A stretch of DNA of 64,000 nt, taken from assembly GCF_003052265.1 (NCBI RefSeq), contig NZ_QANS01000003.1, forward strand, positions 248,001 to 312,000, read 5' to 3'. The DNA is from Stenotrophobium rhamnosiphilum. GTDB lineage: Bacteria; Pseudomonadota; Gammaproteobacteria; Nevskiales; Nevskiaceae. The translations under genes and the position numbers were made by a program. The first letter of the stretch is position 1; each line of letters opens with the position of its first letter. The notes beneath the pieces were generated by a model. That model was given only the letters and a program-made list of their open reading frames with translations, was not told the DNA's origin and ran no database searches. Of this stretch, positions 1-64,000 are shown piece after piece.

Positions 1-1275
1 TATGCCGCGTTAATGGTTGCGCCGTTTCCCGGTCTGCGTCAGATCGCCGTGTTCTCCGCAGTGGGTCTGACCGTCGCTTGCGGTTGCGTGCTTTGTCTTT
101 TTCCAATGATGCGTCCGCCGCAGGCGCCAGACATTTCACCGGCCATCGAGAAAATATTGCGTGCACTGTTGCCGCAGCCGATACGCAAAGGCGGAATGTT
201 GATTCTGTTGCTGATCGTCATGGTCGCCGCTGTCGGTCTGATGCGTTTGACCGTCGTGAACGACTTGCACTTGATGCAATCGACGCCGCCGCAGTTGGTC
301 GATAGTGAACGTCGCGTTCGTGCGCTGATGAACAACCCGACGGAATCGCAGTTCTTCCTCATTACCGGTAGTAGCGAAGAAGAAGTGTTGCAGCATGAAG
401 AAGCGTTCTTGCCAAAGCTCGATGCCTTGCAAGCAAAAGGCGCGATTAGTTCCTACGCTGCAGTGACGCGCGCACTGCCTTCACAAAAAGCGCAGGCTGA
501 TAACGCTGCATTGTTATTGCGCACGGCATACGCACCTGATGGATTGCTGCAACGCATGTTGACTGAGCTAGGTTATGAACCGGCACAGATCGCAACACGA
601 CTCGCAGAGGCACAGGCCGGTACGCGCGCGCGATTGACGGCGCAAGGCTGGCTGGCCAGTGCCGCATCCGATTCCTACCGGCATCTCTGGTTAGGCAAAA
701 TTTCTGATCGTTACGCCAGTGTCGTCACGCTCGGCGGTATTCGCGATATCGCTGTGCTGCGTGCGATTAAGCAAGCCGACGTGCGTTTGGTCGACAAAGT
801 CGGGGACATCTCGGAACTGTTGGCACGTTATCAGCGCATCACCTTGTGGATTGTGGCGCTGGGCTACGTTGGCGTGCTGCTGCTGTTCTCACTGCGTTAT
901 GGTTTCAGCAGTGCGCTGCGTGTGGTGCTGAGTCCTGCGCTCGCGAGTGTCGGTACCTTGGGCATTTTTGGTTTGATGGGTGAGGCGCTGAATTTGTTCA
1001 GCACGTTCTCACTCTTGCTGGTGTTGGGTATCGGTATCGACTACGCCATCTTCCTGCGTGAAGGCCGCGTGTCACCGCTATCATCGATGATCGCAGTGTT
1101 GGTCTGCGCGGCTACAGCGCTGCTGTCATTTGGCATGCTGGCATTTTCGAGCACGCCATTCATTCACAGTTTTGGCCTGACGATGCTGATCGGTATTACT
1201 CTTGCTGTCGTGGTGGCCCAAATATTGGCGCAACCCGCGGGCGCTGTTTCACATGGTGAATTACGTAATGACTGA
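1..1275 (+). CDS. MMPL/RND-family exporter, C-terminal part (pigment operon)
   Basis: The reading frame is open from base 1, so this is the last ~424 codons of a longer protein that starts upstream. Several hydrophobic stretches are visible: near the window start, around codons 65-80, and a C-terminal bundle from about codon 280. The bundle carries the RND-type segment GIGIDYAIFLR. A soluble periplasmic-type domain lies between. MMPL exporters of this kind sit in aryl polyene and xanthomonadin clusters and are thought to move the lipid-linked pigment to the outer membrane. The stop overlaps the start of the flavoprotein gene by 8 bases, implying one operon. The exact substrate is inferred from context. 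Confidence 0.85.
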   Translation, partial: YAALMVAPFPGLRQIAVFSAVGLTVACGCVLCLFPMMRPPQAPDISPAIEKILRALLPQPIRKGGMLILLLIVMVAAVGLMRLTVVNDLHLMQSTPPQLVDSERRVRALMNNPTESQFFLITGSSEEEVLQHEEAFLPKLDALQAKGAISSYAAVTRALPSQKAQADNAALLLRTAYAPDGLLQRMLTELGYEPAQIATRLAEAQAGTRARLTAQGWLASAASDSYRHLWLGKISDRYASVVTLGGIRDIAVLRAIKQADVRLVDKVGDISELLARYQRITLWIVALGYVGVLLLFSLRYGFSSALRVVLSPALASVGTLGIFGLMGEALNLFSTFSLLLVLGIGIDYAIFLREGRVSPLSSMIAVLVCAATALLSFGMLAFSSTPFIHSFGLTMLIGITLAVVVAQILAQPAGAVSHGELRND

Positions 1276-2494
1276 TGTACTGATTATTGGTGCGGGCCCT
1301 GCGGGCGCTGTTGCGGCAGCGCTACTGGCGCAGCGCGGGCACAAGGTGCTGGTGTTGGAAAAGCAGTTGTTCCCACGCTTCTCGATTGGTGAGTCTCTGT
1401 TGGCCCAGAGCCTTGGACTGATTGATGAAGCGGGGATGTTAGAAGCCGTACAAGCGGCAAACTTTCAGTTCAAGAATGGTGCAGCGTTCGCTTGGCGTGG
1501 GAAGTACACGGAATACAACTTTGCTGAGAAAGTTTCAGTAGGTTACGGACACACCTACCAAGTGATCCGTGCGGATTTCGACCATATCCTGATCAAAGAA
1601 GCTCAACGCATGGGAGCGGAAGTTCGCTTCGAGGTAGAGATCACTGGCGCTGAGTTTGTCGATGGCAAGCCCAAGATCACGACGCGTGATGCGCAGGGCA
1701 ATATCGAAATTCACACGCCGAAGTTTGTGCTCGATGCCAGCGGCTTCGGCCGCACGCTGCCGCGCTTGCTGAAGCTGGAGTCGCCGACCAACCAGCCAGT
1801 CCGTGTGGCTTACTACACGCAGGTGTACGACAAGATTCCTTCAGGCGCTTTTGATCGTCAGAAAATTCGCGTGACAACGCATCCCGAGCATCGCGATATT
1901 TGGTTCTGGCTGATTCCGTTTTCGAATGGCCTGTCGTCAATGGGTGTCGTGGGCACTGAGCAGCAACTGAGTGCTAGAGGCGCGACATATGAAGAACGCT
2001 TATGGAATCTGACCAACGATGATCCGCAACTGCGTGAGTTGCTGAAGAATCACCAGCCTTTCCGCCCAGTGGGAGAGCTAAAAGGTTATTCGGCGAATGT
2101 CAGCACGATGGCTGCACCGGGCTTTGCGCTGCTAGGGAATGCAGCTGAGTTTCTTGATCCAGTGTTTTCGTCTGGCGTCACCATCGCACTCAAGTCTGCA
2201 CACATGGCGGTACCGTTGGTGGAGCGCACACTCAAAGGCGAAAGCATTGACTGGAAGGCGGAATTCGAAGAGCCGTTACGCTACGGCGTCGAAACATTCC
2301 GCGCTTTTGTTGATACTTGGTATGACGGTCGTTTGCAGGACATCTTCTACTACGAGAAGCAGGACCCCACAATCAAACGAATGATCTGTTCGGTATTGGC
2401 AGGTTACGCTTGGGACAAGAGCAACCCATACACGGGTTACAAGACTTTGCAGCGCTTGGATGCATTGGCCAAAACTTGCCGCAAGGGGAGTTAG
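1268..2494 (+). CDS. FAD-dependent halogenase-like oxidoreductase of the pigment cluster
   Basis: A 408-residue flavoprotein. The N-terminus has the dinucleotide-binding motif GAGPAG (about residues 7-12) and then FPRFSIGESLL, a pattern typical of phenol/pyrrole-type flavin halogenases and geranylgeranyl-reductase relatives. Residues 212-217 read WFWLIP, which fits the WxWxIP hallmark of flavin-dependent halogenases. ATG 1268 is chosen because the FAD motif follows at once and it overlaps the exporter stop. Such enzymes occur in xanthomonadin (brominated aryl polyene) loci. Whether this one halogenates or only oxidises/reduces the polyene cannot be told from sequence alone. Confidence 0.8.
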   Translation: MTDVLIIGAGPAGAVAAALLAQRGHKVLVLEKQLFPRFSIGESLLAQSLGLIDEAGMLEAVQAANFQFKNGAAFAWRGKYTEYNFAEKVSVGYGHTYQVIRADFDHILIKEAQRMGAEVRFEVEITGAEFVDGKPKITTRDAQGNIEIHTPKFVLDASGFGRTLPRLLKLESPTNQPVRVAYYTQVYDKIPSGAFDRQKIRVTTHPEHRDIWFWLIPFSNGLSSMGVVGTEQQLSARGATYEERLWNLTNDDPQLRELLKNHQPFRPVGELKGYSANVSTMAAPGFALLGNAAEFLDPVFSSGVTIALKSAHMAVPLVERTLKGESIDWKAEFEEPLRYGVETFRAFVDTWYDGRLQDIFYYEKQDPTIKRMICSVLAGYAWDKSNPYTGYKTLQRLDALAKTCRKGS

Positions 2495-2496
2495 AA

Positions 2497-3096
2497 GTGA
2501 AACAAAGGCAGTCGCACAACACGTCATCTGTTGCCCTATTGCTGGCCACGTTGATGCTGTGCGGTTGTGCGACGTTGGGTTCATCGGCGACACCGCCGGG
2601 TAACAGCGCACCACTACAGCCGCTATCAGCAGCAAGCCTTGGCCAAACCCGTAGCGCAGTGCAGGTTGTGCGCGCTGCATTTGGCAAACAAGAAGTTACG
2701 ATGCAATTCGCAGTCGATGTCAGCCCCGAGCGCATGCGAGTGATCGCACTTAACGCACTAGGCTTGCGCTTATTCAGCATCAGCGCAGAGAACGGCAAGA
2801 CAACGGTTGAGCGCGCGCCAGGCGTTCCCGAACAAGTGCAGCCGGAACAAATCCTGCGCGATATTCAATTTTGCTATTGGCCTATTGCGGCGCTGCAAGC
2901 TGGAATGAAGGGCACACCTTGGGAAGTGACCGAGCCTTTTGCCGGTACGCGTAGACTCAAGCGTGATGGTCGTTTAATTGCCGAAGTCCATTACGCGCAG
3001 TCTGGAAAGGATCTCTGGCGTGGACATTTATGGTTATCCAATTTTGAATACGGATATTCACTAGCGGTTGATCCCGCACCTACGGATAGCGAGTAA
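2497..3096 (+). CDS. DUF3261-like lipoprotein of the pigment cluster
   Basis: A 199-residue predicted outer-membrane lipoprotein. GTG 2497 is preferred over upstream in-frame codons because it follows the purine-rich AGGGGAG two bases after the previous stop, and gives a proper signal: charged start, hydrophobic LLLATLML and lipobox LCGC near residue 25. The mature part looks like the DUF3261 family, a regular member of aryl polyene clusters that may work with the LolA-like protein and MMPL exporter in placing the pigment. It lies inside the coupled operon; its stop overlaps the next start by one base. Confidence 0.72.
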   Translation: MKQRQSHNTSSVALLLATLMLCGCATLGSSATPPGNSAPLQPLSAASLGQTRSAVQVVRAAFGKQEVTMQFAVDVSPERMRVIALNALGLRLFSISAENGKTTVERAPGVPEQVQPEQILRDIQFCYWPIAALQAGMKGTPWEVTEPFAGTRRLKRDGRLIAEVHYAQSGKDLWRGHLWLSNFEYGYSLAVDPAPTDSE

Positions 3097-3566
3097 TGAC
3101 TGCGCTGCGATTAGGCGAAACCTACACGCCTCAACAAGTCCTGCCGCATGGACTAGCGATGTTGCTGGTGGAAGAAGTGAGCTACGGATTGGACTATGGC
3201 CAAGCGGCGCTGACCATCCGTGCCGATTCCACGTTCTGCGACGGCGTTGATGGCGTCCCGGCGTGGGTGGGGATCGAATACATGGCACAAGCCATCAGCG
3301 TTTTTTCCGGTGTTGAGCAGTTGCAGCGCGATGAGGCAATCAAGATTGGCTTGTTGATCGGCACGCGTCGCTACGAAAGTGAAGTACCTGTATTCACGAT
3401 TGGCAGCAAGCTGAATATCATTGCGCGATTGAGTGATCGGGAAGATGAGGGCATCTCGATGTTCGCCTGCGAAATTCGTGATGATCAACGCGTATTGGCG
3501 CGCGGCGACATCAAGGCCTATAGACCAAACGATATCCGCGCTTTTTTAGGAACGGCAGCACAATGA
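3096..3566 (+). CDS. hotdog-fold 3-hydroxyacyl-ACP dehydratase (ApeP-like)
   Basis: A 156-residue single hotdog domain resembling the stand-alone dehydratases of aryl polyene synthases (ApeP type) and FabA/FabZ relatives. The region LPHGLAML near residue 20 carries the likely catalytic histidine, and GIEYMAQA near residue 60 is the helix that packs into the hotdog. The expected role is removing water from the 3-hydroxyacyl-ACP intermediate in each polyene extension cycle. The start shares one base with the upstream stop (TAATG), and its own end overlaps the reductase start by four bases, so translation is probably coupled. Confidence 0.8.
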   Translation: MTALRLGETYTPQQVLPHGLAMLLVEEVSYGLDYGQAALTIRADSTFCDGVDGVPAWVGIEYMAQAISVFSGVEQLQRDEAIKIGLLIGTRRYESEVPVFTIGSKLNIIARLSDREDEGISMFACEIRDDQRVLARGDIKAYRPNDIRAFLGTAAQ

Positions 3567-4285
3567 GAAAATGGGTTCTGGTGACAGGTTCCAGCCGCGG
3601 CATTGGCCGTGCGATTGCGCTGCGCCTCGCGCAAGACGGTTACAACCTTGTGCTGCATGGCCGCAGCGCGGCGTCCGCTCAGGCGGCTTTGAACGATGTG
3701 CGCGCCACAGGTGCTGAAGCACGCGCCATCGCTTTCGATATCTCCGACCGTGCAGCAACACGTGAAGCGCTCGAGACGGATGTTCAGGCATACGGCGCGT
3801 ATTACGGTGTGGTCTGCAACGCCGGTTTGTCACGCGATGGCGCATTTCCTGCACTGAGCGAAGACGATTGGGACGTCGTGCTGCGTACCAATCTCGATGG
3901 CTTCTTCAACGTGCTGCAGCCGCTGTCGATGCCGATGATTCGCACACGCAAATCAGGCCGCATCGTGACCTTGTCATCGGTATCAGGTCTGATCGGCAAT
4001 CGCGGTCAAGTGAATTACAGCGCGGCGAAGGCCGGCATCATTGGCGCAACCAAGGCACTGGCAGTAGAACTTGCCAGTCGCAACATCACGGTGAATTGCG
4101 TCGCTCCGGGTTTTATTGAAACCGATATGACCGATCATTTGCCGGTGGAAGAAATTCTGAAGATGATTCCCGCCAATCGCGCGGGCAAACCAGAAGAAGT
4201 CGCAGGCCTCATCAGCTTCTTGATGTCCGATTCTGCTGCCTACATCACACGTCAAGTGATCGCGGTGAACGGAGGGCTTTGTTAA
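3563..4285 (+). CDS. 3-oxoacyl-ACP reductase, FabG-like (ApeQ-like)
   Basis: A 240-residue classical short-chain dehydrogenase. It shows the cofactor motif TGSSRGIGRAIA near the N-terminus, CNAG in the middle, the active-site Tyr152-x3-Lys156 (YSAAK) and FIETDMT after it, all typical of FabG. Between a dehydratase and a ketosynthase its role is most likely NADPH-dependent reduction of the 3-ketoacyl-ACP during aryl polyene elongation rather than bulk fatty acid synthesis. It starts four bases inside the dehydratase gene. A GGAGGG ribosome site for the following gene lies in its last codons. Confidence 0.88.
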   Translation: MRKWVLVTGSSRGIGRAIALRLAQDGYNLVLHGRSAASAQAALNDVRATGAEARAIAFDISDRAATREALETDVQAYGAYYGVVCNAGLSRDGAFPALSEDDWDVVLRTNLDGFFNVLQPLSMPMIRTRKSGRIVTLSSVSGLIGNRGQVNYSAAKAGIIGATKALAVELASRNITVNCVAPGFIETDMTDHLPVEEILKMIPANRAGKPEEVAGLISFLMSDSAAYITRQVIAVNGGLC

Positions 4286-5520
4286 TGCAGCCCAAGCGCG
4301 TCGTCGTTACCGGCATGGGCGGCATTACGGCGATTGGCAGTGATTGGGACACCGTAGAGAAAAATCTGCGGGCCGGTGTCACTGGCGTCGAATATATGAC
4401 GGCGTGGGATCAATACGCGGAGCTCAACACGCGCCTTGGTGCGCCTGTTAAAGATTTCAAACTGCCAGCGCATTACACGCGCAAGCAAACGCGCACCATG
4501 AGTCGTGTTGCACAGCTTGCAGTGCTCGCAACAGAAAATGCATTGACGCATGCAGGCTTGCTCGGCAACCCGATTATTCAAGATGGACGCATGGGCATCG
4601 CGCATGGATCCTGCAGCGGTGGCACCGACGCGTTCATGGAATTCGGCGGCATGCTGTGGGGCGGTGTCGCGGGTCGTTCACTCAACGCCACGACTTTCCT
4701 ACGTTATATGTCGCATACGGCGGGCGTAAACACCGGTCTCTACTTCGGTCTCAAAGGCCGCATCATTCCAACAACCAGTGCCTGCACTTCTGGCAGCCAG
4801 GGCGTTGGTTACGCTTACGAAGCCATCAAGTACGGCAAGCAGTTGCTGATGGTCGCGGGCGGCAGTGAAGAACTGCATGCGGCGTACGCAGCCGTGTTCG
4901 ACACCATGTTCGCAACAAGCCTGCGTAACGATGCGCCTAAGCAGTCACCGCGTCCTTTCGACAAGGCGCGTGATGGCCTCGTCATCGGCGAAGGTTCGGG
5001 CACTTTGATTCTTGAAGAGCTGGAACACGCGCAAGCACGCGGCGCAAAAATTCTGGCAGAAGTGGTTGGCTTTGCCTGCAACTCCGACGGTGATCACGCG
5101 ACGCATCCCAACACCGCGACCATGCAGGTCGCGATGGAATTGGCCTTGCAAGATGCCGAGCTGTCACCTGAAGACATTGGCTATGTCTCTGCGCACGGCA
5201 CTTCAACCGAGCAAGGCGATATTGCTGAAAGTCAGGCGACTTCACGTTTGTTTGGCGAGCGTATGCCTATCAGTTCCATGAAGAGTTATCTCGGCCACAC
5301 CTTGGGCGCTTGCGGCGCGATTGAAAGTTGGTGGGCCATCGAGATGATGAACCGCGGTTGGTTTGCACCAACGCATAATCTCAGCGAGATCGATGAACGC
5401 TGCGGCAAGCTCGACTATATTGTGGGCGCGGGCCGTAGCATCGACTGTGAATACGTCATGAATAACAATTTTGCTTTTGGGGGCATCAACACGTCCCTGA
5501 TTTTCAAACGGTTCAAATAA
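4285..5520 (+). CDS. beta-ketoacyl-ACP synthase, FabF-like (ApeR-like)
   Basis: A 411-residue condensing enzyme of the thiolase fold. The catalytic triad is complete: Cys167 in TSACTSGSQ, His304 in AHGTS and His338 in LGHTLGACG. It begins VVVTGMGGI, typical of FabF-type synthases, and ends with NNFAFGGINTS. ATG 4285 is used because it overlaps the preceding stop and follows GGAGGG at 4271. In aryl polyene loci a ketosynthase in this last position joins malonyl-ACP to the growing chain. An extra role in ordinary fatty acid synthesis cannot be excluded. Confidence 0.9.
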   Translation: MQPKRVVVTGMGGITAIGSDWDTVEKNLRAGVTGVEYMTAWDQYAELNTRLGAPVKDFKLPAHYTRKQTRTMSRVAQLAVLATENALTHAGLLGNPIIQDGRMGIAHGSCSGGTDAFMEFGGMLWGGVAGRSLNATTFLRYMSHTAGVNTGLYFGLKGRIIPTTSACTSGSQGVGYAYEAIKYGKQLLMVAGGSEELHAAYAAVFDTMFATSLRNDAPKQSPRPFDKARDGLVIGEGSGTLILEELEHAQARGAKILAEVVGFACNSDGDHATHPNTATMQVAMELALQDAELSPEDIGYVSAHGTSTEQGDIAESQATSRLFGERMPISSMKSYLGHTLGACGAIESWWAIEMMNRGWFAPTHNLSEIDERCGKLDYIVGAGRSIDCEYVMNNNFAFGGINTSLIFKRFK

Positions 5521-5530
5521 GGTGAACTCT

Positions 5531-5935
5531 ATGTTCAAGAAGTTTCTGCTGCTGATTGCCTTCGTTGTTTCTTTCGACGCCTATGCAAGAGCGTCGAGCG
5601 TCCCTTTGGTGGAACCGGCACCTATCATCGTGCCTGCGGCAACAACCAGCGCCACCGTTGAGAAAGCCATCATTGGCTCTGGCTTGCGTCGTAATTGGAC
5701 TGTTGTCGAAAGACAATCCGACGCGGTGACCTTGCGCTATACCGCGCGTGGGTTTTCCGTAACGGTAAAAGTGTTGTACAGCGCTAGCAATGTCATCATC
5801 AAATATGTCGACAGCGTTGAGCTTGGATACGAAATGGATTATGGACAACCGGTGATTCATCCCAATTACAACCGCTGGGTCAACAATCTCGCGCACGATA
5901 TTTCACTCGAGCTGAGTTTGTCCTCGATCAAGTAA
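5531..5935 (+). CDS. small secreted protein at the end of the pigment operon
   Basis: A 134-residue protein with a signal peptide (MFKKFLLLIAFVVSF, likely cut after the AYA region) and no further membrane segment. ATG 5531 is chosen over GTG 5522 because AAGGTG lies at good distance before it and the signal peptide then starts cleanly. The mature part ends in IHPNYNRWVNNLAHDI, a pattern I recall from small proteobacterial periplasmic proteins of unknown function. It follows the ketosynthase by ten bases and is probably cotranscribed. No enzymatic motif is visible. Confidence 0.7.
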   Translation: MFKKFLLLIAFVVSFDAYARASSVPLVEPAPIIVPAATTSATVEKAIIGSGLRRNWTVVERQSDAVTLRYTARGFSVTVKVLYSASNVIIKYVDSVELGYEMDYGQPVIHPNYNRWVNNLAHDISLELSLSSIK

Positions 5936-5963
5936 GCGTTTTCAATATTGCGAGAATTTAGAA

Positions 5964-6407
5964 ATGAATATCAAGTTAATGAGTGGCACATTGGCCTTGA
6001 GCCTGATGCTCGCGATTCCTAGCGTTGCCTCAGCACGCAATGATCGTTTGCACTTCCCGGTTGCTGATGCTGCCGGGACCGTTGATGCAAAAGCCAAGTT
6101 GGATGGCAGCGTGAAATTCTATTGGGGTGATCAGAAGCACCCGAAAGTGTCCAAGACATTGGGCACCGATCAGACCAACAAGAAAACAAACGCCTTCAAC
6201 AAGGGCGATAAAGAAGCCTGCGAATGGGCTTGGCTCTCGGCCATGATCACGATGCAGAATCGCGCGAAGCAGTTGGGCGCCGATGCCATCATCAATTTGC
6301 AAAGCATCTATCAGAATCAGGATTTTGTTAGCGCAACGGAATACGAGTGCGGTGTCGGCACGTTCACCGGCGGCGTTGCGCTACGCGGTGAATTTGTAAA
6401 ATTATGA
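5964..6407 (+). CDS. small secreted protein, last gene of the pigment operon
   Basis: A 147-residue exported protein: signal peptide about residues 1-24 ending ASA, then a mature domain with two cysteines (in EACEWAW and YECGVG) that could form a disulfide. The segment AKQLGADAIINLQSIYQ resembles small YbjQ/heavy-metal-type or lipoprotein folds, but I do not recognise a characterised family. I recall that similar proteins in such clusters may carry a misleading excinuclease label; nothing here supports DNA repair. A strong terminator follows directly, so it closes the operon. Confidence 0.68.
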   Translation: MNIKLMSGTLALSLMLAIPSVASARNDRLHFPVADAAGTVDAKAKLDGSVKFYWGDQKHPKVSKTLGTDQTNKKTNAFNKGDKEACEWAWLSAMITMQNRAKQLGADAIINLQSIYQNQDFVSATEYECGVGTFTGGVALRGEFVKL

Positions 6408-6426
6408 GATAAGTATTGCAACAGAT

Positions 6427-6461
6427 AAAAAAAGGGGCGGATCATCCGCCCCTTTTTATTT
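6427..6461. terminator. bidirectional intrinsic terminator
   Basis: A GC stem GGGGCGG / CCGCCCC (6434-6440 and 6446-6452) is flanked by a run of A on the left and T on the right. It can therefore end both the pigment operon (plus strand) and glpK (minus strand), whose stop codon lies just beyond it. Confidence 0.9.
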
Positions 6462-7932
6462 AGTGCGATTTCACTCGCTCTACGGCGTGCTTCCAGCCTT
6501 CGTATAAGGCATCGGTTTTTTCTGCGGCTTGTTGCGGAGCAAAGCGACGGTCTGTTTGCCAGAGCGCAGCAATTTCATCGAGTGATGAATAGACGTCTGT
6601 ATGCAAGCCTGCGAGAAACGCAGCGCCGAGGGCAGTGGTCTCTACAGTTTGTGGACGCACCACCGGAATCTTGATGATGTCGCTCAAGAATTGCGTGAGC
6701 CAGTCGTTGATCACCATGCCGCCGTCTACGCGCAGCTCTGTTGGCGGCAATGCATCTTCTGCCATTGCGATGAGTAGGTCGCGTGTTTGATAGCAAACGG
6801 ACTCCAATGCAGCGCGCACGATTTGTGCGATGCCGGAATCGCGCGTGAGGCCGAAGATGGCGCCGCGCGCTTCAGGATCCCAGTACGGTGCGCCGAGACC
6901 TGTAAACGCAGGCACCAGATAAACGCCTTGGGTATCGGTGATCGACTTGGCGAGATTTTCGGTTTCGCTGGCGGAGCCAATCATGCGCACTGCATCACGC
7001 AGCCATTGCACGGCAGCGCCTGCAACAAAGATGCTGCCTTCAAGTGCATATGTGGTTTTGCCATTGAGACGATAGGCGACGGTCGACAGCAAACGATTTT
7101 TCGACAGCGTGAATTGATCGCCCGTATTCAGCACCATGAAGCAGCCAGTGCCGTAGGTGGATTTGATCATGCCGGGTTTGAAGCAGGCCTGACCCACCGT
7201 TGCTGCTTGTTGATCACCTGCGATGCCGGCAATCGCAATCTCGCCGCCCAGAAGTGCAGCTTGCGTCCGTCCGTAATCAGCGGCGCTGTCGCGCACATCG
7301 GGCAACAATGCGGCGGGAACGTTAAAGAACTTCAGCAGCTCATCGTCCCACTGCTGCGTGATGATATTGAATAGTGCTGTGCGCGATGCATTGGTGGCAT
7401 CGGTTGCGTGAACTTTGCCGCCGGTGAGATTCCATAACAACCAGCTATCGATGGTGCCAAACGCCAGCTCACCTTTTTCAGCGCCCGCCCGCGCGCCATC
7501 AACGTGATCGAGAATCCATGCAATCTTGGTTGCAGAAAAATACGGATCAAGCAGCAAGCCAGTTTTCTGCGACAACCAAGCGCTGCGCTCTTGATGCGTG
7601 CGGCAAAAATCAGAAGTACGGCGATCCTGCCAAACAATTGCAGGATGGATGGGTTTGCCACTCGCGCGCTCCCAAATCACCGTGGTCTCACGTTGATTGG
7701 TGATGCCAAGCGCGGTGATAGCGGACGCATCAAGTTTGGCGGCAGCCAAAGCTTCACGCGTCACAGCTAGCGTGTCGTCCCAAATGCGCAGCGGGTCGTG
7801 TTCTACCCAGCCCGGTTTCGGGTAGGACTGCGGTAGTTCGCGTTGGGCAAGACCCAGCTTGCGGCCTTCGCGGTCGAACACAATTGCGCGTGTGCTGGTG
7901 GTGCCCTGATCAATGGACAGCAAGGCTGTCAT
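6460..7932 (-). CDS. glpK: glycerol kinase
   Basis: A 490-residue FGGY-family kinase that phosphorylates glycerol to sn-glycerol-3-phosphate with ATP in the cytosol. It begins [13 protein letters not shown], the phosphate-binding motif of GlpK, and shows GIAGDQQAA, the glycerol-kinase YGTGCF segment and [10 protein letters not shown] near the C-terminus. The start at 7932 follows GGAGAG at good spacing and removes a non-conserved 20-residue upstream extension. No glpF or glpD is next to it, but the divergent neighbour is a lipase-like hydrolase that could release glycerol from monoacylglycerols. Confidence 0.95.
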
Positions 7933-7981
7933 TGGCGATCTCTCCTCGTTTGTGTCATTTTCGCCTTGGGAGAAACTACAC

Positions 7982-8905
7982 GTGCAAACCAAACAATTCC
8001 AGTTCGCGCTATCTGATAACAGCAGCGCCCATGTTCACCGCTGGCTGCCAGACGGCAATGTCATCGCTGTCGTGCAGATTATTCATGGCATGGCCGAGCA
8101 CGGCGGACGCTATGAACGTATCGCGCAGGCGCTGACGGATGCGGGTTACGCCGTCTATGCGCAAGACCTGCCAGGGCATGGTCGTACGGCACGTGCGCCA
8201 GATGAGTTGGGCCATTTCGCGGATCACGACGGCTGGAGTCATGTGATCGGCCAGATCAATCAACTACGTCAACACATCGAACACCAGCAACCTCAGCTGC
8301 CTTTGTTTGTGCTGGGTCACAGCATGGGCTCATTTCTGCTGCAGGATTATTTGATCGAGCACGGCCGCGGATTGGCGGGTGCGATGTTCTCCGCCAGCAG
8401 CGGTGATCTCGGTCCTTTACGCGTACTAGGTTTATCGCTGCTGCGCATGGAATCGCTTTGGTACGGCCGTCGCCATCGCAGCGCGTTGGCGGAGTTGATG
8501 TCGTTCAAAGATTTCAATCGTCGCTACAAGCCAGCGCGTACCGATTTTGACTGGCTGTCACGCGATCCAACTGAAGTGGATATCTATGCCAATGATCCGC
8601 GTTGCGGATTCCGTTGCAGCAGTGGCTTGTGGCTCGATCTGCTTAGCGCTGCGGGACGGCTTGATGATCCACAGCGTCTCGCAACAATTCCCAAAGACTT
8701 GCCGGTGCTGATCATCAACGGCAGCGATGATGCCGCTACACAAGGCGCCAAAGGTCCGCGTGCGCTGGAGCGTTTGTATCGGAAGGCGGGGCTAACAGCG
8801 ATCACCACGCACATTTACGACAATGCGCGGCATGAGTTGCTCAATGAGACTTGTCGCGAAGTGGTGACCGAAGATCTGCTGCGCTGGCTGCAAGAACGCG
8901 CTTAG
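7982..8905 (+). CDS. alpha/beta hydrolase, monoacylglycerol lipase-like
   Basis: A 307-residue serine hydrolase of the lysophospholipase/monoglyceride lipase type (Hydrolase_4). The oxyanion motif [10 protein letters not shown] is near residue 40, the nucleophile elbow is GHSMGS with Ser114, and the acid and base are likely in [10 protein letters not shown] and [11 protein letters not shown] 7982 is preferred because GGGAGA lies about ten bases upstream and the conserved domain begins soon after. It is divergent from glpK with 49 bases between, which suggests release of glycerol followed by its phosphorylation. The actual substrate is inferred. Confidence 0.85.
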
Positions 8906-9849
8906 GTTTCAAACTCTTCGATGTCTTTTGCGCAGTACGCCAGCGACATGGTGCCAATGCCAACGTTGATCGAGGCAGTCGGCGACATGATCGATAACAT
9001 CAGTTCTACGCCATGTTCCGCCGCGGTTTTACTGAGCGCGTCAAAGCCCACGATGGTGCGCAGTATTTCCGGATCGCCGCTGTAACTGATCCCAACCATC
9101 GGCACCAACAAGCCACGCCGAATTTGTGCGGCCGCGTGTAGAAAAACTTTTTCTACGGCCTTATCGAAATGACGGATGTACGCGATCGGTGTTGATTCCG
9201 ATCGATTGGTGCAGATCACCGGTTTGATATCAAAGAGCTTGGCCAAACCGTAACGCAACCAACCGATGTTATCGTCACCACGCTGCGCACCGCGCACACG
9301 CAGGTTGTAGAGATCGTTGGGCACCATATAAGCGTGAATATGCGGCGCGAGATCATCGAGCCGCTGGCGAATTTCCACCGGCGCTATTTGCGCACGCACT
9401 AGGCGCACGGTTTCCCAAGTAAGTACGCCAGGGCCTGCAAAAATGCTGAGCGAATCAACCACGCGAAGTGCAAATGGCCCGACCACATTGTTTGCTTCGC
9501 GCACCTGCGCATAGCTTTGCAAAATTGTGAACGAGGCTTTGTGCGCGTTATCGTAGGTTTGACTGTGCGTGCTGCTGAGCGTGATCAAAAACACGTAGTC
9601 GTGTTGCAGCACCAGCTTGTTGAGAAACAGATCCTCAATTTCTTTGACTGAAAATGCAGTGGTTTCAGTGGCAGTGCTTCTGCGCTCGCTGTGTTCGCGA
9701 TAGAACGCTAAGGCGCTCGCAGGATCGCGGTCATAGACGACGCATCGATCGCCCAAATGAACGGTGCTGGGCAGCACATAGATGTTGTTCTCCGTCACGA
9801 ACTCGTGGGAGACATCTGTAGTGACATCGATCGCGATCCCAACCCGCAT
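8902..9849 (-). CDS. DegV family fatty-acid-binding protein
   Basis: A 315-residue DegV-type protein. The N-terminus VGIAIDVTTDVSHEF and the central TLSSTHSQTYDNA match the two signatures that line the fatty acid carboxylate pocket, and the second domain contains the expected GRL-type equivalent RYGLAKLFDIKPV. In Firmicutes these proteins deliver exogenous fatty acids to fatty acid kinase FakA. Here no FakA-like gene is adjacent, so the role is uncertain. It ends four bases inside the convergent hydrolase gene, an interesting partner if that enzyme releases fatty acids. Confidence 0.85.
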   Translation of the reverse strand: MRVGIAIDVTTDVSHEFVTENNIYVLPSTVHLGDRCVVYDRDPASALAFYREHSERRSTATETTAFSVKEIEDLFLNKLVLQHDYVFLITLSSTHSQTYDNAHKASFTILQSYAQVREANNVVGPFALRVVDSLSIFAGPGVLTWETVRLVRAQIAPVEIRQRLDDLAPHIHAYMVPNDLYNLRVRGAQRGDDNIGWLRYGLAKLFDIKPVICTNRSESTPIAYIRHFDKAVEKVFLHAAAQIRRGLLVPMVGISYSGDPEILRTIVGFDALSKTAAEHGVELMLSIMSPTASINVGIGTMSLAYCAKDIEEFET

Positions 9850-10073
9850 CTGTTTTATTGTTCTTAAGTAATCAGTTAAGACTCGATTTTGCCATCGAGA
9901 CGGGCTGCAAATTGTGCCTAGAGGGACAGAATAAATGCTGGAGCGCGCAAAATCCCCGATCTACTTTGTAAGCGCATTGCTCTTCGTTGTTAATTATTAT
10001 CTAATATATTTAATTAAGATAATAATTAAAAACACTTTAAAGCACACCCAATCTACTTGAGTGGCTTGAGCAA
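9850..10073. other. AT-rich intergenic region with a perfect inverted repeat
   Basis: This 224-base gap holds no ORF I trust. It drops sharply to AT-rich sequence around 9988-10035 and contains 13-base perfect inverted arms (9990-10002 and 10017-10029) around a 14-base AT-only spacer. It lies downstream of the anti-sigma gene and upstream of the degV-type gene, so it may hold the latter's promoter. Confidence 0.6.
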
Positions 10074-10829
10074 TTAGGCCGGACGCACCGCTGGAGCCGC
10101 GAGTAGAACAGGGCCGGTTGGCTTGCCTGTCGGCGAACCGCCGCGCGGTTCAAGACTGATCGCCAACGTCGCATCGCCCGCATCCATCTGCAGACCTTGC
10201 GGCATCGGCATTTCGCCATCGCCTTGCGTTGGCAACAGGCCGAGCGAATGGGGACCGTCTTTAGCCACGACCCACAGCTCTAAGCTTTTAGCTTGTTCGT
10301 CGATCGCGTAACGACCGGTGGTCGAAACTTTGATCAAGCCTTTTTCAGGATAGATGCTGACCTTCCACTTCGCCTCAGACTTTTCCGGGTGCAGCATCGC
10401 GACATACGGCAATGGCTCCACTACTGGCACTTCAACCCGCACGGTTTCAGTTTTGGTGATGATTTGTGGCGGTAGATTCATCTGCTGCCACAGGCCAAAG
10501 CCGAGCAACACGGATGCTGCCGTCGAGACCACGGCCCAGTTACGCCACAAGGTACGCGGCGGTGGTGCACTCGCTGTACGTAGGGGAACAACCTTGTTGG
10601 TGTTGTTGATCTGATAGTTGATCGAAGCCCAAACAACGCCGCGCGGTGTTTCGGGCTTGAAGCGGCCATTGAGGCCAGCGAGACGATTTTCCCAGTAAAT
10701 CACTTCGCGACGCAGCGCTGCTTCATGCGTCATCAAACGCTGAAAGCGCGCACGCGCACGGCTATGCAAAGTGCCGAGAACATATTCGGCAGCCAGCATG
10801 CGTTGCAGCTTTGGGTTTTGATATTTCAT
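10074..10829 (-). CDS. anti-sigma factor, RskA-like
   Basis: A 251-residue protein with an N-terminal cytosolic sigma-binding segment, one membrane helix around residues 98-115 (WAVVSTAASVLLGFGLW), and a C-terminal domain typical of anti-sigma-K factors (ELWVVAKDGPHSLGLLP and LAISLEPRGGSPTG). It should hold the adjacent ECF sigma factor inactive at the membrane until a signal triggers release. The start overlaps the sigma gene's stop by four bases, the usual arrangement for a sigma/anti-sigma pair. Confidence 0.9.
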   Translation of the reverse strand: MKYQNPKLQRMLAAEYVLGTLHSRARARFQRLMTHEAALRREVIYWENRLAGLNGRFKPETPRGVVWASINYQINNTNKVVPLRTASAPPPRTLWRNWAVVSTAASVLLGFGLWQQMNLPPQIITKTETVRVEVPVVEPLPYVAMLHPEKSEAKWKVSIYPEKGLIKVSTTGRYAIDEQAKSLELWVVAKDGPHSLGLLPTQGDGEMPMPQGLQMDAGDATLAISLEPRGGSPTGKPTGPVLLAAPAVRPA

Positions 10830-11380
10830 GACTCAAGACACTCGCGCAGACGCGACAAGCCGCGGCGCACCCAACTCTTCACCGTGCCCAGCGGCGCGTT
10901 CAAGCGCTCCGCGAGTTCGTGATGTGTATAACCCTCGTAGTAGGCCAGCAGCACACTTTGCCGCTGTTCCTCCTGCAAACCTTTCATACAGTCGTCCAGT
11001 CGGCCGATGCCTTCGCTTTCAATCGCCCCGTCTTCAGGACTTTGAGTTTCATCTGCGAATGCCAGCGACTGCTCCTCGCCCTCTTCGGGCATTTCCACTT
11101 CCGGCCGCTTCACGCGCAGCAGGTCGAGCGCGCGATAACGGGCCACGGTCATTAACCATGTGAGCGGCGCGCCCTTATCGGGAGCGTAGGTTTCAGCTTT
11201 CTGCCAAACCTTGATGAAGCAGTCTTGCAACGCTTCTTCAGCCCAATCCCTGCGTTTAAGCATACGGATCAGCAGGCCAAACAGATGCGAGGAGCTGGCG
11301 TCGTAGAGCTCGCGGAACGCCCGCTGATCGCCCGCGGCAGTGGCAGCAAGGAGTTGCGTCAGGTGTGCGGCGTCGACCAT
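10826..11380 (-). CDS. ECF RNA polymerase sigma factor (SigK-like)
   Basis: A 184-residue group-IV sigma factor. Region 2 contains WAEEALQDCFIKVWQKA and the -10 recognition part LTWLMTVARYRALDLLR; region 4 carries YEGYTHHELAERLNAPLGTVKSWVRRGL, the -35-binding helix-turn-helix. An acidic linker lies between. It heads a two-gene operon with its RskA-like anti-sigma. Regulon and signal are unknown; pairs of this type often answer oxidative or envelope stress. Confidence 0.92.
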   Translation of the reverse strand: MVDAAHLTQLLAATAAGDQRAFRELYDASSSHLFGLLIRMLKRRDWAEEALQDCFIKVWQKAETYAPDKGAPLTWLMTVARYRALDLLRVKRPEVEMPEEGEEQSLAFADETQSPEDGAIESEGIGRLDDCMKGLQEEQRQSVLLAYYEGYTHHELAERLNAPLGTVKSWVRRGLSRLRECLES

Positions 11381-11549
11381 GAATTCTTAGAGTAGATATG
11401 CGGCGGAAGCCGGTAAGCGATAGTAGTGCATGTTTTGACGAAGCGTACTGCTACGCGGCGATTATGTGAATGGATGCAGCGGGCGTAATTTTGGAGCCAG
11501 AAAGCGCCTTCCACGCCTTATAATCGCAACACTTTCACTGCCACCCGGA

Positions 11550-12557
11550 ATGCTCGTGACCACCGGTTCTTTTCCCTTCGTTCGCCCCCGCCGCCTTCGT
11601 CAGGCCGAATTCCTTCGCTCGATGGTGCGCGAAACCCGTTTGGTGCCGCAGCAATTGATTCAACCTTTGTTTGTCGCAGAAGGCGCACTCAAAGGCCCGA
11701 TCAGCTCCATGCCCGGCGTTGTGCGCTTGGATCTGGAAGAGCTGGCGCGTGAAGCCGTTGAACTGCACAAACTGGGCATCGGCTGTATTGCACTGTTCCC
11801 GGTGATTCCGCCATCGCTGAAAAACGATGAAGGCACGGAAGCGCTGAACCCGAATGGATTGGTGCCGCGCGCGATTGCAGCTGTTAAAAAAGCTTGTCCG
11901 GAAATTGCTGTGATGGTCGACATCGCACTCGATCCTTACACCACGCATGGTCACGATGGCCTGCTCGACAAGAACGGCTTGGTTGATAACGACGAGACCG
12001 TCGAAATTCTGCGTCGCCAGGCTTTGGTTTATGCACGCGCAGGTGCTGACATCGTTGCACCTAGCGACATGATGGATGGCCGCGTAGGCCAGATTCGCCA
12101 AGTGTTGGAACGCGATGGTTACAAGAACGTCGTTATTCTTTCTTACGCCGCCAAATACGCTTCTGCGTTCTATGGCCCGTTTCGCGATGCAGTCGGCACC
12201 GCATCGGCGCTCAAAGGCGACAAGCGCAATTATCAGATGGACCCCGCCAACACCGACGAAGCGATGCGCGAAGTTGAACTCGACATTGCCGAAGGTGCAG
12301 ACATCGTCATGGTCAAACCTGGCATGCCTTACCTCGACATTATTCGTCGCGTGAAAGATCGCTTCGAAGTTCCGGTTGCTGCTTATCAGGTGAGTGGCGA
12401 GTACGCGATGTTGCGTGCGGCCATTGCCAACGGTTGGCTCGATGAAAAGAAAGCGCTGATGGAAGCACTGCTGTGCTTCCGCCGCGCAGGCGCAGACATG
12501 ATCCTCACCTACTACGCCAAGCAAGCAGCGCAGTGGTTGAAAGAATCTGCGCAATAA
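11550..12557 (+). CDS. hemB: delta-aminolevulinic acid dehydratase (porphobilinogen synthase)
   Basis: A 335-residue enzyme joining two 5-aminolevulinates to porphobilinogen in haem synthesis. The Schiff-base lysines are visible in SYAAKYASAFYGPFR and in IVMVKPGMPYLD. The metal region reads DIALDPYTTHGHDG, with aspartates where zinc enzymes have cysteines, so this is the Mg-stimulated, zinc-independent type found in Pseudomonas. ATG 11550 is used; GTG 11556 is an alternative. A long antisense frame covers the gene but is a shadow. aroE follows after 14 bases. Confidence 0.95.
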   Translation: MLVTTGSFPFVRPRRLRQAEFLRSMVRETRLVPQQLIQPLFVAEGALKGPISSMPGVVRLDLEELAREAVELHKLGIGCIALFPVIPPSLKNDEGTEALNPNGLVPRAIAAVKKACPEIAVMVDIALDPYTTHGHDGLLDKNGLVDNDETVEILRRQALVYARAGADIVAPSDMMDGRVGQIRQVLERDGYKNVVILSYAAKYASAFYGPFRDAVGTASALKGDKRNYQMDPANTDEAMREVELDIAEGADIVMVKPGMPYLDIIRRVKDRFEVPVAAYQVSGEYAMLRAAIANGWLDEKKALMEALLCFRRAGADMILTYYAKQAAQWLKESAQ

Positions 12558-12571
12558 ACTGAGATAGAAAA

Positions 12572-13471
12572 ATGGACCGTTACGCCGTCATCGGACAACC
12601 GATCTCACACAGCAAATCGCCTTTCATCCACGCGCAGTACGCGCGTCAGACGGGGCAAGAGCTGAGCTACGACGCAATTGAAGTTGCGCCGGCAGCGCTC
12701 GAAGAAACGCTCAAGCGCTTGCACGCGGAAGGCTATCGCGGTCTCAACATCACGCTGCCGCACAAGATTCCGGTCGCCAAACTTTGCGAAAGCGTCAGCG
12801 AACGCGCGCAGCTTGCAGGCGCAGTGAACACACTGATTCGCACCGACACCGGCTGGCGCGGCGACAACACTGATGGCGAAGGTTTAGTACGTGACATCAC
12901 GCATCATCTTGGTTTGCAGATCGCAGGCAAGCGCGTACTCGTACTTGGCGCAGGCGGCGCAGGTCGCGGCATTCTCAAACCACTGCTTGATCAGAAACCC
13001 GCAGAGCTAGTGCTGTCAGGCCGTAATCCCTGGAAGCCAGAAGAACTCGTCGAACAGTTCAAAGCACTCGGCAAAATTCGTCCGGCCACACACATCGCAC
13101 TCAAAGGCGATCTGTTTGATCTGATCATCAACGCAACATCGGCAGGCCATAGCGGCGTAGAACTTCGCCTGCCCGGCCAAATCCTCGCCGAAGGCGGCGC
13201 TTGCTATGACCTCAGCTACGGCAAAGCCTTCGAACCCTTTGCTGCGTGGGCTTGCACACAAGACGCAGTACGAGTGAGCGATGGTCTCGGCATGTTGGTG
13301 GAACAAGCCGCCGCTGCGTTTGAAATTTGGCGTGGCGTGAAGCCAGACACCAAGACAGTGTTGCAGCGTGTTCGTCAGCCACAGAGCGGCGAGTGCGCAA
13401 TCGAAACCGCAACACTCGACAGCGGCAAAGCACGCGATAAGGCAACGCATCTGACGATTGGTCAGGACTAA
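12572..13471 (+). CDS. aroE: shikimate dehydrogenase
   Basis: A 299-residue NADPH-dependent enzyme reducing 3-dehydroshikimate to shikimate. The N-terminus YAVIGQPISHSKSPFIH binds substrate; NITLPHK contains the catalytic lysine and GDNTDGEG the paired aspartate. VLGAGGAGRGIL is the nucleotide-binding loop, and DGLGMLVEQAA is the C-terminal signature. Typical AroE proteins end about 25-30 residues earlier; the extra tail is polar, lacks obvious motifs and may be disordered. It follows hemB closely, so the two are probably cotranscribed. Confidence 0.95.
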   Translation: MDRYAVIGQPISHSKSPFIHAQYARQTGQELSYDAIEVAPAALEETLKRLHAEGYRGLNITLPHKIPVAKLCESVSERAQLAGAVNTLIRTDTGWRGDNTDGEGLVRDITHHLGLQIAGKRVLVLGAGGAGRGILKPLLDQKPAELVLSGRNPWKPEELVEQFKALGKIRPATHIALKGDLFDLIINATSAGHSGVELRLPGQILAEGGACYDLSYGKAFEPFAAWACTQDAVRVSDGLGMLVEQAAAAFEIWRGVKPDTKTVLQRVRQPQSGECAIETATLDSGKARDKATHLTIGQD

Positions 13472-13478
13472 AACTTTC

Positions 13479-13838
13479 GTGCAGAACCTGACGACGCAGA
13501 AGCTGATTGCTGTACTGACGCTCGTTGGCTTGTTATTCGCCGCGTATCTTTATTGGTCTAGAGCGGCCTCGCCGATTGAGGTCGAAATTAAGAATGCGAC
13601 GACGGTTACGGTGGCAGTGCGTTTGGAATCGGATGCGGATAATTTTTATCCGGTGAGTATGGTTGTTCCGGCTTCTACTGCGAAAACGTCCACCACTGGA
13701 AAAGATAAATCGCTTAAGGCGATTGTTTTGTATGCGGATGGGCAGACGAAGCAGAGTCAGACGATTGATGCGACGAAGCCGGGTGCGGTGTTGGTTGTTG
13801 TTACTAGTGAGGCGGTTGAGCTTCGTTACAAGCCGTAG
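13479..13838 (+). CDS. small membrane-anchored protein of unknown function
   Basis: A 119-residue protein with one N-terminal membrane helix (LIAVLTLVGLLFAAYLYW) and a short periplasmic beta-rich domain starting IEVEIKNATTVTVAVRL. GTG 13479 is chosen because it lies eight bases after the aroE stop with AGGA upstream; an in-frame TTG inside aroE is less likely. Codons are richer in third-position T than in hemB and aroE, suggesting weaker expression or a different history. I do not recognise a family. Confidence 0.6.
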   Translation: MQNLTTQKLIAVLTLVGLLFAAYLYWSRAASPIEVEIKNATTVTVAVRLESDADNFYPVSMVVPASTAKTSTTGKDKSLKAIVLYADGQTKQSQTIDATKPGAVLVVVTSEAVELRYKP

Positions 13839-13861
13839 GCGCGTTTCTTTTAACAACTGCC

Positions 13862-14165
13862 TGTTCTGATTGAGATGGCGTCTTTCGCGCTGTGGCGCGA
13901 GTTACTTTTCTTTGTGTGCCCACCAACAGTAGGCGCCTCTCGGCGAAGAAAAGTAACCAAAAGAAAGGGCCCCCTGCGACTACGCCGGAACAAAAGACGT
14001 TCCGGTTCCCTGCGCTTCTCGCACTGATCGGGGTGCATGACAGGCCATCCATGGCCAGGCATGCACGCTCGGCTCCTGCCTCGCCCGACGCGAAGCGTCG
14101 GCATTTAACCGATCAGTGCTGTGATGCTCGGCGTTGTCGAAGGGAACCCGGTAAAGCAAAGCCAC
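13862..14165 (+). repeat. structured dispersed repeat, copy A
   Basis: Core inverted arms GTTACTTTTCTT (13901-13912) and AAGAAAAGTAAC (13946-13957), followed by further stems: CCGGAAC/GTTCCGG (13985-13991, 13999-14005), a two-part stem GCATG/CATGC outside GGCCA/TGGCC (14035-14064), and CCGACGC/GCGTCGG (14085-14101). It shares order and spacing with copy B and the core with copies C and D. Confidence 0.85.
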
Positions 14166-14309
14166 TTGTGCATCGCAGCGCCAAGCGAGCGAATGAGCCG
14201 TGATGCAGTGATTAATGTGACCAAAAGTGCCGCCAACACTTTTACTGTTCTCAAGAATAGAAGCGGCCATTGAGGCGATCCTCTCCACATTCACAGCAAG
14301 AGTCGCTTT

Positions 14310-14600
14310 GCTTTTGATGTCGGGCCCCTTCGGCAGCGCCGAGCATCGCAGGCTTGGCCGGTAATAGCCGCGCGAATAGCGCGGGCGTAGGCAGGATGCC
14401 GAAGCGTGCGTGTCTGGACAAGGATGTCCTGTCACGCACCCCGGTCAAGACGAGAAGCGCAGGGTACCCGCACAGCTTCATCGTGCGGGCGTAGACGCAG
14501 GGTGTGTTTTCTTTGGTTACTTTCTTTGCACAAGCAAAGAAAGTAACTCGCACGGCGTGCGAAACACGCCATATCAAGCAGAGTAGGCCTTAGCCCGCGC
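14310..14600 (-). repeat. structured dispersed repeat, copy B (inverted)
   Basis: Same element as copy A on the other strand. Core arms GTTACTTTCTTTGC (14516-14529) and GCAAAGAAAGTAAC (14534-14547). Further stems are CCCGCAC/GTGCGGG (14467-14473, 14483-14489), GCGTG/CACGC outside GGACA/TGTCC (14408-14437) and CCGCGC/GCGCGG (14368-14384). Several stem positions differ from copy A by paired changes that keep the helix. Confidence 0.85.
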
Positions 14601-14613
14601 AGCGCGTGCAGAA

Positions 14614-15165
14614 TTAAGAAACCTGCAACTTCTTCCAACCTTCATGCCCAAGCTGTCGCAACGTCAAAACATTGCGCTCATAAATCCCCGCAATATCCGG
14701 AAACGTTTCCACCGCTCGCTCGATGCTCGACTCTCGCAATAAATGCAGCGTCGGATACGGCGCACGGTTGCTGTAGTTCTCGATGTCTTCAGGCTCAGTC
14801 CCTTCAAACTGATACTGCGGATGAAAGCTCGCGATTTGTATTTCGCCATCAAGCTCTAGCTCTTCAACAACGCCTTCCGCAATTTCTAGAAAATCGTTGT
14901 AGTCGAGAAAGTCTTGCAGCAGTTGCGGATGAATCAGCAGCGTCGTTTCGCAAACGGCGGGATCCGCTTCATTCAGCGCTTGGAGTTCGCGATCAAGTTC
15001 TTCGAGCAGGCCATCAACGTGTCGCGCTTTGCTGACGACGTAGCGAATGCGGCCATGCACGTGCACGGCTTTTGCGAAGGGGCAAAGGTTGAGTCCAATC
15101 ACCGCGCGCTCCAGCCACTGGCGCGTGTTGGCGAGAATGACTTCGTGCTCTGCCGACTCGCTCAT
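14614..15165 (-). CDS. DUF1415 family protein
   Basis: A 183-residue cytosolic protein matching the DUF1415 pattern: WLERAVIGLNLCPFAKAVH near the N-terminus, LIHPQLLQDFLDYNDFL in the middle and YPTLHLLRESS further on. The family is widespread in Gammaproteobacteria and has no established function that I know. The start at 15165 overlaps the stop of the upstream SDR gene by four bases (ATGA), which decides it over an upstream in-frame ATG and suggests coupled translation. Confidence 0.85.
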   Translation of the reverse strand: MSESAEHEVILANTRQWLERAVIGLNLCPFAKAVHVHGRIRYVVSKARHVDGLLEELDRELQALNEADPAVCETTLLIHPQLLQDFLDYNDFLEIAEGVVEELELDGEIQIASFHPQYQFEGTEPEDIENYSNRAPYPTLHLLRESSIERAVETFPDIAGIYERNVLTLRQLGHEGWKKLQVS

Positions 15166-15977
15166 TTGCGCATGCTCCGCATCAGCGCGCTCATCGGCTT
15201 CCAATAATTCACTGGCATCAGGCGTTGAATGATGTCGATCAATTTTGCATCGGCACCAATCAGTACACGCTTGCTGCCACGTTCGATGCCGTCGACGATT
15301 GTTTGCGCGGCTTGTTCCGGCGTGGTCTTCGCCATTTTGGCGAAACCTGCGGCGGCATTCTCGCGGCTGCTGACGCCAGACGGATCAACATAGAAACGGG
15401 AAGCCGCGGCGATATTGGTTTTGATGCCACCGGGATGAACGCTAATCGCGCTCACGCCAGTGCCATCGAGTTCGTGGCGCAGGGATTCAGTAAATCCACG
15501 CACGGCAAACTTGGCAGCGTTGTATGAGCTTTGCGTGGGCACGGCGATGATGCCGAAAACGCTAGAGAGATTCACGATCACGCCATCATCCTGTGCGGTG
15601 AGCATTGGCAAGAATGCTTTGGTGCCATACACCACACCCCAGAAGTTGATGCCCATGATCCATTCAAAATCTTCGTAGCTGAGATCAGCGACGGTCTGCG
15701 ACACGGCAACGCCGGCGTTGTTGATAACGATATGTGCGGTACCGAGTTCATTCTTCACGCGCGTGGCAAAGGCGTAAACCGCGTCGCGATCAGCAACATC
15801 AAGTTTTTGCAGCAGCGGAGGTGTCGGCAAAGAAGCGGCGGTTTCTTTCAGGCCGACTTCGTTGATGTCAGCGAGTGCCAGCGTGCAGCCTTTGGCAGCA
15901 AGTAGTTGCGCCAAGGCGCGACCGATACCGGAGCCTGCGCCTGTGACAACGGCGACTTTCCCTTTGAGTGAGTACAT
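15162..15977 (-). CDS. short-chain dehydrogenase/reductase
   Basis: A 271-residue classical SDR with VTGAGSGIGRALAQ at the N-terminus, NNAGVAV for cofactor binding and the active-site YNAAKFAV motif after the SSVFG serine. The start at 15977 follows AAGGGGAAAG. The C-terminal third, with SVHPGGIKTNIA, resembles SDRs acting on acylglycerol, lipid or steroid-like substrates, but the substrate cannot be named. It is translationally coupled to the DUF1415 gene. Confidence 0.85.
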   Translation of the reverse strand: MYSLKGKVAVVTGAGSGIGRALAQLLAAKGCTLALADINEVGLKETAASLPTPPLLQKLDVADRDAVYAFATRVKNELGTAHIVINNAGVAVSQTVADLSYEDFEWIMGINFWGVVYGTKAFLPMLTAQDDGVIVNLSSVFGIIAVPTQSSYNAAKFAVRGFTESLRHELDGTGVSAISVHPGGIKTNIAAASRFYVDPSGVSSRENAAAGFAKMAKTTPEQAAQTIVDGIERGSKRVLIGADAKLIDIIQRLMPVNYWKPMSALMRSMRK

Positions 15978-16105
15978 GCGCTTTCCCCTTCGCAATGAAT
16001 CATTTGATGCTGCGGATACTAATTTATAACGCCGCTGGATGTGCAGCGGCGAGGGAATCGCAGGAGGTTAAAACAGGCGTCGGGCCAGGGAACGGCCGCG
16101 ATGCG

Positions 16106-16906
16106 CTAGGCCGCGTTGTTTTCGCTCGGCGGCGAATCGGCAACGACTTTATCTGCGTCGGGCATCATCCAGCGTGAAACGAGGATGCCGAGTTCGTAGA
16201 GCAGATAGGCGGGCACTGCGAGCAAAGTCTGTGACAACACATCGGGTGGTGTCACAACGGCTGCAACGACAAAGATGCCGACCAAAACATAATCACGTCG
16301 CGCTGCGAGCTGCTTAGGCGTAACAAAGCCGGTGCGCACCAACAACACGATTGCCACTGGCGTTTCAAACGCGAGGCCAAACGCGAGGAACAGCGACATG
16401 ATGAAGTCGAGATACTTGTTGATATCCGTCATCACCGCCACGCCTTCCGGCGCAACATTGACTAAAAAGTGAAAGACGCTAGGCAACACCAAGTAATACG
16501 CGAAGGCGACGCCGGAATAAAACAGCAAGGTGCTTGATGTAAGCAGCGGGCCGACGAGACGCTTTTCGTTCTTGTACAAACCTGGCGCAACAAAGGCCCA
16601 GATTTGAAACAGAATCCAAGGGATGGCCACTGCAAATGCCAAAACGCCTGCGAGTTTGATCGGCGCAAAAAATGGCGCGGCGACTTCCGTCGCAATCATC
16701 GATGAGCCTTCAGGCATCAAGCGAAGGAGTGGCTGCGCGACCCAGGTGTAGATTTCGTTGCGGAAATACGCGAGCGGCAGAAAGCATACAAAGATGCCCG
16801 CAAAGATACGCACGAGTCGCGTGCGCAGCTCAAGCAAGTGCGAAATCAGGGGCTGTTCAGTGCCGCCAGTAGGTTCGGTGTCGTTCTGCGCGCTTTCTTC
16901 ACTCAC
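16106..16906 (-). CDS. tatC: Sec-independent protein translocase subunit TatC
   Basis: A 266-residue inner-membrane protein with six predicted helices. It forms the receptor for twin-arginine signal peptides. The N-terminal LISHLLELRTRL is the conserved cytosolic start with the key glutamate, and WAFVAPGLYKNEKR the conserved loop before helix 3. It starts four bases inside tatB. It closes the hisBHAFE-tatABC run. Confidence 0.96.
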   Translation of the reverse strand: MSEESAQNDTEPTGGTEQPLISHLLELRTRLVRIFAGIFVCFLPLAYFRNEIYTWVAQPLLRLMPEGSSMIATEVAAPFFAPIKLAGVLAFAVAIPWILFQIWAFVAPGLYKNEKRLVGPLLTSSTLLFYSGVAFAYYLVLPSVFHFLVNVAPEGVAVMTDINKYLDFIMSLFLAFGLAFETPVAIVLLVRTGFVTPKQLAARRDYVLVGIFVVAAVVTPPDVLSQTLLAVPAYLLYELGILVSRWMMPDADKVVADSPPSENNAA

Positions 16907-17223
16907 GACTTGGGTAGATCCTTAGTCGTGTCGTGCGAAATTTCTTTTAGTTCGGTGCCAACAAAATTTGCGCTCTCGCGAGCTTCTTTCTGAATAGCAT
17001 CGGTGTGCTCGCGCATGCTGCGTTGCACGTCTTCAAGTTGCTTCTTCATATCCGCAAGCTGAGTCTCGCGCTCAAGTTCAGCGGAGAGATTGCGCATGTA
17101 AGCCTTGGCTTGTCCGGTCCAACGACCGATAGCGCGCGCAACCGCAGGCAAGCGCTGTGGGCCGAGCACGATCAATGCGACCAGAAAGCACAGAAAGACT
17201 TCTGAAAAGCCGACGTCGAACAT
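16903..17223 (-). CDS. tatB: Sec-independent protein translocase subunit TatB
   Basis: A 106-residue single-span protein: short periplasmic start MFDVGFSEV, a membrane helix with the expected polar glutamate near residue 8, the LGPQRLP hinge, and an amphipathic then coiled-coil-like charged tail. It partners TatC in recognising folded export substrates. It lies between tatA and tatC in the standard order. Confidence 0.95.
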   Translation of the reverse strand: MFDVGFSEVFLCFLVALIVLGPQRLPAVARAIGRWTGQAKAYMRNLSAELERETQLADMKKQLEDVQRSMREHTDAIQKEARESANFVGTELKEISHDTTKDLPKS

Positions 17224-17251
17224 GGCGGCGCTGAGCGCTTAAGCGCTGCGC

Positions 17252-17458
17252 TTAAACCTTGGTGTCGGTCTTGTCTGCGGAGGCGATCGATTCGGAAGCT
17301 TTTTTGCTGCCTTCGGCTTCGCCGTCTTTCATCGCTGACTTGAAATTCTTTACCGCGCTGCCGAGATCGCCGCCAGCGTCACGCAGTTTGCGCGTGCCGA
17401 ATACGAGAATGACGATGCCCAGAACGATTAACCAATGCCAAATGCTGAAGCTACCCAT
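17252..17458 (-). CDS. tatA: Sec-independent protein translocase subunit TatA
   Basis: A 68-residue protein with one N-terminal helix ([15 protein letters not shown]), the FGTRKL hinge, and the amphipathic helix [17 protein letters not shown] that oligomerises to form the transport passage. Length and order before tatB and tatC are typical. The 28-base gap to tatB contains a short GCGCTTAAGCGC palindrome. Confidence 0.95.
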
Positions 17459-17470
17459 GATGTGCTCCTG

Positions 17471-17800
17471 TTATTTCGTGCGGGCCGCTTTTTCAGCGAG
17501 ACCCGATGTGCCCATGCGCCGGGCGAGTTCATCCGTGACGGCGGTGACCGGAATGTCTTTATCAGCCAGCAGTACCATCACGTGGTACCAGAGATCCGCT
17601 ACTTCATAGACCAGCGCCGAGCTGTCTTGGTTCTTGGCGGCGATGATTGTTTCTGCCGCCTCTTCACCGACCTTCTTCAGGATGGTGTCGAGACCCTTGG
17701 CATACAGGCTCGCGGCATAGGACTTATCAGCGGGCGCACTCTTACGTTCCTGCAGAACTTTTTGCAGGTCGAGAAGGACGTCGGCGGGTGAAGGATTCAT
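17471..17800 (-). CDS. hisE: phosphoribosyl-ATP pyrophosphatase
   Basis: A 109-residue monofunctional HisE that removes pyrophosphate from phosphoribosyl-ATP, the second step of histidine synthesis. The all-alpha MazG-like core is visible: KVGEEAAETIIAAK followed by VYEVADLWYHVMVLL. It is not fused to HisI, and no hisI gene precedes it; the preceding gene is hisF after a 109-base gap with no coding potential. Confidence 0.94.
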   Translation of the reverse strand: MNPSPADVLLDLQKVLQERKSAPADKSYAASLYAKGLDTILKKVGEEAAETIIAAKNQDSSALVYEVADLWYHVMVLLADKDIPVTAVTDELARRMGTSGLAEKAARTK

Positions 17801-17909
17801 GCGGTTAGTGTAACGCTTCGCGAGTCACGACTGGATGACAGTTCGATGATTTCAAAATGAATCTTGGCGCGCACCACCCTTTCGGAGAGGACGCGCCATT
17901 GCGGGGCAT

Positions 17910-18680
17910 TTAGGTGCGGACGCGGACGCCGTGTTCAGCCAGATATTGCTTGGCTTGGCCGACGGTGTAAGTGCCCTGATGGAAGATGCTCGCGGCCAGT
18001 ACGGCGTCTGCGCCGCCCTTGTCGAAGCCCTCAAAAAGATGTTCCAGCGTGCCGACACCGCCGCTGGCGATGATTGGAACCGGCACGGCTTCGCTCACGG
18101 CGCGCAGGAATTCGACGTCGTAACCGGCTTTGGTGCCGTCGCGATCCATGCTGGTGAGCAGCAATTCACCGGCGCCCATTTCGACCATTTTCTTGGTCCA
18201 CTCAATGGCGTCGATGCCGGTCGCTTTGCGGCCACCATGGGTGAAGACTTCCCAGCGTGGTGCTTCTTTCTTTTTGTTGACGCGCTTGGAGTCGATGGCG
18301 ACAACGATGCACTGCACGCCGTAACGATCGGCGGCTTCAGAAACGAAGGTTGGATTTTCAACCGCAGCGGTATTGATGCTGACTTTATCCGCGCCGCGTG
18401 AGAGCAACGCACGAACGTCAGCGCAGGTGCGAACGCCGCCACCGACCGTCAAAGGAATATAAATTTCACGCGCCACGGCTTCAACGGTGGCGAACAGCGT
18501 CGGACGATCTTCCGAGCTGGCAGTGATGTCGAGAAATACCAACTCGTCAGCGCCTTGCTGGTCATAGCGGCGCGCCACTTCAATCGGATCGCCAGCGTCG
18601 CGAACTTCTTCAAACTTAACGCCTTTGACCACGCGGCCGCGGTCAATATCAAGGCAAGGAATGATGCGTTTGGCGAGCAT
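17910..18680 (-). CDS. hisF: imidazole glycerol phosphate synthase, cyclase subunit
   Basis: A 256-residue TIM barrel that, with HisH, converts PRFAR and ammonia to imidazole glycerol phosphate and AICAR. The catalytic aspartates appear in [14 protein letters not shown] and [20 protein letters not shown] and [11 protein letters not shown] are the phosphate-binding loops. It is full length. A GC-rich imperfect hairpin lies in the gap from hisA (about 18694-18727). Confidence 0.97.
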
Positions 18681-18741
18681 AGGGTTTACCGCGCTAAACC
18701 TTGCGCGGCGAACAAGCCGCGCGCAAGGCTCTGGCTAGGAT

Positions 18742-19467
18742 TTAAGGGTTGGCGATCTTATTGGCTTCGGCCAATGTGAAGCTGTTTTCGTACAGCGCAC
18801 GTCCGATCACCGCGCCGGCAACGCCGGTGTGCTCAATTTCCTTGAGCTTGCGGATATCGTCCAGCGTGCTGACGCCGCCACTGGCGAACACGGGCGTGTT
18901 CACGGCGTTGGCGAGTTTGCTGGTGGCTTCGTGATTGAAGCCTTCCATCATGCCGTCGCGGCCGATGTCGGTGTAAACGATCGAGGCAACGCCATCGCGT
19001 TCGCAATGCACGGCCATTTCAATGGCATCGTGATGCGTCAGTTTGCTCCAGCCATTGAGGGCCAAACGGCCTTCCTTGGCGTCGAGGCTAACCATGACGT
19101 GATTAGGGAATTCGATGCAGAGGTCGCGCAAGAAGTGCGGTGCATTCACCGCCTTGGTGCCGATGATGACGAACTGCACGCCAGCGTTGAGATAACGCTG
19201 CACAGTTTCTTCATCACGGATGCCACCGCCAACCTGCACAGGAACGTTCACCGCAGCGGCAATTTGCTCCACTGCTTTGAGGTTTCCGGGCACGCCCTTG
19301 AATGCGCCATCGAGATCGACAACGTGAATACGTTGCGCGCCCTCGTCGGCCCATCGCTTGGCCATGGAGACCGGGTCGTTGGAGAAAACGGTGACGTCAT
19401 CGAGACGGCCTTGGCGCAGGCGGACGCACTGGCCATTTTTAAGATCAATCGCAGGAATTAACAGCAT
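18742..19467 (-). CDS. hisA: phosphoribosylformimino-AICAR-P isomerase
   Basis: A 241-residue TIM barrel, sister fold to HisF, that opens the ribose ring of ProFAR to give PRFAR. It begins LLIPAIDLKNGQCVRL with the catalytic aspartate and contains VGGGIRDEETVQ and YTDIGRDGMMEG. It sits between hisH and hisF as usual; about 140 non-coding bases separate it from hisH. Confidence 0.97.
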   Translation of the reverse strand: MLLIPAIDLKNGQCVRLRQGRLDDVTVFSNDPVSMAKRWADEGAQRIHVVDLDGAFKGVPGNLKAVEQIAAAVNVPVQVGGGIRDEETVQRYLNAGVQFVIIGTKAVNAPHFLRDLCIEFPNHVMVSLDAKEGRLALNGWSKLTHHDAIEMAVHCERDGVASIVYTDIGRDGMMEGFNHEATSKLANAVNTPVFASGGVSTLDDIRKLKEIEHTGVAGAVIGRALYENSFTLAEANKIANP

Positions 19468-19604
19468 GAGCCGTGTGGTAGCGAGTCAGGTGGAAAGGGG
19501 ATGTGAATCCGGGAGGGAACCAAATGTTTTGAAATGCTTTTGCAAAGTCCTGACGTTAAGGAAACTCTGCCCTAATCATATTGGCAAGGCAAGCGCCGCC
19601 GCGA

Positions 19605-20240
19605 TTAAGGCGTCCAGTTAACGAAGTTGGACAGCAGGGTCATCCCCACGCCTTGGCTCTTTTCCGGGTGGAATTGAAACGCCACGATGTTGTCGCGAGC
19701 GATAGCCGAAGCAAAGGGATGGATGTAATCAGTCGTGCCCAGCGCCTGCGCCGGGTTTTGCAGCGATGCGTGGTAGCTGTGCACGAAATAGAACCAGCTA
19801 TCGTCCGGCACGCCTTTCCAGATCGGGTGGTTTTGCGTCTGTTTCACGCGATTCCAGCCCATATGCGGCACTTTCAGGCGCTCGCCACTGCCAGCAACCG
19901 GATCCGGAAAACGCACTACAGCGCCTGGGAACAGTCCCAGCGCAGCCACGCCACCGTTTTCGTCGCTGTGCTCCAGCATCACCTGCATGCCCAGGCAAAT
20001 GCCCAGCAGCGGTTTCTTGCGAGCGACTTCCAGCACCATCTCGTTCAACTCGAGACGACGCAGTTCGTTCATGCAGGCACGAACACCGCCGACGCCGGGA
20101 AGTACGATGTGATCGCACTTCATCAGCTTCTCCGGGTCGTAGCTGATTTCCACGCGGCGGCCTTCCGCGACGCGCTCCAGCGATTTGCCGAGCGAGTGCA
20201 GGTTGCCCATGCCGTAATCAATAACGCCTATGGCAGACAT
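19605..20240 (-). CDS. hisH: imidazole glycerol phosphate synthase, glutamine amidotransferase subunit
   Basis: A 211-residue class I glutaminase that feeds ammonia to HisF. The nucleophile is in LLGICLGMQVM, and the His-Glu pair is in FQFHPEKSQG near the C-terminus. It starts VIDYGMGNLHSL, the usual HisH N-terminus. It lies 20 bases after hisB. A long plus-strand frame antisense to it is a shadow. Confidence 0.96.
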   Translation of the reverse strand: MSAIGVIDYGMGNLHSLGKSLERVAEGRRVEISYDPEKLMKCDHIVLPGVGGVRACMNELRRLELNEMVLEVARKKPLLGICLGMQVMLEHSDENGGVAALGLFPGAVVRFPDPVAGSGERLKVPHMGWNRVKQTQNHPIWKGVPDDSWFYFVHSYHASLQNPAQALGTTDYIHPFASAIARDNIVAFQFHPEKSQGVGMTLLSNFVNWTP

Positions 20241-20260
20241 CAGATCAACACATCAATGGT

Positions 20261-20863
20261 TTAGAGAGAGCCCTTGGTGGACGGCGCGACATCGCCAACC
20301 CGAGGGTCGTGTGTCACCGACATGCGCAGGGCGCGGCCGAAAGCCTTAAAAATGGTTTCGGCAATGTGATGAGCATTACGGCCGCGCAGATTGTCGATAT
20401 GGATCGACGCCTTAGCGTGGTTCACAAAGCCCTGGAAAAACTCGCGGAACAGATCGACATCAAACTCGCCGATGCGTGCACGCGGGTATTCCACAAAATA
20501 TTCCAGACCTGGACGGCCTGAGAGGTCGATCACCACGCGCGAGAGGGCTTCGTCGAGCGGCACATAGCTGTGGCCGTAACGAACGATGCCTTTCTTCTCG
20601 CCCACAGCCTTATCAAAGGCCTGGCCGAGGGTGATGCCGATGTCTTCCACCGAGTGGTGATCGTCGATGTGACGGTCGCCATCGCATTCCACGGTGAGAT
20701 CAATCAACCCGTGACGGGCGACCTGATCCAGCATGTGGTCAAGGAAGGGGATATTAGTTTTGAGGCGCGCAGCACCGGTACCGTCGAGATTAATCTCGAC
20801 GCGGATTTGGGTTTCATTCGTCTTGCGCTCAACTACAGCGCGACGGGCAGCTTGGGTAGACAA
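20261..20863 (-). CDS. hisB: imidazoleglycerol-phosphate dehydratase
   Basis: A 200-residue monofunctional dehydratase without the HisB phosphatase domain of enterics. The manganese-binding repeats are visible: [16 protein letters not shown] with [11 protein letters not shown], and the later [14 protein letters not shown] with [16 protein letters not shown]. It is the first gene of hisBHAFE-tatABC. It is divergent from the DUF3617 gene, so the promoters must lie in the 186-base gap between them. Confidence 0.96.
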
Positions 20864-21049
20864 GATGCAAACCAGCGGTCAAAAGGGCGGCTAGGATACT
20901 CTGCAGACCGGCAAATTTGAACCCATATCCGTGTTTGCCCGTCGAACGTCTGATAGTCAGCCCTCAAGCGGCCGTTTTCTGGTTTTTTCGGCTGATCACC
21001 CCAAACCGAGGTGATCGCATGCCGCCTCGATTCAAAAGGAGTTAGATCC

Positions 21050-21544
21050 ATGCGTAAGTTGCTCGCTGTTGCCGCTGTTTGTCTTGTCCTGCCGCTGGGC
21101 GTCTCTGCCGGCATGAAACCGGGCCAGTGGGAGGTCACCAGCAAAGTGGATCTCGGCAAGAACATGCCGCAAATACCTCAGCTCACCCCGCAGCAGATCG
21201 AGCAGATGAGGCAGTTGGGCATCGAACTCCCGTCGATCGGGCCCGGCGGCGCGATTTCGATGCAAACCTGCGTATCGCAAAAAGATGCCGAAAACGGCTA
21301 TCCGCCGATGGATGAACGCGTACAGCGCGATTGCAAGGTTCAGGACCTCAAACGCAACGGCAAGCGCACCACGCTAAAAGTGGTCTGCAATGGTGAGATG
21401 CAAGGCACCGGCGATGTGGAATTTATCGAGAACAGCCCGGAGCACTACAGCTCCAAGTTTCATCTTGTGGGCACAACGCACGGGCGTTCCATCGATATGA
21501 ACAACAGCGCCGAAGGACGCTGGTTAGGCCCGACCTGCAAATAA
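21050..21544 (+). CDS. periplasmic DUF3617-like protein
   Basis: A 164-residue exported protein with signal peptide MRKLLAVAAVCLVLPLGVSA and a mature part beginning MKPGQWEVTSKVD, the usual DUF3617 opening. Cysteines in QTCVSQ, RDCKV, VVCNG and PTCK could form disulfides. ATG 21050 is chosen because AAAGGAG sits at the right distance and the signal peptide starts there. Function of the family is unknown to me. It converges on the next lipoprotein gene; a 13-base imperfect hairpin (21549-21561 / 21577-21589) spans the junction. Confidence 0.82.
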   Translation: MRKLLAVAAVCLVLPLGVSAGMKPGQWEVTSKVDLGKNMPQIPQLTPQQIEQMRQLGIELPSIGPGGAISMQTCVSQKDAENGYPPMDERVQRDCKVQDLKRNGKRTTLKVVCNGEMQGTGDVEFIENSPEHYSSKFHLVGTTHGRSIDMNNSAEGRWLGPTCK

Positions 21545-21548
21545 GCGC

Positions 21549-21589
21549 GTTGAGCGCACCCCAACGATTGGCTACTGGGTGCGTTCAAC
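21549..21589. terminator. hairpin between convergent genes
   Basis: Arms 21549-21561 and 21577-21589 pair at 12 of 13 positions, the odd one being a possible G-T pair. The right arm lies in the last codons of the lipoprotein gene. There is no T-tract, so a terminator role is only likely. Confidence 0.45.
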
Positions 21590-21985
21590 CGCGGTGACCT
21601 TGCCGCCTTCAAAGGTCACACGCATTTTGTCGTCGCTATTGCCGCCCGTACTGGTGCCCAGGCCGACACCGCCGCCTACGCCGGAGCCGAAACTGCCTGC
21701 GCCGAGACCAAAGCTAAACGTCGGGCCGCTTTTGCCGTAGGCCCACACTTCTGATTGGCCAGCGGCCGTCTGTTGGGTGTAACGGCGAGTCGGCTCGCCG
21801 AGGGACAGACGCACTTGTTCTTGGGTAAATCCAACATCGACTTTGCCTTCGCGGATTTTCTGCTGCATCTCGGCGGAGTAGGTATCGAACGTGGCTTTTT
21901 GATCGTCGATGCGCGAGGCCGTAGAGCTGCAAGCTGCAAGCACCGTCGCGGCGAAAAGAGTTGTTGCGAGGCGTACTACGGTCAT
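21572..21985 (-). CDS. small lipoprotein, BamE/SmpA-like
   Basis: A 137-residue lipoprotein with signal peptide and lipobox LAACSS. The mature part has VGFTQEQVRLSLGEPTRRY, the helix-loop pattern of the SmpA/OmlA (BamE) fold, then a glycine-serine-rich stretch and VTFEGGKVTAVERT. The second of two nearby ATGs (21985) fits GGAGA spacing better. It is probably a BamE-fold paralogue rather than BamE itself, because the Gly-rich insert is atypical. Confidence 0.7.
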   Translation of the reverse strand: MTVVRLATTLFAATVLAACSSTASRIDDQKATFDTYSAEMQQKIREGKVDVGFTQEQVRLSLGEPTRRYTQQTAAGQSEVWAYGKSGPTFSFGLGAGSFGSGVGGGVGLGTSTGGNSDDKMRVTFEGGKVTAVERTQ

Positions 21986-22069
21986 GGCCATTCTCCGATC
22001 AACTGCGCAAATTTGGATATAGATCTGTTTTACACCGATCGCCGCTGCAAAGCATGTTGGCTAGCGCAC

Positions 22070-22507
22070 TTACACTTCCAACCAAAACGTGACCGGGCCA
22101 TCGTTCACCAATGACACCTGCATGTCGGCACCAAACACGCCGCTGCTGACATCACGGTGCTGCGCGCCAGCGAGCGCAACCAGTGCGTCGAAACGCTCAC
22201 GAGCGATCGCCGGTGGCGCAGCGCTGGTGAAGCTAGGGCGCGTGCCCGAGTTGGTGTCCGCAGCAAGCGTAAATTGCGGCACCAGCAACAGACCGCCCGC
22301 GGTATCCCGCAAGCTCAGATTCATTTTGCCCTGCACATCAGGAAAGACACGGTAGGTCAGCAAACGTTCCAGCAAACGCGATATGTGGGCAGCCTCATCC
22401 GCTGGTTGTATGCCCACTAGTACTAAAAGACCCGGGCCAATGGCGCCGACTTCTTCGCCGCCCACATGAACGGCGGCGCGTGTGACTCGCTGTAACAAAC
22501 CAATCAT
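22070..22507 (-). CDS. dtd: D-aminoacyl-tRNA deacylase
   Basis: A 145-residue enzyme that hydrolyses D-aminoacyl-tRNAs and mischarged glycyl-tRNA. It starts [13 protein letters not shown], contains the catalytic-site segment [10 protein letters not shown] (SQFTL in most relatives, here with Pro for Ser) and ends with the cross-subunit [10 protein letters not shown] motif, the counterpart of the Gly-cisPro region. The start 22507 removes a non-conserved extension. Upstream on the same strand is a 12-codon frame with a very strong ribosome site, discussed separately. Confidence 0.94.
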
Positions 22508-22569
22508 CAGAATTTTCCTACAAAGCCTGTCGAAAGTTGACGATGACGTCACCTCTGCTGCGAACCGAT

Positions 22570-22665
22570 ACTGACCCCGTCATGTTGAAGCGAGGTTCCT
22601 CGCGGCAACGTGCCACATGGTTTTTCCTCCTCCCAATGCCCGACCTCGTTAGTCGGGTTTTTTTT
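22570..22665 (+). ncRNA. candidate small RNA with C-rich anti-SD segment
   Basis: Reading plus strand: a small hairpin GCGAG/CTCGC (22590-22594, 22599-22603), an unpaired stretch with CCTCCTCCC (22626-22634) that could pair with ribosome-binding sites, then a terminator stem CCCGAC/GTCGGG (22639-22657) and eight T. No plus-strand gene precedes it, so the terminator needs another explanation. The 5' end is unknown; TTGACG at 22537 is a possible -35 without a clear -10. Confidence 0.4.
22639..22665 (+). terminator. intrinsic terminator without an upstream protein gene
   Basis: Stem CCCGAC / GTCGGG around a seven-base loop followed by eight T (22658-22665). It is correctly oriented only for a plus-strand transcript. 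Confidence 0.8.
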
Positions 22666-22887
22666 ATGTACAGGATGTACTGTATCCCGCGGCGGCATGG
22701 ATGCCGAAGAGCGGGATTCTCGCCTCAAGCGCAGACATAAATAACTGGCCGCGCAGGATTCTCCCCCCACGCGTGACACCACTAAATGGCCTCTCAAGCC
22801 TAGAGCCCTCTCGGCTCACGCTCTGCCAGCCCCCCAGAATGATAAAGGCTAAACTCCCCGCCCCCATCTGTCCGTCAGAAAATTCAC

Positions 22888-23751
22888 ATGCGTATCCTGT
22901 TTTACGTCCTGGCTTGGCTACCGCTATTAGCACTTCAAGGCTTAGGCGCATTTGCAGGCTGGTTACTTTGGGTCACTAACTCGGGCCGCCGCAAAGTCGC
23001 ACTGCGCAATCTTCAGCATTGCATGCCCGAGCTGAGCGAGGCTGAGCGCACACGCATTGCGCGCGCCTCCATCACCAACGAACTCACCACTTATATCGAG
23101 ACCGCCCGCGTCTGGCTTGGTCCCGGCGCTTCAGTAAAAAACGCGGTGCGCGAATGGCGCGGCATCTCGGCTTTGGATCGCGCTTTTGCCAAGGGCAAAG
23201 GTGTCATCTTGCTCACGCTGCATCAAGGCGCGTTTGAAGCGGTCGCGATTCCAATGTCGGCCAACTATCCGTTTTACGGACTCTATAAACCACAGAAAGG
23301 CGCGATCAATGATTTGTCGTTGATCGGCCGTTGCCGCTTTGGCGGACAGATGGTCAAAGCCGAAGCTGGCGTGCGCAAAGCCGCGCTGCCCTTGCTGGCA
23401 AAAGACTTCGGCGTGTACTACATGCCTGATCACGATCCACCGGAAGGTCGCGGCATCTATGTGCCATTCATGGGCGTGCTCGCACATACGCCAACTTTGA
23501 TCGCGCGCATGGTGCAAGAGTCGGGCTCGCCAGTGGTGTTCATGTTTGGTGAGCGCCTGCCTTGGGCACGTGGCTACATCGCTCATTATTTTGATGCGCC
23601 AGAAGGAATCTACGACGCGGATGTCGCGGTCTCCACCGAAGCGATGAACCAAGGTTTGGAACTCTGCGTACGCGCTTGCCCGGATCAGTATTGGTGGGGC
23701 TACAAGCGTTTCCGTCGTCGCCCAGCAGGCGAGCCCAATTTTTATAAATAA
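22888..23751 (+). CDS. LpxL/HtrB-like late acyltransferase (first of tandem pair)
   Basis: A 287-residue inner-membrane acyltransferase of the lipid A late-acylation family. It has an N-terminal hydrophobic anchor, the HX4E-type motif LHQGAFEA near residue 112, the segment LYKPQKGAI, a DHDPPEG loop and the C-terminal QYWWGYKRFRRRP. Members add secondary acyl chains to Kdo-lipid IVA or to related lipids. It is followed 45 bases later by a clear paralogue. Which chain each adds cannot be assigned. Confidence 0.85.
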   Translation: MRILFYVLAWLPLLALQGLGAFAGWLLWVTNSGRRKVALRNLQHCMPELSEAERTRIARASITNELTTYIETARVWLGPGASVKNAVREWRGISALDRAFAKGKGVILLTLHQGAFEAVAIPMSANYPFYGLYKPQKGAINDLSLIGRCRFGGQMVKAEAGVRKAALPLLAKDFGVYYMPDHDPPEGRGIYVPFMGVLAHTPTLIARMVQESGSPVVFMFGERLPWARGYIAHYFDAPEGIYDADVAVSTEAMNQGLELCVRACPDQYWWGYKRFRRRPAGEPNFYK

Positions 23752-23796
23752 TTTGCGCAGCGCGCTTTGCGCTCAGCACTTATAGAATCCCGGACT

Positions 23797-24672
23797 ATGC
23801 TCGGGTTCTTACGCATCGTTTTCATTCTGCTAGGCGCACTGCCGTTGCCGCTGCTGCATGGCTTCGGTTTTTTCGTCGGCACGCTGCTGAGTTTGTTCCC
23901 GAATAGTTTGCGTCGTACAACGCTGCTGCAACTGCAGCGCTGCATGCCAGAACTGAACGAGCGTGAACGTTATCGTCTCGCGCGACTTAGTTTGATCAAC
24001 AGCGCAAAAGTGATTTGCGAAGCCCCGGCGATTTGGTTTGGCCCACGTTGGCGTTTGCGTCGTTGGTTGCGCGCAGCAGAAACACAGATGCAAATGCAGG
24101 CGCTAATCGCAGGCGGCAAAGGCTTGATCTTGTTATCGCCGCACATTGGCGCATGGGAACTGGCCGGATTGTTCTGTGCTGACACGGGCGCCATCACCTC
24201 GCTCTACAAGCCGCAGAAGGGCGCGATGGATTTGCTGATTCATGAAGGCCGTTGCCGCAATGGCGCGACGTTGGTGCCGACCAGCACCACGGGCGTGAAG
24301 TCGCTGCTACAAGCGCTGCGCAATAGCGAGATGGTCGGCATTCTTCCGGATCACGATCCACCGCTGCATTCCGGTGATTTTGCGCCGCTATTTGGCATGC
24401 CCGCACACACCACGACATTGGTTAGCAAACTGGCGTCACGCGGTGACGTTCCCGTTTATTTTATTTATACGGAACGTTTGTCATGGGGGCGTGGATTTCG
24501 CCATCACTTGAGCGCAGCGCCAGCAGGTATCGGTGATAGCGAGCAAGGCTTGATCGCGCTCAATCTGGGTGTCGAGCAAGTCATCCGCCATTTGCCCGAG
24601 CAGTACTGGTGGGGCTACAAGCGTTATCGTCGGCAACCGCCCGGCGCGCCAAACTTTTACGACCCAGCTTGA
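23797..24672 (+). CDS. LpxL/HtrB-like late acyltransferase (second of tandem pair)
   Basis: A 291-residue paralogue of the preceding gene with the same order of motifs: N-terminal membrane anchor, SPHIGAWEL (HX4E), LYKPQKGAMD, PDHDPPLHSG and QYWWGYKRYRRQP near the end. ATG 23797 is preferred since the hydrophobic anchor begins right after it. Tandem duplication with divergence suggests two acylation positions or conditions. A more canonical LpxL lies at 57170-58096. Confidence 0.85.
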   Translation: MLGFLRIVFILLGALPLPLLHGFGFFVGTLLSLFPNSLRRTTLLQLQRCMPELNERERYRLARLSLINSAKVICEAPAIWFGPRWRLRRWLRAAETQMQMQALIAGGKGLILLSPHIGAWELAGLFCADTGAITSLYKPQKGAMDLLIHEGRCRNGATLVPTSTTGVKSLLQALRNSEMVGILPDHDPPLHSGDFAPLFGMPAHTTTLVSKLASRGDVPVYFIYTERLSWGRGFRHHLSAAPAGIGDSEQGLIALNLGVEQVIRHLPEQYWWGYKRYRRQPPGAPNFYDPA

Positions 24673-24786
24673 GCGAGCGGTCGTTGCTGGGCCATTTCTA
24701 ACCGTACAATGCCCCGCCCTAGGGAACTTGCCGCTGCGCTGGCAGTCTTTAGACGCGCAATCACTTCCACAACACCAGAAGAAAAT

Positions 24787-25731
24787 ATGGATAGCGAAAT
24801 TCTGATCGAAGCGCGCGGCCTTACGCGCCGCTATGGACCGACAACGGCCGTTTCTGATTTAAGTCTCACGCTGCGTAAAGGCGAGATTCTAGGTTTGCTC
24901 GGCCCCAACGGCGCCGGCAAATCCACCACGATGAAAATGCTTACCGGCAATCTTGCGCCGACATCGGGTGAAGCGTTCATCAAAGGCCAGAGCCTGCATG
25001 ACGCACCCACGGCCGCGAAGAAGTCTCTCGGCTATCTGCCAGAACAGCCGCCGGTTTATCCAGAACTAACCGTTGATGAGTATCTGCGCTATTGCGCTGA
25101 TCTTCATGGCATCGCCAAGAAAGAACGTGCGGCTGCGGTGCAGCAAGCCAAACAATCTTGCGGTCTCACCGAAGTGAGTCAGCGCTTAATCGGCAATCTG
25201 TCGAAGGGTTATCAGCAGCGCGTCGGTTTGGCGCAGGCGATCATTCATCGCCCACCAGTGATCGTGCTCGACGAGCCTACCGTTGGTCTCGACCCGATTC
25301 AAATCCGCGAAATTCGTGCACTGATTGTTGAGCTTGGCAAATCGCACAGCGTGATTCTGTCGAGCCACATCCTTCCGGAAATTCAGGCCGTGTGCTCACG
25401 CGTGATGATCATCAATCGCGGTCGTGCGGTGTACGACCAGCCGGTTATCGCAACACGCAACGCGCAAATGGAATCACTCACCATCACGCTCAAGCGCCCA
25501 CCTGCTGTCGAGGCAATCCAACGCATCGTCGGTATCGCGAGCGTCGAAGATCTCGGCGCAGGCCGTTTCCGTTTGGTGCTTGCTGGCGGCAACGATCCGC
25601 GCGAAGTGCTGGTGGATGCCGCCGTCAACGGCAACTGGGGTCTGATTGAACTCGCACCAGAAGTAAAAACACTGGAAGAAATCTTTGTTGAACTAACTTC
25701 CGGCGACGAGCAGGAAAGGAAAGCAGCATGA
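24787..25731 (+). CDS. ABC transporter ATP-binding protein (GldA-like)
   Basis: A 314-residue ATPase: Walker A GPNGAGKST near residue 45, signature LSKGYQQRVGLAQA, Walker B VIVLDEPTVGLDP and a C-terminal domain that includes SHILPEIQAVC (the H-loop). ATG 24787 begins the conserved domain. It heads a four-gene coupled set with a permease, a GldG-like protein and a DUF4340 protein. In Bacteroidetes similar ATPases serve gliding; in Proteobacteria the cargo is unknown. Confidence 0.9.
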   Translation: MDSEILIEARGLTRRYGPTTAVSDLSLTLRKGEILGLLGPNGAGKSTTMKMLTGNLAPTSGEAFIKGQSLHDAPTAAKKSLGYLPEQPPVYPELTVDEYLRYCADLHGIAKKERAAAVQQAKQSCGLTEVSQRLIGNLSKGYQQRVGLAQAIIHRPPVIVLDEPTVGLDPIQIREIRALIVELGKSHSVILSSHILPEIQAVCSRVMIINRGRAVYDQPVIATRNAQMESLTITLKRPPAVEAIQRIVGIASVEDLGAGRFRLVLAGGNDPREVLVDAAVNGNWGLIELAPEVKTLEEIFVELTSGDEQERKAA

Positions 25732-26474
25732 AAAATATTTTCTCGATTGCCGGCAACGAAGCCCGGCGAATTTTTGTTTCGCCACTTGCTTGGGCGGTGC
25801 TTGGCGTCGTGCAGTTAATCGTCGGCATTGTGTTTGTATTGTCCTTGCTCGACTACGCACGCTTTTCTGAACAGGCCGGCCAATCCTTCGGCGTGTCGGA
25901 TTACATCGGCGGTTCAGTGTTTGGCTTTGCCGTGATTGTGTTGTTGCTCGTGATGCCACTGATGACGATGCGTTTGTTTGCAGAAGAACGTAAATCAGGT
26001 TCGCTGACCCTGCTGTTCTCGGCGCCGGTATCACTCACCGAAATCGTGCTCGGCAAATTCTTGGGTCTGCTCTCCTTTGTGTTTGCACTGCTTGCACTGC
26101 TCGCGCTGATGCCTTTGTCGCTAATCCCGGCAACAGAGCTTGATCTGGGCCGCATCGCCGCAGGCTTGTTGGGTTTGTTCTTGTTGATGTCATCTTTCGG
26201 TGCCGCTGGTTTGTTTGTGTCATCGCTGACGCGCGAACCAACCATTGCAGCCGTTGGCAGCTTCGGCTTGTTGTTGGTGATCTGGCTGATGAACATGCTG
26301 GCCTTTAACGACAGCATTCCGTTTACCGCAGTGTTCAGCTATCTCTCGCTGATCGGCCATTTCGAAAGCCTGCGTCGCGGCATCTTCAGCAGCGCTGACG
26401 CGGTGTACTACATCCTATTCACCGCGCTGTTCCTGTGGCTGACCGTGCAACGCCTCGACATGGAACGTAACTAA
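25728..26474 (+). CDS. ABC transporter permease (GldF-like)
   Basis: A 248-residue integral membrane protein with six predicted helices and no binding-protein features. It belongs to the ABC-2 type permeases; MRLFAEERKSGSLTLLFSAPVS near residue 90 is the characteristic coupling segment. Its start overlaps the ATPase stop by four bases. It is presumably the membrane channel for the exporter formed with the neighbouring ATPase and GldG-like protein. Confidence 0.88.
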   Translation: MKNIFSIAGNEARRIFVSPLAWAVLGVVQLIVGIVFVLSLLDYARFSEQAGQSFGVSDYIGGSVFGFAVIVLLLVMPLMTMRLFAEERKSGSLTLLFSAPVSLTEIVLGKFLGLLSFVFALLALLALMPLSLIPATELDLGRIAAGLLGLFLLMSSFGAAGLFVSSLTREPTIAAVGSFGLLLVIWLMNMLAFNDSIPFTAVFSYLSLIGHFESLRRGIFSSADAVYYILFTALFLWLTVQRLDMERN

Positions 26475-26484
26475 GAACATCGCC

Positions 26485-27840
26485 ATGACCAAAAAACAAA
26501 CTCTGATTCAACAAATTTTCACTGGCGTGTTGTTCATCGCCGTTCTGGTGATGTTGGGCTGGCTGTCGGTGCGCTACAAAAGCGAAATCGATTGGACCGC
26601 AGGCAAGCGCAATAGCATTTCGGCAGCGAGCCAAAAGCAACTCGCAACAATGGCGGACCCGATTACGTTCTACGCGTTCATCCCGTCGGGTGATGCCGAA
26701 GCGCGTAATGGCGTGCAGTTCGATATCGCGCGCTATCAGCGTTACAAGAAGAACCTGACGCTGAAGTTTGTTGATCCAAGCGCGCAGCCACAGAAAGTCC
26801 GTGAGCTAAACGTGCAGACGCCGGGCGAACTCGTTGTTGAATACCAGGGTCGTCGCGAAAATCTTCACGCCACGACTGAGCCGATCATCACCACCGCATT
26901 GCAGCGCCTAACCTTCTCGGGCGAGCAGTGGGTTGTGTTTCTCGAAGGCCACGGCGAGCGCGCAGTGGCTGATACGGAATCGCACACGGGCTATGGAAAA
27001 TTCGCCGAGACATTGCGTGGCAAGGGTCTGAAAGTTCAAGCACTCAATCTCGCCAAGACACCGAAGATTCCTGACAACACTTCTGTGCTGGTGCTCGCGG
27101 GCACGATGCAGGAGCCACTCGCAGGCGAATCGCAGTTGCTTGCAGACTATGTTGCTAAAGGCGGTGCGTTGCTCTGGCTCAATGACAGCGATTCAACAGC
27201 CACGATTGCGCCACTCGCCAAAGAGTTGGCAGTCACTTGGCAGAAAGGCGTTGTGATTGATCCTGTTGCTCAACAGTTGGAGTTGCCTGCAGGTTTCTAT
27301 GTGCCCGACAGCTATCCACCGAATCCTGCTAGCGAAGGTTTTGATCAGTACACCTTGTATCCGCTGGCTGAGGCTGTGAGCAAGGATAAGGACAGCAAAT
27401 GGAACGCATTGCCGTTGCTCAACTCCACCGAACATTCATGGCTGGAGACACAGCCGAAGATGGGCGGCACGGTTCAGTTTGATGGCAACGACATCAAAGG
27501 TCCGCTGAATGTAGGCCTCACCTTGTTGCGTGAGCACAAAGACGCCAGCGGTGATCCGGACAAGAGTCGCGCGCAGCGTGTTGTGGTGATCGGCAACACC
27601 AACTTCCTCACGAACACTTATCTCGCACAGCAGGGCAATCAACAGTTCGGTATCAACTTGGTGCAGTGGCTCGCCTCGCGCGATTCGCAGCTCAATATTG
27701 ATATTCCGAAAGCACCAGACACGTCATTGAATATGCCGGGCTGGGCTGTTGCTGTCGTTTCAATTGGCTTCGTTGCGCTGCTGCCACTGTTGCTGATTGG
27801 CTACGGCATTGGACGTTGGGTTGTGCGTCGTCGGAAGTAA
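26485..27840 (+). CDS. GldG-like ABC-associated protein
   Basis: A 451-residue membrane protein with an N-terminal helix, a large extracytoplasmic domain and a C-terminal helix (AVAVVSIGFVALLPLLLIGY) ending in a basic tail. It matches the GldG family of auxiliary subunits: SKGNSISAAS-type start (here GKRNSISAASQKQL), VVFLEGHGERAV and LAGTMQEPLAGESQLLADYV. The role is probably sensing or coupling for the ABC-2 exporter. Ten bases separate it from the permease gene. Confidence 0.87.
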   Translation: MTKKQTLIQQIFTGVLFIAVLVMLGWLSVRYKSEIDWTAGKRNSISAASQKQLATMADPITFYAFIPSGDAEARNGVQFDIARYQRYKKNLTLKFVDPSAQPQKVRELNVQTPGELVVEYQGRRENLHATTEPIITTALQRLTFSGEQWVVFLEGHGERAVADTESHTGYGKFAETLRGKGLKVQALNLAKTPKIPDNTSVLVLAGTMQEPLAGESQLLADYVAKGGALLWLNDSDSTATIAPLAKELAVTWQKGVVIDPVAQQLELPAGFYVPDSYPPNPASEGFDQYTLYPLAEAVSKDKDSKWNALPLLNSTEHSWLETQPKMGGTVQFDGNDIKGPLNVGLTLLREHKDASGDPDKSRAQRVVVIGNTNFLTNTYLAQQGNQQFGINLVQWLASRDSQLNIDIPKAPDTSLNMPGWAVAVVSIGFVALLPLLLIGYGIGRWVVRRRK

Positions 27841-27843
27841 GTC

Positions 27844-28716
27844 ATGGAACGCCTGAAACTCAATATTGGTTTGGTCGTCGCTGCACTCGGATTGGGTGCG
27901 GCGGTTTACTTCAGCCAAAAGAAAGATGAACAAGGGCCGCCACTGTTGCCAATTGCAGCCGATGCTTTGACGCGCGTCTCGCTTGAGCATCCGGGTTCTC
28001 CAACGGTGAAGTTGGAGCGCAAAGATGGCCACTGGAAAATCACCGAGCCTGTTTTGGCAGATGCTGATCCTTTTGAGGTCAACGCGTTTATTGATCTGGC
28101 CAAGCAGGAAGTGAAGAAGTCGCTGGAGCTGAACAGCGTTTCACTGAAAGACTTGGCGCTCGATGTGCCGGCTTACACCGTTGTGCTGAACGATCAGAAA
28201 ATCCAATTTGGTGGATTAGAGCCGATCTTGTCGCGTCGATATCTTCTCGTCGGCGGCAAAGTCGCGTTGGTCGATGACCCACCGGCTGAAGCACTCGATG
28301 CAGATTATTCCGACCTGGTTAGTCGCGCTTTGCTGCCGACCGGTTCAGAGATTCAGTCCATCGAATTTACTGATCACAAAATCGTTAAATCCGCAGATGG
28401 AAAAACTTGGGCGCTGACGCCAGAAGATGAGAACGTTGGTTCTGATGCCCGTCAGAAATTGACCGACTCTTGGAAAAACGCACGCGCCTTGTGGAATGCG
28501 GCGCTGCCAAAAGACAGCGCCAAAGGTGATCCCGTCACCGTGACGCTGAAAAGTGGCACGGCCTTCAAATTCATCATCATTGAGCGTGATCCACAATTGG
28601 TGATTGCGCGACCGGATATCGGCGTGAGCTACACACTCTCCAAGCAGCTCGTGGATGAGATGCTCAAAGTGAAAGACAGTGAAGCTGGCGCCAAAGCAGC
28701 GCAGCCGAAATCTTAA
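27844..28716 (+). CDS. DUF4340 domain protein of the Gld-type ABC operon
   Basis: A 290-residue protein with one N-terminal membrane helix and a periplasmic DUF4340 region (LERKDGHWKITEPVLADADP, then the repeat-like SADGKTWALTPEDENV). Such proteins regularly follow GldG-like genes outside Bacteroidetes. It begins three bases after GldG, so it is surely part of the same operon and complex. Molecular function is unknown. Confidence 0.82.
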   Translation: MERLKLNIGLVVAALGLGAAVYFSQKKDEQGPPLLPIAADALTRVSLEHPGSPTVKLERKDGHWKITEPVLADADPFEVNAFIDLAKQEVKKSLELNSVSLKDLALDVPAYTVVLNDQKIQFGGLEPILSRRYLLVGGKVALVDDPPAEALDADYSDLVSRALLPTGSEIQSIEFTDHKIVKSADGKTWALTPEDENVGSDARQKLTDSWKNARALWNAALPKDSAKGDPVTVTLKSGTAFKFIIIERDPQLVIARPDIGVSYTLSKQLVDEMLKVKDSEAGAKAAQPKS

Positions 28717-28727
28717 TTGGCGGCGCA

Positions 28728-29453
28728 ATGTCTTTATCAAAACCTAAAGCAGTGATGGCCTGGAGTGGCGGCAAAGACTCCTCGTTAGCCTTACACCGTG
28801 TTCTTTCACAAGGCGATTACGAAGTAACTGCGTTGCTGACGACGCTCTCGTCTGAGTTCCGTCGTATCAGCATGCATGGCGTGCGTGAAGAATTGCTGGA
28901 ACAGCAGGCGCAGTCACTCGGCATTTCTTTGGTCAAGATGGAAGTGCTTGAACGCACCAACATCGCGTACGAAAAAGAACTGGAACGCCACCTTCGTGAG
29001 TTCAAATCGCAAGGCGTAGAGGCCGTGATCTTCGGTGACATTCATCTTGTCGATCTGCGTGCTTACCGTGAAACCATCCTTGATCGCGTTGGCTTGAAGG
29101 GCATCTTTCCACTTTGGCAGGAAGCGCCGCAGGCTTTGCTGAATGAATTCTTTGCAGAAGGCTTTCGCTCAGTGACTTGCTGCGTTGATGCGCAGCGTCT
29201 TGGCGAAGAACATGTGGGTCGCGTGCTCGATGCTGCGTTTGTGCAGTCACTGCCAGCGGACGTTGATGTCTGTGGCGAGAACGGCGAATACCACTCTTAC
29301 TGTTTTGACGGTCCAATCTTTCAACGGCCCGTTGCGTATTCGCTGGGTGAAAAGCAATTCCGTCCACTGGTATTGAACCCTGCGAATCCGGGTTGCGACT
29401 TGCCAGCGAGCAGCACGCCCGGCTTTTGGTATTGCGATCTGTTAGCGGCTTAA
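28728..29453 (+). CDS. PP-loop ATP-binding protein, diphthine-ammonia ligase (Dph6)-like
   Basis: A 241-residue N-type ATP pyrophosphatase. The PP-loop SGGKDSSLALH is at residues ~13-23, followed by FRRISMHGVREELLEQQA and the GVEAVIFGDIHL segment found in the MJ0570/Dph6 family. Eukaryotic Dph6 amidates diphthine on EF-2; bacteria lack diphthamide, so this enzyme must act on something else. It lies between the ABC operon and mutM with short gaps. Confidence 0.85.
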   Translation: MSLSKPKAVMAWSGGKDSSLALHRVLSQGDYEVTALLTTLSSEFRRISMHGVREELLEQQAQSLGISLVKMEVLERTNIAYEKELERHLREFKSQGVEAVIFGDIHLVDLRAYRETILDRVGLKGIFPLWQEAPQALLNEFFAEGFRSVTCCVDAQRLGEEHVGRVLDAAFVQSLPADVDVCGENGEYHSYCFDGPIFQRPVAYSLGEKQFRPLVLNPANPGCDLPASSTPGFWYCDLLAA

Positions 29454-29467
29454 CAGAGCATCGTTAT

Positions 29468-30286
29468 ATGCCTGAATTACCCGAAGTAGAAACCGTACGC
29501 CGAGGCATCGAGCCTCATGTGCTGGGCCGCAAGATTGTTGGCGTCACTGTGCGCGATACGCGTCTGCGCTGGCCGATCCCATCGAATCTCGCGGCGCTGC
29601 TTACCGGCAAAAAAGTTACGGGCACTGCGCGTCGCGGGAAATATTTGCTGCTGCAACTCAGCGGCGGTGATCGTCTGATTATTCACCTCGGTATGTCGGG
29701 TCGTTTGTTTGTACTCAAGCCCGGGCATGCGCTGAAGAAACACGATCACGTCGATATCGAATTCGCCGGTGGCGTGATGCTGCGTTACAACGATCCACGT
29801 CGCTTTGGTGCTGTGTTGCCGTGGCCTGCGAGTGAAGCGACGCATGTGCTGATTGAAGGCATGGGGCCGGAACCGTTCACCGAAGAATTCAACGGCGATT
29901 ACCTGTTCGATCTCTCACGTGGGCGCAGCGCGCCGGTGAAGAACTTCATCATGGATGGCAGTGTTGTCGTCGGCGCGGGAAACATTTACGCAGCGGAATC
30001 GCTTTTTCGTTCTGGCATTCGTCCAGCCAAAGCGGCTGGGAAAGTGACGCGTGCGCAGTATCAAGTGTTGGCGCAACACATTCGCGAAGTACTGGGCGAG
30101 GCGATCAAGCAAGGTGGCACGACGCTAAAAGATTTTGCAGGTGCTGATGGCGCGCCTGGGTACTTTCAGCAAAAGCTTTTTGTTTACGGACGGGAAGGCG
30201 AGCCCTGTTTGGTGTGCAAGACGCCAATCAAATGCGCGGTAATCGGTCAGCGCTCCAGCTTCTATTGCTCGGTCTGCCAGAAGTAA
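29468..30286 (+). CDS. mutM: formamidopyrimidine-DNA glycosylase
   Basis: A 272-residue repair glycosylase/AP lyase removing 8-oxoguanine. The mature N-terminus PELPEVETVRRGIEP gives the catalytic proline and glutamate; TARRGKYLLL holds the conserved lysine. A C4 zinc finger (CLVC...CSVC) ends the protein. ATG 29468 is fixed by the required Pro2; upstream frame is not conserved. A 12-base perfect hairpin starts 11 bases after the stop. Confidence 0.97.
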   Translation: MPELPEVETVRRGIEPHVLGRKIVGVTVRDTRLRWPIPSNLAALLTGKKVTGTARRGKYLLLQLSGGDRLIIHLGMSGRLFVLKPGHALKKHDHVDIEFAGGVMLRYNDPRRFGAVLPWPASEATHVLIEGMGPEPFTEEFNGDYLFDLSRGRSAPVKNFIMDGSVVVGAGNIYAAESLFRSGIRPAKAAGKVTRAQYQVLAQHIREVLGEAIKQGGTTLKDFAGADGAPGYFQQKLFVYGREGEPCLVCKTPIKCAVIGQRSSFYCSVCQK

Positions 30287-30296
30287 CGATGGTCTT

Positions 30297-30327
30297 CCCT
30301 CTCCCCATGTTTTTTATGGGGAGAGGG
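30297..30327. terminator. hairpin after mutM
   Basis: Perfect 12-base arms CCCTCTCCCCAT / ATGGGGAGAGGG (30297-30308, 30316-30327) around GTTTTTT. No T-tract follows. The arm sequence resembles a widespread extragenic palindrome, so it may be both repeat and terminator. Confidence 0.6.
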
Positions 30328-30349
30328 ATCGAGGGTGAGGGGCGAGCTT

Positions 30350-30545
30350 TTTACGCGCTTCGCGAGGCTACTGCCTGTCCTGATTGCTGCGGCGTGTTCC
30401 GCACTGTGGTGCGGGTTACTTTCTTTGCTGGTGCAAAGAAAGTAACCAAAGAAAGCACCTCAATCCACTTGTGCCTTTCATGGGATTCGGCCTGATACGT
30501 TCGCCATTCAATTTCTCAATGCGAGAAAAAGTGTCGACCTCCGCT
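30350..30545 (+). repeat. dispersed repeat, copy C
   Basis: Core arms GTTACTTTCTTTGC (30415-30428) and GCAAAGAAAGTAAC (30433-30446), then a 3' module with GATACGTTCGCC (30494-30505) and a 24-base block (30518-30541) identical to copy D. The 3' module differs from copies A and B. Confidence 0.85.
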
Positions 30546-30649
30546 TTTGGTCTTATGAGCTAGATTCGTTCAGCTCATTCGAACTGTAATCCTGCGTATC
30601 GTTGGCGAACGGTAGAATCTGCACAGACCATCTTGTCTTCGAGATTCAT

Positions 30650-31972
30650 ATGACTTCTGTACTGACCCAACCTTTCAACCTTCCTTGTGGCGCCACCTTG
30701 CCGAATCGCTTGTGCAAAGCGGCGATGACGGAAGGTTTGGCGGATGAGCATCTGCGTCCGACGGAACGCCTCAATACTTTGTATCGCCGCTGGGCTGAAG
30801 GCGGCGCAGGTTTGCTGCTGACGGGCAACGTGTTGATTGATCATCGCGTATTGGAGCGTCCGGGCAATGTTGCGATTGATCCGGCGACTCCGGATGCGGA
30901 GATGATGAAGCGCATTAAAGCGTGGACGCAGGCGGGCACGAGTAACAACAATCACATGTGGATGCAGATCTCGCATGCGGGGCGTCAGTCGCCGCGATAT
31001 GTCACTGGCACGCCGATGGGCCCATCGGCAGTGCAGCTCGACCTGCTCGGCAATTACGCCAAGCCGCGCGCGCTGACAGAAGCAGAAATTCTTGATTACA
31101 TCCAACGCTACGCAGGCGTTGCAGCAACTGCGCGTGAAGGTGGATTCACTGGTGTGCAGATTCATTCGGCACACGGCTATTTGCTGTCGAGTTTCTTGTC
31201 GCCGATTACTAACGTGCGCACCGATTCTTGGGGCGGTACGCTGGAAAATCGTGCGCGCATGTTGATTGAAACCGTTCGTGCGACACGTAAAGCAGTTGGC
31301 GCGGATTTTCCGATTGGCATCAAACTCAACTCGGATGACTTCCGCAAAGGCGGCTTCAATCACGAAGATTGCCTGCAGGTTGTGCAGTGGCTCAATGCTG
31401 AAGGTGTGGACCTGCTGGAAATTTCTGGCGGCACCTATGAGCAACCACGCTTGCTCGGCTTCGACGGCAAAGCGGATTCAAAAGCTGCAGAGCCGCAGCG
31501 CGAAAGCACCAAAAAACGCGAGGCTTATTTCCTCGACTACGCTGTCGCGATTCGCAAGATCGCGAAGATGCCGATGATGGTCACCGGTGGTTTCCGCACG
31601 CGCGCAGGCATGGAAGCTGCGATCAGTGCAGGCGAGTGCGATGTGATTGGTCTTGGTCGTCCGTTGTGTACGCACGCTGATGTGCCGAAGCAATTGCTGT
31701 CTGGCGCAATCAACGAAGCGCCAGCCTTCGAAAAGAATCTGCGCCTCGGCCCCGGCAAATTATTCTCAGGCACCAGCCCAATCTTCCTGTTCAAGATCAT
31801 TCACGTATTGGGCTTGCAGGGTTGGTACTACCAACAGATTGCGCACATGGCTGACGGTGGACGCGAGCCTTTGCAGCGCGGCGTATTCACCGCGTTCGTT
31901 GCGTATTTGTGGGATGAGTACACGACGGCGTTTCGCATGCATCGTGCGCGTCGCGCGAAGAAAAAGACTTAA
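30650..31972 (+). CDS. old yellow enzyme-type NADH:flavin oxidoreductase
   Basis: A 440-residue FMN TIM barrel. Recognised by LPNRLCKAAMTEGLAD at the N-terminus, QISHAGRQSPRY, VQIHSAHGYLLSSFLSP and GLGRPLCTHAD. It lacks the C-terminal FAD/NAD domain of 2,4-dienoyl-CoA reductases but has a ~60-residue tail with a hydrophobic patch and a basic end (RARRAKKKT). The likely reaction is reduction of electron-poor alkenes; physiological substrate unknown. ATG 30650 is the first before the conserved domain. Confidence 0.88.
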   Translation: MTSVLTQPFNLPCGATLPNRLCKAAMTEGLADEHLRPTERLNTLYRRWAEGGAGLLLTGNVLIDHRVLERPGNVAIDPATPDAEMMKRIKAWTQAGTSNNNHMWMQISHAGRQSPRYVTGTPMGPSAVQLDLLGNYAKPRALTEAEILDYIQRYAGVAATAREGGFTGVQIHSAHGYLLSSFLSPITNVRTDSWGGTLENRARMLIETVRATRKAVGADFPIGIKLNSDDFRKGGFNHEDCLQVVQWLNAEGVDLLEISGGTYEQPRLLGFDGKADSKAAEPQRESTKKREAYFLDYAVAIRKIAKMPMMVTGGFRTRAGMEAAISAGECDVIGLGRPLCTHADVPKQLLSGAINEAPAFEKNLRLGPGKLFSGTSPIFLFKIIHVLGLQGWYYQQIAHMADGGREPLQRGVFTAFVAYLWDEYTTAFRMHRARRAKKKT

Positions 31973-31983
31973 CACTCCAACCA

Positions 31984-32069
31984 TGTCATCCCGAGCATCG
32001 CGAGGGATCTTGCTGTAATTCTTTGGACGTTGCGCCGAAGCAAGATTCCTCACTGCGTTCGGAATGACA
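31984..32069. repeat. imperfect palindromic repeat (TGTCATCCCGAG type)
   Basis: Left arm 31984-32013 and right arm 32040-32069 form a long imperfect hairpin reading TGTCATCCCGAG ... CGGAATGACA at its base. Extragenic palindromes of this form are familiar from many Proteobacteria. Confidence 0.75.
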
Positions 32070-32083
32070 AAGAAGCAAAATTT

Positions 32084-32158
32084 GTAGGCTGGGTTGAAGT
32101 GAAACGAAACCCAGCATCTACGTCTACAAACGCGCTGCTGGGTTTTAACCCAGCTTAC
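32084..32158. repeat. imperfect palindromic repeat (GTAGGCTGGGTT type)
   Basis: Arms begin GTAGGCTGGGTT at 32084 and end AACCCAGCTTAC at 32158, with inner CCCAGCA / TGCTGGG pairing. It lies end to end with the previous palindrome and stops five bases before the apaG stop codon. Confidence 0.7.
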
Positions 32159-32162
32159 GAGC

Positions 32163-32546
32163 TCAGTTGAGTGCTGACGGCACCGCAAGCCGAAACGCAT
32201 TGATGATGGCGTCGAATTTTTCACCATTCTCAGTCGTCATCTCAAAGCTGCCGTGCATGGTGCCGACAGGCGTGCCGAGTGGGCAGCCGCTGGTGTATTG
32301 AAATTCTTCACCAGATTTGAGTGTCGGCTGATAGCCAACAACACCAGGCCCGCGCACTTCATCTGTTTTGCCTTCGCCGTTGGTGATGATCCAGTGGCGT
32401 GAAAGCAGTTGCACGGCGTCGATGCCTTCGTTGCGAATGGTGATGTGATACGCGAAGAGATACTGACTCTCTGCCGGCTCTGACTGCTCCGGCACATAGC
32501 GTGGCTGCACGATGATGCGCACGCCATTGGTTACCGTATTCGACAT
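32163..32546 (-). CDS. apaG: ApaG domain protein
   Basis: A 127-residue fibronectin-III-like DUF525 protein. Motifs HWIITNGEGK, GPGVVGYQP and TPVGTMHGSFEM are those of ApaG. In enterics apaG lies between ksgA and apaH; here it follows sufT instead. Its start shares one base with the sufT stop (TGATG), deciding the start. Biochemical role is still vague in the family. Confidence 0.93.
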   Translation of the reverse strand: MSNTVTNGVRIIVQPRYVPEQSEPAESQYLFAYHITIRNEGIDAVQLLSRHWIITNGEGKTDEVRGPGVVGYQPTLKSGEEFQYTSGCPLGTPVGTMHGSFEMTTENGEKFDAIINAFRLAVPSALN

Positions 32547-33094
32547 CAGAACATGCCTGTCTGTAAGCGCGCTGCTTCCGACATCATGTCTTGCGTCCAA
32601 GGTGGATCGAATACGAGTTCGACATCGGTCTCGCCAATCGTTGGCAGCGCCGAAACTTTGCTCTTCACATCATTGACCAGTACATCGCCCATGCCGCAAC
32701 CAGGCGCGGTGAGCGTCATCGTGATGGTGGCTTTGCGATTGCCATCTTCCAGTGTCGAGACTTTGCAGCTGTAGATCAGGCCGAGCTCGACGATGTTGAT
32801 GGGGATTTCTGGGTCGTAACACGTCTTGAGTGCTTCCCAGACTGCGGCTTCGAGTTCGGTCTCAGAAGCGTTCTCCGGCACTTCGGGTGCCAGCGTTACA
32901 GTTTTGCCGATCGCGTCAGCGTCTTTGCCGTCGATGCGGAACAGGTGGCCTTCAACCTGCACGGTGAAGCTGCCACCGAGGGCCTGCGTGATCTGCGCCT
33001 GCGCGCCTTCCGGCAGCTCGACCTTAGTGCCAGCAGGGATGAGGACGCCGATAACATCTCGCGTCAGGCTGACAGTTTCGTTGGAATGACCCAT
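32546..33094 (-). CDS. sufT: Fe-S cluster assembly protein SufT (MIP18 family)
   Basis: A 182-residue protein with a ~75-residue N-terminal extension and the C-terminal MIP18/DUF59 domain: KTCYDPEIPINIVELGLIY, the reactive-cysteine region LTAPGCGMGDVL, and VELVFDPPWTQDMMSE. SufT supports maturation of certain 4Fe-4S proteins. Start 33094 fits the conserved beginning. No other suf gene is in this window, so it is a stand-alone copy coupled to apaG. Confidence 0.9.
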   Translation of the reverse strand: MGHSNETVSLTRDVIGVLIPAGTKVELPEGAQAQITQALGGSFTVQVEGHLFRIDGKDADAIGKTVTLAPEVPENASETELEAAVWEALKTCYDPEIPINIVELGLIYSCKVSTLEDGNRKATITMTLTAPGCGMGDVLVNDVKSKVSALPTIGETDVELVFDPPWTQDMMSEAARLQTGMF

Positions 33095-33201
33095 GGGGAA
33101 CGACTTACAACCGCTTGAAGAGGGAACCAATTTTAAACCCCGCGAGTCATTAGCGCACGCTGTGTTTTAATTCAGCACCGAAATCCCTCCGGAGAAACCC
33201 C

Positions 33202-33921
33202 ATGAAACTTGCCGTATTGCTGCTGCCACTGATGCTTTTGACCTCTGCTGCTCATGCTGACGACGCAGCCGCCAACCGCCGCAACGTCAATGTCTCTGGT
33301 CAGGGCGAAGTCAGCGTCGCGCCTGATCGCGCGCGCCTCTCGCTGGGCGTAGAGGCTTCCAACATCGAACTGAAAGCCGCCGAAGCCGCTGTGAACAAGG
33401 TTGTGCGCGCCTATCTGATCGAAGCCAAATCGCTGGGCCTGAAGGAAGACCAAATCTCCACCGCAGGCGTCACCATCAACCCCGAATACGTCTGGGACGA
33501 GAAAACCAAGCGCCAGGTTTTCAGCGGTTACAGAGCCAACCGCCAGATTGAACTGCGCGTGGAAGACCTCACCGTCATCGGCGATTTGATCCTGCGCGCG
33601 ACCAAAGTCGGCGTAAATCAGGTCAATCCGCCGTCGCTGGAATCCAGCAAGGCTAAAGAGCTGACCCGTCAGGCCCTCGTCAAAGCCACCGAAGATGCAC
33701 GCTCAAAAGCACAGCTTTTGGCCGACACCCTCAAGGTAAAACTCGGCGCCGTGCGCAATATCTCAGCTAACGATTCCGCCCCACCGCCGATGATGTACAA
33801 GGTCGCGATGATGCGTTCTGAAGGCGCTGACGCTGGAGGAAATGCCGAAATGGGATTTTCGGGCGGCCTGATTAAGTACAACGCTTCGGTGAATGTCGAG
33901 TTTGATTTGGTTGCACCTTAA
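33202..33921 (+). CDS. periplasmic SIMPL (DUF541) protein
   Basis: A 239-residue secreted protein: signal peptide MKLAVLLLPLMLLTSAAHA, then NVSGQGEVSVAPDRARLSLGVEA, which opens the SIMPL domain, and SKAQLLADTLKVKLGAVRNIS near the C-terminus. It has CCGGAG as ribosome site. The family includes BP26-type and YggE proteins linked to oxidative stress; mechanism unknown. Confidence 0.88.
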   Translation: MKLAVLLLPLMLLTSAAHADDAAANRRNVNVSGQGEVSVAPDRARLSLGVEASNIELKAAEAAVNKVVRAYLIEAKSLGLKEDQISTAGVTINPEYVWDEKTKRQVFSGYRANRQIELRVEDLTVIGDLILRATKVGVNQVNPPSLESSKAKELTRQALVKATEDARSKAQLLADTLKVKLGAVRNISANDSAPPPMMYKVAMMRSEGADAGGNAEMGFSGGLIKYNASVNVEFDLVAP

Positions 33922-33926
33922 TTAAA

Positions 33927-33993
33927 GTAGGGTGCGCCGTGCGCACGCGTGGCTGAAATTGGCGCTAAACCACGTGCGCACAGCGCACCCTAC
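33927..33993. repeat. GTAGGGTGCGC palindromic repeat, copy 1
   Basis: Arms 33927-33947 and 33973-33993 pair at 20 of 21 positions around a 25-base loop containing GCGCTAAA. Same family as 59421-59487. It follows the SIMPL gene directly and could act as its terminator. Confidence 0.85.
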
Positions 33994-34085
33994 GGTCTGT
34001 TTAAGCGGGTAGGTTTTCATGGGGAGTGCGTTATTCCCCGGTTGTGGGATAATCCCGCACTTTCCTCCCGCATAGGGCAGTGGAA

Positions 34086-34589
34086 GTGGCCGAAAAAAAG
34101 CAGATTTTAGTGGGCGTCATCATGGGTTCCCGGTCGGATTGGGAAACGATGGCTCACGCCGTGCAAATCCTTGAAGACCTGAAAGTGCCCTACGAGGCGC
34201 AAGTCGTCTCTGCGCATCGCACTCCAGACTTATTGTTCGATTACGCTTCGAGCGCGGCGGGTCGCGGCCTCAAAGTGATCATTGCTGGCGCAGGTGGCGC
34301 GGCTCATTTGCCGGGCATGTGCGCGGCCAAAACGGCGCTGCCGGTACTCGGTGTGCCGGTGCAGTCCAAGGCCCTTAATGGCCTCGATTCACTCCTCTCA
34401 ATTGTGCAGATGCCAGCCGGTATTCCGGTGGCAACGCTCGCAATTGGCCGCGCAGGTGCGACCAATGCGGGCCTCCTCGCTGCCGCAATTCTTGCAACAA
34501 CTGACAAGGCTCTGGCCAAACGTCTGGCCAAGTTCCGCGCCGACCAAACCGCCAAAGTCCTTAACGACGAGCCGCTGAAGCTGCCATGA
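34086..34589 (+). CDS. purE: N5-carboxyaminoimidazole ribonucleotide mutase
   Basis: A 167-residue class I PurE that rearranges N5-CAIR to CAIR in purine synthesis. It shows [20 protein letters not shown] and [11 protein letters not shown]. Two GTG starts are possible (34080, 34086); 34086 is preferred because AGGG stands eight bases before it. A -10-like GATAAT at 34048 is a candidate promoter element. It overlaps purK by four bases. Confidence 0.95.
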
Positions 34590-35677
34590 AAATCGGTATT
34601 TTGGGTGCGGGCCAGCTGGGAAGAATGCTGGCTCTGGCGGGGTATCCCCTCGATTTCGACTTTGTGTTCCTCGATCCGGCGACCGAAGCCTGCGCTGCGC
34701 CGCTGGGCGAGCACATCCACGCTGAATACAGCGATGAGCGCGCACTGGCCGAGTTTTGCGTTTCAGTTGATGTCGCCACCTATGAGTTTGAGAACGTGCC
34801 GGCGCACACCGCCGAGTTCGTTGCTTCACGCATTCCTTTGCTGCCGGCTGCCAAGGCGCTGACTGCAGGTCAGGATCGTCTCTCTGAAAAGCAGATGTTC
34901 GACAAGCTGGGCGTGCCGGTTCCGCGCTATATGCCGGTGGCGACGCGCGAAGCGCTGGATTTCGCAGTGAAGGCGACAGGTCTTCCTGCCGTGCTCAAGA
35001 CCCGCCGCATGGGTTACGACGGCAAAGGCCAGGCCGTGCTGCGCAAGCCAGAAGATCTCGATGCTGCTTGGAATCGCATTGGCGGCCAGCCGTTGATTCT
35101 CGAAGCGTTCGTGCCGTTTGAGCGCGAAATTTCCTGCATCTCTGTGCGCGGCAAAGATGGCGCGATGGCGTTTTACAACGTCGTTGAAAACGTCCACCGC
35201 GACGGCATTCTGCGCACCGCAACGCCACGTGCAGATGATCCGATGCAGCGCGAAGCCGAAGATTACGCGCGCCGTATCGCCGAGCATCTCGATTACGTCG
35301 GCGTGATGGCGTTTGAATTCTTTGTTGCGGGTGGCCGCTTGCTCGCCAACGAAATCGCACCGCGCGTTCACAACTCCGGTCACTGGACAATTGAAGGCGC
35401 GATTTGCTCGCAGTTTGAAAACCATCTGCGTGCGATTGCAGGTTTGCCCCTGGGTTCAACCGCGCTGCGCGCGCCTTGCGTGATGGTGAACTTTATCGGC
35501 GATGCGCCAAGCAACACGGAACTCGCCGCGATCCCTGATTTGCACATCCATCACTACGGAAAAACGCCGAAGCCCCTACGCAAAGTCGGTCATGCAACTT
35601 TGCTGGCGACCAGTGATGCGCGTCTGCAAGAGCAGCTGACGCTGCTCAATATGCTGGTGGCAAAAAGCGAAAGCTAA
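34586..35677 (+). CDS. purK: N5-carboxyaminoimidazole ribonucleotide synthase
   Basis: A 363-residue ATP-grasp enzyme making N5-CAIR from AIR, ATP and bicarbonate. It begins [17 protein letters not shown]; the ATP-grasp parts [12 protein letters not shown] and [13 protein letters not shown] are clear, and [14 protein letters not shown] is the catalytic segment. Gene order purE-purK with a four-base overlap is standard. A 12-base perfect hairpin follows the stop. Confidence 0.96.
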
Positions 35678-35681
35678 GCCG

Positions 35682-35714
35682 CAACGTCTTGCCTAGTGCA
35701 CCGGCAAGACGTTG
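35682..35714. terminator. hairpin spanning the purK / DUF3106 convergence
   Basis: Arms CAACGTCTTGCC (35682-35693) and GGCAAGACGTTG (35703-35714) match perfectly around nine bases. The minus-strand stop codon 35693-35695 falls between/at the left arm, so the right arm encodes the last residues of the DUF3106 protein. No T-tract on either side. Confidence 0.55.
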
Positions 35715-36202
35715 ATCGGTGTCGCCGTCACGGGCGGCAAACCTGCGCCACCGATTGAGGGCAGCCCGGACGCTGGCGACAGCGCAGACTGCGGCACTTG
35801 CTGCTGTAGCTGCTCAAATTGTTTGCGCAAAGCGCCCTGCTCACTACTTGGCAGCAGCTCGTAACTCTGTTGCGTTTTCTGCAACTGCAAACGTTGCGCG
35901 GGGCTCATCTTTCGGTAGTCATTACGCTTGGCGAGTGTCGCGGCTTGTTGCTGCGGTGTCAGCGTTTTCCAAAACTGCAGACGTTGCTGCGCTTCAGTGC
36001 GTTGTTGCGGCGTCATCGCGGTCCAACGTGCGGCGCCGAGCGCCAGTTTGTCCTGACGCGCGGAAGGCAGCGATGCCCAATTCTTTTGCATCGGCAGCAA
36101 CACCGTTTGTTGTGCTGAACTCAGGCTATTCCATTCCACGGCGGCATTGGCGACGGAGCAGCCAGCGAGCAAAGCGATTGCGACCAGAACTTTAGCGTGC
36201 AT
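35693..36202 (-). CDS. DUF3106 periplasmic protein
   Basis: A 169-residue secreted protein: signal peptide MHAKVLVAIALLAGCSVANA and a helical mature domain with repeated W-x-L/P-x-QR units (WASLPSARQDKL, WTAMTPQQRTEA, WKTLTPQQQAA), the DUF3106 signature, then a Gln-rich coiled part and a Pro-rich tail. It resembles heat-resistant/stress-sensor periplasmic helices. It is the last gene of the sigma factor operon and starts 11 bases inside the upstream small gene. Confidence 0.8.
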   Translation of the reverse strand: MHAKVLVAIALLAGCSVANAAVEWNSLSSAQQTVLLPMQKNWASLPSARQDKLALGAARWTAMTPQQRTEAQQRLQFWKTLTPQQQAATLAKRNDYRKMSPAQRLQLQKTQQSYELLPSSEQGALRKQFEQLQQQVPQSALSPASGLPSIGGAGLPPVTATPINVLPVH

Positions 36203-36416
36203 AGCGAAGCTCCCGGTTTTTTGTGGGGGCGGTCGTTTGTCCGAGTGAAGGTAGAGGGGCTTTTGCATGTTGGGTATCCAGTATTTGGCGGGCTTCGGGC
36301 TCCGTCCAATCGGCAATAAATTCGAGTAATTCAGGAGATGGCGCAGCGGGCGGCTTGGCCTGCTGATTCGCGGCAGCGGTGCTCACAGCAGCAGCGAATA
36401 GCAGCGCTTCAAGCAT
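36192..36416 (-). CDS. small exported protein in the sigma factor operon
   Basis: A 74-residue protein with a short signal-like start (MLEALLFAAAVSTAAA) and PSPELLEFIADWTEPEARQIL. It overlaps the anti-sigma-like gene by eight bases and the DUF3106 gene by 11, which supports it as a real coupled gene despite its size. Similar short ELLEFLadW proteins accompany sigma/DUF3106 operons in gammaproteobacteria as far as I recall. Function unknown. Confidence 0.6.
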   Translation of the reverse strand: MLEALLFAAAVSTAAANQQAKPPAAPSPELLEFIADWTEPEARQILDTQHAKAPLPSLGQTTAPTKNRELRYAR

Positions 36417-36774
36417 TCGGACGTTCCTGCGCCAGCCATTGATAGAACTCGAGATCGCGATAGAACGCCGGGCTCATGTCATCCGTGAGCAAATCCAGGG
36501 TATCAACGCCGCTTGCATCAGCGACCGCGGGATTCAGCGCCGAGTTGCGCTCAGGCTGTAACACCAACACCGCGACAATTGCCGCTGCGGTCACCGCAGC
36601 AACAGGCCACATCGAGCGTAATTGCGCTGACGGTGTGTTGGCAGCAGCTAATGCACGTTTACGCGCGAGCGCTAGTTTTGCAGCGGTTTCGCTGTCGATA
36701 GTTTCTGAATGACGTAGCGCTTGCGCAGCTTTGCGTGCGAAGGCGAGATCATCCTGATCGTTTTCGTGATTCAT
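36409..36774 (-). CDS. DUF3619-like putative anti-sigma protein
   Basis: A 121-residue protein with a cytosolic N-terminal helical part (ARKAAQALRHSETIDSETAAKL), one membrane helix (MWPVAAVTAAAIVAVLVL) and a short periplasmic tail with DLLTDDMSPAFYRDLEFYQWL. Start 36774 overlaps the sigma stop by four bases. Position and topology argue that it holds the preceding sigma factor; the family assignment to DUF3619 is tentative. Confidence 0.7.
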   Translation of the reverse strand: MNHENDQDDLAFARKAAQALRHSETIDSETAAKLALARKRALAAANTPSAQLRSMWPVAAVTAAAIVAVLVLQPERNSALNPAVADASGVDTLDLLTDDMSPAFYRDLEFYQWLAQERPNA

Positions 36775-37310
36775 GGCCAAACTCCTTTCAAATCCGCTCG
36801 CAAGGTTGCGAGCGCACGGAACAGGTGAGTTTTCACACTGCCCTCCGAACAACCCATGGCCAGCGCGGTTTCTTCCACGCTCAGCCCCTGCCAAATGCGC
36901 AGGTCAAAAACTTCGCGTTGCCGATTGGGCAACTTGCGTAATGCCGCTTCAAGCTGATGCATCGCCTGATCACGTTGAAGCAGGTCGGCGCCAGTGGCTT
37001 GTTGATCCGGCTGGTTTTCGCTGACTTCTTCGTCTTCTACAGCCACATTGGGTGCGCGCCAGAAAAAGATCCGATTCCGCACCATTTGCCGCCGCCGCCA
37101 GTCCCGAATCTTGTTTTCGACAATTCGGTAGAACAACGGTGGCCACTCTTGCGGCGGGTGCTGTGCGTATTTACGCGCCAGCTGCACCATCGCATCCTGC
37201 ACAATATCCAAGGCTTCATCCCGGTCCTGCGTAACGATTTGAGCCATACGCAGGGCGCGGCGCTCTGCGCCGGTTAAAAAGGCTTCGAGTTCGGGGTGAG
37301 ATGGATTCAC
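36771..37310 (-). CDS. ECF RNA polymerase sigma factor (second system)
   Basis: A 179-residue sigma-70 family protein: region 2 with RDEALDIVQDAMVQLARKYA and WPPLFYRIVENKIRDWRR, an acidic linker, and region 4 VFDLRIWQGLSVEETALAMGCSEGSVKTHLFRALATL. It heads sigma / anti-sigma-like / small protein / DUF3106. It differs clearly from the SigK-like factor at 10826. Signal unknown, likely envelope related. Confidence 0.92.
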   Translation of the reverse strand: MNPSHPELEAFLTGAERRALRMAQIVTQDRDEALDIVQDAMVQLARKYAQHPPQEWPPLFYRIVENKIRDWRRRQMVRNRIFFWRAPNVAVEDEEVSENQPDQQATGADLLQRDQAMHQLEAALRKLPNRQREVFDLRIWQGLSVEETALAMGCSEGSVKTHLFRALATLRADLKGVWP

Positions 37311-37590
37311 CGCAAGAGTTTAGCCTGCATAATCAACGCAGCTCTGTAGCTTTGGTTTACTACACCCTGTGCAGTAGATGAAAAATCTTATGCACAGTGA
37401 GGGCTATTCATGGATGAAGTTGATGGTCAAGCGTTGGCTGACGCCTTACTTTAAGAGTCATTTTTAACTTGATGTTTTCAATTGAATTTTTATTATTCGT
37501 GACGCCTGCGATATTTTTCGTGCAACTTGTGCTGTCTGAAGCCCCGCGAGCCTGTTTGAACTATCCCCACGGTTATCCACAGGCCTGATC
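37311..37590. promoter_or_regulatory. priA upstream region with two consensus DnaA boxes
   Basis: A 280-base AT-rich gap between divergent sigma and priA genes. TTATGCACA (37388-37396) and TTATCCACA (37573-37581) both fit the DnaA box TTATNCACA exactly; the second lies ten bases before the priA GTG. A related TATCCCCAC precedes it. Between them is strongly AT-rich sequence. Confidence 0.55.
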
Positions 37591-39774
37591 GTGACTGTCC
37601 TTGTTGCCGCCATCGCGATTCCTGCGCCGATTTACCGCCTGTTTGATTACCGGGTTCCGGCTGCGGCCGAGGGCTTGTTAGTCCCAGGAATGCGTGTGCG
37701 GGTGCCGTTTGGGCGCCGCCGCTTGGTTGCGGTGGTGGCTGAGCCGCCGCGCGAGATCGAAACGGAGGGGCGCGAGTACAAATTTATAGAAGTAGTGCTC
37801 GACCAAGCTTCTGTTTTTCCTGCAGATTTATGGGCTTTGTGTCGCTGGGCCGCTGACTATTACCAATATCCGCTGGGCGAGGTTTTGTCCGCCGCGCTGC
37901 CCGGACCGCTGCGGCGTGGCGATGACACCGAGATCCGCCGCGAAAACGCACTCCATATAAGTGAGTCCGGCCGCGCCGCGCTGGAAACCTTGCCCGCCCG
38001 CTCACATGCCCAACGCGCCGTACTGCAACAGCTGGCGACAACGCCCTGTACGCGAGGCCAATTATTGGAACTGCTGCCCAAAGCGGCGGCGAGTTTGCGT
38101 AAGGCGATGGAGATGGGCTGGCTGCTCGAAGTGCCGCTGGTGATTCCAGATGGCGTCATCGGCCCGGCTTTAGCGCCAACCCCCGAACAGGTGACGGTTG
38201 TCGAAGCCCTGCGTTCCGCGGCCAAAGGATTTTCGGCGAGCTTGTTAGAAGGCGTCACCGGCAGCGGCAAGACCGAGGTTTATCTGTGCCTCGCCGCTGA
38301 TGCCGTGACGCGCGGTGAACAAGTTTTGGTGCTGGTGCCAGAAATTGGTTTAACGCCGCAGTTGCTGGCGCGTTTCAACGAACGCTTCGGTGCGGGCGTC
38401 GCGAGTTTTCATTCCGGCATGAGTGAAAACGAGCGTGCAGATACCTGGCTGCGCGCGCGCGCCGGTGAAGCACGCATCGTGATTGGCACGCGCTCGGCAG
38501 TGTTCGTGCCGTTCGCCAAGCTCGGCTTGATTGTGATTGATGAAGAGCACGACGCCTCGTACAAGCAACAAGACAGCTTCCGCTATTCCGCGCGCGATCT
38601 CGCGATTTTGCGCGCGCAGAAATTAGAGATTCCCGTGCTGCTCGGCAGCGCAACGCCATCACTGGAAACGCTGCACAACGCGCGCAGCGGCCGTTATCGC
38701 CATCTGAAATTAGAAAGTCGCGTGCGGCAAACCGCGCCGCCAAAAATCCATGCGCTCGATGTGCGTACACGTGCGCTGGATCACGGGCTTTCACATCCAT
38801 TGCTGGAAGCGATCGATCGACATCTCACCGCCGGCGGTCAGGCGCTGCTATTCATCAACCGTCGCGGCTTCGCGCCGGTGTTGCTGTGTCACGACTGCGG
38901 CTGGAGTGCGCCATGTGCGCGTTGCGATGCGCACATGACGCTGCATCGCGGGCGTGGACGTTTGGTTTGTCATCATTGCGGTGCACAGCAAAAAGCGCCG
39001 ACGACATGTCCGACCTGCAATTCAAAAACACTGACACCGGTGGGCCAAGGCACGGAGCGTGTCGAAGAAGCGCTGCGTGCACGATTTCCAGACAAGCGCG
39101 TCGAGCGTTTTGATTCTGATCGTCTGCGTCGCGCGGGTGAGCTGGAACGTTTGCTCGCGGATATTCGCAGCGGCGAGATTCACATTCTGGTGGGCACGCA
39201 AATTCTCGCTAAGGGCCACGATTTTGCAGGGCTGACGCTGGTTGGCATCGTCAGCGCCGATCAAGCTTTGTACGGCACAGATTTCCGCGCGATCGAACGC
39301 ATGGGTCAGATGGTCACGCAGGTTGCGGGGCGCGCAGGTCGTGGCGCGCAGCAAGGCGAAGTGATTCTGCAGACGCATGAGCCGGAGCATCCGCTGCTGC
39401 GTACCTTAGTGGAAGGTGGCTACATAGCGTTGAGTGATGCACTGCTGGAAGAGCGCCGCATGGCGGGCTTGCCGCCGTTCTCGCATCTGGCTTTATTGCG
39501 TGCAGAAGCGACGCAGGCCGACGCACCGCTGCGATTCCTCAATGAGGCGCGCAACTTGATGTTGGCGGATCGGGAAAGCGTGCAAGTCTCAGATGCCATC
39601 CCCGCAACGATGGAAAAGCGCGCAGGCAATACGCGTGCGCAGTTGTTGCTGCAATCAGCAAGCCGCGCCGTGTTGCAGCGAAAATTATCCGCGTGGGTTG
39701 GGCAGTTCGACAGCTTGCCGTCTGCGCGACAAGTTCGTTGGTCTCTGGATGTTGATCCAGGCGATCTGTACTAA
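37591..39774 (+). CDS. priA: primosomal replication restart helicase PriA
   Basis: A 727-residue 3'-5' helicase that reloads the replisome at collapsed forks. The N-terminal fork-binding domain begins VPFGRRRLVAVV; Walker A GVTGSGKTEVYL, DEEHD box, and a zinc-binding module with eight cysteines (CHDCG...CARCD...CHHCG...CPTCN) follow, then helicase motifs VGTQILAKGHDF and QVAGRAGRG. The GTG start at 37591 directly precedes the conserved N-terminus. Confidence 0.97.
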   Translation: MTVLVAAIAIPAPIYRLFDYRVPAAAEGLLVPGMRVRVPFGRRRLVAVVAEPPREIETEGREYKFIEVVLDQASVFPADLWALCRWAADYYQYPLGEVLSAALPGPLRRGDDTEIRRENALHISESGRAALETLPARSHAQRAVLQQLATTPCTRGQLLELLPKAAASLRKAMEMGWLLEVPLVIPDGVIGPALAPTPEQVTVVEALRSAAKGFSASLLEGVTGSGKTEVYLCLAADAVTRGEQVLVLVPEIGLTPQLLARFNERFGAGVASFHSGMSENERADTWLRARAGEARIVIGTRSAVFVPFAKLGLIVIDEEHDASYKQQDSFRYSARDLAILRAQKLEIPVLLGSATPSLETLHNARSGRYRHLKLESRVRQTAPPKIHALDVRTRALDHGLSHPLLEAIDRHLTAGGQALLFINRRGFAPVLLCHDCGWSAPCARCDAHMTLHRGRGRLVCHHCGAQQKAPTTCPTCNSKTLTPVGQGTERVEEALRARFPDKRVERFDSDRLRRAGELERLLADIRSGEIHILVGTQILAKGHDFAGLTLVGIVSADQALYGTDFRAIERMGQMVTQVAGRAGRGAQQGEVILQTHEPEHPLLRTLVEGGYIALSDALLEERRMAGLPPFSHLALLRAEATQADAPLRFLNEARNLMLADRESVQVSDAIPATMEKRAGNTRAQLLLQSASRAVLQRKLSAWVGQFDSLPSARQVRWSLDVDPGDLY

Positions 39775-39818
39775 GTGCTCTGTACTAACGCGCTGCTGCT
39801 GCGATAAGGTTCTGCGCC

Positions 39819-40256
39819 ATGACACCCGAAGCATTCACTGAATACCTGCATAAAGAAATTCCGCTGACCGCAGCGATGCAAGCGCGCGTGTTGCGTAGCG
39901 AAGCGGGCTTCGTCGAAATCAGCGCGCCGTTGGCGCCAAACAAGAATGTGCACGGCACCGCATTCGCTGGCAGTCTTTCGACTTTAGGCTTGATCAGCGG
40001 CTGGGTCGTTCTAGATCGCGCGCTGCACGATGCCAAATTGAAAGCGCATCTTGTTGCGCAGAAGAATGAATGTATTTTTCACGCGCCAGCCACACAGGAA
40101 TTACGCGCGATCGCACGTATTCCTACGGATGAATGGACGCGATTCACGGACGCGCTCGTGAGTAAAGGCCGAGCCCGCATCAACGTCATCACCGAAATTC
40201 GCGCTGGCGATACGCTGGCGGTTACCCACACTGGCACTTACGCGGCGAAACTATGA
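39819..40256 (+). CDS. YiiD C-terminal-type thioesterase
   Basis: A 145-residue hotdog protein. NKNVHGTAFAGSLSTLG is the thioesterase core segment (YiiD_C family), followed by NECIFHAPATQEL. It stands alone without the N-acetyltransferase domain of enteric YiiD. Likely acyl-CoA or acyl-ACP thioesterase; substrate unknown. It ends four bases into the NUDIX gene. Confidence 0.82.
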   Translation: MTPEAFTEYLHKEIPLTAAMQARVLRSEAGFVEISAPLAPNKNVHGTAFAGSLSTLGLISGWVVLDRALHDAKLKAHLVAQKNECIFHAPATQELRAIARIPTDEWTRFTDALVSKGRARINVITEIRAGDTLAVTHTGTYAAKL

Positions 40257-40777
40257 GCGGACCATTCTTCAAATTTTGCCCACGCTGCGGCTCGCCGATG
40301 AGCACACAGCATCACGGCGGCATGGATCGTCAGGCTTGCACGAATATTCCTGCTTGCGGTTTCGTACATTGGGACAATCCTGTTCCGGTCGTCGCTGCGA
40401 TTGTTGAGCACGAGGGCGACATCATTCTTGCCCGCAATGTTTTGTGGCCAGGAAGATTCTTTGCTTTGATCACCGGCTATCTGGAAAAAGATGATCCTTC
40501 GCCAGAAATTGGCGTGGCGCGTGAAGTGAAGGAAGAGCTGAATCTGGATGCGCAAGCCGTGACGTTCGTCGGCCACTATCCGTTTCCGCGACAGAATCAA
40601 TTGATCATCGCTTATCACGTTGTGGCGACTGGCGAGATCAAACTCAACGAAGAGCTCGCCGAGTATCAGCGCGTGCCACCAGCAGAAGCGAAGTACTGGC
40701 CCGCTGCAACAGGACTGGCGCTACGCGATTGGCTGATCAGCAAAGGCCATCAGCCAGAAGCAATGCAGTTCAGCTAA
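40253..40777 (+). CDS. NUDIX hydrolase with zinc ribbon
   Basis: A 174-residue protein: N-terminal zinc ribbon (FCPRCGSPM ... ACTNIPACGF) and a NUDIX box near residues 80-103, GYLEKDDPSPEIGVAREVKE with EEL after it. The box has EKDDPSPEIGVA where classic ones have one Glu, but the REVKEE core is intact. Members hydrolyse nucleoside diphosphate derivatives (NADH-like, ADP-ribose). It ends four bases over the convergent LysR gene. Confidence 0.86.
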   Translation: MSGPFFKFCPRCGSPMSTQHHGGMDRQACTNIPACGFVHWDNPVPVVAAIVEHEGDIILARNVLWPGRFFALITGYLEKDDPSPEIGVAREVKEELNLDAQAVTFVGHYPFPRQNQLIIAYHVVATGEIKLNEELAEYQRVPPAEAKYWPAATGLALRDWLISKGHQPEAMQFS

Positions 40778-41679
40778 GCGCGCTTATTGGCGCGCACGAG
40801 TTGTCGCGTTAACTCCAATAAGTTTTGCAGATGCGGTGAATCGGCATCGTCGCGCCGATAGAGCAAACTCAGGCGTGCTTTTGGCGCAGGTTTGCGAATC
40901 GGTCGATAAGTCACGCCTTCGATATTCGCCTGTTGCATCGACGCGGGAACAATCGAAACACCAAGGCCCGCGGCGACGAGGTTGACGATCGAAGTCACCT
41001 GCGAGGTTTCCTGCACCACACGTGGTGAGAAACCGGCGCTGCGACATGCAGCGATGATTTCTTCATGCAGGCCCGCGCCAACGGCGCGCGGAAATAAAAC
41101 GAACGGTTCAATCGATAGCGCCAACAATGGCACTTGTGTGCGAGCGCACAAAGGGTGGCCGGAGGGCAGCGCCACCAGCATTTCTTCGTCGATCAAGGAT
41201 TCCATGAAAAGTGAACGATCGGTTTCGAGCAGCGGGCGTACAAATGCGAGATCTATGGTTTCGTTACTGACTAAATTGGCCAGACTCGGCGTCGTACCTT
41301 CATCCAATGTCAGCGCGACATTCGGATAGCGCTTACGAAACTCACGAATCACTTGCGGAATCAGCGCATGGAACGGCGCTGAGTTGATCATGCCAACGCG
41401 AATGCGGCCTTGTTCGCCGCGAGCAACGCGACGTGCGCGCTCGATGGCTTGATCGGCATCACGCAGGATGCGCTGTGCATCTTCAAGAAAAGCGCGCCCT
41501 GCATCGGTCAGCGAAACCCCACGTGGCAGACGCTTGAATAAGGGCGTGCCAATTTCGCGCTCCAGTGCTTGAACCTGCTGCGACAGCGGCGGCTGCTCCA
41601 TTCCCAGCGTTTTGGCCGCACGCGTGAAGTGCTGCGCTTCAGCAACGGCAACGAAATATCTGAGGTGGCGCAACTCCAT
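40774..41679 (-). CDS. LysR-type transcriptional regulator divergent from aceE
   Basis: A 301-residue LTTR: N-terminal winged HTH (LRYFVAVAEAQHFTRAAKTL ... LSQQVQALEREIG) and a periplasmic-binding-protein-like effector domain with GQIRVGMINSAPFHALIP-type start. It is divergent from aceE with 119 bases between, and a T-N11-A palindrome lies 17 bases before its start. It resembles regulators of aromatic/chlorinated catabolism (CatR/BenM group) in its first 60 residues; the effector is unknown. Confidence 0.9.
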   Translation of the reverse strand: MELRHLRYFVAVAEAQHFTRAAKTLGMEQPPLSQQVQALEREIGTPLFKRLPRGVSLTDAGRAFLEDAQRILRDADQAIERARRVARGEQGRIRVGMINSAPFHALIPQVIREFRKRYPNVALTLDEGTTPSLANLVSNETIDLAFVRPLLETDRSLFMESLIDEEMLVALPSGHPLCARTQVPLLALSIEPFVLFPRAVGAGLHEEIIAACRSAGFSPRVVQETSQVTSIVNLVAAGLGVSIVPASMQQANIEGVTYRPIRKPAPKARLSLLYRRDDADSPHLQNLLELTRQLVRANKRA

Positions 41680-41695
41680 GCCGATGCTCCCTATC

Positions 41696-41712
41696 CATAC
41701 TTTATAAGTATG
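41696..41712. promoter_or_regulatory. candidate LysR operator (T-N11-A palindrome)
   Basis: CATACTT-TAT-AAGTATG, a perfect 7+7 inverted repeat containing the LTTR box T-N11-A, lies in the gap between the LysR gene and aceE. Confidence 0.5.
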
Positions 41713-41798
41713 AGTATCTCACTATTCATATATTGGACGTATTAAGTGCCCGAGGTCTACATTGACGCCATATTGAATAAAGTTGGACGGAGAAAGTC

Positions 41799-44492
41799 AT
41801 GACCGCTGCAATCGCCCCCCTGGGCTCACCTGTAGGCACAAGCGTAGGGGACGTCGATCCCATCGAAACGCAGGAATGGCTGGACGCACTTAAAGCGGTT
41901 CTTCAGAAAGAAGGCCCTGAGCGCGCACACTTCCTGTTGGAAGCGTTGACCGAAAAAATGCGCCGCAGCGGCGTGTTTCTGCCGTTTTCGCCGAACACGG
42001 CGTACATCAACACCATTCCGCCCCATCTGGAAGATCGCTCGCCCGGTGATCACGCGATGGAATGGAAGATCCGTTCAATTATTCGCTGGAACGCGATGGC
42101 GCTGGTGGTGAACTCCAACCGCGAGCACGCAGGCATCGGTGGCCACATCGCCAGCTTTGCATCAGCTGCAACTTTGTATGACGTTGGCTTCAACCATTTC
42201 TGGAAAGGCGCGAATCATCCGCAAGGTCAGGATTTGGTTTATATCCAAGGTCACTGCGCGCCCGGCATTTATTCGCGCGCTTTCCTTGAAGGCCGCATCA
42301 GCGAAGAACAGCTGCGCAATTTCCGTATGGAAACGGCGGGCAAAGGTTTGCCCTCGTATCCGCATCCTTGGTTGATGCCAGATTTCTGGGAACTGCCAAC
42401 GGTGAGCATGGGTCTTGGCCCGATCATGGCGATCTATCAAGCGCGCCTGATGAAGTATCTGCACAACCGCGGCATTGTGAACACCGAAGGTCGCAAGGTC
42501 TGGTGCTTCTGCGGTGACGGTGAAATGGACGAGCCGGAATCACTCGGCGCCATCGACATCGCTGCTCGCGAGAAGCTCGATAACTTGGTGTTCGTCGTCA
42601 ACTGCAACTTGCAGCGCCTCGATGGCCCAGTGCGCGGCAATGGCAAAATCATTCAAGAACTTGAAGGCACTTTCCGCGGTGCAAATTGGAATGTGCTGAA
42701 AGTGATCTGGGGTTCTTTGTGGGACCCGCTGATCGCTGCAGACAAAACCGGTTTGCTGCTGAAAGCATTCGCAGAAACTGTCGATGGCGAATTCCAGAAC
42801 TGCAAAGCCAAGGGTGGCAAATACACACGCGAAAATTTCTTCGCCAAGTATCCGGAGTTGTTGCGTCTTGTTGAAACGATGAGCGATGACGATATCGGCA
42901 AGCTCAATCGCGGCGGTCACGATCCGCACAAGGTTTACGCCGCGTACTCCGCAGCCAGCAAACACACCGGCTCACCGACCGTAATTCTCGCCAAGACCGT
43001 CAAAGGTTATGGCATGGGCGAAGCGGGCGAAGGTCAAAACATCACCCATCAACAAAAGAAGATGGGCGAAGACGCACTCAAGGCTTTCCGTGATCGCTTC
43101 CAGTTGCCGATCTCAGACGATCAGATTGCCGACACGCCGTTCTACAAACCGGCAGAAGATTCACCTGAGATTAAATATCTTCGCGAACGTCGCGAAGCGC
43201 TTGGTGGGTATTTGCCTTCGCGTCGCTCCAAAGGCGAAGTGCTGGAAATCCCACCGCTCACCGCGTTTGAGCGCATCACCGCAGGCACAGGCGATCGTGA
43301 AATCAGCACGACGATGGCGTTCGTGCAGATATTGCAGACGCTGATTCGCGACAAGAATGTCGGCTCACGCGTGGTGCCTATCGTGCCGGATGAAGCACGC
43401 ACCTTTGGTATGGAAGCGATGTTCCGCAGCCTTGGCATCTACTCCATCGTCGGGCAGAAATATCGTCCAGAAGATTCTGATCAGCTGGCCTTCTACAAAG
43501 AAGACATCAAAGGTCAGATTCTCGAAGAAGGCATTACCGAAGCGGGTGCGATGTCGAGCTGGATTGCAGCCGCCACCAGCTACAGCAATCACAACGTCAG
43601 CCTGATTCCGTTTTACACCTACTACTCCATGTTTGGTTTCCAGCGTATCGGTGATCTTGCTTGGGCTGCAGGCGATTTGCGTGCGCGCGGCTTCTTGCTC
43701 GGCGCAACCGCAGGTCGCACCACGCTGAATGGCGAAGGTTTGCAGCACGAAGACGGACACAGCCATGTGTATTCCGCGACCGTGCCGAATTGCCGCTCTT
43801 ACGATCCCGCGTATGCGTATGAACTCGCCGTGATCATTCAAGACGGTATGCGTCGCATGTATCAGGAGCAGGAAGATGTTTACTACTACCTGACCATCTA
43901 CAACGAAAATCATCAGCACCCGGCAATGCCTGCGGGCGTCGAGAAGGGCATTGTGCGCGGTATGTACTTGCTGCGTTCAGCCGAGAAAGCTTCCAAGCAA
44001 CACGTGCAGCTGATGGGTTCTGGCAGCATCCTGCGTGAAGTCATCGCAGCTGCGGATTTGCTGTCGGCAGAATTTGGCGTGACCTCCGATGTTTGGAGCG
44101 TACCGAGCTTCACCGAGTTGGCACGTGATGGCGCAGCGACCGAGCGTTGGAATTTGCTCCACGCACAAGAAAAACCACGACAGAGTTATGTGCAGGAATG
44201 CTTGGGCGGCATGATGGGCCCGGCCGTTGTCGCCACCGATTGGGTGCGCGCTTACGCCGAACAGATTCGTCCTTACGTGCCGATGAAGTATCACGTGCTT
44301 GGCACGGACGGTTACGGTCGTTCAGACAATCGTCCAGCCTTGCGTAACTTCTTTGAAGTTGATCGCCGCTGGATCGTCGTCAAAGCGCTCAAAGCTTTGG
44401 CTGATGAAGGTACGATCTCGCAAGAACGCGTCGCGCAAGCCATGAAGATTCTGGGCGTGCGCGCCGAAAAACCTGCGCCCTGGACGGTGTAA
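41799..44492 (+). CDS. aceE: pyruvate dehydrogenase E1 component, homodimeric type
   Basis: An 897-residue thiamine diphosphate enzyme that decarboxylates pyruvate and acetylates E2 lipoyl groups. The ThDP motif GDGEMDEPESLGAI ... NCNLQRLDGPVRGN is clear, as are GHIASFASAATLYDVGFNHF and the C-terminal VATDWVRAYAEQIRPYVP. Length is that of gammaproteobacterial AceE. It forms an operon with aceF three bases later. Confidence 0.97.
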   Translation: MTAAIAPLGSPVGTSVGDVDPIETQEWLDALKAVLQKEGPERAHFLLEALTEKMRRSGVFLPFSPNTAYINTIPPHLEDRSPGDHAMEWKIRSIIRWNAMALVVNSNREHAGIGGHIASFASAATLYDVGFNHFWKGANHPQGQDLVYIQGHCAPGIYSRAFLEGRISEEQLRNFRMETAGKGLPSYPHPWLMPDFWELPTVSMGLGPIMAIYQARLMKYLHNRGIVNTEGRKVWCFCGDGEMDEPESLGAIDIAAREKLDNLVFVVNCNLQRLDGPVRGNGKIIQELEGTFRGANWNVLKVIWGSLWDPLIAADKTGLLLKAFAETVDGEFQNCKAKGGKYTRENFFAKYPELLRLVETMSDDDIGKLNRGGHDPHKVYAAYSAASKHTGSPTVILAKTVKGYGMGEAGEGQNITHQQKKMGEDALKAFRDRFQLPISDDQIADTPFYKPAEDSPEIKYLRERREALGGYLPSRRSKGEVLEIPPLTAFERITAGTGDREISTTMAFVQILQTLIRDKNVGSRVVPIVPDEARTFGMEAMFRSLGIYSIVGQKYRPEDSDQLAFYKEDIKGQILEEGITEAGAMSSWIAAATSYSNHNVSLIPFYTYYSMFGFQRIGDLAWAAGDLRARGFLLGATAGRTTLNGEGLQHEDGHSHVYSATVPNCRSYDPAYAYELAVIIQDGMRRMYQEQEDVYYYLTIYNENHQHPAMPAGVEKGIVRGMYLLRSAEKASKQHVQLMGSGSILREVIAAADLLSAEFGVTSDVWSVPSFTELARDGAATERWNLLHAQEKPRQSYVQECLGGMMGPAVVATDWVRAYAEQIRPYVPMKYHVLGTDGYGRSDNRPALRNFFEVDRRWIVVKALKALADEGTISQERVAQAMKILGVRAEKPAPWTV

Positions 44493-44495
44493 GCC

Positions 44496-46130
44496 ATGAG
44501 CACAATTGACGTGAAGGTTCCCGATATCGGCGACTACAAAGATGTGCCGGTGATCGAAGTGTTGGTGAAAGACGGCGACGTCGTCGAGAAAGACGCGACG
44601 ATCATGGTGCTCGAAAGCGACAAGTCGACGCTTGAAGTTCCGGCGCCTGTAGCGGGCGTTGTGCGCGGCTTCAAGCTCAAAGCCAACGATAAAGTTTCGC
44701 AAGGTGATTTGATTTGTCAGTTGGAGTCGGCAGAAGCGGGCAAGCCTGCCGCAGCTGCAGCGCCTGCACCCGCGCCTGCAAAAGCAGAGGCAGCTAAACC
44801 CGCTGCGCCTGCAGCGGCACCAGCAGCCCCGCAAAAATCTGCAGCACCTGCGGCCGCATCGGTGATCAAAGTGGCCGTGCCTGATATCGGTGGGTATAGC
44901 GGCGTGCCGGTGATTGAAGTGCTGGTGAAAGACGGCGACACCGTCGAGAAAGATGCAACGCTGATCGTGCTTGAAAGTGACAAGTCGACGCTGGAAGTGC
45001 CATCGCCAGCAGCAGGCGTTGTACGTGGTTTCAAACTCAAGGCCAACGACAAAGTTTCGCAAGGCGATTTGATTTGCGAGTTGGAAACTGTAGGCGAGCA
45101 AGTTGTAGTTGAAGCGGCACCCGTCGCAGCACCTGCGCCACAGCCAACTGTCAGTGCTCCAGCAGCAACAGCGCCCGTCGTTGATGCCGCGCCTTTGCCC
45201 GCACCCGTCGCAGTAGCTTCAAACGAAGTGGCTTACGCAGGCCCCGCAACACGCAAGTTCGCGCGTCAGCTCGGCGTTGATCTGACCAAGATTGCAGGCA
45301 GCGGCGCACGCGGGCGCATCGTGATTGATGATGTGCAGGCCTATGTAAAACGCACCTTGGCAGCGCCCGTCGCAGCATCAACTGCGGCAGTGGCTGGAGG
45401 CAGCGGCATTCCGCCCATTCCAGCGGTCGATTTTTCCAAGTTTGGTGAAATCGAAACCAAACCATTGGCGCGCATCCGCAAATTGTCAGCAGCGCATCTG
45501 CATCGCTCCTGGCTCAACATTCCGCATGTTACGCAGACAGATGAAGCGGATATCACGGAAGTCGAAGCCTTCCGAAAAGCGGCGTCAGATGACGGCGGCG
45601 TCAAACTGACGATGTTGCCCTTCATCATGAAGGCGCTGTCGAAGGCGCTGGAGGCTTATCCAGAGTTCAACAGTTCACTAGCGCCGGATGGCGAAAGCCT
45701 AATTCTGAAAAAGTACTTCCATATCGGCTTTGCCGCAGATACCGAGAACGGTCTGGTGGTGCCGGTGGTTCGTGACGTCGACAAGAAAGGCGTGGCGCAG
45801 CTGGCGAAGGAATGTGGCGAGCTCGCCAAGAAAGCGCGTGATGGCAAGCTCAAGCCAGACGATATGAAGGGCGGCTGCTTCTCGATCTCTTCACTCGGCG
45901 GCATTGGCGGCAGTCACTTCACCCCAATCGTGAATGCACCAGAAGTCGCGATCCTCGGAGCGTCCCGTGCGCAGATCAAACCGGTGTGGGACGGCAAAGC
46001 ATTTCAGCCACGTTTGATGTTGCCGCTGTCGCTGTCTTACGACCATCGCGTCATTGATGGGGCATTGGCTGCGCGTTTCATCGTGTTGCTGGTCAAATTG
46101 CTGTCCGACGTACGGCGTTTGGCACTATAA
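44496..46130 (+). CDS. aceF: dihydrolipoyllysine acetyltransferase (PDH E2) with two lipoyl domains
   Basis: A 544-residue E2. Two nearly identical lipoyl domains carry the lipoylated Lys in ESDKSTLEVP (Lys43 and about Lys166), joined by Ala/Pro-rich hinges. An E3/E1-binding domain (YAGPATRKFARQLGVDL) follows, then the catalytic core ending SYDHRVIDGALAARF with the active His. No lpd (E3) follows; dihydrolipoamide dehydrogenase must be encoded elsewhere. Confidence 0.97.
   Translation: MSTIDVKVPDIGDYKDVPVIEVLVKDGDVVEKDATIMVLESDKSTLEVPAPVAGVVRGFKLKANDKVSQGDLICQLESAEAGKPAAAAAPAPAPAKAEAAKPAAPAAAPAAPQKSAAPAAASVIKVAVPDIGGYSGVPVIEVLVKDGDTVEKDATLIVLESDKSTLEVPSPAAGVVRGFKLKANDKVSQGDLICELETVGEQVVVEAAPVAAPAPQPTVSAPAATAPVVDAAPLPAPVAVASNEVAYAGPATRKFARQLGVDLTKIAGSGARGRIVIDDVQAYVKRTLAAPVAASTAAVAGGSGIPPIPAVDFSKFGEIETKPLARIRKLSAAHLHRSWLNIPHVTQTDEADITEVEAFRKAASDDGGVKLTMLPFIMKALSKALEAYPEFNSSLAPDGESLILKKYFHIGFAADTENGLVVPVVRDVDKKGVAQLAKECGELAKKARDGKLKPDDMKGGCFSISSLGGIGGSHFTPIVNAPEVAILGASRAQIKPVWDGKAFQPRLMLPLSLSYDHRVIDGALAARFIVLLVKLLSDVRRLAL
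44513..45100 (+). repeat. tandemly duplicated lipoyl-domain coding segments in aceF
   Basis: The coding blocks at about 44513-44745 and 44877-45100 encode almost the same ~75 residues and remain highly similar at DNA level, differing mainly at synonymous positions. This is an internal duplication within one gene. Confidence 0.8.
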
Positions 46131-46230
46131 AACTCGCCGCTCATCTGTCGCTTTCTGCCAGACATCTCGTAGTCGCCAGACGAACGGTTTTCTCTACGCG
46201 CAACGCATAAAAGGTCTGCTTGAATGTGTC

Positions 46231-46247
46231 CAGTTCAGAAGGAACTG
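46231..46247. promoter_or_regulatory. short palindrome upstream of the small wHTH-like gene
   Basis: CAGTTC-AGAAG-GAACTG is a perfect 6+6 inverted repeat with a five-base spacer, 22 bases before the small gene at 46270. It could be an operator; no other support. Confidence 0.3.
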
Positions 46248-46269
46248 ATCGGCACATTGGAGACAGAAC

Positions 46270-46572
46270 ATGATGATTTCAGAAAACGCTTTAGAGCAGG
46301 CTCTGGCACAAATCTTTGATGGCAAGTCAGCAGGCGAGAAATTGTCGCTGGCCGAAATCTCGACGGTTTGGAACGCATCAGGTTTGCACAGTGCAAATAT
46401 GCGCGATGCCATTCGTGAAATGATCGAGTGCCACTGCCTTGAAACGCAGAGCCATCACGGCGGCTTGGAATTTGTCCTGACCCGGCATGGCGAGCAGCGT
46501 TTCAATAGTTGCCGCCCCCATGCTGTTGGCTCGCAGAATCCGTTTGAGAGAGGCCTCGCACTACAACATTAA
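46270..46572 (+). CDS. small protein, possible winged-helix
   Basis: A 100-residue soluble protein of unknown function. GGAGAC lies eight bases before ATG 46270. Residues 1-75 read as three helices plus a hairpin (ENALEQALAQIFDG, SANMRDAIREMIECHCLE, LEFVLTRHGEQRF), a winged-helix-like pattern. The tail lacks structure. No DNA-binding claim is secure. Confidence 0.55.
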   Translation: MMISENALEQALAQIFDGKSAGEKLSLAEISTVWNASGLHSANMRDAIREMIECHCLETQSHHGGLEFVLTRHGEQRFNSCRPHAVGSQNPFERGLALQH

Positions 46573-46638
46573 AGATTGTCGTAGCAAAGCAACACAAAAA
46601 TGGCAGACTAGGCGCCTTCATCAAGACGCCAGATAGCC

Positions 46639-47631
46639 ATGACCAGCAAGAAAAAGCGCCGCCCGATTCTTCGTTTCTTTGTTTTATTGCTGGTGTTGAT
46701 CGGCGCCTTGATCGCTGGGGCCTTTCACTATCGCCCAGGCATGGAACAGGTTGCTGCGCATCGCTACCCAGACCCGACGCCAAAACAATTGGTCGCTCCG
46801 GCGCTCTACGCCACCTGGTTTGGCACTACTGCCGTTCTGATCAGCGACGGCGAACACGCCGTGATGGTGGATCCGTTCTTCACGCGTCCCCCCGGCTTTA
46901 TCAAAATGCTGAGCAATCAGCCTATCGAGCCGGATGAAGCTTTGATCAAGCGTTGGCTGGATGGCGCGGGCATCAAGAAGCTCGATGCCGTGCTGGTTTC
47001 GCACTCGCATTACGATCACGCGATGGATGCGGGCATCGTTGCCAAATTAACTGGCGCACCACTGTTCGGCTCAACCAGCACCGCCTTTATCGGCCGCGGC
47101 AATGGTCTGCCAGTGACGCAGCTTCGCGTGGTGAAACCCGGCGAAGATATGAAGGTCGGTCCCTTTACGATCACCTTCATTCGCAGCAAACACGCGGGCG
47201 CAACCGGCGGCAATCCAACCGGCGATATCCAAGAAGCACTCACGCCACCTGCGCGTTATCTCGATTACAAACAGGGCGGCACCTACGCAATTTTGATTCA
47301 ACATCCGCGTGGCAGCGTCTTGCATCACGGCAGCGCGGGGACACTCGATGGCGAGTTGGCTGGCCGCAAGGCAGACGTCACTTTCCTTGGTATCGCGATT
47401 CGTGGCGACATGGAAAGTTATCTGCATGAAACCGTCGATGCAGTCGGTTCGACCCGCGTGATCCCAACGCATTGGGACGATTTCACATTGCCGCTGGACG
47501 AACCGCTGAAGCCTTTCCCGGTTGGCATCCGTCTTGAGGCTTTCTTCGCCGATATGGCCAAGCTGCGCCCCAACGTTAAAGTTGAGACGCTAGAGCCCGG
47601 ACGTCGCGTGGTGTTGTTCCCGAAGGAATAA
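46639..47631 (+). CDS. membrane-anchored MBL-fold metallohydrolase (UlaG-like)
   Basis: A 330-residue protein with a basic N-terminus, one membrane helix (FFVLLLVLIGALIAGAF) and a metallo-beta-lactamase fold. LVSHSHYDHAMDAGIVAKL gives the HxHxDH metal motif; RSKHAG and IPTHWDDF supply later ligands. It resembles UlaG/NAPE-PLD-like lipid or lactone hydrolases. The active site would face the periplasm. A perfect hairpin follows the stop. Confidence 0.85.
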   Translation: MTSKKKRRPILRFFVLLLVLIGALIAGAFHYRPGMEQVAAHRYPDPTPKQLVAPALYATWFGTTAVLISDGEHAVMVDPFFTRPPGFIKMLSNQPIEPDEALIKRWLDGAGIKKLDAVLVSHSHYDHAMDAGIVAKLTGAPLFGSTSTAFIGRGNGLPVTQLRVVKPGEDMKVGPFTITFIRSKHAGATGGNPTGDIQEALTPPARYLDYKQGGTYAILIQHPRGSVLHHGSAGTLDGELAGRKADVTFLGIAIRGDMESYLHETVDAVGSTRVIPTHWDDFTLPLDEPLKPFPVGIRLEAFFADMAKLRPNVKVETLEPGRRVVLFPKE

Positions 47632-47638
47632 ACGCTGA

Positions 47639-47667
47639 TCGCACGCTGGCGCAAGGCCAGCGTGCGA
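47639..47667. terminator. bidirectional hairpin between convergent genes
   Basis: Perfect 12-base arms TCGCACGCTGGC / GCCAGCGTGCGA around GCAAG, followed on the plus strand by AGTTTTA. Sits between the MBL and thioesterase stops. Confidence 0.7.
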
Positions 47668-47671
47668 AGTT

Positions 47672-48046
47672 TTACTTCGACAAAATGTGATTCGTGGTGA
47701 CGTCGGCAATCAATTTGCCGTCAGTGCCCGTCACTTCGGTGCGCACCACGCTGACCGTGCGACCGCGTTTTACAAAAGTCGAAACTGCTTTGAGCTTGCC
47801 ATCGATTTGATTGCCGATCAGATTCGCATTGAGATTGATCGCCAACGGAAAGCCTTTCATGCCCTCGCTGGCATCGCCCTTGCCCATAACGAGCACGGTC
47901 GCGGTGACATCGGCGAACCACAGCGTTGCACCCGCGTGCACGGTTCCATAAGGATTCTTGATGCCAGCTTGCACCGGCATTTCTGACACCACGCGTTCAG
48001 CGCTTTGCTCGATGATGGTGAATTCGATGTGGCCTTCGACTTTCAT
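47672..48046 (-). CDS. PaaI-family thioesterase
   Basis: A 124-residue hotdog acyl-CoA thioesterase: KNPYGTVHAGATLWFADVTAT contains the catalytic HAG-type motif, followed by the RGRTVSVVRTEV strand typical of PaaI/YdiI. Substrate unknown; by analogy with PaaI it may clear aryl- or acyl-CoAs. Monocistronic, separated from mscL by a strong hairpin. Confidence 0.85.
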   Translation of the reverse strand: MKVEGHIEFTIIEQSAERVVSEMPVQAGIKNPYGTVHAGATLWFADVTATVLVMGKGDASEGMKGFPLAINLNANLIGNQIDGKLKAVSTFVKRGRTVSVVRTEVTGTDGKLIADVTTNHILSK

Positions 48047-48080
48047 TTTTTATCTCTCAAATCTGGTAATGCGTATTTAA

Positions 48081-48111
48081 CTAGAAAGCCCCGCGATGCG
48101 GGGCTTTCTAG
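48081..48111. terminator. terminator hairpin after mscL
   Basis: CTAGAAAGCCCCGC / GCGGGGCTTTCTAG, a perfect 14-base stem with a three-base loop, 13 bases past the mscL stop on the minus strand. Confidence 0.85.
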
Positions 48112-48123
48112 ATCAAAACCTGA

Positions 48124-48522
48124 TTACTTTTTCTTAAGCAGATCGCGAATTTCTGCGAGCAGAACTTCCTGTGCTGGTGTGGCCGCAGGAGCTGCTGCTT
48201 CTTTCTTCTTAACCGAGTTCATCGCCTTAACGACAAGGAAGATCACGAATGCAACGATGACAAAGTTGATCATGGTCTGCAAAAACTTGCCGTAGGACAG
48301 CAGTACAGCAGGGGTTTTGCCATCTGCAGACGCTTCTTGCAGCACTAGCGCTGATTTGGAGAAATCGACGCCAGAGGTCGCCATGCCAATCACGGGCATC
48401 ACCACGTCGCCGACCAGCGAAGTCACGATGGCGCCAAAGGCTGCGCCGATCACGACACCAACGGCCAGATCAACAACGTTGCCACGCATCGCGAAATCTT
48501 TAAATTCTTTCATCATGCTCAT
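48124..48522 (-). CDS. mscL: large-conductance mechanosensitive channel
   Basis: A 132-residue homopentameric channel that opens under hypo-osmotic shock. It starts [24 protein letters not shown], which covers the N-terminal helix and TM1 with its gate glycines, and has TM2 [19 protein letters not shown] followed by a charged tail ending in lysines. Terminator follows. Sequence is typical in length. Confidence 0.97.
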
Positions 48523-48693
48523 GCGTATAACTCCTTCAAAAATACTTTGTGGTGAAAGCTAAAGCGGCATAGACGCACGATCTGCGACGCCCCGAAGGTG
48601 CTTATATAGCACTAAAAATATCCACAGCCATCGGGGTAAGAACACGATCGCGCGAAGGCTGTAAGACTAATCTGACATCGATGCCGTAAGCCT

Positions 48694-49572
48694 TCAAGTG
48701 CCAACGCAATGCGCCAGTCCGCGTGCAAGATCTGGATAGCGTGGTTCAAAGCCAAGCTGTTGCAGCATGCGTTCATTCTTGAGGCGTTTGGATTCTTCCA
48801 TGAAGGACCACATTGCTGGCGTGAAAATACGCCGCGCTTCATCCATCGAAACTTGTGGCGGTGGCGGCAAGTCGAGTAGCGCCGCGCACCGCGTGAAGTA
48901 ATCACACATCGTCGTCGGGTTACCGTCACTGATGTTGTAGGCCGCAGTGCGTGTGCCGTATGCGGCGGCGTGCAGAGCGGCTTCAGCCAGATCATCGCTG
49001 TGAATGCGATTGGTAAATGGCGACTCTTCTGCGCGCACCACCGGCAATTGTTTCTGTAATCGTTCTACGGGCAAACGGCCTGGGCCGTAGATGCCGGGTA
49101 CGCGCAGAATCACATAATCGCCGCCCCACATAGCGAGGGCCTGCTCGGCATCAAGACGACGTTGCGCACGTGCGCTGATCGGCTGCAGCGGCGCATCTTC
49201 ATCAATCCAACGCCCTTCACAATCGCCATAAACACCCGAGGTAGAGATGTAGACGATGCGCATGTCGCTATCGGGATTCGCATCTAGAAATCTGCGCAGT
49301 CGTAAATCACTGCTACCCGCATTTGATGGCGGTGCAAACCAGAACAGCAGTGGCGCATTCGCGGGCGGGGCCTCAGTATCAAGGTTGATCTGAAGTGTAG
49401 TTACGCCAGCTTGCGTGAGGTCGGCGGCGCTTTGATCGGACCGCACCACTCCGGTAACCTCGCGGCCCATCGTCAGTAGTCGCTGCGCGACGCGCAGGCC
49501 AACGTCGCCGCAGCCAACAATCAGCGCACGCGCTGGCAAAGCATCTTTAAGGGCAGGTTTAGAATTTTCCAT
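48694..49572 (-). CDS. NAD(P)-binding Rossmann protein (YeeZ-like epimerase family)
   Basis: A 292-residue atypical SDR with ALIVGCGDVGLRVAQRLL as the GxGxxG loop, YISTSGVYGDCEGRWIDE, and LRVPGIYGPGRLP. This matches the YeeZ / NAD-dependent epimerase-like family of unknown reaction. Its ATG (codon 49572-49570) overlaps the ATG of the divergent reductase gene by two bases; an internal TTG about 11 codons later is a possible alternative start that would remove the clash. Confidence 0.8.
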   Translation of the reverse strand: MENSKPALKDALPARALIVGCGDVGLRVAQRLLTMGREVTGVVRSDQSAADLTQAGVTTLQINLDTEAPPANAPLLFWFAPPSNAGSSDLRLRRFLDANPDSDMRIVYISTSGVYGDCEGRWIDEDAPLQPISARAQRRLDAEQALAMWGGDYVILRVPGIYGPGRLPVERLQKQLPVVRAEESPFTNRIHSDDLAEAALHAAAYGTRTAAYNISDGNPTTMCDYFTRCAALLDLPPPPQVSMDEARRIFTPAMWSFMEESKRLKNERMLQQLGFEPRYPDLARGLAHCVGT

Positions 49573-50590
49573 GACGCACCAAGTCTATCTTGTCGACCGC
49601 CCTGTCAGCTTTAGTGTTGATGAAGGCGAGACTTTGCTCGCTGCTGGATTGCGCCAACATCTGGCGCTGCCGTTTGGTTGTCAGAGCGGCGGTTGCGGCT
49701 CTTGTCGTGTGCGTCTGACTGCGGGAGAAGTGGAGTATCCCTTTGCGCCAGCCGCACTGTCGCAGGGCGAGATCGACGCCGGTTACATTCTCATGTGTCT
49801 CGCACGCGCAAAAAGCGATCTGACGATTGATCTGCATCAGCCTGCGCAGATTGAAGAATTGCGTCCGCGCAAATTGCCTTCGCGCGTGATGTACAAGCGC
49901 ATGCTTTCGCATGACGTGATTCAGCTGATGCTGAAGCTGCCCAAGGGCGACAACCTTCGCTATTTGCCGGGGCAATATCTCGACATTCTTTTGGAAGATG
50001 GTCGTCGCCGCAGCTTCTCCATTGCGAACGCGCCGAATGCGGAAACTTTGGAACTGCATTTGCGCATTGCGCCTGGTGGGCGTTTTGCCAAATGGGTGCT
50101 GGAAGAAATGCCAGAGAAGGCGATTCTGCGATTGGAAGCGCCGCTCGGTGCGTTTTATATCCGAGAGGATTCGCAGCGACCGATTGTGTTGATGGCGGGT
50201 GGCACGGGTTTTTCACCAGCCAAAGCAATGTTGGAAGAGCTTTTGCCAAAGCACAGTGCGCGTAGTGTGCATTTGTTCTGGGGTGGGCGAGCGCAGGAAG
50301 ATTTGTATATGGATGCGGAAGTGCGGGCGTGGGCTGAGCAGTATCCGCAGTTTCGATACACGCCGGTGCTTAGTGAGCCCAGTGCTGATTGGAAGGGGGA
50401 AACTGGGTTTGTGCACGAAGCGGTTTTGCGCGCGTATCCGGTTTTAGTGGGGCAGGAGATGTATTTGTGTGGGCCGCCGGTGATGGTGCAGGCGGGCAAG
50501 CGTGCGTTTCTTGCGGCTGGGCTCGATGCGGATCATCTTTTTTATGATTCTTTTGACTACGCTTTTGAGACTTGGCCTGCGCTGGGGTGA
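49571..50590 (+). CDS. 2Fe-2S / flavin NAD(P)H reductase (AscD-like)
   Basis: A 339-residue electron-transfer enzyme: N-terminal plant-type ferredoxin (FGCQSGGCGSCRVRL with the last Cys in ILMCLA), FAD domain with RRRSFSIANAP and NAD domain with VLMAGGTGFSPAKAML. Closest pattern is CDP-6-deoxy-glucoseen reductase / phenol hydroxylase reductase-like proteins often annotated AscD and sometimes paired with ubiD-type genes. Its true partner is not here. Confidence 0.87.
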   Translation: MTHQVYLVDRPVSFSVDEGETLLAAGLRQHLALPFGCQSGGCGSCRVRLTAGEVEYPFAPAALSQGEIDAGYILMCLARAKSDLTIDLHQPAQIEELRPRKLPSRVMYKRMLSHDVIQLMLKLPKGDNLRYLPGQYLDILLEDGRRRSFSIANAPNAETLELHLRIAPGGRFAKWVLEEMPEKAILRLEAPLGAFYIREDSQRPIVLMAGGTGFSPAKAMLEELLPKHSARSVHLFWGGRAQEDLYMDAEVRAWAEQYPQFRYTPVLSEPSADWKGETGFVHEAVLRAYPVLVGQEMYLCGPPVMVQAGKRAFLAAGLDADHLFYDSFDYAFETWPALG

Positions 50591-50592
50591 GG

Positions 50593-50783
50593 TTTGTCGC
50601 GCTGCGCGGGCTACTGCCTGTGCTGATTGAAGTGGCGTGTTCCGCGCTGTGGCGCGGGTTACTTTCTTTGGCGCAAAGAAAGTAACCAAAGAAACATCAC
50701 AAGCCCACTTTTACGGTTTTTGGGAATTGGCCAGATACGTTCGCCGACTAATCTCGTAATGCGAGAAAAAGTGTCGACCTCAG
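50593..50783 (+). repeat. dispersed repeat, copy D
   Basis: Core arms GTTACTTTCTTTG (50658-50670) and CAAAGAAAGTAAC (50674-50686). The 3' module shares GATACGTTCGCC (50734-50745) and the 24-base block 50758-50781 with copy C. The 265-base gap up to the transporter gene holds nothing else convincing. Confidence 0.85.
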
Positions 50784-50855
50784 CTGATCTGCAAATGAAC
50801 TACAGAAGAGAAACCACGTTTGGAAAAGCACGGCGCGTTGCGCCGCTTTTCACGA

Positions 50856-51818
50856 TTAAAAAAATCCGCGTCGCTTAAACAAATACAGCAATGCGCCGCC
50901 GATGCTGACTAGCAGTCCGAGCGCAAAGAAATATCCGTAGCGCCAATGCAGTTCAGGCATGTTCTCGAAGTTCATACCGTAGATACCCGTGATCAGTGTC
51001 AGCGGGAAGAAGATGGCGGACAACACGGTCAGTGTTTGCACGATCTTGTTGGTGTGATGCGTTACTGACGAGAAGTGCAGCTGTACGGCGGATTCGATAT
51101 CGCGTTCTTGATCGCGTGCGTGATCGAGTAGGCGGTCGACGTGTTCGCTTAGATCGCGCATGCGGACTTCTTCGTTGGCGCTCCAATCTGAGCGCGTGCC
51201 GCGACGCCAAGCGTCGATTGCTTCCAGCTGATTTTCTGACAACCATTCCAGCTTGCGCACCATGCGACGGCCAGCGAGTAGCGTGCGCCAGTCGTCGGTT
51301 TTGCTGGCGGGGTCGAGCAGTTCGTCTTGCAGCTCGGTGAAATACGCGTCCAGTGGTTCGCGGATTTTGAGAAAGCGATCGACCATCGTGTCGAGCACGG
51401 TGTGCGCAATTTTCAGAACGCTATCGGGTGGTTTGCCGCGGCCTTCGAGCATTTTTTTGCGCGCGAGACTCATGCTGACGTTGTCTGCGGCGTGGATGGT
51501 GATCAACACGCGCTCGAACATGAAGAACGCAGCGGTGCGGGTTTCCAAAGGGAATAGACGGTCTCTTGGGCCCAAGCCTTGGAACATCAACATGTCGTAA
51601 TCCAGCGTGCCGTCGAAAAACGACGGATGCGTGGGGTTGTGGCTATCGGCGACGTGCTGCGGCTCAATCGGCACGCCAATCAGTGGCTCGGCCCAGCATT
51701 CCCAGTGTTGGGCTTCATCTCGGCAGAAATCGACCCAGATCAAACCGTCTTCCGGGATTTGCCCGGTGTCGGTCAGAACCGTGGGCGTTGTGTCCGTGGC
51801 GAAATGCAGAATTTCCAT
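50856..51818 (-). CDS. CorA-family transporter (ZntB-like)
   Basis: A 320-residue CorA superfamily protein: large acidic N-terminal cytosolic domain, long stalk helices, then TM1 and the YGMNFENMPEL loop before TM2 (YFFALGLLVSIGGALLYLF). GMN is the ion-selectivity motif of CorA/ZntB. Lack of a clear MgtC-like feature and the overall pattern favour the ZntB/zinc branch, but Mg2+ or Co2+ transport is equally possible. Confidence 0.85.
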   Translation of the reverse strand: MEILHFATDTTPTVLTDTGQIPEDGLIWVDFCRDEAQHWECWAEPLIGVPIEPQHVADSHNPTHPSFFDGTLDYDMLMFQGLGPRDRLFPLETRTAAFFMFERVLITIHAADNVSMSLARKKMLEGRGKPPDSVLKIAHTVLDTMVDRFLKIREPLDAYFTELQDELLDPASKTDDWRTLLAGRRMVRKLEWLSENQLEAIDAWRRGTRSDWSANEEVRMRDLSEHVDRLLDHARDQERDIESAVQLHFSSVTHHTNKIVQTLTVLSAIFFPLTLITGIYGMNFENMPELHWRYGYFFALGLLVSIGGALLYLFKRRGFF

Positions 51819-51829
51819 CGTTGGTGGAA

Positions 51830-52453
51830 TCAGCTCGTGGCGGTGGTATGACCCATCAGCGTCAGGATGGTGGCAATGGCTTCTTCCAGACCGGTTTTCT
51901 CTTGTGAAGAAAATAGCTGGATGGTTGGACGCTGCTCATAGACTTCCAGTTCGCGACGCACTTTCAGCAGCTGGTTCTTAGACGCGCCAAAGCCGAGCTT
52001 GTCGGCCTTGGTCAGCAAGATGTGAACGGGTCGCGCGGCTTGCTGCGCCCAGTCCAGCATCTGCGTGTCGAAATCGGTCATCGGATGGCGGATATCCATA
52101 ATCAGGACAATGCCGCGCAGATTGGTGCGCACATCCACATAGTTGCCAATCAGCTTGCCCCAGCCTTTGCGCATCGCGGCGGGGACTTCGGCGTAGCCAT
52201 ATCCGGGCAAATCGGCAAAACGGCCGATATTCGGGATTTCGAACAGGTTAATGAGCTGCGTGCGGCCCGGCGTCTTACTGACTCGCGCGAGCTGTTTGTG
52301 GTTACAGATCGTGTTGAGCGCACTGGATTTGCCTGCGTTGGAGCGGCCGGCAAAGGCGATTTCGGGCTGCTCGTCGCGGGGTAATTGCTGCAGGTCGGCG
52401 CAGGAAATGCGGAATTCCGCGCGGGCGAAAGGATTGATTGCGGCTGAGGTCAT
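51830..52453 (-). CDS. engB: ribosome-biogenesis GTPase YihA/EngB
   Basis: A 207-residue GTPase needed for 50S assembly. P-loop AGRSNAGKSSALN, switch region RTQLINLF, DLPGYGYAEVP (G3) and TKADKLGFG (G4) are all present. It is divergent from the cytochrome c4 gene, the arrangement seen in Pseudomonas and relatives. Confidence 0.95.
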   Translation of the reverse strand: MTSAAINPFARAEFRISCADLQQLPRDEQPEIAFAGRSNAGKSSALNTICNHKQLARVSKTPGRTQLINLFEIPNIGRFADLPGYGYAEVPAAMRKGWGKLIGNYVDVRTNLRGIVLIMDIRHPMTDFDTQMLDWAQQAARPVHILLTKADKLGFGASKNQLLKVRRELEVYEQRPTIQLFSSQEKTGLEEAIATILTLMGHTTATS

Positions 52454-52621
52454 GGCGGCAGCTTAACGGAAATGAGCGCAATTTCGGGGCTGAAGCCGCG
52501 GGGGAGAGGCATTGGAATCCCCTGTTGGTGTAATATTTGCGCCGAACTAAACCGGATTTGTGCGCCCTTTCGACGGACGCATCCAACCGATACAACAAAA
52601 GCTTTATATGGAGCCTCATCA

Positions 52622-53254
52622 ATGAAGCGCGTTTTGCTTGCTCTTGCCCTGTCTGTACCCTTTGCTGCCTTTGCTGAAGGCGCTGCTAAAGATCTTTTTG
52701 TGAAGGGCGACGCCGCTGCCGGCGCGACCAAAGCCGCAGTTTGCGGCGCCTGCCACGGCCCTACCGGTAACGGCAGTGCTGCGATCTATCCCAAGCTCGC
52801 AGGCCAGAGCAGCAAATACGTTTACGAACAGCTCAGCGCGTTCAAGAGCGGCAAGCGTCAGAACCCGATCATGGCCGGCCAGGTTGCAAACCTGTCGGAT
52901 CAGGATCTGAAGGATCTCGCTGCGCACTACGCCACGCTCAAACTGACCCCGGGCCTTGCTAACAAGGATTCCGTAGCGATTGGCGACAAGCTCTATCGCG
53001 CTGGCGATGCGGCTCGCGGCATTCCCGCTTGCGCTTCATGCCACGGTCCTAAGGGTGCGGGTCAGCCATCGGTTGGCTATCCACGCATTGGCGGCCAGAA
53101 CGCCGAATACGCGCTGGCTTCGTTGCAGCGTTTGCACGGCACTTCGACGGAATCTTTGCCTGAAGGCAATGTCAAGATGATGGCGACCATCGCCGCCAAA
53201 CTCAGCGACAAGGAGATGGCAGCGTTGGCGTCTTACATCAACGGCCTGCAGTAA
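52622..53254 (+). CDS. dihaem cytochrome c4
   Basis: A 210-residue periplasmic cytochrome: signal peptide MKRVLLALALSVPFAAFA, then two c-type domains with CGACH and CASCH and methionine ligands (in NPIMAGQV and VKMMATIA). Cytochrome c4 passes electrons to terminal oxidases such as cbb3. ATG 52622 is chosen over an upstream in-frame start because the signal peptide begins there. dsbA follows after 17 bases. Confidence 0.92.
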   Translation: MKRVLLALALSVPFAAFAEGAAKDLFVKGDAAAGATKAAVCGACHGPTGNGSAAIYPKLAGQSSKYVYEQLSAFKSGKRQNPIMAGQVANLSDQDLKDLAAHYATLKLTPGLANKDSVAIGDKLYRAGDAARGIPACASCHGPKGAGQPSVGYPRIGGQNAEYALASLQRLHGTSTESLPEGNVKMMATIAAKLSDKEMAALASYINGLQ

Positions 53255-53271
53255 TCGAAAAAAGGATTCCC

Positions 53272-53925
53272 ATGCGTCTGCTTACTCGTCTTCTGGTTAC
53301 CGTTTCTGTTCTGTTGCCTATCGCCTGCTCGGCTGCCGCACCGGCGACCGATTACAAGGAAGGGACGCATTTCAAAAAGGTTCGCGAAGTCCAGGAGCCG
53401 ACGAATGCCAAGCGCATCGAAGTCGACGAATTCTTCTGGTACGGCTGCCCGCATTGCTATCACCTCGATGGCTTTGTGGATCGCTGGCGCGTAACCAAAC
53501 CGGCTGATGTGGATTTCGTACAAGTCCCAAACAGTCTCGGTCGCGAAGAAGGCATCATTCATAGCAAGGCGTTCTACACGGCTGAAGTGCTCGGCTTGTC
53601 GGCCAAGATCCACAAGCCTTTGTTCGAAGCCATTCACGAGCAGCATCAGCAGCTGTTCACGCAAGCGACGCTGCAGTCGTTCTTCACCGGCATGACGGGC
53701 GTTCTGCCTGATGTGTTCAACAACACCTTTAACGGTTTCGCTGTCGGCATGAAAGTGAACCGCGCAGAAAATCTGGCCAAGACCTACGGCATGGCCAGCG
53801 TTCCAGCGATTGTTGTTGGCGGCAAGTACACCACTAACGTCGCCATGGCAGGCGGCCCGGAACAGACGTTCAAGGTTGTTGATTTCTTGATCGCCAAAGT
53901 CCGCGCGGAACGCAAAGGAAAGTAA
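53272..53925 (+). CDS. dsbA: thiol:disulfide interchange protein DsbA
   Basis: A 217-residue periplasmic oxidase of protein thiols. Signal peptide about residues 1-23, active site Cys59-Pro-His-Cys62 in WYGCPHCYH, and the cis-proline region in ASVPAIVVGGKY. It follows cytochrome c4 as in many Gammaproteobacteria. An intrinsic terminator lies 22 bases past the stop, but inside the next coding region. Confidence 0.94.
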   Translation: MRLLTRLLVTVSVLLPIACSAAAPATDYKEGTHFKKVREVQEPTNAKRIEVDEFFWYGCPHCYHLDGFVDRWRVTKPADVDFVQVPNSLGREEGIIHSKAFYTAEVLGLSAKIHKPLFEAIHEQHQQLFTQATLQSFFTGMTGVLPDVFNNTFNGFAVGMKVNRAENLAKTYGMASVPAIVVGGKYTTNVAMAGGPEQTFKVVDFLIAKVRAERKGK

Positions 53926-54834
53926 GTGTCCAGAATTTCGCAGATCGCCCGGCTCACCGCCGGGCTTTTTGTTTGCAGCAGTGGCCTCGCAATGGCGGCC
54001 CCTGCAGTGTCGATGGAACGCGCTTGCGAGATGTTAGGCGCCAAGCTGCGCAGCGTTAATGTTGCTTACTGTCAGCAAAGCGGACTCAAGGCCAGCTCTT
54101 TCACCAGCGTGCGCGGCCAGCCGATTTTGTATCGCGACTACACCGCACGCACGCCGCAAGGTCCTAAGCCTTATCGCGTGTTGCTGCTCGGCGGCATTCA
54201 CGGCGATGAGCTTTCTGCAGTCAGCATCGTTTTCGACTGGATGCGCCGACTCGACACCGAAAAATTTCAGCAATTCGAATGGCGCGTGATGCCCTGTTTG
54301 AATCCGGATGGTTTGCTGGTGAGCCCAGCGACACGCACCAACGCCAATGGCGTCGACCTCAATCGCAATTTTCCAACACTCGATTGGAAGTCCGACGCGC
54401 TGCAGTACTGGAAGACCAAAGCGCGCAAAGATCCAAGACGTTATCCAGGCCCTAAAGCTTTGTCTGAGCCTGAGTCACGTGGGCTGATGGATATGCTCAA
54501 AGAGTTTCAGCCAGACGTGATTGTCAGCGTGCACGCACCATACGGCGTGCTTGATTTCGATGGCCCGCAAAAGCCACCACAGAAATTCGGCTATCTGTCT
54601 CTGCAGTTGCTGGGCACTTATCCGGGCTCACTCGGAAATTTTGCTGGCATGAATCTCAGCGTGCCAGTGATTACCTTGGAATTGCCAAGCGCGGGTCAGA
54701 TGCCGCCGCCACAGCAGGCGCAGCGTATTTGGGGCGATATGTTGGTGTGGCTGGAAAAGAATTTGCCGAAGCGGCCACCGGCGCAGTACAGCAAACTCGA
54801 AAAGCCGTTTGAGTCCGCTACGGCGACGCCGTAA
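53926..54834 (+). CDS. secreted M14-family peptidase, MpaA-like murein peptide amidase
   Basis: A 302-residue protein. Signal peptide about residues 1-25 (ending LAMAAP), zinc ligands His92 and Glu95 in GGIHGDELSAV and a third His in VSVHAPYG; GVDLNRNFP is the substrate-arginine/asparagine motif. MpaA-type enzymes remove the D-gamma-Glu-meso-DAP bond of muropeptides. GTG 53926 abuts the dsbA stop with AAAGGAAAG upstream; the next ATG (53992) would lose the export signal. Confidence 0.82.
   Translation: MSRISQIARLTAGLFVCSSGLAMAAPAVSMERACEMLGAKLRSVNVAYCQQSGLKASSFTSVRGQPILYRDYTARTPQGPKPYRVLLLGGIHGDELSAVSIVFDWMRRLDTEKFQQFEWRVMPCLNPDGLLVSPATRTNANGVDLNRNFPTLDWKSDALQYWKTKARKDPRRYPGPKALSEPESRGLMDMLKEFQPDVIVSVHAPYGVLDFDGPQKPPQKFGYLSLQLLGTYPGSLGNFAGMNLSVPVITLELPSAGQMPPPQQAQRIWGDMLVWLEKNLPKRPPAQYSKLEKPFESATATP
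53947..53974 (+). terminator. intrinsic terminator inside the M14 signal-peptide codons
   Basis: GCCCGGC (53947-53953) and GCCGGGC (53959-53965) pair perfectly around TCACC, followed by TTTTTGTTT (53966-53974). It follows dsbA by 22 bases, but codes residues ~8-16 of the next protein. Confidence 0.7.
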
Positions 54835-54840
54835 TTCTGG

Positions 54841-56019
54841 CTAGCGATTTTCCTCGCGGAAAATTTTCCACTCGCCGTCTTTATCCTGACGCCAGTACTG
54901 TTGTTTCACCGACGTCGAAGAGAAGTTGTCGCTGCGATAATCCAGCGTGAACTCCGCCAGCATCATTGGCTCGCCTGCGCCGGGATAGCGGAACAAATTG
55001 ATGTGACGCAGCTTCACATCAATAAATTTCTTTGAACTGTTGACGCGCACTTTATGTGCTGCGAACTGCGCAAAATTCATCCCGTCGGTTGTGAAGCCCT
55101 GACCGTAATACGCCAGATAAGCTTCAGTGTCTCGCTCAGCCCATTTGCTACGCCAATCTTCAAGGCGCGCCAAAAATTTTTCGCGCTCGCCTTTGACTTG
55201 ATCAGGCGGCACCCACTCCAGCGAATCGCTGAGAATCACCGGCGTCTCGCCCGTGACGATGTAAGGTTTCAGCGCCACAAGATCTTCGTTAGACATCGTC
55301 ACGCAGCCTTCGCTCGAACGCGGTGCCCGCACATAAGTATCTTTAGGTACGCCGTGCAGCCAGATGCCATAGCCGCTGCGGCTGTTGAACTGATCCCAGA
55401 GGTTTGGATAGTTGAGCGGGAACGCGCCTTCACCATAAAGGTCAGGCAAATTCACTTTCGGCAACCAACCGGTGATGTGATAAATGCCGATCGGTGTGCG
55501 CAGATCGCCAGCGCTTTGTTTGCCATAACCGTTGCGGCCGATGCTGGCGTAATGATTCCGCACCAACGTCATTTCGCGATCTTTGCTGTTCTGCATCAGA
55601 TACAGACGCGCTTTAGGCAGATCCACCAAAATGAAAAAAGGATGTTCTGAATCCAGCTGCAATACGGAATTTGGCACATAGCCCGTAGGTGGCACGGCCT
55701 TGTCACCCAGTGCGCGCAGACGCGCTTCTTCCGTGAGATCGCTGAGTCGTGGATCGCCCTGCGTATCGATCAGCGTGCCGCCCGGCAACCCGGCCAGCAG
55801 TTCACCGTAAATTTGTTTAGCTAAGCGAAAATTAGGCAGGCGCTGTGTGAGGTCTTGCAACGAGCTGCGAGCGCCTTCGCTATCGCCGCTCTTCATTTTG
55901 GCAACAGCAGACAGCAGCTGTTGCTCGGGGCTCAAGTCCGCAGCAGATGCGCAGACACTGGCCACCATTAAAAATGCGGCCAGCGCATGCGCTGGCCGCG
56001 ATGATTGTTTCAAACGCAT
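54841..56019 (-). CDS. L,D-transpeptidase with C-terminal NTF2-like domain
   Basis: A 392-residue exported enzyme: signal peptide about residues 1-26, an N-terminal helical part, a YkuD catalytic domain with YGIWLHGVP and SSEGCVTMS (Cys239 as nucleophile), and a C-terminal ~110-residue domain starting WRSKWAERDTEAYLAYYG. It should make or remodel peptidoglycan 3-3 or lipoprotein links. The C-terminal domain recurs in the next gene. Confidence 0.87.
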   Translation of the reverse strand: MRLKQSSRPAHALAAFLMVASVCASAADLSPEQQLLSAVAKMKSGDSEGARSSLQDLTQRLPNFRLAKQIYGELLAGLPGGTLIDTQGDPRLSDLTEEARLRALGDKAVPPTGYVPNSVLQLDSEHPFFILVDLPKARLYLMQNSKDREMTLVRNHYASIGRNGYGKQSAGDLRTPIGIYHITGWLPKVNLPDLYGEGAFPLNYPNLWDQFNSRSGYGIWLHGVPKDTYVRAPRSSEGCVTMSNEDLVALKPYIVTGETPVILSDSLEWVPPDQVKGEREKFLARLEDWRSKWAERDTEAYLAYYGQGFTTDGMNFAQFAAHKVRVNSSKKFIDVKLRHINLFRYPGAGEPMMLAEFTLDYRSDNFSSTSVKQQYWRQDKDGEWKIFREENR

Positions 56020-56038
56020 CTAAAGTTCTGATCTCAAC

Positions 56039-57058
56039 TTAGCGTGAATACTCACGAGTAATTTTCCAAGCGCCATTCACTTGCTTGAGTTCCAGAATTT
56101 TATTCACGGAGTCTGAGTAGTTGTCTGATTGGTAGCTTTGCTGAAAGCTGACGCGCGCGCGGTCATCGCTGATACGAGTGGTCTTAGCATTCTTGATGCC
56201 GATTTTGATGCGCGCAGGTTTGAGAATGCGCTCGCGACGTTGCTCAGCCCAAGCAGAGCGCAGCTGGCCACCTTCAGGTGAAAAGTCGTCGGCGTAGAAA
56301 GCAAGGTACCCAGGAGCATCCTTGGAAGACCAAGCTTGGCTCCAGCTGTTCAGCATCGCAGTAACAGTCACCGTGGTAGCTGCATCAGCAGGCGCCGTGG
56401 CTTTAGCTGCGGCTGCGCTAGGTGCTGCGGCAACTGGAGCAGCTGCTGCAGGCAATACAGGTGATGTTGCAGCAATAGCTGCAACGGCTGCTGGTGCGGG
56501 CGTTGATGTCGCAGGTTTTGCCGCCGGAGCTTTCGCTACAGGCACATTGTTGATGGGCTTTTCGACTTGGCTAATCAGATCAAGTTTGCTGCGAACCGTT
56601 TGGTTGCTCTTATCGAGCGTCAATGCGCGGTTGTACGAAGCACCAGCCAGTGCAGCGTAAATATCGCCGAGATTTTCGTGTGCAGTGGCGTAGCTCGGAT
56701 GCGTTGCCAATGCAGCTTCCAGCGCATCGCGCGCTTTTTCGTAATTGCCCTGCTGCGCATAAAGCACAGCGAGATTGTTGTATGGCTCGGGCAGCTGCGG
56801 ATAATCGCGCGTTAGATCGGTGAAGGCCTTCATCGCTTCAGGCGTGCGATTGAGTTTGGTCAATGCAATGCCGCGTGAGAAACGCGCTTCAGCGTCTTGT
56901 GGATTTTTGGCCAGATGCTGGTCGAGCTTCTGCAACGCTTGAGCATATTGCCCCTGCGCCATCAGGCCGCGTGCATCGTCTGCAGGACCAGCAAAAGCGC
57001 TATGTGCGCTAAACAACAGAATGGCGGCCAGCGCCGTGCTACGAGTATTGAGAGTCAC
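56039..57058 (-). CDS. TPR protein with the same C-terminal domain as the L,D-transpeptidase
   Basis: A 339-residue exported protein: signal peptide, about four tetratricopeptide units (AEARFSRGIALTKLNRTPEA, YNNLAVLYAQQGNYEKARDA), an Ala/Pro-rich linker and a C-terminal domain WSQAWSSKDAPGYLAFYADD that is clearly homologous to the end of the adjacent L,D-transpeptidase. It lies 19 bases upstream of that gene on the same strand, so the two are one operon and probably act together in the periplasm. Confidence 0.82.
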   Translation of the reverse strand: MTLNTRSTALAAILLFSAHSAFAGPADDARGLMAQGQYAQALQKLDQHLAKNPQDAEARFSRGIALTKLNRTPEAMKAFTDLTRDYPQLPEPYNNLAVLYAQQGNYEKARDALEAALATHPSYATAHENLGDIYAALAGASYNRALTLDKSNQTVRSKLDLISQVEKPINNVPVAKAPAAKPATSTPAPAAVAAIAATSPVLPAAAAPVAAAPSAAAAKATAPADAATTVTVTAMLNSWSQAWSSKDAPGYLAFYADDFSPEGGQLRSAWAEQRRERILKPARIKIGIKNAKTTRISDDRARVSFQQSYQSDNYSDSVNKILELKQVNGAWKITREYSR

Positions 57059-57169
57059 GCAAAACCTCGATGGATATCGGTCAAATGCATATGGACTTTA
57101 ATATAGCTCATCCACTGCAACTGAGAGTTTAATCTGCACGCTAAAGCTTCGGCTTTCCGCTAAGTGGCG

Positions 57170-58096
57170 TCAGCGAACGGCATAAGGGTTGGGCATGCCA
57201 GCCGGAGGGTGCTTGAAGCGACGGTGAGACCAGAAATATTGCGCAGGCGCAATTCGGATGCCTTCTTCCAGCATGCGATTGATCAGTGCTGCGTCAGCGG
57301 CCTCGTCTGCGCTAGGGAAATTCTCCAACGCAGGGAGAAACGTCACACGATAACGGCCATTAATGCGCGCTGGAAAATACGGCACGACTTTGGCACGACC
57401 CAGCGCAGCAAGTTTCGACGTCGCGGTGAGCGTCAGCGTCGGCACATTGAAAAACGGCACATGCACGGCGTTGTTCACGTCCAGCGATTGATCCGGCCCA
57501 TACCAAACGCAATGGCCTTCGCGCAGCGCGCGAACCAGTTTTTTCAGATCGTTCTTAGGCAATGCAGGCAGACCCGAGCGCGATTGGCGCCAGCGGTGCA
57601 TAAAGAAGTCGATCAGCGGATTGTCGATCGGGCGATACATGGCGTGAAACTTCACACCCGCAAGACACAGATATCGCGCGCCAACTTCTAACGTTGTGAA
57701 ATGGCCGGTGAGCAACAACACACCGCTGCCATCCGCCATTGCAGCTTGCAGATGTTCCAAGCCCACAACTTCGCCGCGATTGCGCAGTCGCCAGTCGGGA
57801 GCAAACCAACCGATCGCAGCTTCGAATGCGCCAGCGCCGAGCGCCATAAAATGTTCATCAACCATGTCGTCGCGCGTTGCTTCGTCGAGCTCCGGGAAAC
57901 ACAGTTGCAGATTCACGCGAGTGACGTGACGGCGGCTGCGCAACGCGCGCCCCAGTAGCCAGCCCAGTCCCTTGCCCAAGTTCAGCGCTAACGGAATCGG
58001 CAGCCAAGACAGCAGCCACAACAACGCTAAGCCCAGCCACGTTGGCCAGTAACGAGGGCCTAGAAAGGCCTTCTTAAAGGGCGGTGCAGAATTCAT
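57170..58096 (-). CDS. lpxL: lipid A biosynthesis lauroyl-type acyltransferase
   Basis: A 308-residue late acyltransferase: N-terminal membrane anchor, LTGHFTTLEVG (HX4E), AMYRPIDNPL, GPDQSLD and YFWSHRRFKHPP near the end, the standard LpxL pattern. It transfers a secondary acyl chain to Kdo2-lipid IVA. It is divergent from waaA, the Kdo transferase that makes its substrate, with 71 bases between. An ATG three codons upstream is also possible. Confidence 0.88.
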   Translation of the reverse strand: MNSAPPFKKAFLGPRYWPTWLGLALLWLLSWLPIPLALNLGKGLGWLLGRALRSRRHVTRVNLQLCFPELDEATRDDMVDEHFMALGAGAFEAAIGWFAPDWRLRNRGEVVGLEHLQAAMADGSGVLLLTGHFTTLEVGARYLCLAGVKFHAMYRPIDNPLIDFFMHRWRQSRSGLPALPKNDLKKLVRALREGHCVWYGPDQSLDVNNAVHVPFFNVPTLTLTATSKLAALGRAKVVPYFPARINGRYRVTFLPALENFPSADEAADAALINRMLEEGIRIAPAQYFWSHRRFKHPPAGMPNPYAVR

Positions 58097-58167
58097 TGAC
58101 CGCATTTTATAAAAATGCGACCACAATCGACACCCCATCCCCGGCGTATATTTTGCTCATAGCCGTT

Positions 58168-59418
58168 ATGCTTCGCTCCATGCGTTGGCTCTATACCTTT
58201 CTACTCTATCTGCTCGCCCCTCTCGTGCTGCTGCGCCTGCTCTGGCGCGGCCTTGAGTTGCGTGACTATTGGTTCCGATGGAACGAGCGCTTTGGATTTG
58301 TTAAACGCCCTGAACAAGACGTCGCAGTCTGGGTTCACGCTGTTTCCGTCGGTGAATCTCTCGCTGCGCTGCCCCTGATTCGCGCTCTCGTTGCACAGCA
58401 TGGCGAACGCCGTGTGCTGGTCACCACGATGACGCCGACCGGATCCGCACGTGTGCGTGAAGCACTCGGCGATCAAGTCCTGCATACCTACGTGCCATAC
58501 GATTTGCCGGATGCAGTGGCGCGCTACATCACGCGTATGCGGCCGCAACAAGTCGTGGTGATGGAAACCGAACTTTGGCCCAATCTGTTTCGTGCGCTGG
58601 CTAAACGCAAGATCCCGCTGACGATTGCGAATGCTCGACTATCGCCGCGCTCTTTCCGTGGGTATATGCGTTTCCGCAGTTCTATTGCCAGCGTGTTGGA
58701 AGACTGCGCGCGCATCGCCGCGCAAAGCGAAGCTGATGCGAAGCGCTTTTTGCAGCTCGGCGCGCATGTCAAAAAAGTCAGCGTCATGGGCAATATCAAG
58801 TTCGATATGGCGTTGCCAGAAGATCAGATCGCAAAGGGTCACGCCCTGCGTGACGGCGCGCCCACGTGGATCGCCGCAAGCACACACGAAGGCGAAGAAG
58901 ATGCTGCGCTAACCGTGCATCGCGAAGTGATTAAGACTTTTCCCAGCGCGCGTTTGATTCTGGTGCCGCGTCACCCGCAGCGTTTTGATGCGGTTGAAAA
59001 GCTCGTGCAAAAAACTACGCTCAGCATGCAACGCCGTAGCGAACTCGATGGTGCCGCGCCCAGCGCTTCTGTTTTGCTTGGCGACAGCATGGGCGAAATG
59101 TTCATGTATTTTTCGATGGCTGATGTTGCCTTCGTTGGCGGCAGTCTCGTGCCGGTTGGCGGCCACAATGTGTTGGAGCCAGCGGCGCTGGGATTACCAG
59201 TGCTGTTCGGACCGCAGATGCATAACTTTGTCGCCGCACGCGATTTATTGCTGGAGACGAATGCCGCTGAGCAAGTCGCGAACGATATAAAGCTCGCGTA
59301 TGCGGTTCTTGCGCTACTGCGTGAGCCTGAACGTGCGCAGGCGATGGGGCAGGCGGGTCAGAAAGCAGTCGCCGCGAATCGTGGCGCACTTAATAAATTG
59401 CTACAGCTCATCAGCTAA
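58168..59418 (+). CDS. waaA: 3-deoxy-D-manno-octulosonic acid transferase
   Basis: A 416-residue GT30 enzyme adding Kdo to lipid IVA. N-terminal membrane anchor MRWLYTFLLYLLAPL, the catalytic-Glu motif WVHAVSVGESLAALPLI, NARLSPRSFRGY and the sugar-nucleotide site PVGGHNVLEPAALG are clear. ATG 58168 is used; 58180 is close and possible. Faces lpxL divergently, forming a lipid A module. Confidence 0.95.
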   Translation: MLRSMRWLYTFLLYLLAPLVLLRLLWRGLELRDYWFRWNERFGFVKRPEQDVAVWVHAVSVGESLAALPLIRALVAQHGERRVLVTTMTPTGSARVREALGDQVLHTYVPYDLPDAVARYITRMRPQQVVVMETELWPNLFRALAKRKIPLTIANARLSPRSFRGYMRFRSSIASVLEDCARIAAQSEADAKRFLQLGAHVKKVSVMGNIKFDMALPEDQIAKGHALRDGAPTWIAASTHEGEEDAALTVHREVIKTFPSARLILVPRHPQRFDAVEKLVQKTTLSMQRRSELDGAAPSASVLLGDSMGEMFMYFSMADVAFVGGSLVPVGGHNVLEPAALGLPVLFGPQMHNFVAARDLLLETNAAEQVANDIKLAYAVLALLREPERAQAMGQAGQKAVAANRGALNKLLQLIS

Positions 59419-59420
59419 AT

Positions 59421-59487
59421 CGTAGGGTGCGCTGTGCGCACCTTTCTCGACGCTAAATGGGCACCTGTGCGCACAGCGCACCCTACG
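59421..59487. repeat. GTAGGGTGCGC palindromic repeat, copy 2
   Basis: Perfect 21-base arms 59421-59441 and 59467-59487 around a 25-base loop with CGCTAAA. Same family as 33927-33993. It lies three bases after the waaA stop, and its right arm contains the rarD stop codon. Confidence 0.88.
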
Positions 59488-60364
59488 TGCTGACCACCGT
59501 ACGTCGCGAACGCAGCAACCCGTCAATCATATAAATCCCCAACGCCGCCCAGATAAACGCAAAGCCAACTAAATGCGTGTGCGTGAATGTTTCATGAAAC
59601 ACGAACACCCCAAGTAGCAGCTGCAAAGTCGGCGCGATGTATTGCAGGAATCCAACGGTAGCAAGCGGAATACGGCGCGCGCCGTAAGCAAACAGTACGA
59701 GCGGCAACGCTGTCACCACGCCGCTCAACACCAGCAGCGCACTGGTGCCTAACGATGCGTGACCAAAACTGCCGAGCCCTTGTGATTCCGTCATCAGCAG
59801 AAACACAATCGCTGGCAGCAACAGCAAGCTGCTTTCAATCGCGAGGCCATCAACCGCAGGCACCACGGCTAATTTGCGCAGCAAGCCATAAGCGCCAAAA
59901 GAAGTGGCGAGGGTCAAAGAGATCCACGGAAAGGTGCCCAAAGACCAAGTGAGATAGGCGACGCCAGCGCTTGCCACGGCTACCGCAAACCACTGCAGCG
60001 TACTCAGTCGCTCACGCAAAACCACCACGCCCAATACAACGGACAACAGTGGATTAATGAAATAACCCAAACTTGTTTCAACGATGTGGCCTGCGTTAAC
60101 GGCCCAGATGTAAAGCCACCAATTAATGCTGATCATCAAAGCGCTGCCGCATAGCATCGCTAACAAACGGGGTTGCGCAGTCACCTCGCGCCACCACAGC
60201 GGACCTTTACTCAGCGTGAGAAAGCCACCCACAAGTGCGGCACACCAAACAATGCGGTGCGCCATGATTTGTGTCGGCGGCACTGAAGACAGCAAACGCC
60301 AATAGAGCGGAAACAAGCCCCAGATAAAAAACGAACCGGCGGCGGCCCAAAGACCTTGGTTCAT
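59483..60364 (-). CDS. rarD: EamA-family transporter RarD
   Basis: A 293-residue membrane protein with ten predicted helices in two EamA halves. It starts MNQGLWAAAGSFFIWGLFPLYWRLL, and has RIVWCAALVGG and QYIAPTLQLLLGVFVFHE as in RarD. RarD-type proteins are linked to chloramphenicol resistance or metabolite export; role here unknown. Start 60364 begins the conserved domain. Its last residues are encoded by a repeat arm. Confidence 0.9.
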   Translation of the reverse strand: MNQGLWAAAGSFFIWGLFPLYWRLLSSVPPTQIMAHRIVWCAALVGGFLTLSKGPLWWREVTAQPRLLAMLCGSALMISINWWLYIWAVNAGHIVETSLGYFINPLLSVVLGVVVLRERLSTLQWFAVAVASAGVAYLTWSLGTFPWISLTLATSFGAYGLLRKLAVVPAVDGLAIESSLLLLPAIVFLLMTESQGLGSFGHASLGTSALLVLSGVVTALPLVLFAYGARRIPLATVGFLQYIAPTLQLLLGVFVFHETFTHTHLVGFAFIWAALGIYMIDGLLRSRRTVVST

Positions 60365-60567
60365 GTGCGATCCATGCGTTGAAGTGGCGTGCAAAAGGGG
60401 CGCAAGAATATCAGCCGCGCTGCGATTGAGCCCCGCTCAGGCGGGTGGGCGCGCTGTGTGTATTTATTGAACAATAAAATTCCACATTCCCGTGGGTATA
60501 AAAATCTCAACAAACTTTGGAAAGCGATACAACCTCGTCACGACTTTCACAGCGTAGAATCCGGCGC

Positions 60568-61548
60568 ATGTCAGACGATATTAATTACCTGCCCGAAATG
60601 GGTATTGGGCTGGACGCGGATGCCAGCGAATACGCGGCTGCGCGTCACGAACATCTGCTGCGCAATGATCCAGCGCGTTACGCCGAGCTCGTCAGTAACG
60701 TCACCGCTTATGGCATCTACATGATGGATGCCGACGGCTACATTCTGAGTTGGAACAAAGGTGCCGCAACGATCACGGGTTATGCCGATCGCGAAGTGCT
60801 GGGTATGCCGCAGTCGAAAGCGATGGGCGAAATGGAAGATCCGAGCGGGGTGCTGCAACGCGCGATGCACTTTGCGCGGCTCAATGGTTATTGCCGCGAA
60901 GTGCAAACCCGCTATAGCCGCAATGGCAGACGTTACTTTGCGCAGATCACGCTGGATGTTGTGCGTAATGCTGAAGGTGAGATCACCGGATTTATCGAAG
61001 TATTCAGCGACATCACTGAGCAAAAAGAACGCGAAGACAGCCTCTATCAGCGCGCCACGCGTGACGCACTCACTGGAGTCTTCAGTCGCGGCCATTTTGT
61101 CGAAATGGCGAATATGGAAATTGATCGCGCGCGTCGTTTTGGCGAGCCGCTATCCGTCGCCATGATCGATATTGATCACTTTAAAGCCGTCAACGATACC
61201 TACGGCCACGCGGCTGGCGACAAAGTCATCATTGCACTCGCGCAAGCAGTTGCGGGCTTCATCCGAAAAATTGATTTCATTGGCCGCATCGGTGGAGAAG
61301 AATTTGCCCTGCTTCTCCCACGCGCCAACAAAGAACCTGCGCTGGAAGTCGCTCAGCGTCTGCGTCTGATCTTGGCTGAGAAAAGTGTTGATATCGGCGA
61401 CGCAACGATTAACTTCACAGTAAGCATCGGCGTCGCCGCATTACGCCCCACCACGCGCGATCTGCCAGATCTCATGCGCAACGCCGATGCCGCGCTTTAT
61501 AAAGCCAAGCGCGAAGGTCGCAATCGCGCCGAAGCTTGGTTCGAGTGA
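60568..61548 (+). CDS. PAS-GGDEF diguanylate cyclase
   Basis: A 326-residue signalling enzyme making c-di-GMP. N-terminal PAS domain (about residues 40-155: YGIYMMDADGYILSWNKGA, GEITGFIEVFSDITE) and GGDEF domain with signature GGEEF at residues 242-246. RKID five residues before it fits the inhibitory RxxD I-site, so product feedback is likely. No transmembrane segment. Start 60568 is the nearest ATG before PAS. Confidence 0.92.
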   Translation: MSDDINYLPEMGIGLDADASEYAAARHEHLLRNDPARYAELVSNVTAYGIYMMDADGYILSWNKGAATITGYADREVLGMPQSKAMGEMEDPSGVLQRAMHFARLNGYCREVQTRYSRNGRRYFAQITLDVVRNAEGEITGFIEVFSDITEQKEREDSLYQRATRDALTGVFSRGHFVEMANMEIDRARRFGEPLSVAMIDIDHFKAVNDTYGHAAGDKVIIALAQAVAGFIRKIDFIGRIGGEEFALLLPRANKEPALEVAQRLRLILAEKSVDIGDATINFTVSIGVAALRPTTRDLPDLMRNADAALYKAKREGRNRAEAWFE

Positions 61549-62327
61549 ACACACTTCAGCCACGTGCGCTGTTCATTTCGCACGGGGCGCCGACGTTAGC
61601 GCTAGATAAAATCTCTGCGCATCAATTCCTGATTGAGCTGGGCCAACGTCTGCCTAAGCCTCGTGCTGTGGTGGTTATCTCACCGCACTGGAGTGCGCCG
61701 ATATTCGCCATCAAACAAGATGAACGCTATCGCGCGTGGCACGACTTTGGTGGTTTCCCTGACGAGCTCTATCAAATTCAATACTCGCCACAGGGCAACG
61801 CATCGCTCGCTGCGCGAATCTTTGAACATTTGCAGAAAGCACAAATCGCCACGCGCATGGTCAGCGATCCACGCCTCGATCACGGCGTATGGGTGCCGCT
61901 CATGTTGATGTATCCGGATGCTGATGTGCCGGTGGTTAACGTCGCGTGCTTAGGGCGCGATCCACAAGTGCATTACGAACTGGGTCGTGCGCTGCGTGAT
62001 GCGGTGGATGACGACGTGCTGATCATCGGTAGCGGCAGCGCCGTGCACAATCTGCATGAACTCGCCGCGCCCGGCACGCCACCGGCATCATGGGCCACGC
62101 GTTTTGATGATTGGTTGAACGCACGCATTGAAGCGGGGGATCACGAGGCGTTGCTCGACTATCGCGCGCAAGCGCCAGATGCTGCGCGTGCGCATCCCAC
62201 CGAAGATCATTTGATGCCGTTTTATGTCGCACTTGGCGCTGGCGGTGGAAAAGGCCAAGCGCTGCACCGTAGTTTTTCTTACGGCAATCTCAGCATGGCT
62301 TGTTATGGATTTCCCGCAGCGAGCTAG
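61545..62327 (+). CDS. class III extradiol (LigB/DODA-type) dioxygenase
   Basis: A 260-residue dioxygenase of the 4,5-DOPA dioxygenase family. Iron/zinc histidines are in FISHGAPTLAL, ISPHWSAP and LDHGVWVPL, with a later H in GSAVHNLHEL. GTG 61545 overlaps the cyclase stop by four bases. Bacterial members (YgiD) open catechol rings; substrate unknown. Coupling to a diguanylate cyclase is probably just packing. Confidence 0.85.
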   Translation: MNTLQPRALFISHGAPTLALDKISAHQFLIELGQRLPKPRAVVVISPHWSAPIFAIKQDERYRAWHDFGGFPDELYQIQYSPQGNASLAARIFEHLQKAQIATRMVSDPRLDHGVWVPLMLMYPDADVPVVNVACLGRDPQVHYELGRALRDAVDDDVLIIGSGSAVHNLHELAAPGTPPASWATRFDDWLNARIEAGDHEALLDYRAQAPDAARAHPTEDHLMPFYVALGAGGGKGQALHRSFSYGNLSMACYGFPAAS

Positions 62328-62333
62328 TTTGTT

Positions 62334-63746
62334 CTAGGCCAAAGTTGTCGTTAATCGCCCTAAAGTCTTCACGGCTTTTTCGACACGCGGTGTCCACGGA
62401 TATCCAAAGTTAAGTCGCACGCAGTTTCGATATTTTCTTTGAGCAGAAAAAATCGGTCCCGGCGCAATGCTGATGCCTTGATCGAGTGCGAGTTGATGCA
62501 GTTGTAATGCGTCGACAGATTTCGGCAGTTCGATCCAAAGCATGTAACCGCCTTCCGGCCGTGTCATGCGACAGCCTTCTGGAAAATGTTGACTGACCGC
62601 GCGCATCATTTCCTGGCATTGCGAAGCGAGGGTGTGTCGCAGATGTCGAAGATGCCGCTCGTATGCACCATGTTTTAGGAATGCAGCAATCGCGGCTTGT
62701 GGCAGCGAAGCGGTCGAGAGTGTCGTCATCAATTTGATGCGCTCGACTTGTGTCCGATAACGGCCCGCTGCAACCCAGCCCACGCGATAACCTGGCGCCA
62801 AACATTTCGAGAATGAGCCGCAGTGCAGAACAAGACCGCTCTTGTCGAACGCTTTGGCTGGACGTGGCCGCTCCGCGCCAAAGTAGAGTTCTGCATACAC
62901 ATCATCTTCAATCAGTGGCACGTCGTGACGTTTGAGCAATTTGATCAGCGCTGCTTTGTTTTCATCCGGCATGCACGCGCCAAGTGGATTCTGAAACGTG
63001 GTGACGAGAACGCAGGCTTTGATGTTGTGTGATTTGAGCGCGACCTCCAATGCATCTAACTCAATGCCGGTGCGAGGATGCGTGGCGATTTCCACTGCGC
63101 GCAGACCGAGGCGCTCAATCGCCTGCAAGGTGGAATAGAACGTTGGTGATTCAATCGCGACGGTATCGCCCGGACGCGTGACGGCTTGCAGGCTGAGGTT
63201 GATCGCTTCTAACGCGCCGCAGGTGATGACGATGTCGTCGGGTGCAACAGCGCAACCGGATTCCAAATAGCGCAAAGCAATCTGATGGCGAAGCTCAGCA
63301 TTGCCCGGTGGCAGATCATCAACACTGGCCCAAGTTTTTTGGCGGCGCGCTGCGGCCGCGGCCATGCGATTGAGTCGCGCGAGCGGAAATAATTCTGGAC
63401 TTGGAAACGCGGAGCCCAGCGGCACCAGCTCGCGATGTTTGATCTGCTCCAGCACACCAAACACCAACTCGCTGACATCCAATTGCACGGCGCGTGATTG
63501 CGGCGCGGTGGATTGGGGTTCTGGTGCAAAACCAGAATGCTGGGCACGTACGTAATAACCCGACTGCGGCCGCGCTTCGATCAGACCGCGGGCTTCCAGT
63601 TGATCAAACGCCTGCAACACCGTGCCTGCACTGACCTTGTGTTGAGTGCTGGCTTTGCGCACGGACGGAATGCGCTGCCCGACACGCAGCGTGCCGCGCG
63701 CAATCAGCGACGCAATCTCGTCTGCAATCTCTTGATAACGCGCCAT
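62334..63746 (-). CDS. MocR-type GntR/aminotransferase regulator
   Basis: A 470-residue fusion: GntR winged helix (residues ~1-70, ARYQEIADEIASLIARGTLRVGQRIPSVRKAS) and a class I aminotransferase-like domain with PLP lysine in CGSFSKCLAPGYRVGWVAAG. Such regulators sense PLP and control amine/PLP genes or a divergent partner. A CTGTAC-N10-GTACAG palindrome lies just upstream, between it and the DUF2970 gene. Confidence 0.92.
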   Translation of the reverse strand: MARYQEIADEIASLIARGTLRVGQRIPSVRKASTQHKVSAGTVLQAFDQLEARGLIEARPQSGYYVRAQHSGFAPEPQSTAPQSRAVQLDVSELVFGVLEQIKHRELVPLGSAFPSPELFPLARLNRMAAAAARRQKTWASVDDLPPGNAELRHQIALRYLESGCAVAPDDIVITCGALEAINLSLQAVTRPGDTVAIESPTFYSTLQAIERLGLRAVEIATHPRTGIELDALEVALKSHNIKACVLVTTFQNPLGACMPDENKAALIKLLKRHDVPLIEDDVYAELYFGAERPRPAKAFDKSGLVLHCGSFSKCLAPGYRVGWVAAGRYRTQVERIKLMTTLSTASLPQAAIAAFLKHGAYERHLRHLRHTLASQCQEMMRAVSQHFPEGCRMTRPEGGYMLWIELPKSVDALQLHQLALDQGISIAPGPIFSAQRKYRNCVRLNFGYPWTPRVEKAVKTLGRLTTTLA

Positions 63747-63770
63747 GGCCGCTCATTTCAGTTGTTCAAA

Positions 63771-63792
63771 CTGTACTAGTTAAATTGTACAG
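63771..63792. promoter_or_regulatory. candidate MocR operator
   Basis: CTGTAC-N10-GTACAG, a perfect inverted repeat with ACTAGT inside, in the gap between the divergent MocR and DUF2970 genes. A further CTGTTACAG lies at 63802-63810. Confidence 0.5.
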
Positions 63793-63867
63793 AAACTGAA
63801 TCTGTTACAGGAGACGGCACAGACCTAACATCTCACTCGTGAATAAACCGTTGAGCGGAGATGGAAC

Positions 63868-64000
63868 ATGAATGGCGAGATTGCAGAAACACAGAAAGAG
63901 CAGGCCGGCTTCTTGGAAGTGATGCGCGCCGTGTTCTGGAGCTTTTTCGGCGTGCGCAGCAGCAAAGGCCGCAAAAGCGATGAGACCCGCATTGGGCCTT
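63868..64000 (+). CDS. DUF2970 protein, 5' part
   Basis: The first ~44 codons of a gene cut by the window end. ATG 63868 follows AGCGGAG. EVMRAVFWSFFGVRSSKGR is the DUF2970 core, a short proteobacterial single-span protein of about 65-80 residues and unknown function. It faces away from the MocR gene. Confidence 0.75.
   Translation, partial: MNGEIAETQKEQAGFLEVMRAVFWSFFGVRSSKGRKSDETRIGP

Follow-up and report, generated by a model that had tools for sequence, protein, structure and literature searches.

The gene of an M14-family peptidase that directly follows dsbA in Stenotrophobium rhamnosiphilum probably carries the predicted intrinsic terminator of dsbA within its own signal-peptide codons. 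Comparative analysis of the sequences suggests that this element is held in place by selection on the nucleic acid, and that the peptidase is a read-through gene because a transcript of its whole open reading frame must cross the terminator, wherever the promoter lies. It is usually assumed that a sequence either encodes protein or acts as an intrinsic terminator, and gene prediction is carried out separately from terminator prediction. At this locus, one set of 27 bases appears to do both in dozens of related species across a bacterial family, and nucleic acid rather than protein appears to fix them.

A predicted terminator overlaps the first codons of the peptidase gene

The locus is contained in the window, a stretch of 64,000 nucleotides of contig NZ_QANS01000003.1 to which all coordinates refer unless another genome or locus is named. 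The following features were assigned:

53272..53925, + strand: dsbA (217 aa; Pfam DSBA, 8e-11), the gene that the predicted terminator would end
53914..53919, + strand: AAAGGA, a putative Shine-Dalgarno-like motif within the final dsbA codons, 6 nt 5' of the GTG
53926..53928, + strand: GTG, probable start of the M14 peptidase and the sole in-frame ATG, GTG or TTG 5' of the stem
53926..54834, + strand: M14-family peptidase/amidase gene (302-aa open reading frame; PF00246 zinc-carboxypeptidase domain, 1.7e-17)
53926..53997, + strand: signal-peptide codons, MSRISQIARLTAGLFVCSSGLAMA, with cleavage before APA judged by eye and from hydropathy
53947..53953, + strand: 5' arm of the stem, GCCCGGC (Ala, Arg and the first base of Leu)
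53954-53958, + strand: loop, TCACC (5 nt)
53959..53965, + strand: 3' arm of the stem, GCCGGGC (Ala, Gly and the first base of Leu)
53966..53974, + strand: T-tract, TTTTTGTTT, read as CTT TTT GTT (Leu-Phe-Val) plus the first base of TGC
54841..56019, - strand: convergent gene with YkuD L,D-transpeptidase and Cds6_C domains, its end 6 bp from the end of the peptidase gene

The TAA stop codon of dsbA (53923-53925) directly abuts the GTG of the peptidase, and the distance from the dsbA stop to the stem is 21 nt. The stem begins at codon 8 of the peptidase and the T-tract spans codons 14-17. The predicted terminator overlaps residues 8-17 of the signal peptide, and its 3' arm and T-tract encode the hydrophobic core. 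Hairpin, T-tract and reading frame agree with the original prediction, which had placed a terminator in the peptidase codons right after dsbA. The peptidase is MpaA-like by profile, with a score below the MpaA equivalog cut-off (94.9 versus 157 bits), and its M14 domain (residues 60-204) lies 3' of the predicted terminator. Since the peptidase and L,D-transpeptidase genes end only 6 bp apart (54834-54841), read-through transcripts would be antisense to the latter.

The hairpin alone, with seven G-C pairs and a 5-nt loop, has a predicted free energy of -14.8 kcal/mol, and a T-tract directly 3' of this G+C-rich hairpin gives it the make-up of an intrinsic terminator. We scored it with a d'Aubenton Carafa-type formula, in which d > 15 is taken as terminator-like, and obtained d = 41.0 at the dsbA-peptidase junction. 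When compared to shuffled sequences, the 65-nt region folds moderately better (z -1.36, with 21 of 200 shuffles equally good), and a simple scan of 16 kb returned 34 terminator-like sites versus 21.0 (sd 5.2) expected. Given this modest z and the many sites in the scan, the single sequence by itself proves little. The position of the site stands out against 452 kb of this contig, where 354 genes were called heuristically and the scan returned 59 terminator-like sites (d > 15). Of these 59, the dsbA-peptidase site alone follows a gene on its own strand by at most 80 nt while also lying in the open reading frame that comes next on that strand; by the heuristic calls, no site falls within the part of a same-strand gene that was scored on codons.

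We also considered a high-copy repeat as the origin of the element and rejected it, as the stem with a T-tract occurs at just four places in the genome (seven strand hits). At the three other places (G000, C16:497448-497472, C18:141255-141279 and C19:323566-323590), the 7-bp stem is the same, the loop measures 3 nt and both strands bear T-tracts; these sites are probably bidirectional terminators.

The hairpin is conserved in frame across the family

We extended the analysis to 58 genomes of one family, with the family f5 as outgroup. Relatives of dsbA are present in 56 of the 58 genomes and a strong peptidase match in 44 (E below 1e-80), which adjoins dsbA in 43. An in-frame hairpin with seven of seven pairs and 6-8 T in the next nine bases was found in 31 of these 43 adjacent dsbA-peptidase pairs, a count that excludes the outgroup and G029, whose peptidase lies away from dsbA. 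The layout of dsbA stop, stem and peptidase, which leaves a transcript no way round, is common to all 31 genomes. A scan that disregards the reading frame ranked this hairpin first in each of them (d 21.4-49.2) and returned no site with d > 15 in the 15 adjacent pairs that lack it. These comprise 12 pairs of the family (eight in g6, two in g3 and one each in g2 and g5) and all three adjacent pairs of the outgroup, so that expression of the peptidase in general does not require the hairpin. The locus of G028 was counted as unlinked; it is probably a further adjacent pair without the hairpin, since its contig ends soon after dsbA and the next frame resembles the start of a g6 peptidase.

Palindromes serve other purposes as well, and the hairpin might be an element of RNA stability, RNA processing or DNA binding rather than a terminator. 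We regard this as very unlikely: the T-tract is one-sided and immediately 3' of the stem in all 31 genomes, the region 53200-54900 has no match to Rfam 15 at gathering score, and relatives show the same layout after dsbA with stems of other sequence. The distance from the dsbA stop to the stem is 17-27 nt in 25 of the 31 genomes and 35-59 nt in the other six (g4 and g7). As the dsbA genes of unlinked relatives show similar distances (18-40 nt), this spacing is not peculiar to the linked state.

Stem and T-tract are fixed at the level of codons

In the 31 genomes, the consensus codons of the stem and the beginning of the T-tract read GCC/ACC-CGG-...-GCC/GTC-GGG-CTT/TTT, and several of them are otherwise uncommon. 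CGG is used at the stem in all 31 genomes while making up 0.178 of the arginine codons in these genes, and GGG is likewise used in 31 of 31 (0.093 of the glycine codons). In the T-tract, CTT encodes leucine in 27 of 27 cases (0.029 of the leucine codons in these genes) and GTT valine in 20 of 22 (0.069 of the valine codons); TTT occurs in 23 of 31 (0.165). When only positions with the same amino acid are compared, codon identity amounts to 1.000 at codons 1, 2, 5, 6 and 7 of the element and to 0.604 and 0.824 at codons 8 and 9. The loop codons 3 and 4 yield 0.419 and 0.460. The corresponding reference values are 0.596 (mature peptidase) and 0.646 (dsbA), and only four of 275 columns elsewhere reach 0.99 or more. 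Fixed arms and a fixed T-tail around a free loop are the signature of a terminator rather than of a peptide.

It is conceivable that the residues A-R-L-x-A-G-L-F-V are needed as a signal peptide and that the hairpin merely follows from codon bias, given that conservation of this motif extends over the 31 genomes and that T-rich codons naturally encode hydrophobic residues. This would not account for rare codons that are used and fixed in the stem and T-tract only. Furthermore, when the peptides were recoded by the codon usage of each genome, an equally high terminator score arose in only 5 of 6200 draws, and 20,000 draws per genome gave a perfect stem with T-tract in 0 to 0.4%. Twelve relatives in the family possess signal peptides without the motif, and residues change in step such that the outer pair is preserved (see below). 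Hence, constraint on the protein alone is refuted at the sequence level by the codon statistics, and we assign next to no probability to it. A peptide that is kept while stem and T-tract are lost, the outcome that the original prediction had named as contradicting it, did not occur.

Covariation of the stem was analyzed in 22 of the 31 rows; those set aside were eight duplicates and G053, whose loop contains a 3-nt insertion. In these 22 distinct sequences, 154 of 154 pair cells are standard, compared to 26.6-57.1% with a slid partner. The outer pair has changed from G-C to A-U in G054 (g12) and in G033 and G035 (g8), and the full change alters two residues, Ala to Thr and Leu to Phe. A G.U intermediate at the outer pair is found in G053 (g12), a close relative of G054. 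As g8 and g12 stand apart on the tree and each has relatives with G-C, the outer pair must by inspection have changed at least twice. Double-sided change affects one of the seven pairs only and five pairs never vary, and shuffles reach two of the five covariation measures, namely the number of double-change pairs (194 of 500) and of further pair types (500 of 500).

The peptidase start probably lies upstream of the hairpin

A codon-usage gene caller preferred 53992, 45 nt after the start of the stem, as the start of the peptidase. If the peptidase indeed started at a site such as ATG 53992, the hairpin would be an ordinary intergenic terminator of dsbA in a frame that is open by chance, and 23 of the 31 genomes offer some start codon between the stem and residue 34. 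We consider this improbable. The remaining 8 genomes possess no ATG, GTG or TTG in this interval, and their frame must therefore cross the hairpin. In 30 of 31 genomes, an open frame extends from an upstream start across the hairpin, the exception being locus L028 with no ATG, GTG or TTG within 60 nt 5' of the stem. The sole insertion in the element, in G053 (L025), is 3 nt long and located in the loop, leaving both frame and stem intact. A late start would also remove an N-terminus that in each genome has charged residues ahead of a hydrophobic segment (best 12-aa hydropathy 1.87-2.71) and that, as MSRISQIARLTAGLFVCSSGLAMA-APAV in the window, reads by eye as a signal peptide. Taken together, these observations support a real start upstream of the hairpin. 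The caller will have chosen 53992 because the codons of the terminator look non-coding. Automated annotation may likewise mis-start the peptidase and its relatives, which should be taken as a warning that codon-based start prediction will mis-start genes of this kind.

Candidate starts upstream of the stem are mostly weak: the most upstream one within 60 nt is GTG in 20 genomes, ATG in seven, TTG in three and absent in one. We rejected a weak start as a trait of the hairpin genomes, as several relatives without the hairpin also lack an ATG. As to a promoter of the peptidase's own, a sigma-70 scan found no + strand site in 48506-58127, but with three sites overall, compared to 8.7 in shuffles, this result carries little weight. 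From a promoter within dsbA the peptidase would gain no bypass, because the transcript would still cross the terminator. A weak promoter 3' of the hairpin could possibly give a shorter protein without signal peptide in the 23 genomes that have a later start.

Read-through may make the peptidase the weaker gene of the pair

With the terminator of dsbA inside the peptidase gene, the terminator would set the yield of the peptidase below that of dsbA, as an attenuator of the frdD/ampC kind. RNA ends would be expected at 53970-53975. Read-through would mostly be a fixed minority that is little influenced by ribosomes starting on the peptidase, and might be tuned by how tightly the ribosome finishing dsbA trails RNA polymerase. 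A terminated dsbA mRNA would contain the peptidase start without a stop codon, and a ribosome initiating there would run off its end.

Already characterized systems share parts of this arrangement. In frdD/ampC of E. coli and nlpD1-penA of Burkholderia (PMC6045580), the terminator of the upstream gene is described as an attenuator of a next gene that depends on read-through; the nlpD1-penA terminator, as reported, is untranslated and located 25-73 nt before the start codon, whereas that of dsbA-peptidase lies inside signal-peptide codons. We file the dsbA-peptidase pair as a putative variant of the upstream-terminator attenuator, in which the terminator is part of the second coding sequence. 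The synthetic W48 operon (PMC4824070) likewise combines an upstream gene, a terminator about 30 bp into the second open reading frame and non-stop mRNAs, but is described as an artificial construct with tR2, whereas dsbA-peptidase is natural and family-wide. Expression of the upstream reporter in W48 was reported to be down by about half because the terminated mRNAs are non-stop (PMC4824070), which predicts a non-stop cost at dsbA that weak initiation of the peptidase would limit.

In arfA and brfA (PMC8012679, PMC6881298), an intrinsic terminator is also reported within the reading frame and the terminated mRNA lacks a stop codon; synonymous mutations abolished termination in brfA. The terminator of these two genes is described as close to their 3' end, and the shortened protein is the active one, controlled by tmRNA. 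The peptidase terminator occupies the first codons, and a protein shortened there would be no more than a signal-peptide fragment without use. No more than about 15 codons lie ahead of the T-tract's end and the M14 domain is downstream, which sets the locus apart from the arfA/brfA type. Terminator and codons share bases as well in convergently overlapping genes of E. coli (PMC2174442), where the terminators described lie on the opposite strand at convergent 3' ends, while dsbA and the peptidase are co-directional and the 5' end of the second gene is concerned. Our searches of the open-licence literature yielded no paper on the dsbA-peptidase locus, nor on any downstream gene with a terminator in its signal-peptide codons.

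If ribosomes matter, those finishing dsbA are likelier candidates than those starting the peptidase

The original prediction held that a ribosome starting at GTG 53926 would cover the hairpin, and that translation of the peptidase could decide between termination and read-through. The leading edge of a ribosome is at about +15 from the start codon. The stem begins 21 nt past the first base of the GTG, and so a ribosome on the start codon would not cover it; it would do so a few codons on. Initiation at this GTG, or reinitiation after dsbA, could hence unfold the hairpin, with the rate of translation deciding on read-through. The GTG abutting the TAA, with AAAGGA 6 nt upstream, is compatible with this explanation, as are the candidate starts 36-42 nt 5' of the stem in 18 of 31 genomes, mostly within the end of dsbA. 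Translation through a hairpin is also reported to suppress termination in the pil1 leader of S. gallolyticus (PMC3894217), where the end of translation relative to the terminator hairpin sets read-through; the pil1 leader, as described, encodes a dedicated repeat-bearing leader peptide, while at dsbA-peptidase the neighboring genes themselves are translated. In the W48 operon, with a start 30 bp before the terminator, translation was reported to cut termination by just about 10% (PMC4824070). Furthermore, the distance from start to stem varies from 15 to about 57 nt in the hairpin genomes and thus provides no fixed footprint, and we saw neither upstream sequence conservation nor an antiterminator among them. 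We consequently consider gating by ribosomes that start the peptidase unlikely.

Pairing of the 5' arm with the 80 nt upstream amounts to -4.1 to -13.2 kcal/mol versus -13.4 to -16.1 kcal/mol for the hairpin, and is stronger in none of the 31 genomes. An antiterminator or a leader-peptide attenuator was therefore rejected, with no stronger upstream pairing, no separate leader open reading frame, no Rfam match and a variable distance from start to stem.

If ribosomes matter at all, it is likelier the one finishing dsbA than the one starting the peptidase. In E. coli, tR2 is reported to give almost no termination with its stem a few bp past the upstream stop codon; efficiency rises gradually with the distance from stop to stem, up to a maximum beyond about 27-30 nt, and amounts to 0.12 or 0.8 at 17-18 nt depending on context (PMC4824070). 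Terminators placed up to 100 bp into a coding region are reported as efficient (PMC4824070, Li et al. 2015). Since the distance of 17-27 nt in 25 of 31 genomes is within this graded range (PMC4824070), the ribosome finishing dsbA could modulate read-through. One might go further and suppose that the terminator acts as a sensor of coupling, in which a closely trailing dsbA ribosome causes read-through and the envelope peptidase is made in proportion to well-coupled translation of dsbA; we consider this a tentative and rather doubtful extension. The locus offers a natural system for studying early in-gene terminators against ribosomes in vivo and the coping with non-stop mRNAs.

The terminator persists without the peptidase

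In the genome G038, no ortholog of the peptidase was found (best E 5.9e-4). Its dsbA and the convergent L,D-transpeptidase gene are separated by 128 bp, and the terminator is retained between them (L099, 1394-1523). In the dsbA tree, G038 is placed among five g10 hairpin genomes (99). As G038 keeps the terminator without the peptidase, the terminator would serve dsbA or protect the convergent gene. The frame of the terminator in L099 is open for some codons past the terminator.

Unlinked dsbA genes of relatives are followed by an ordinary terminator (d > 15) in 8 of 19 fetched loci. Two more (L095 and L097) are terminator-like by eye, with longer or imperfect stems and d < 15. The terminator in L121 is clear, and the site at +69 in L103 is not a terminator. 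The loci L090, L092, L094 and L096 of peptidase-less g6 genomes carry inverted repeats or hairpin-like sequence after dsbA, with no T-tract.

For the history of the hairpin, we used a tree of concatenated dsbA and peptidase (46 rows, f5 as outgroup). A single clade of hairpin genomes was rejected (p-AU 0.00104), and at least two changes are required. Most simply, the hairpin would have been gained once, when g2, g3 and g5 had already split off, and lost once in g6, the sister of g12; two independent gains are possible. Long branches of g2, g3 and g5 make the deep order unsure. The original prediction had offered a dsbA terminator overgrown by the next gene. Dual use is borne out by conservation at the nucleotide level in 31 of 43 pairs, by the terminators of unlinked dsbA genes and by G038. 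The order of events is less sure: since dsbA and peptidase are adjacent without a terminator in the outgroup family and in the four genera g2, g3, g5 and g6, the terminator may instead have arisen inside a pre-existing signal peptide.

The locus raises the question of whether the hydrophobic core of a signal peptide can derive from a T-tract. Translated as Leu-Phe-Val, T-tracts could more generally be the seed of signal peptides, and the TamA-like gene of G064 may be cited in this regard. In this f5 genome (L119, - strand, about 837-700), dsbA is followed by the terminator GGGCGGC-TACGA-GCCGCCC-TTTTTGTG, which lies within the open frame of a TamA-like POTRA gene (PF17243, 4.5e-16), with a signal-peptide-like segment after the T-tract. 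G064 is possibly a second, independent case of an in-frame dsbA terminator. The TamA-like gene could start at a TTG inside dsbA or at a TTG in the T-tract.
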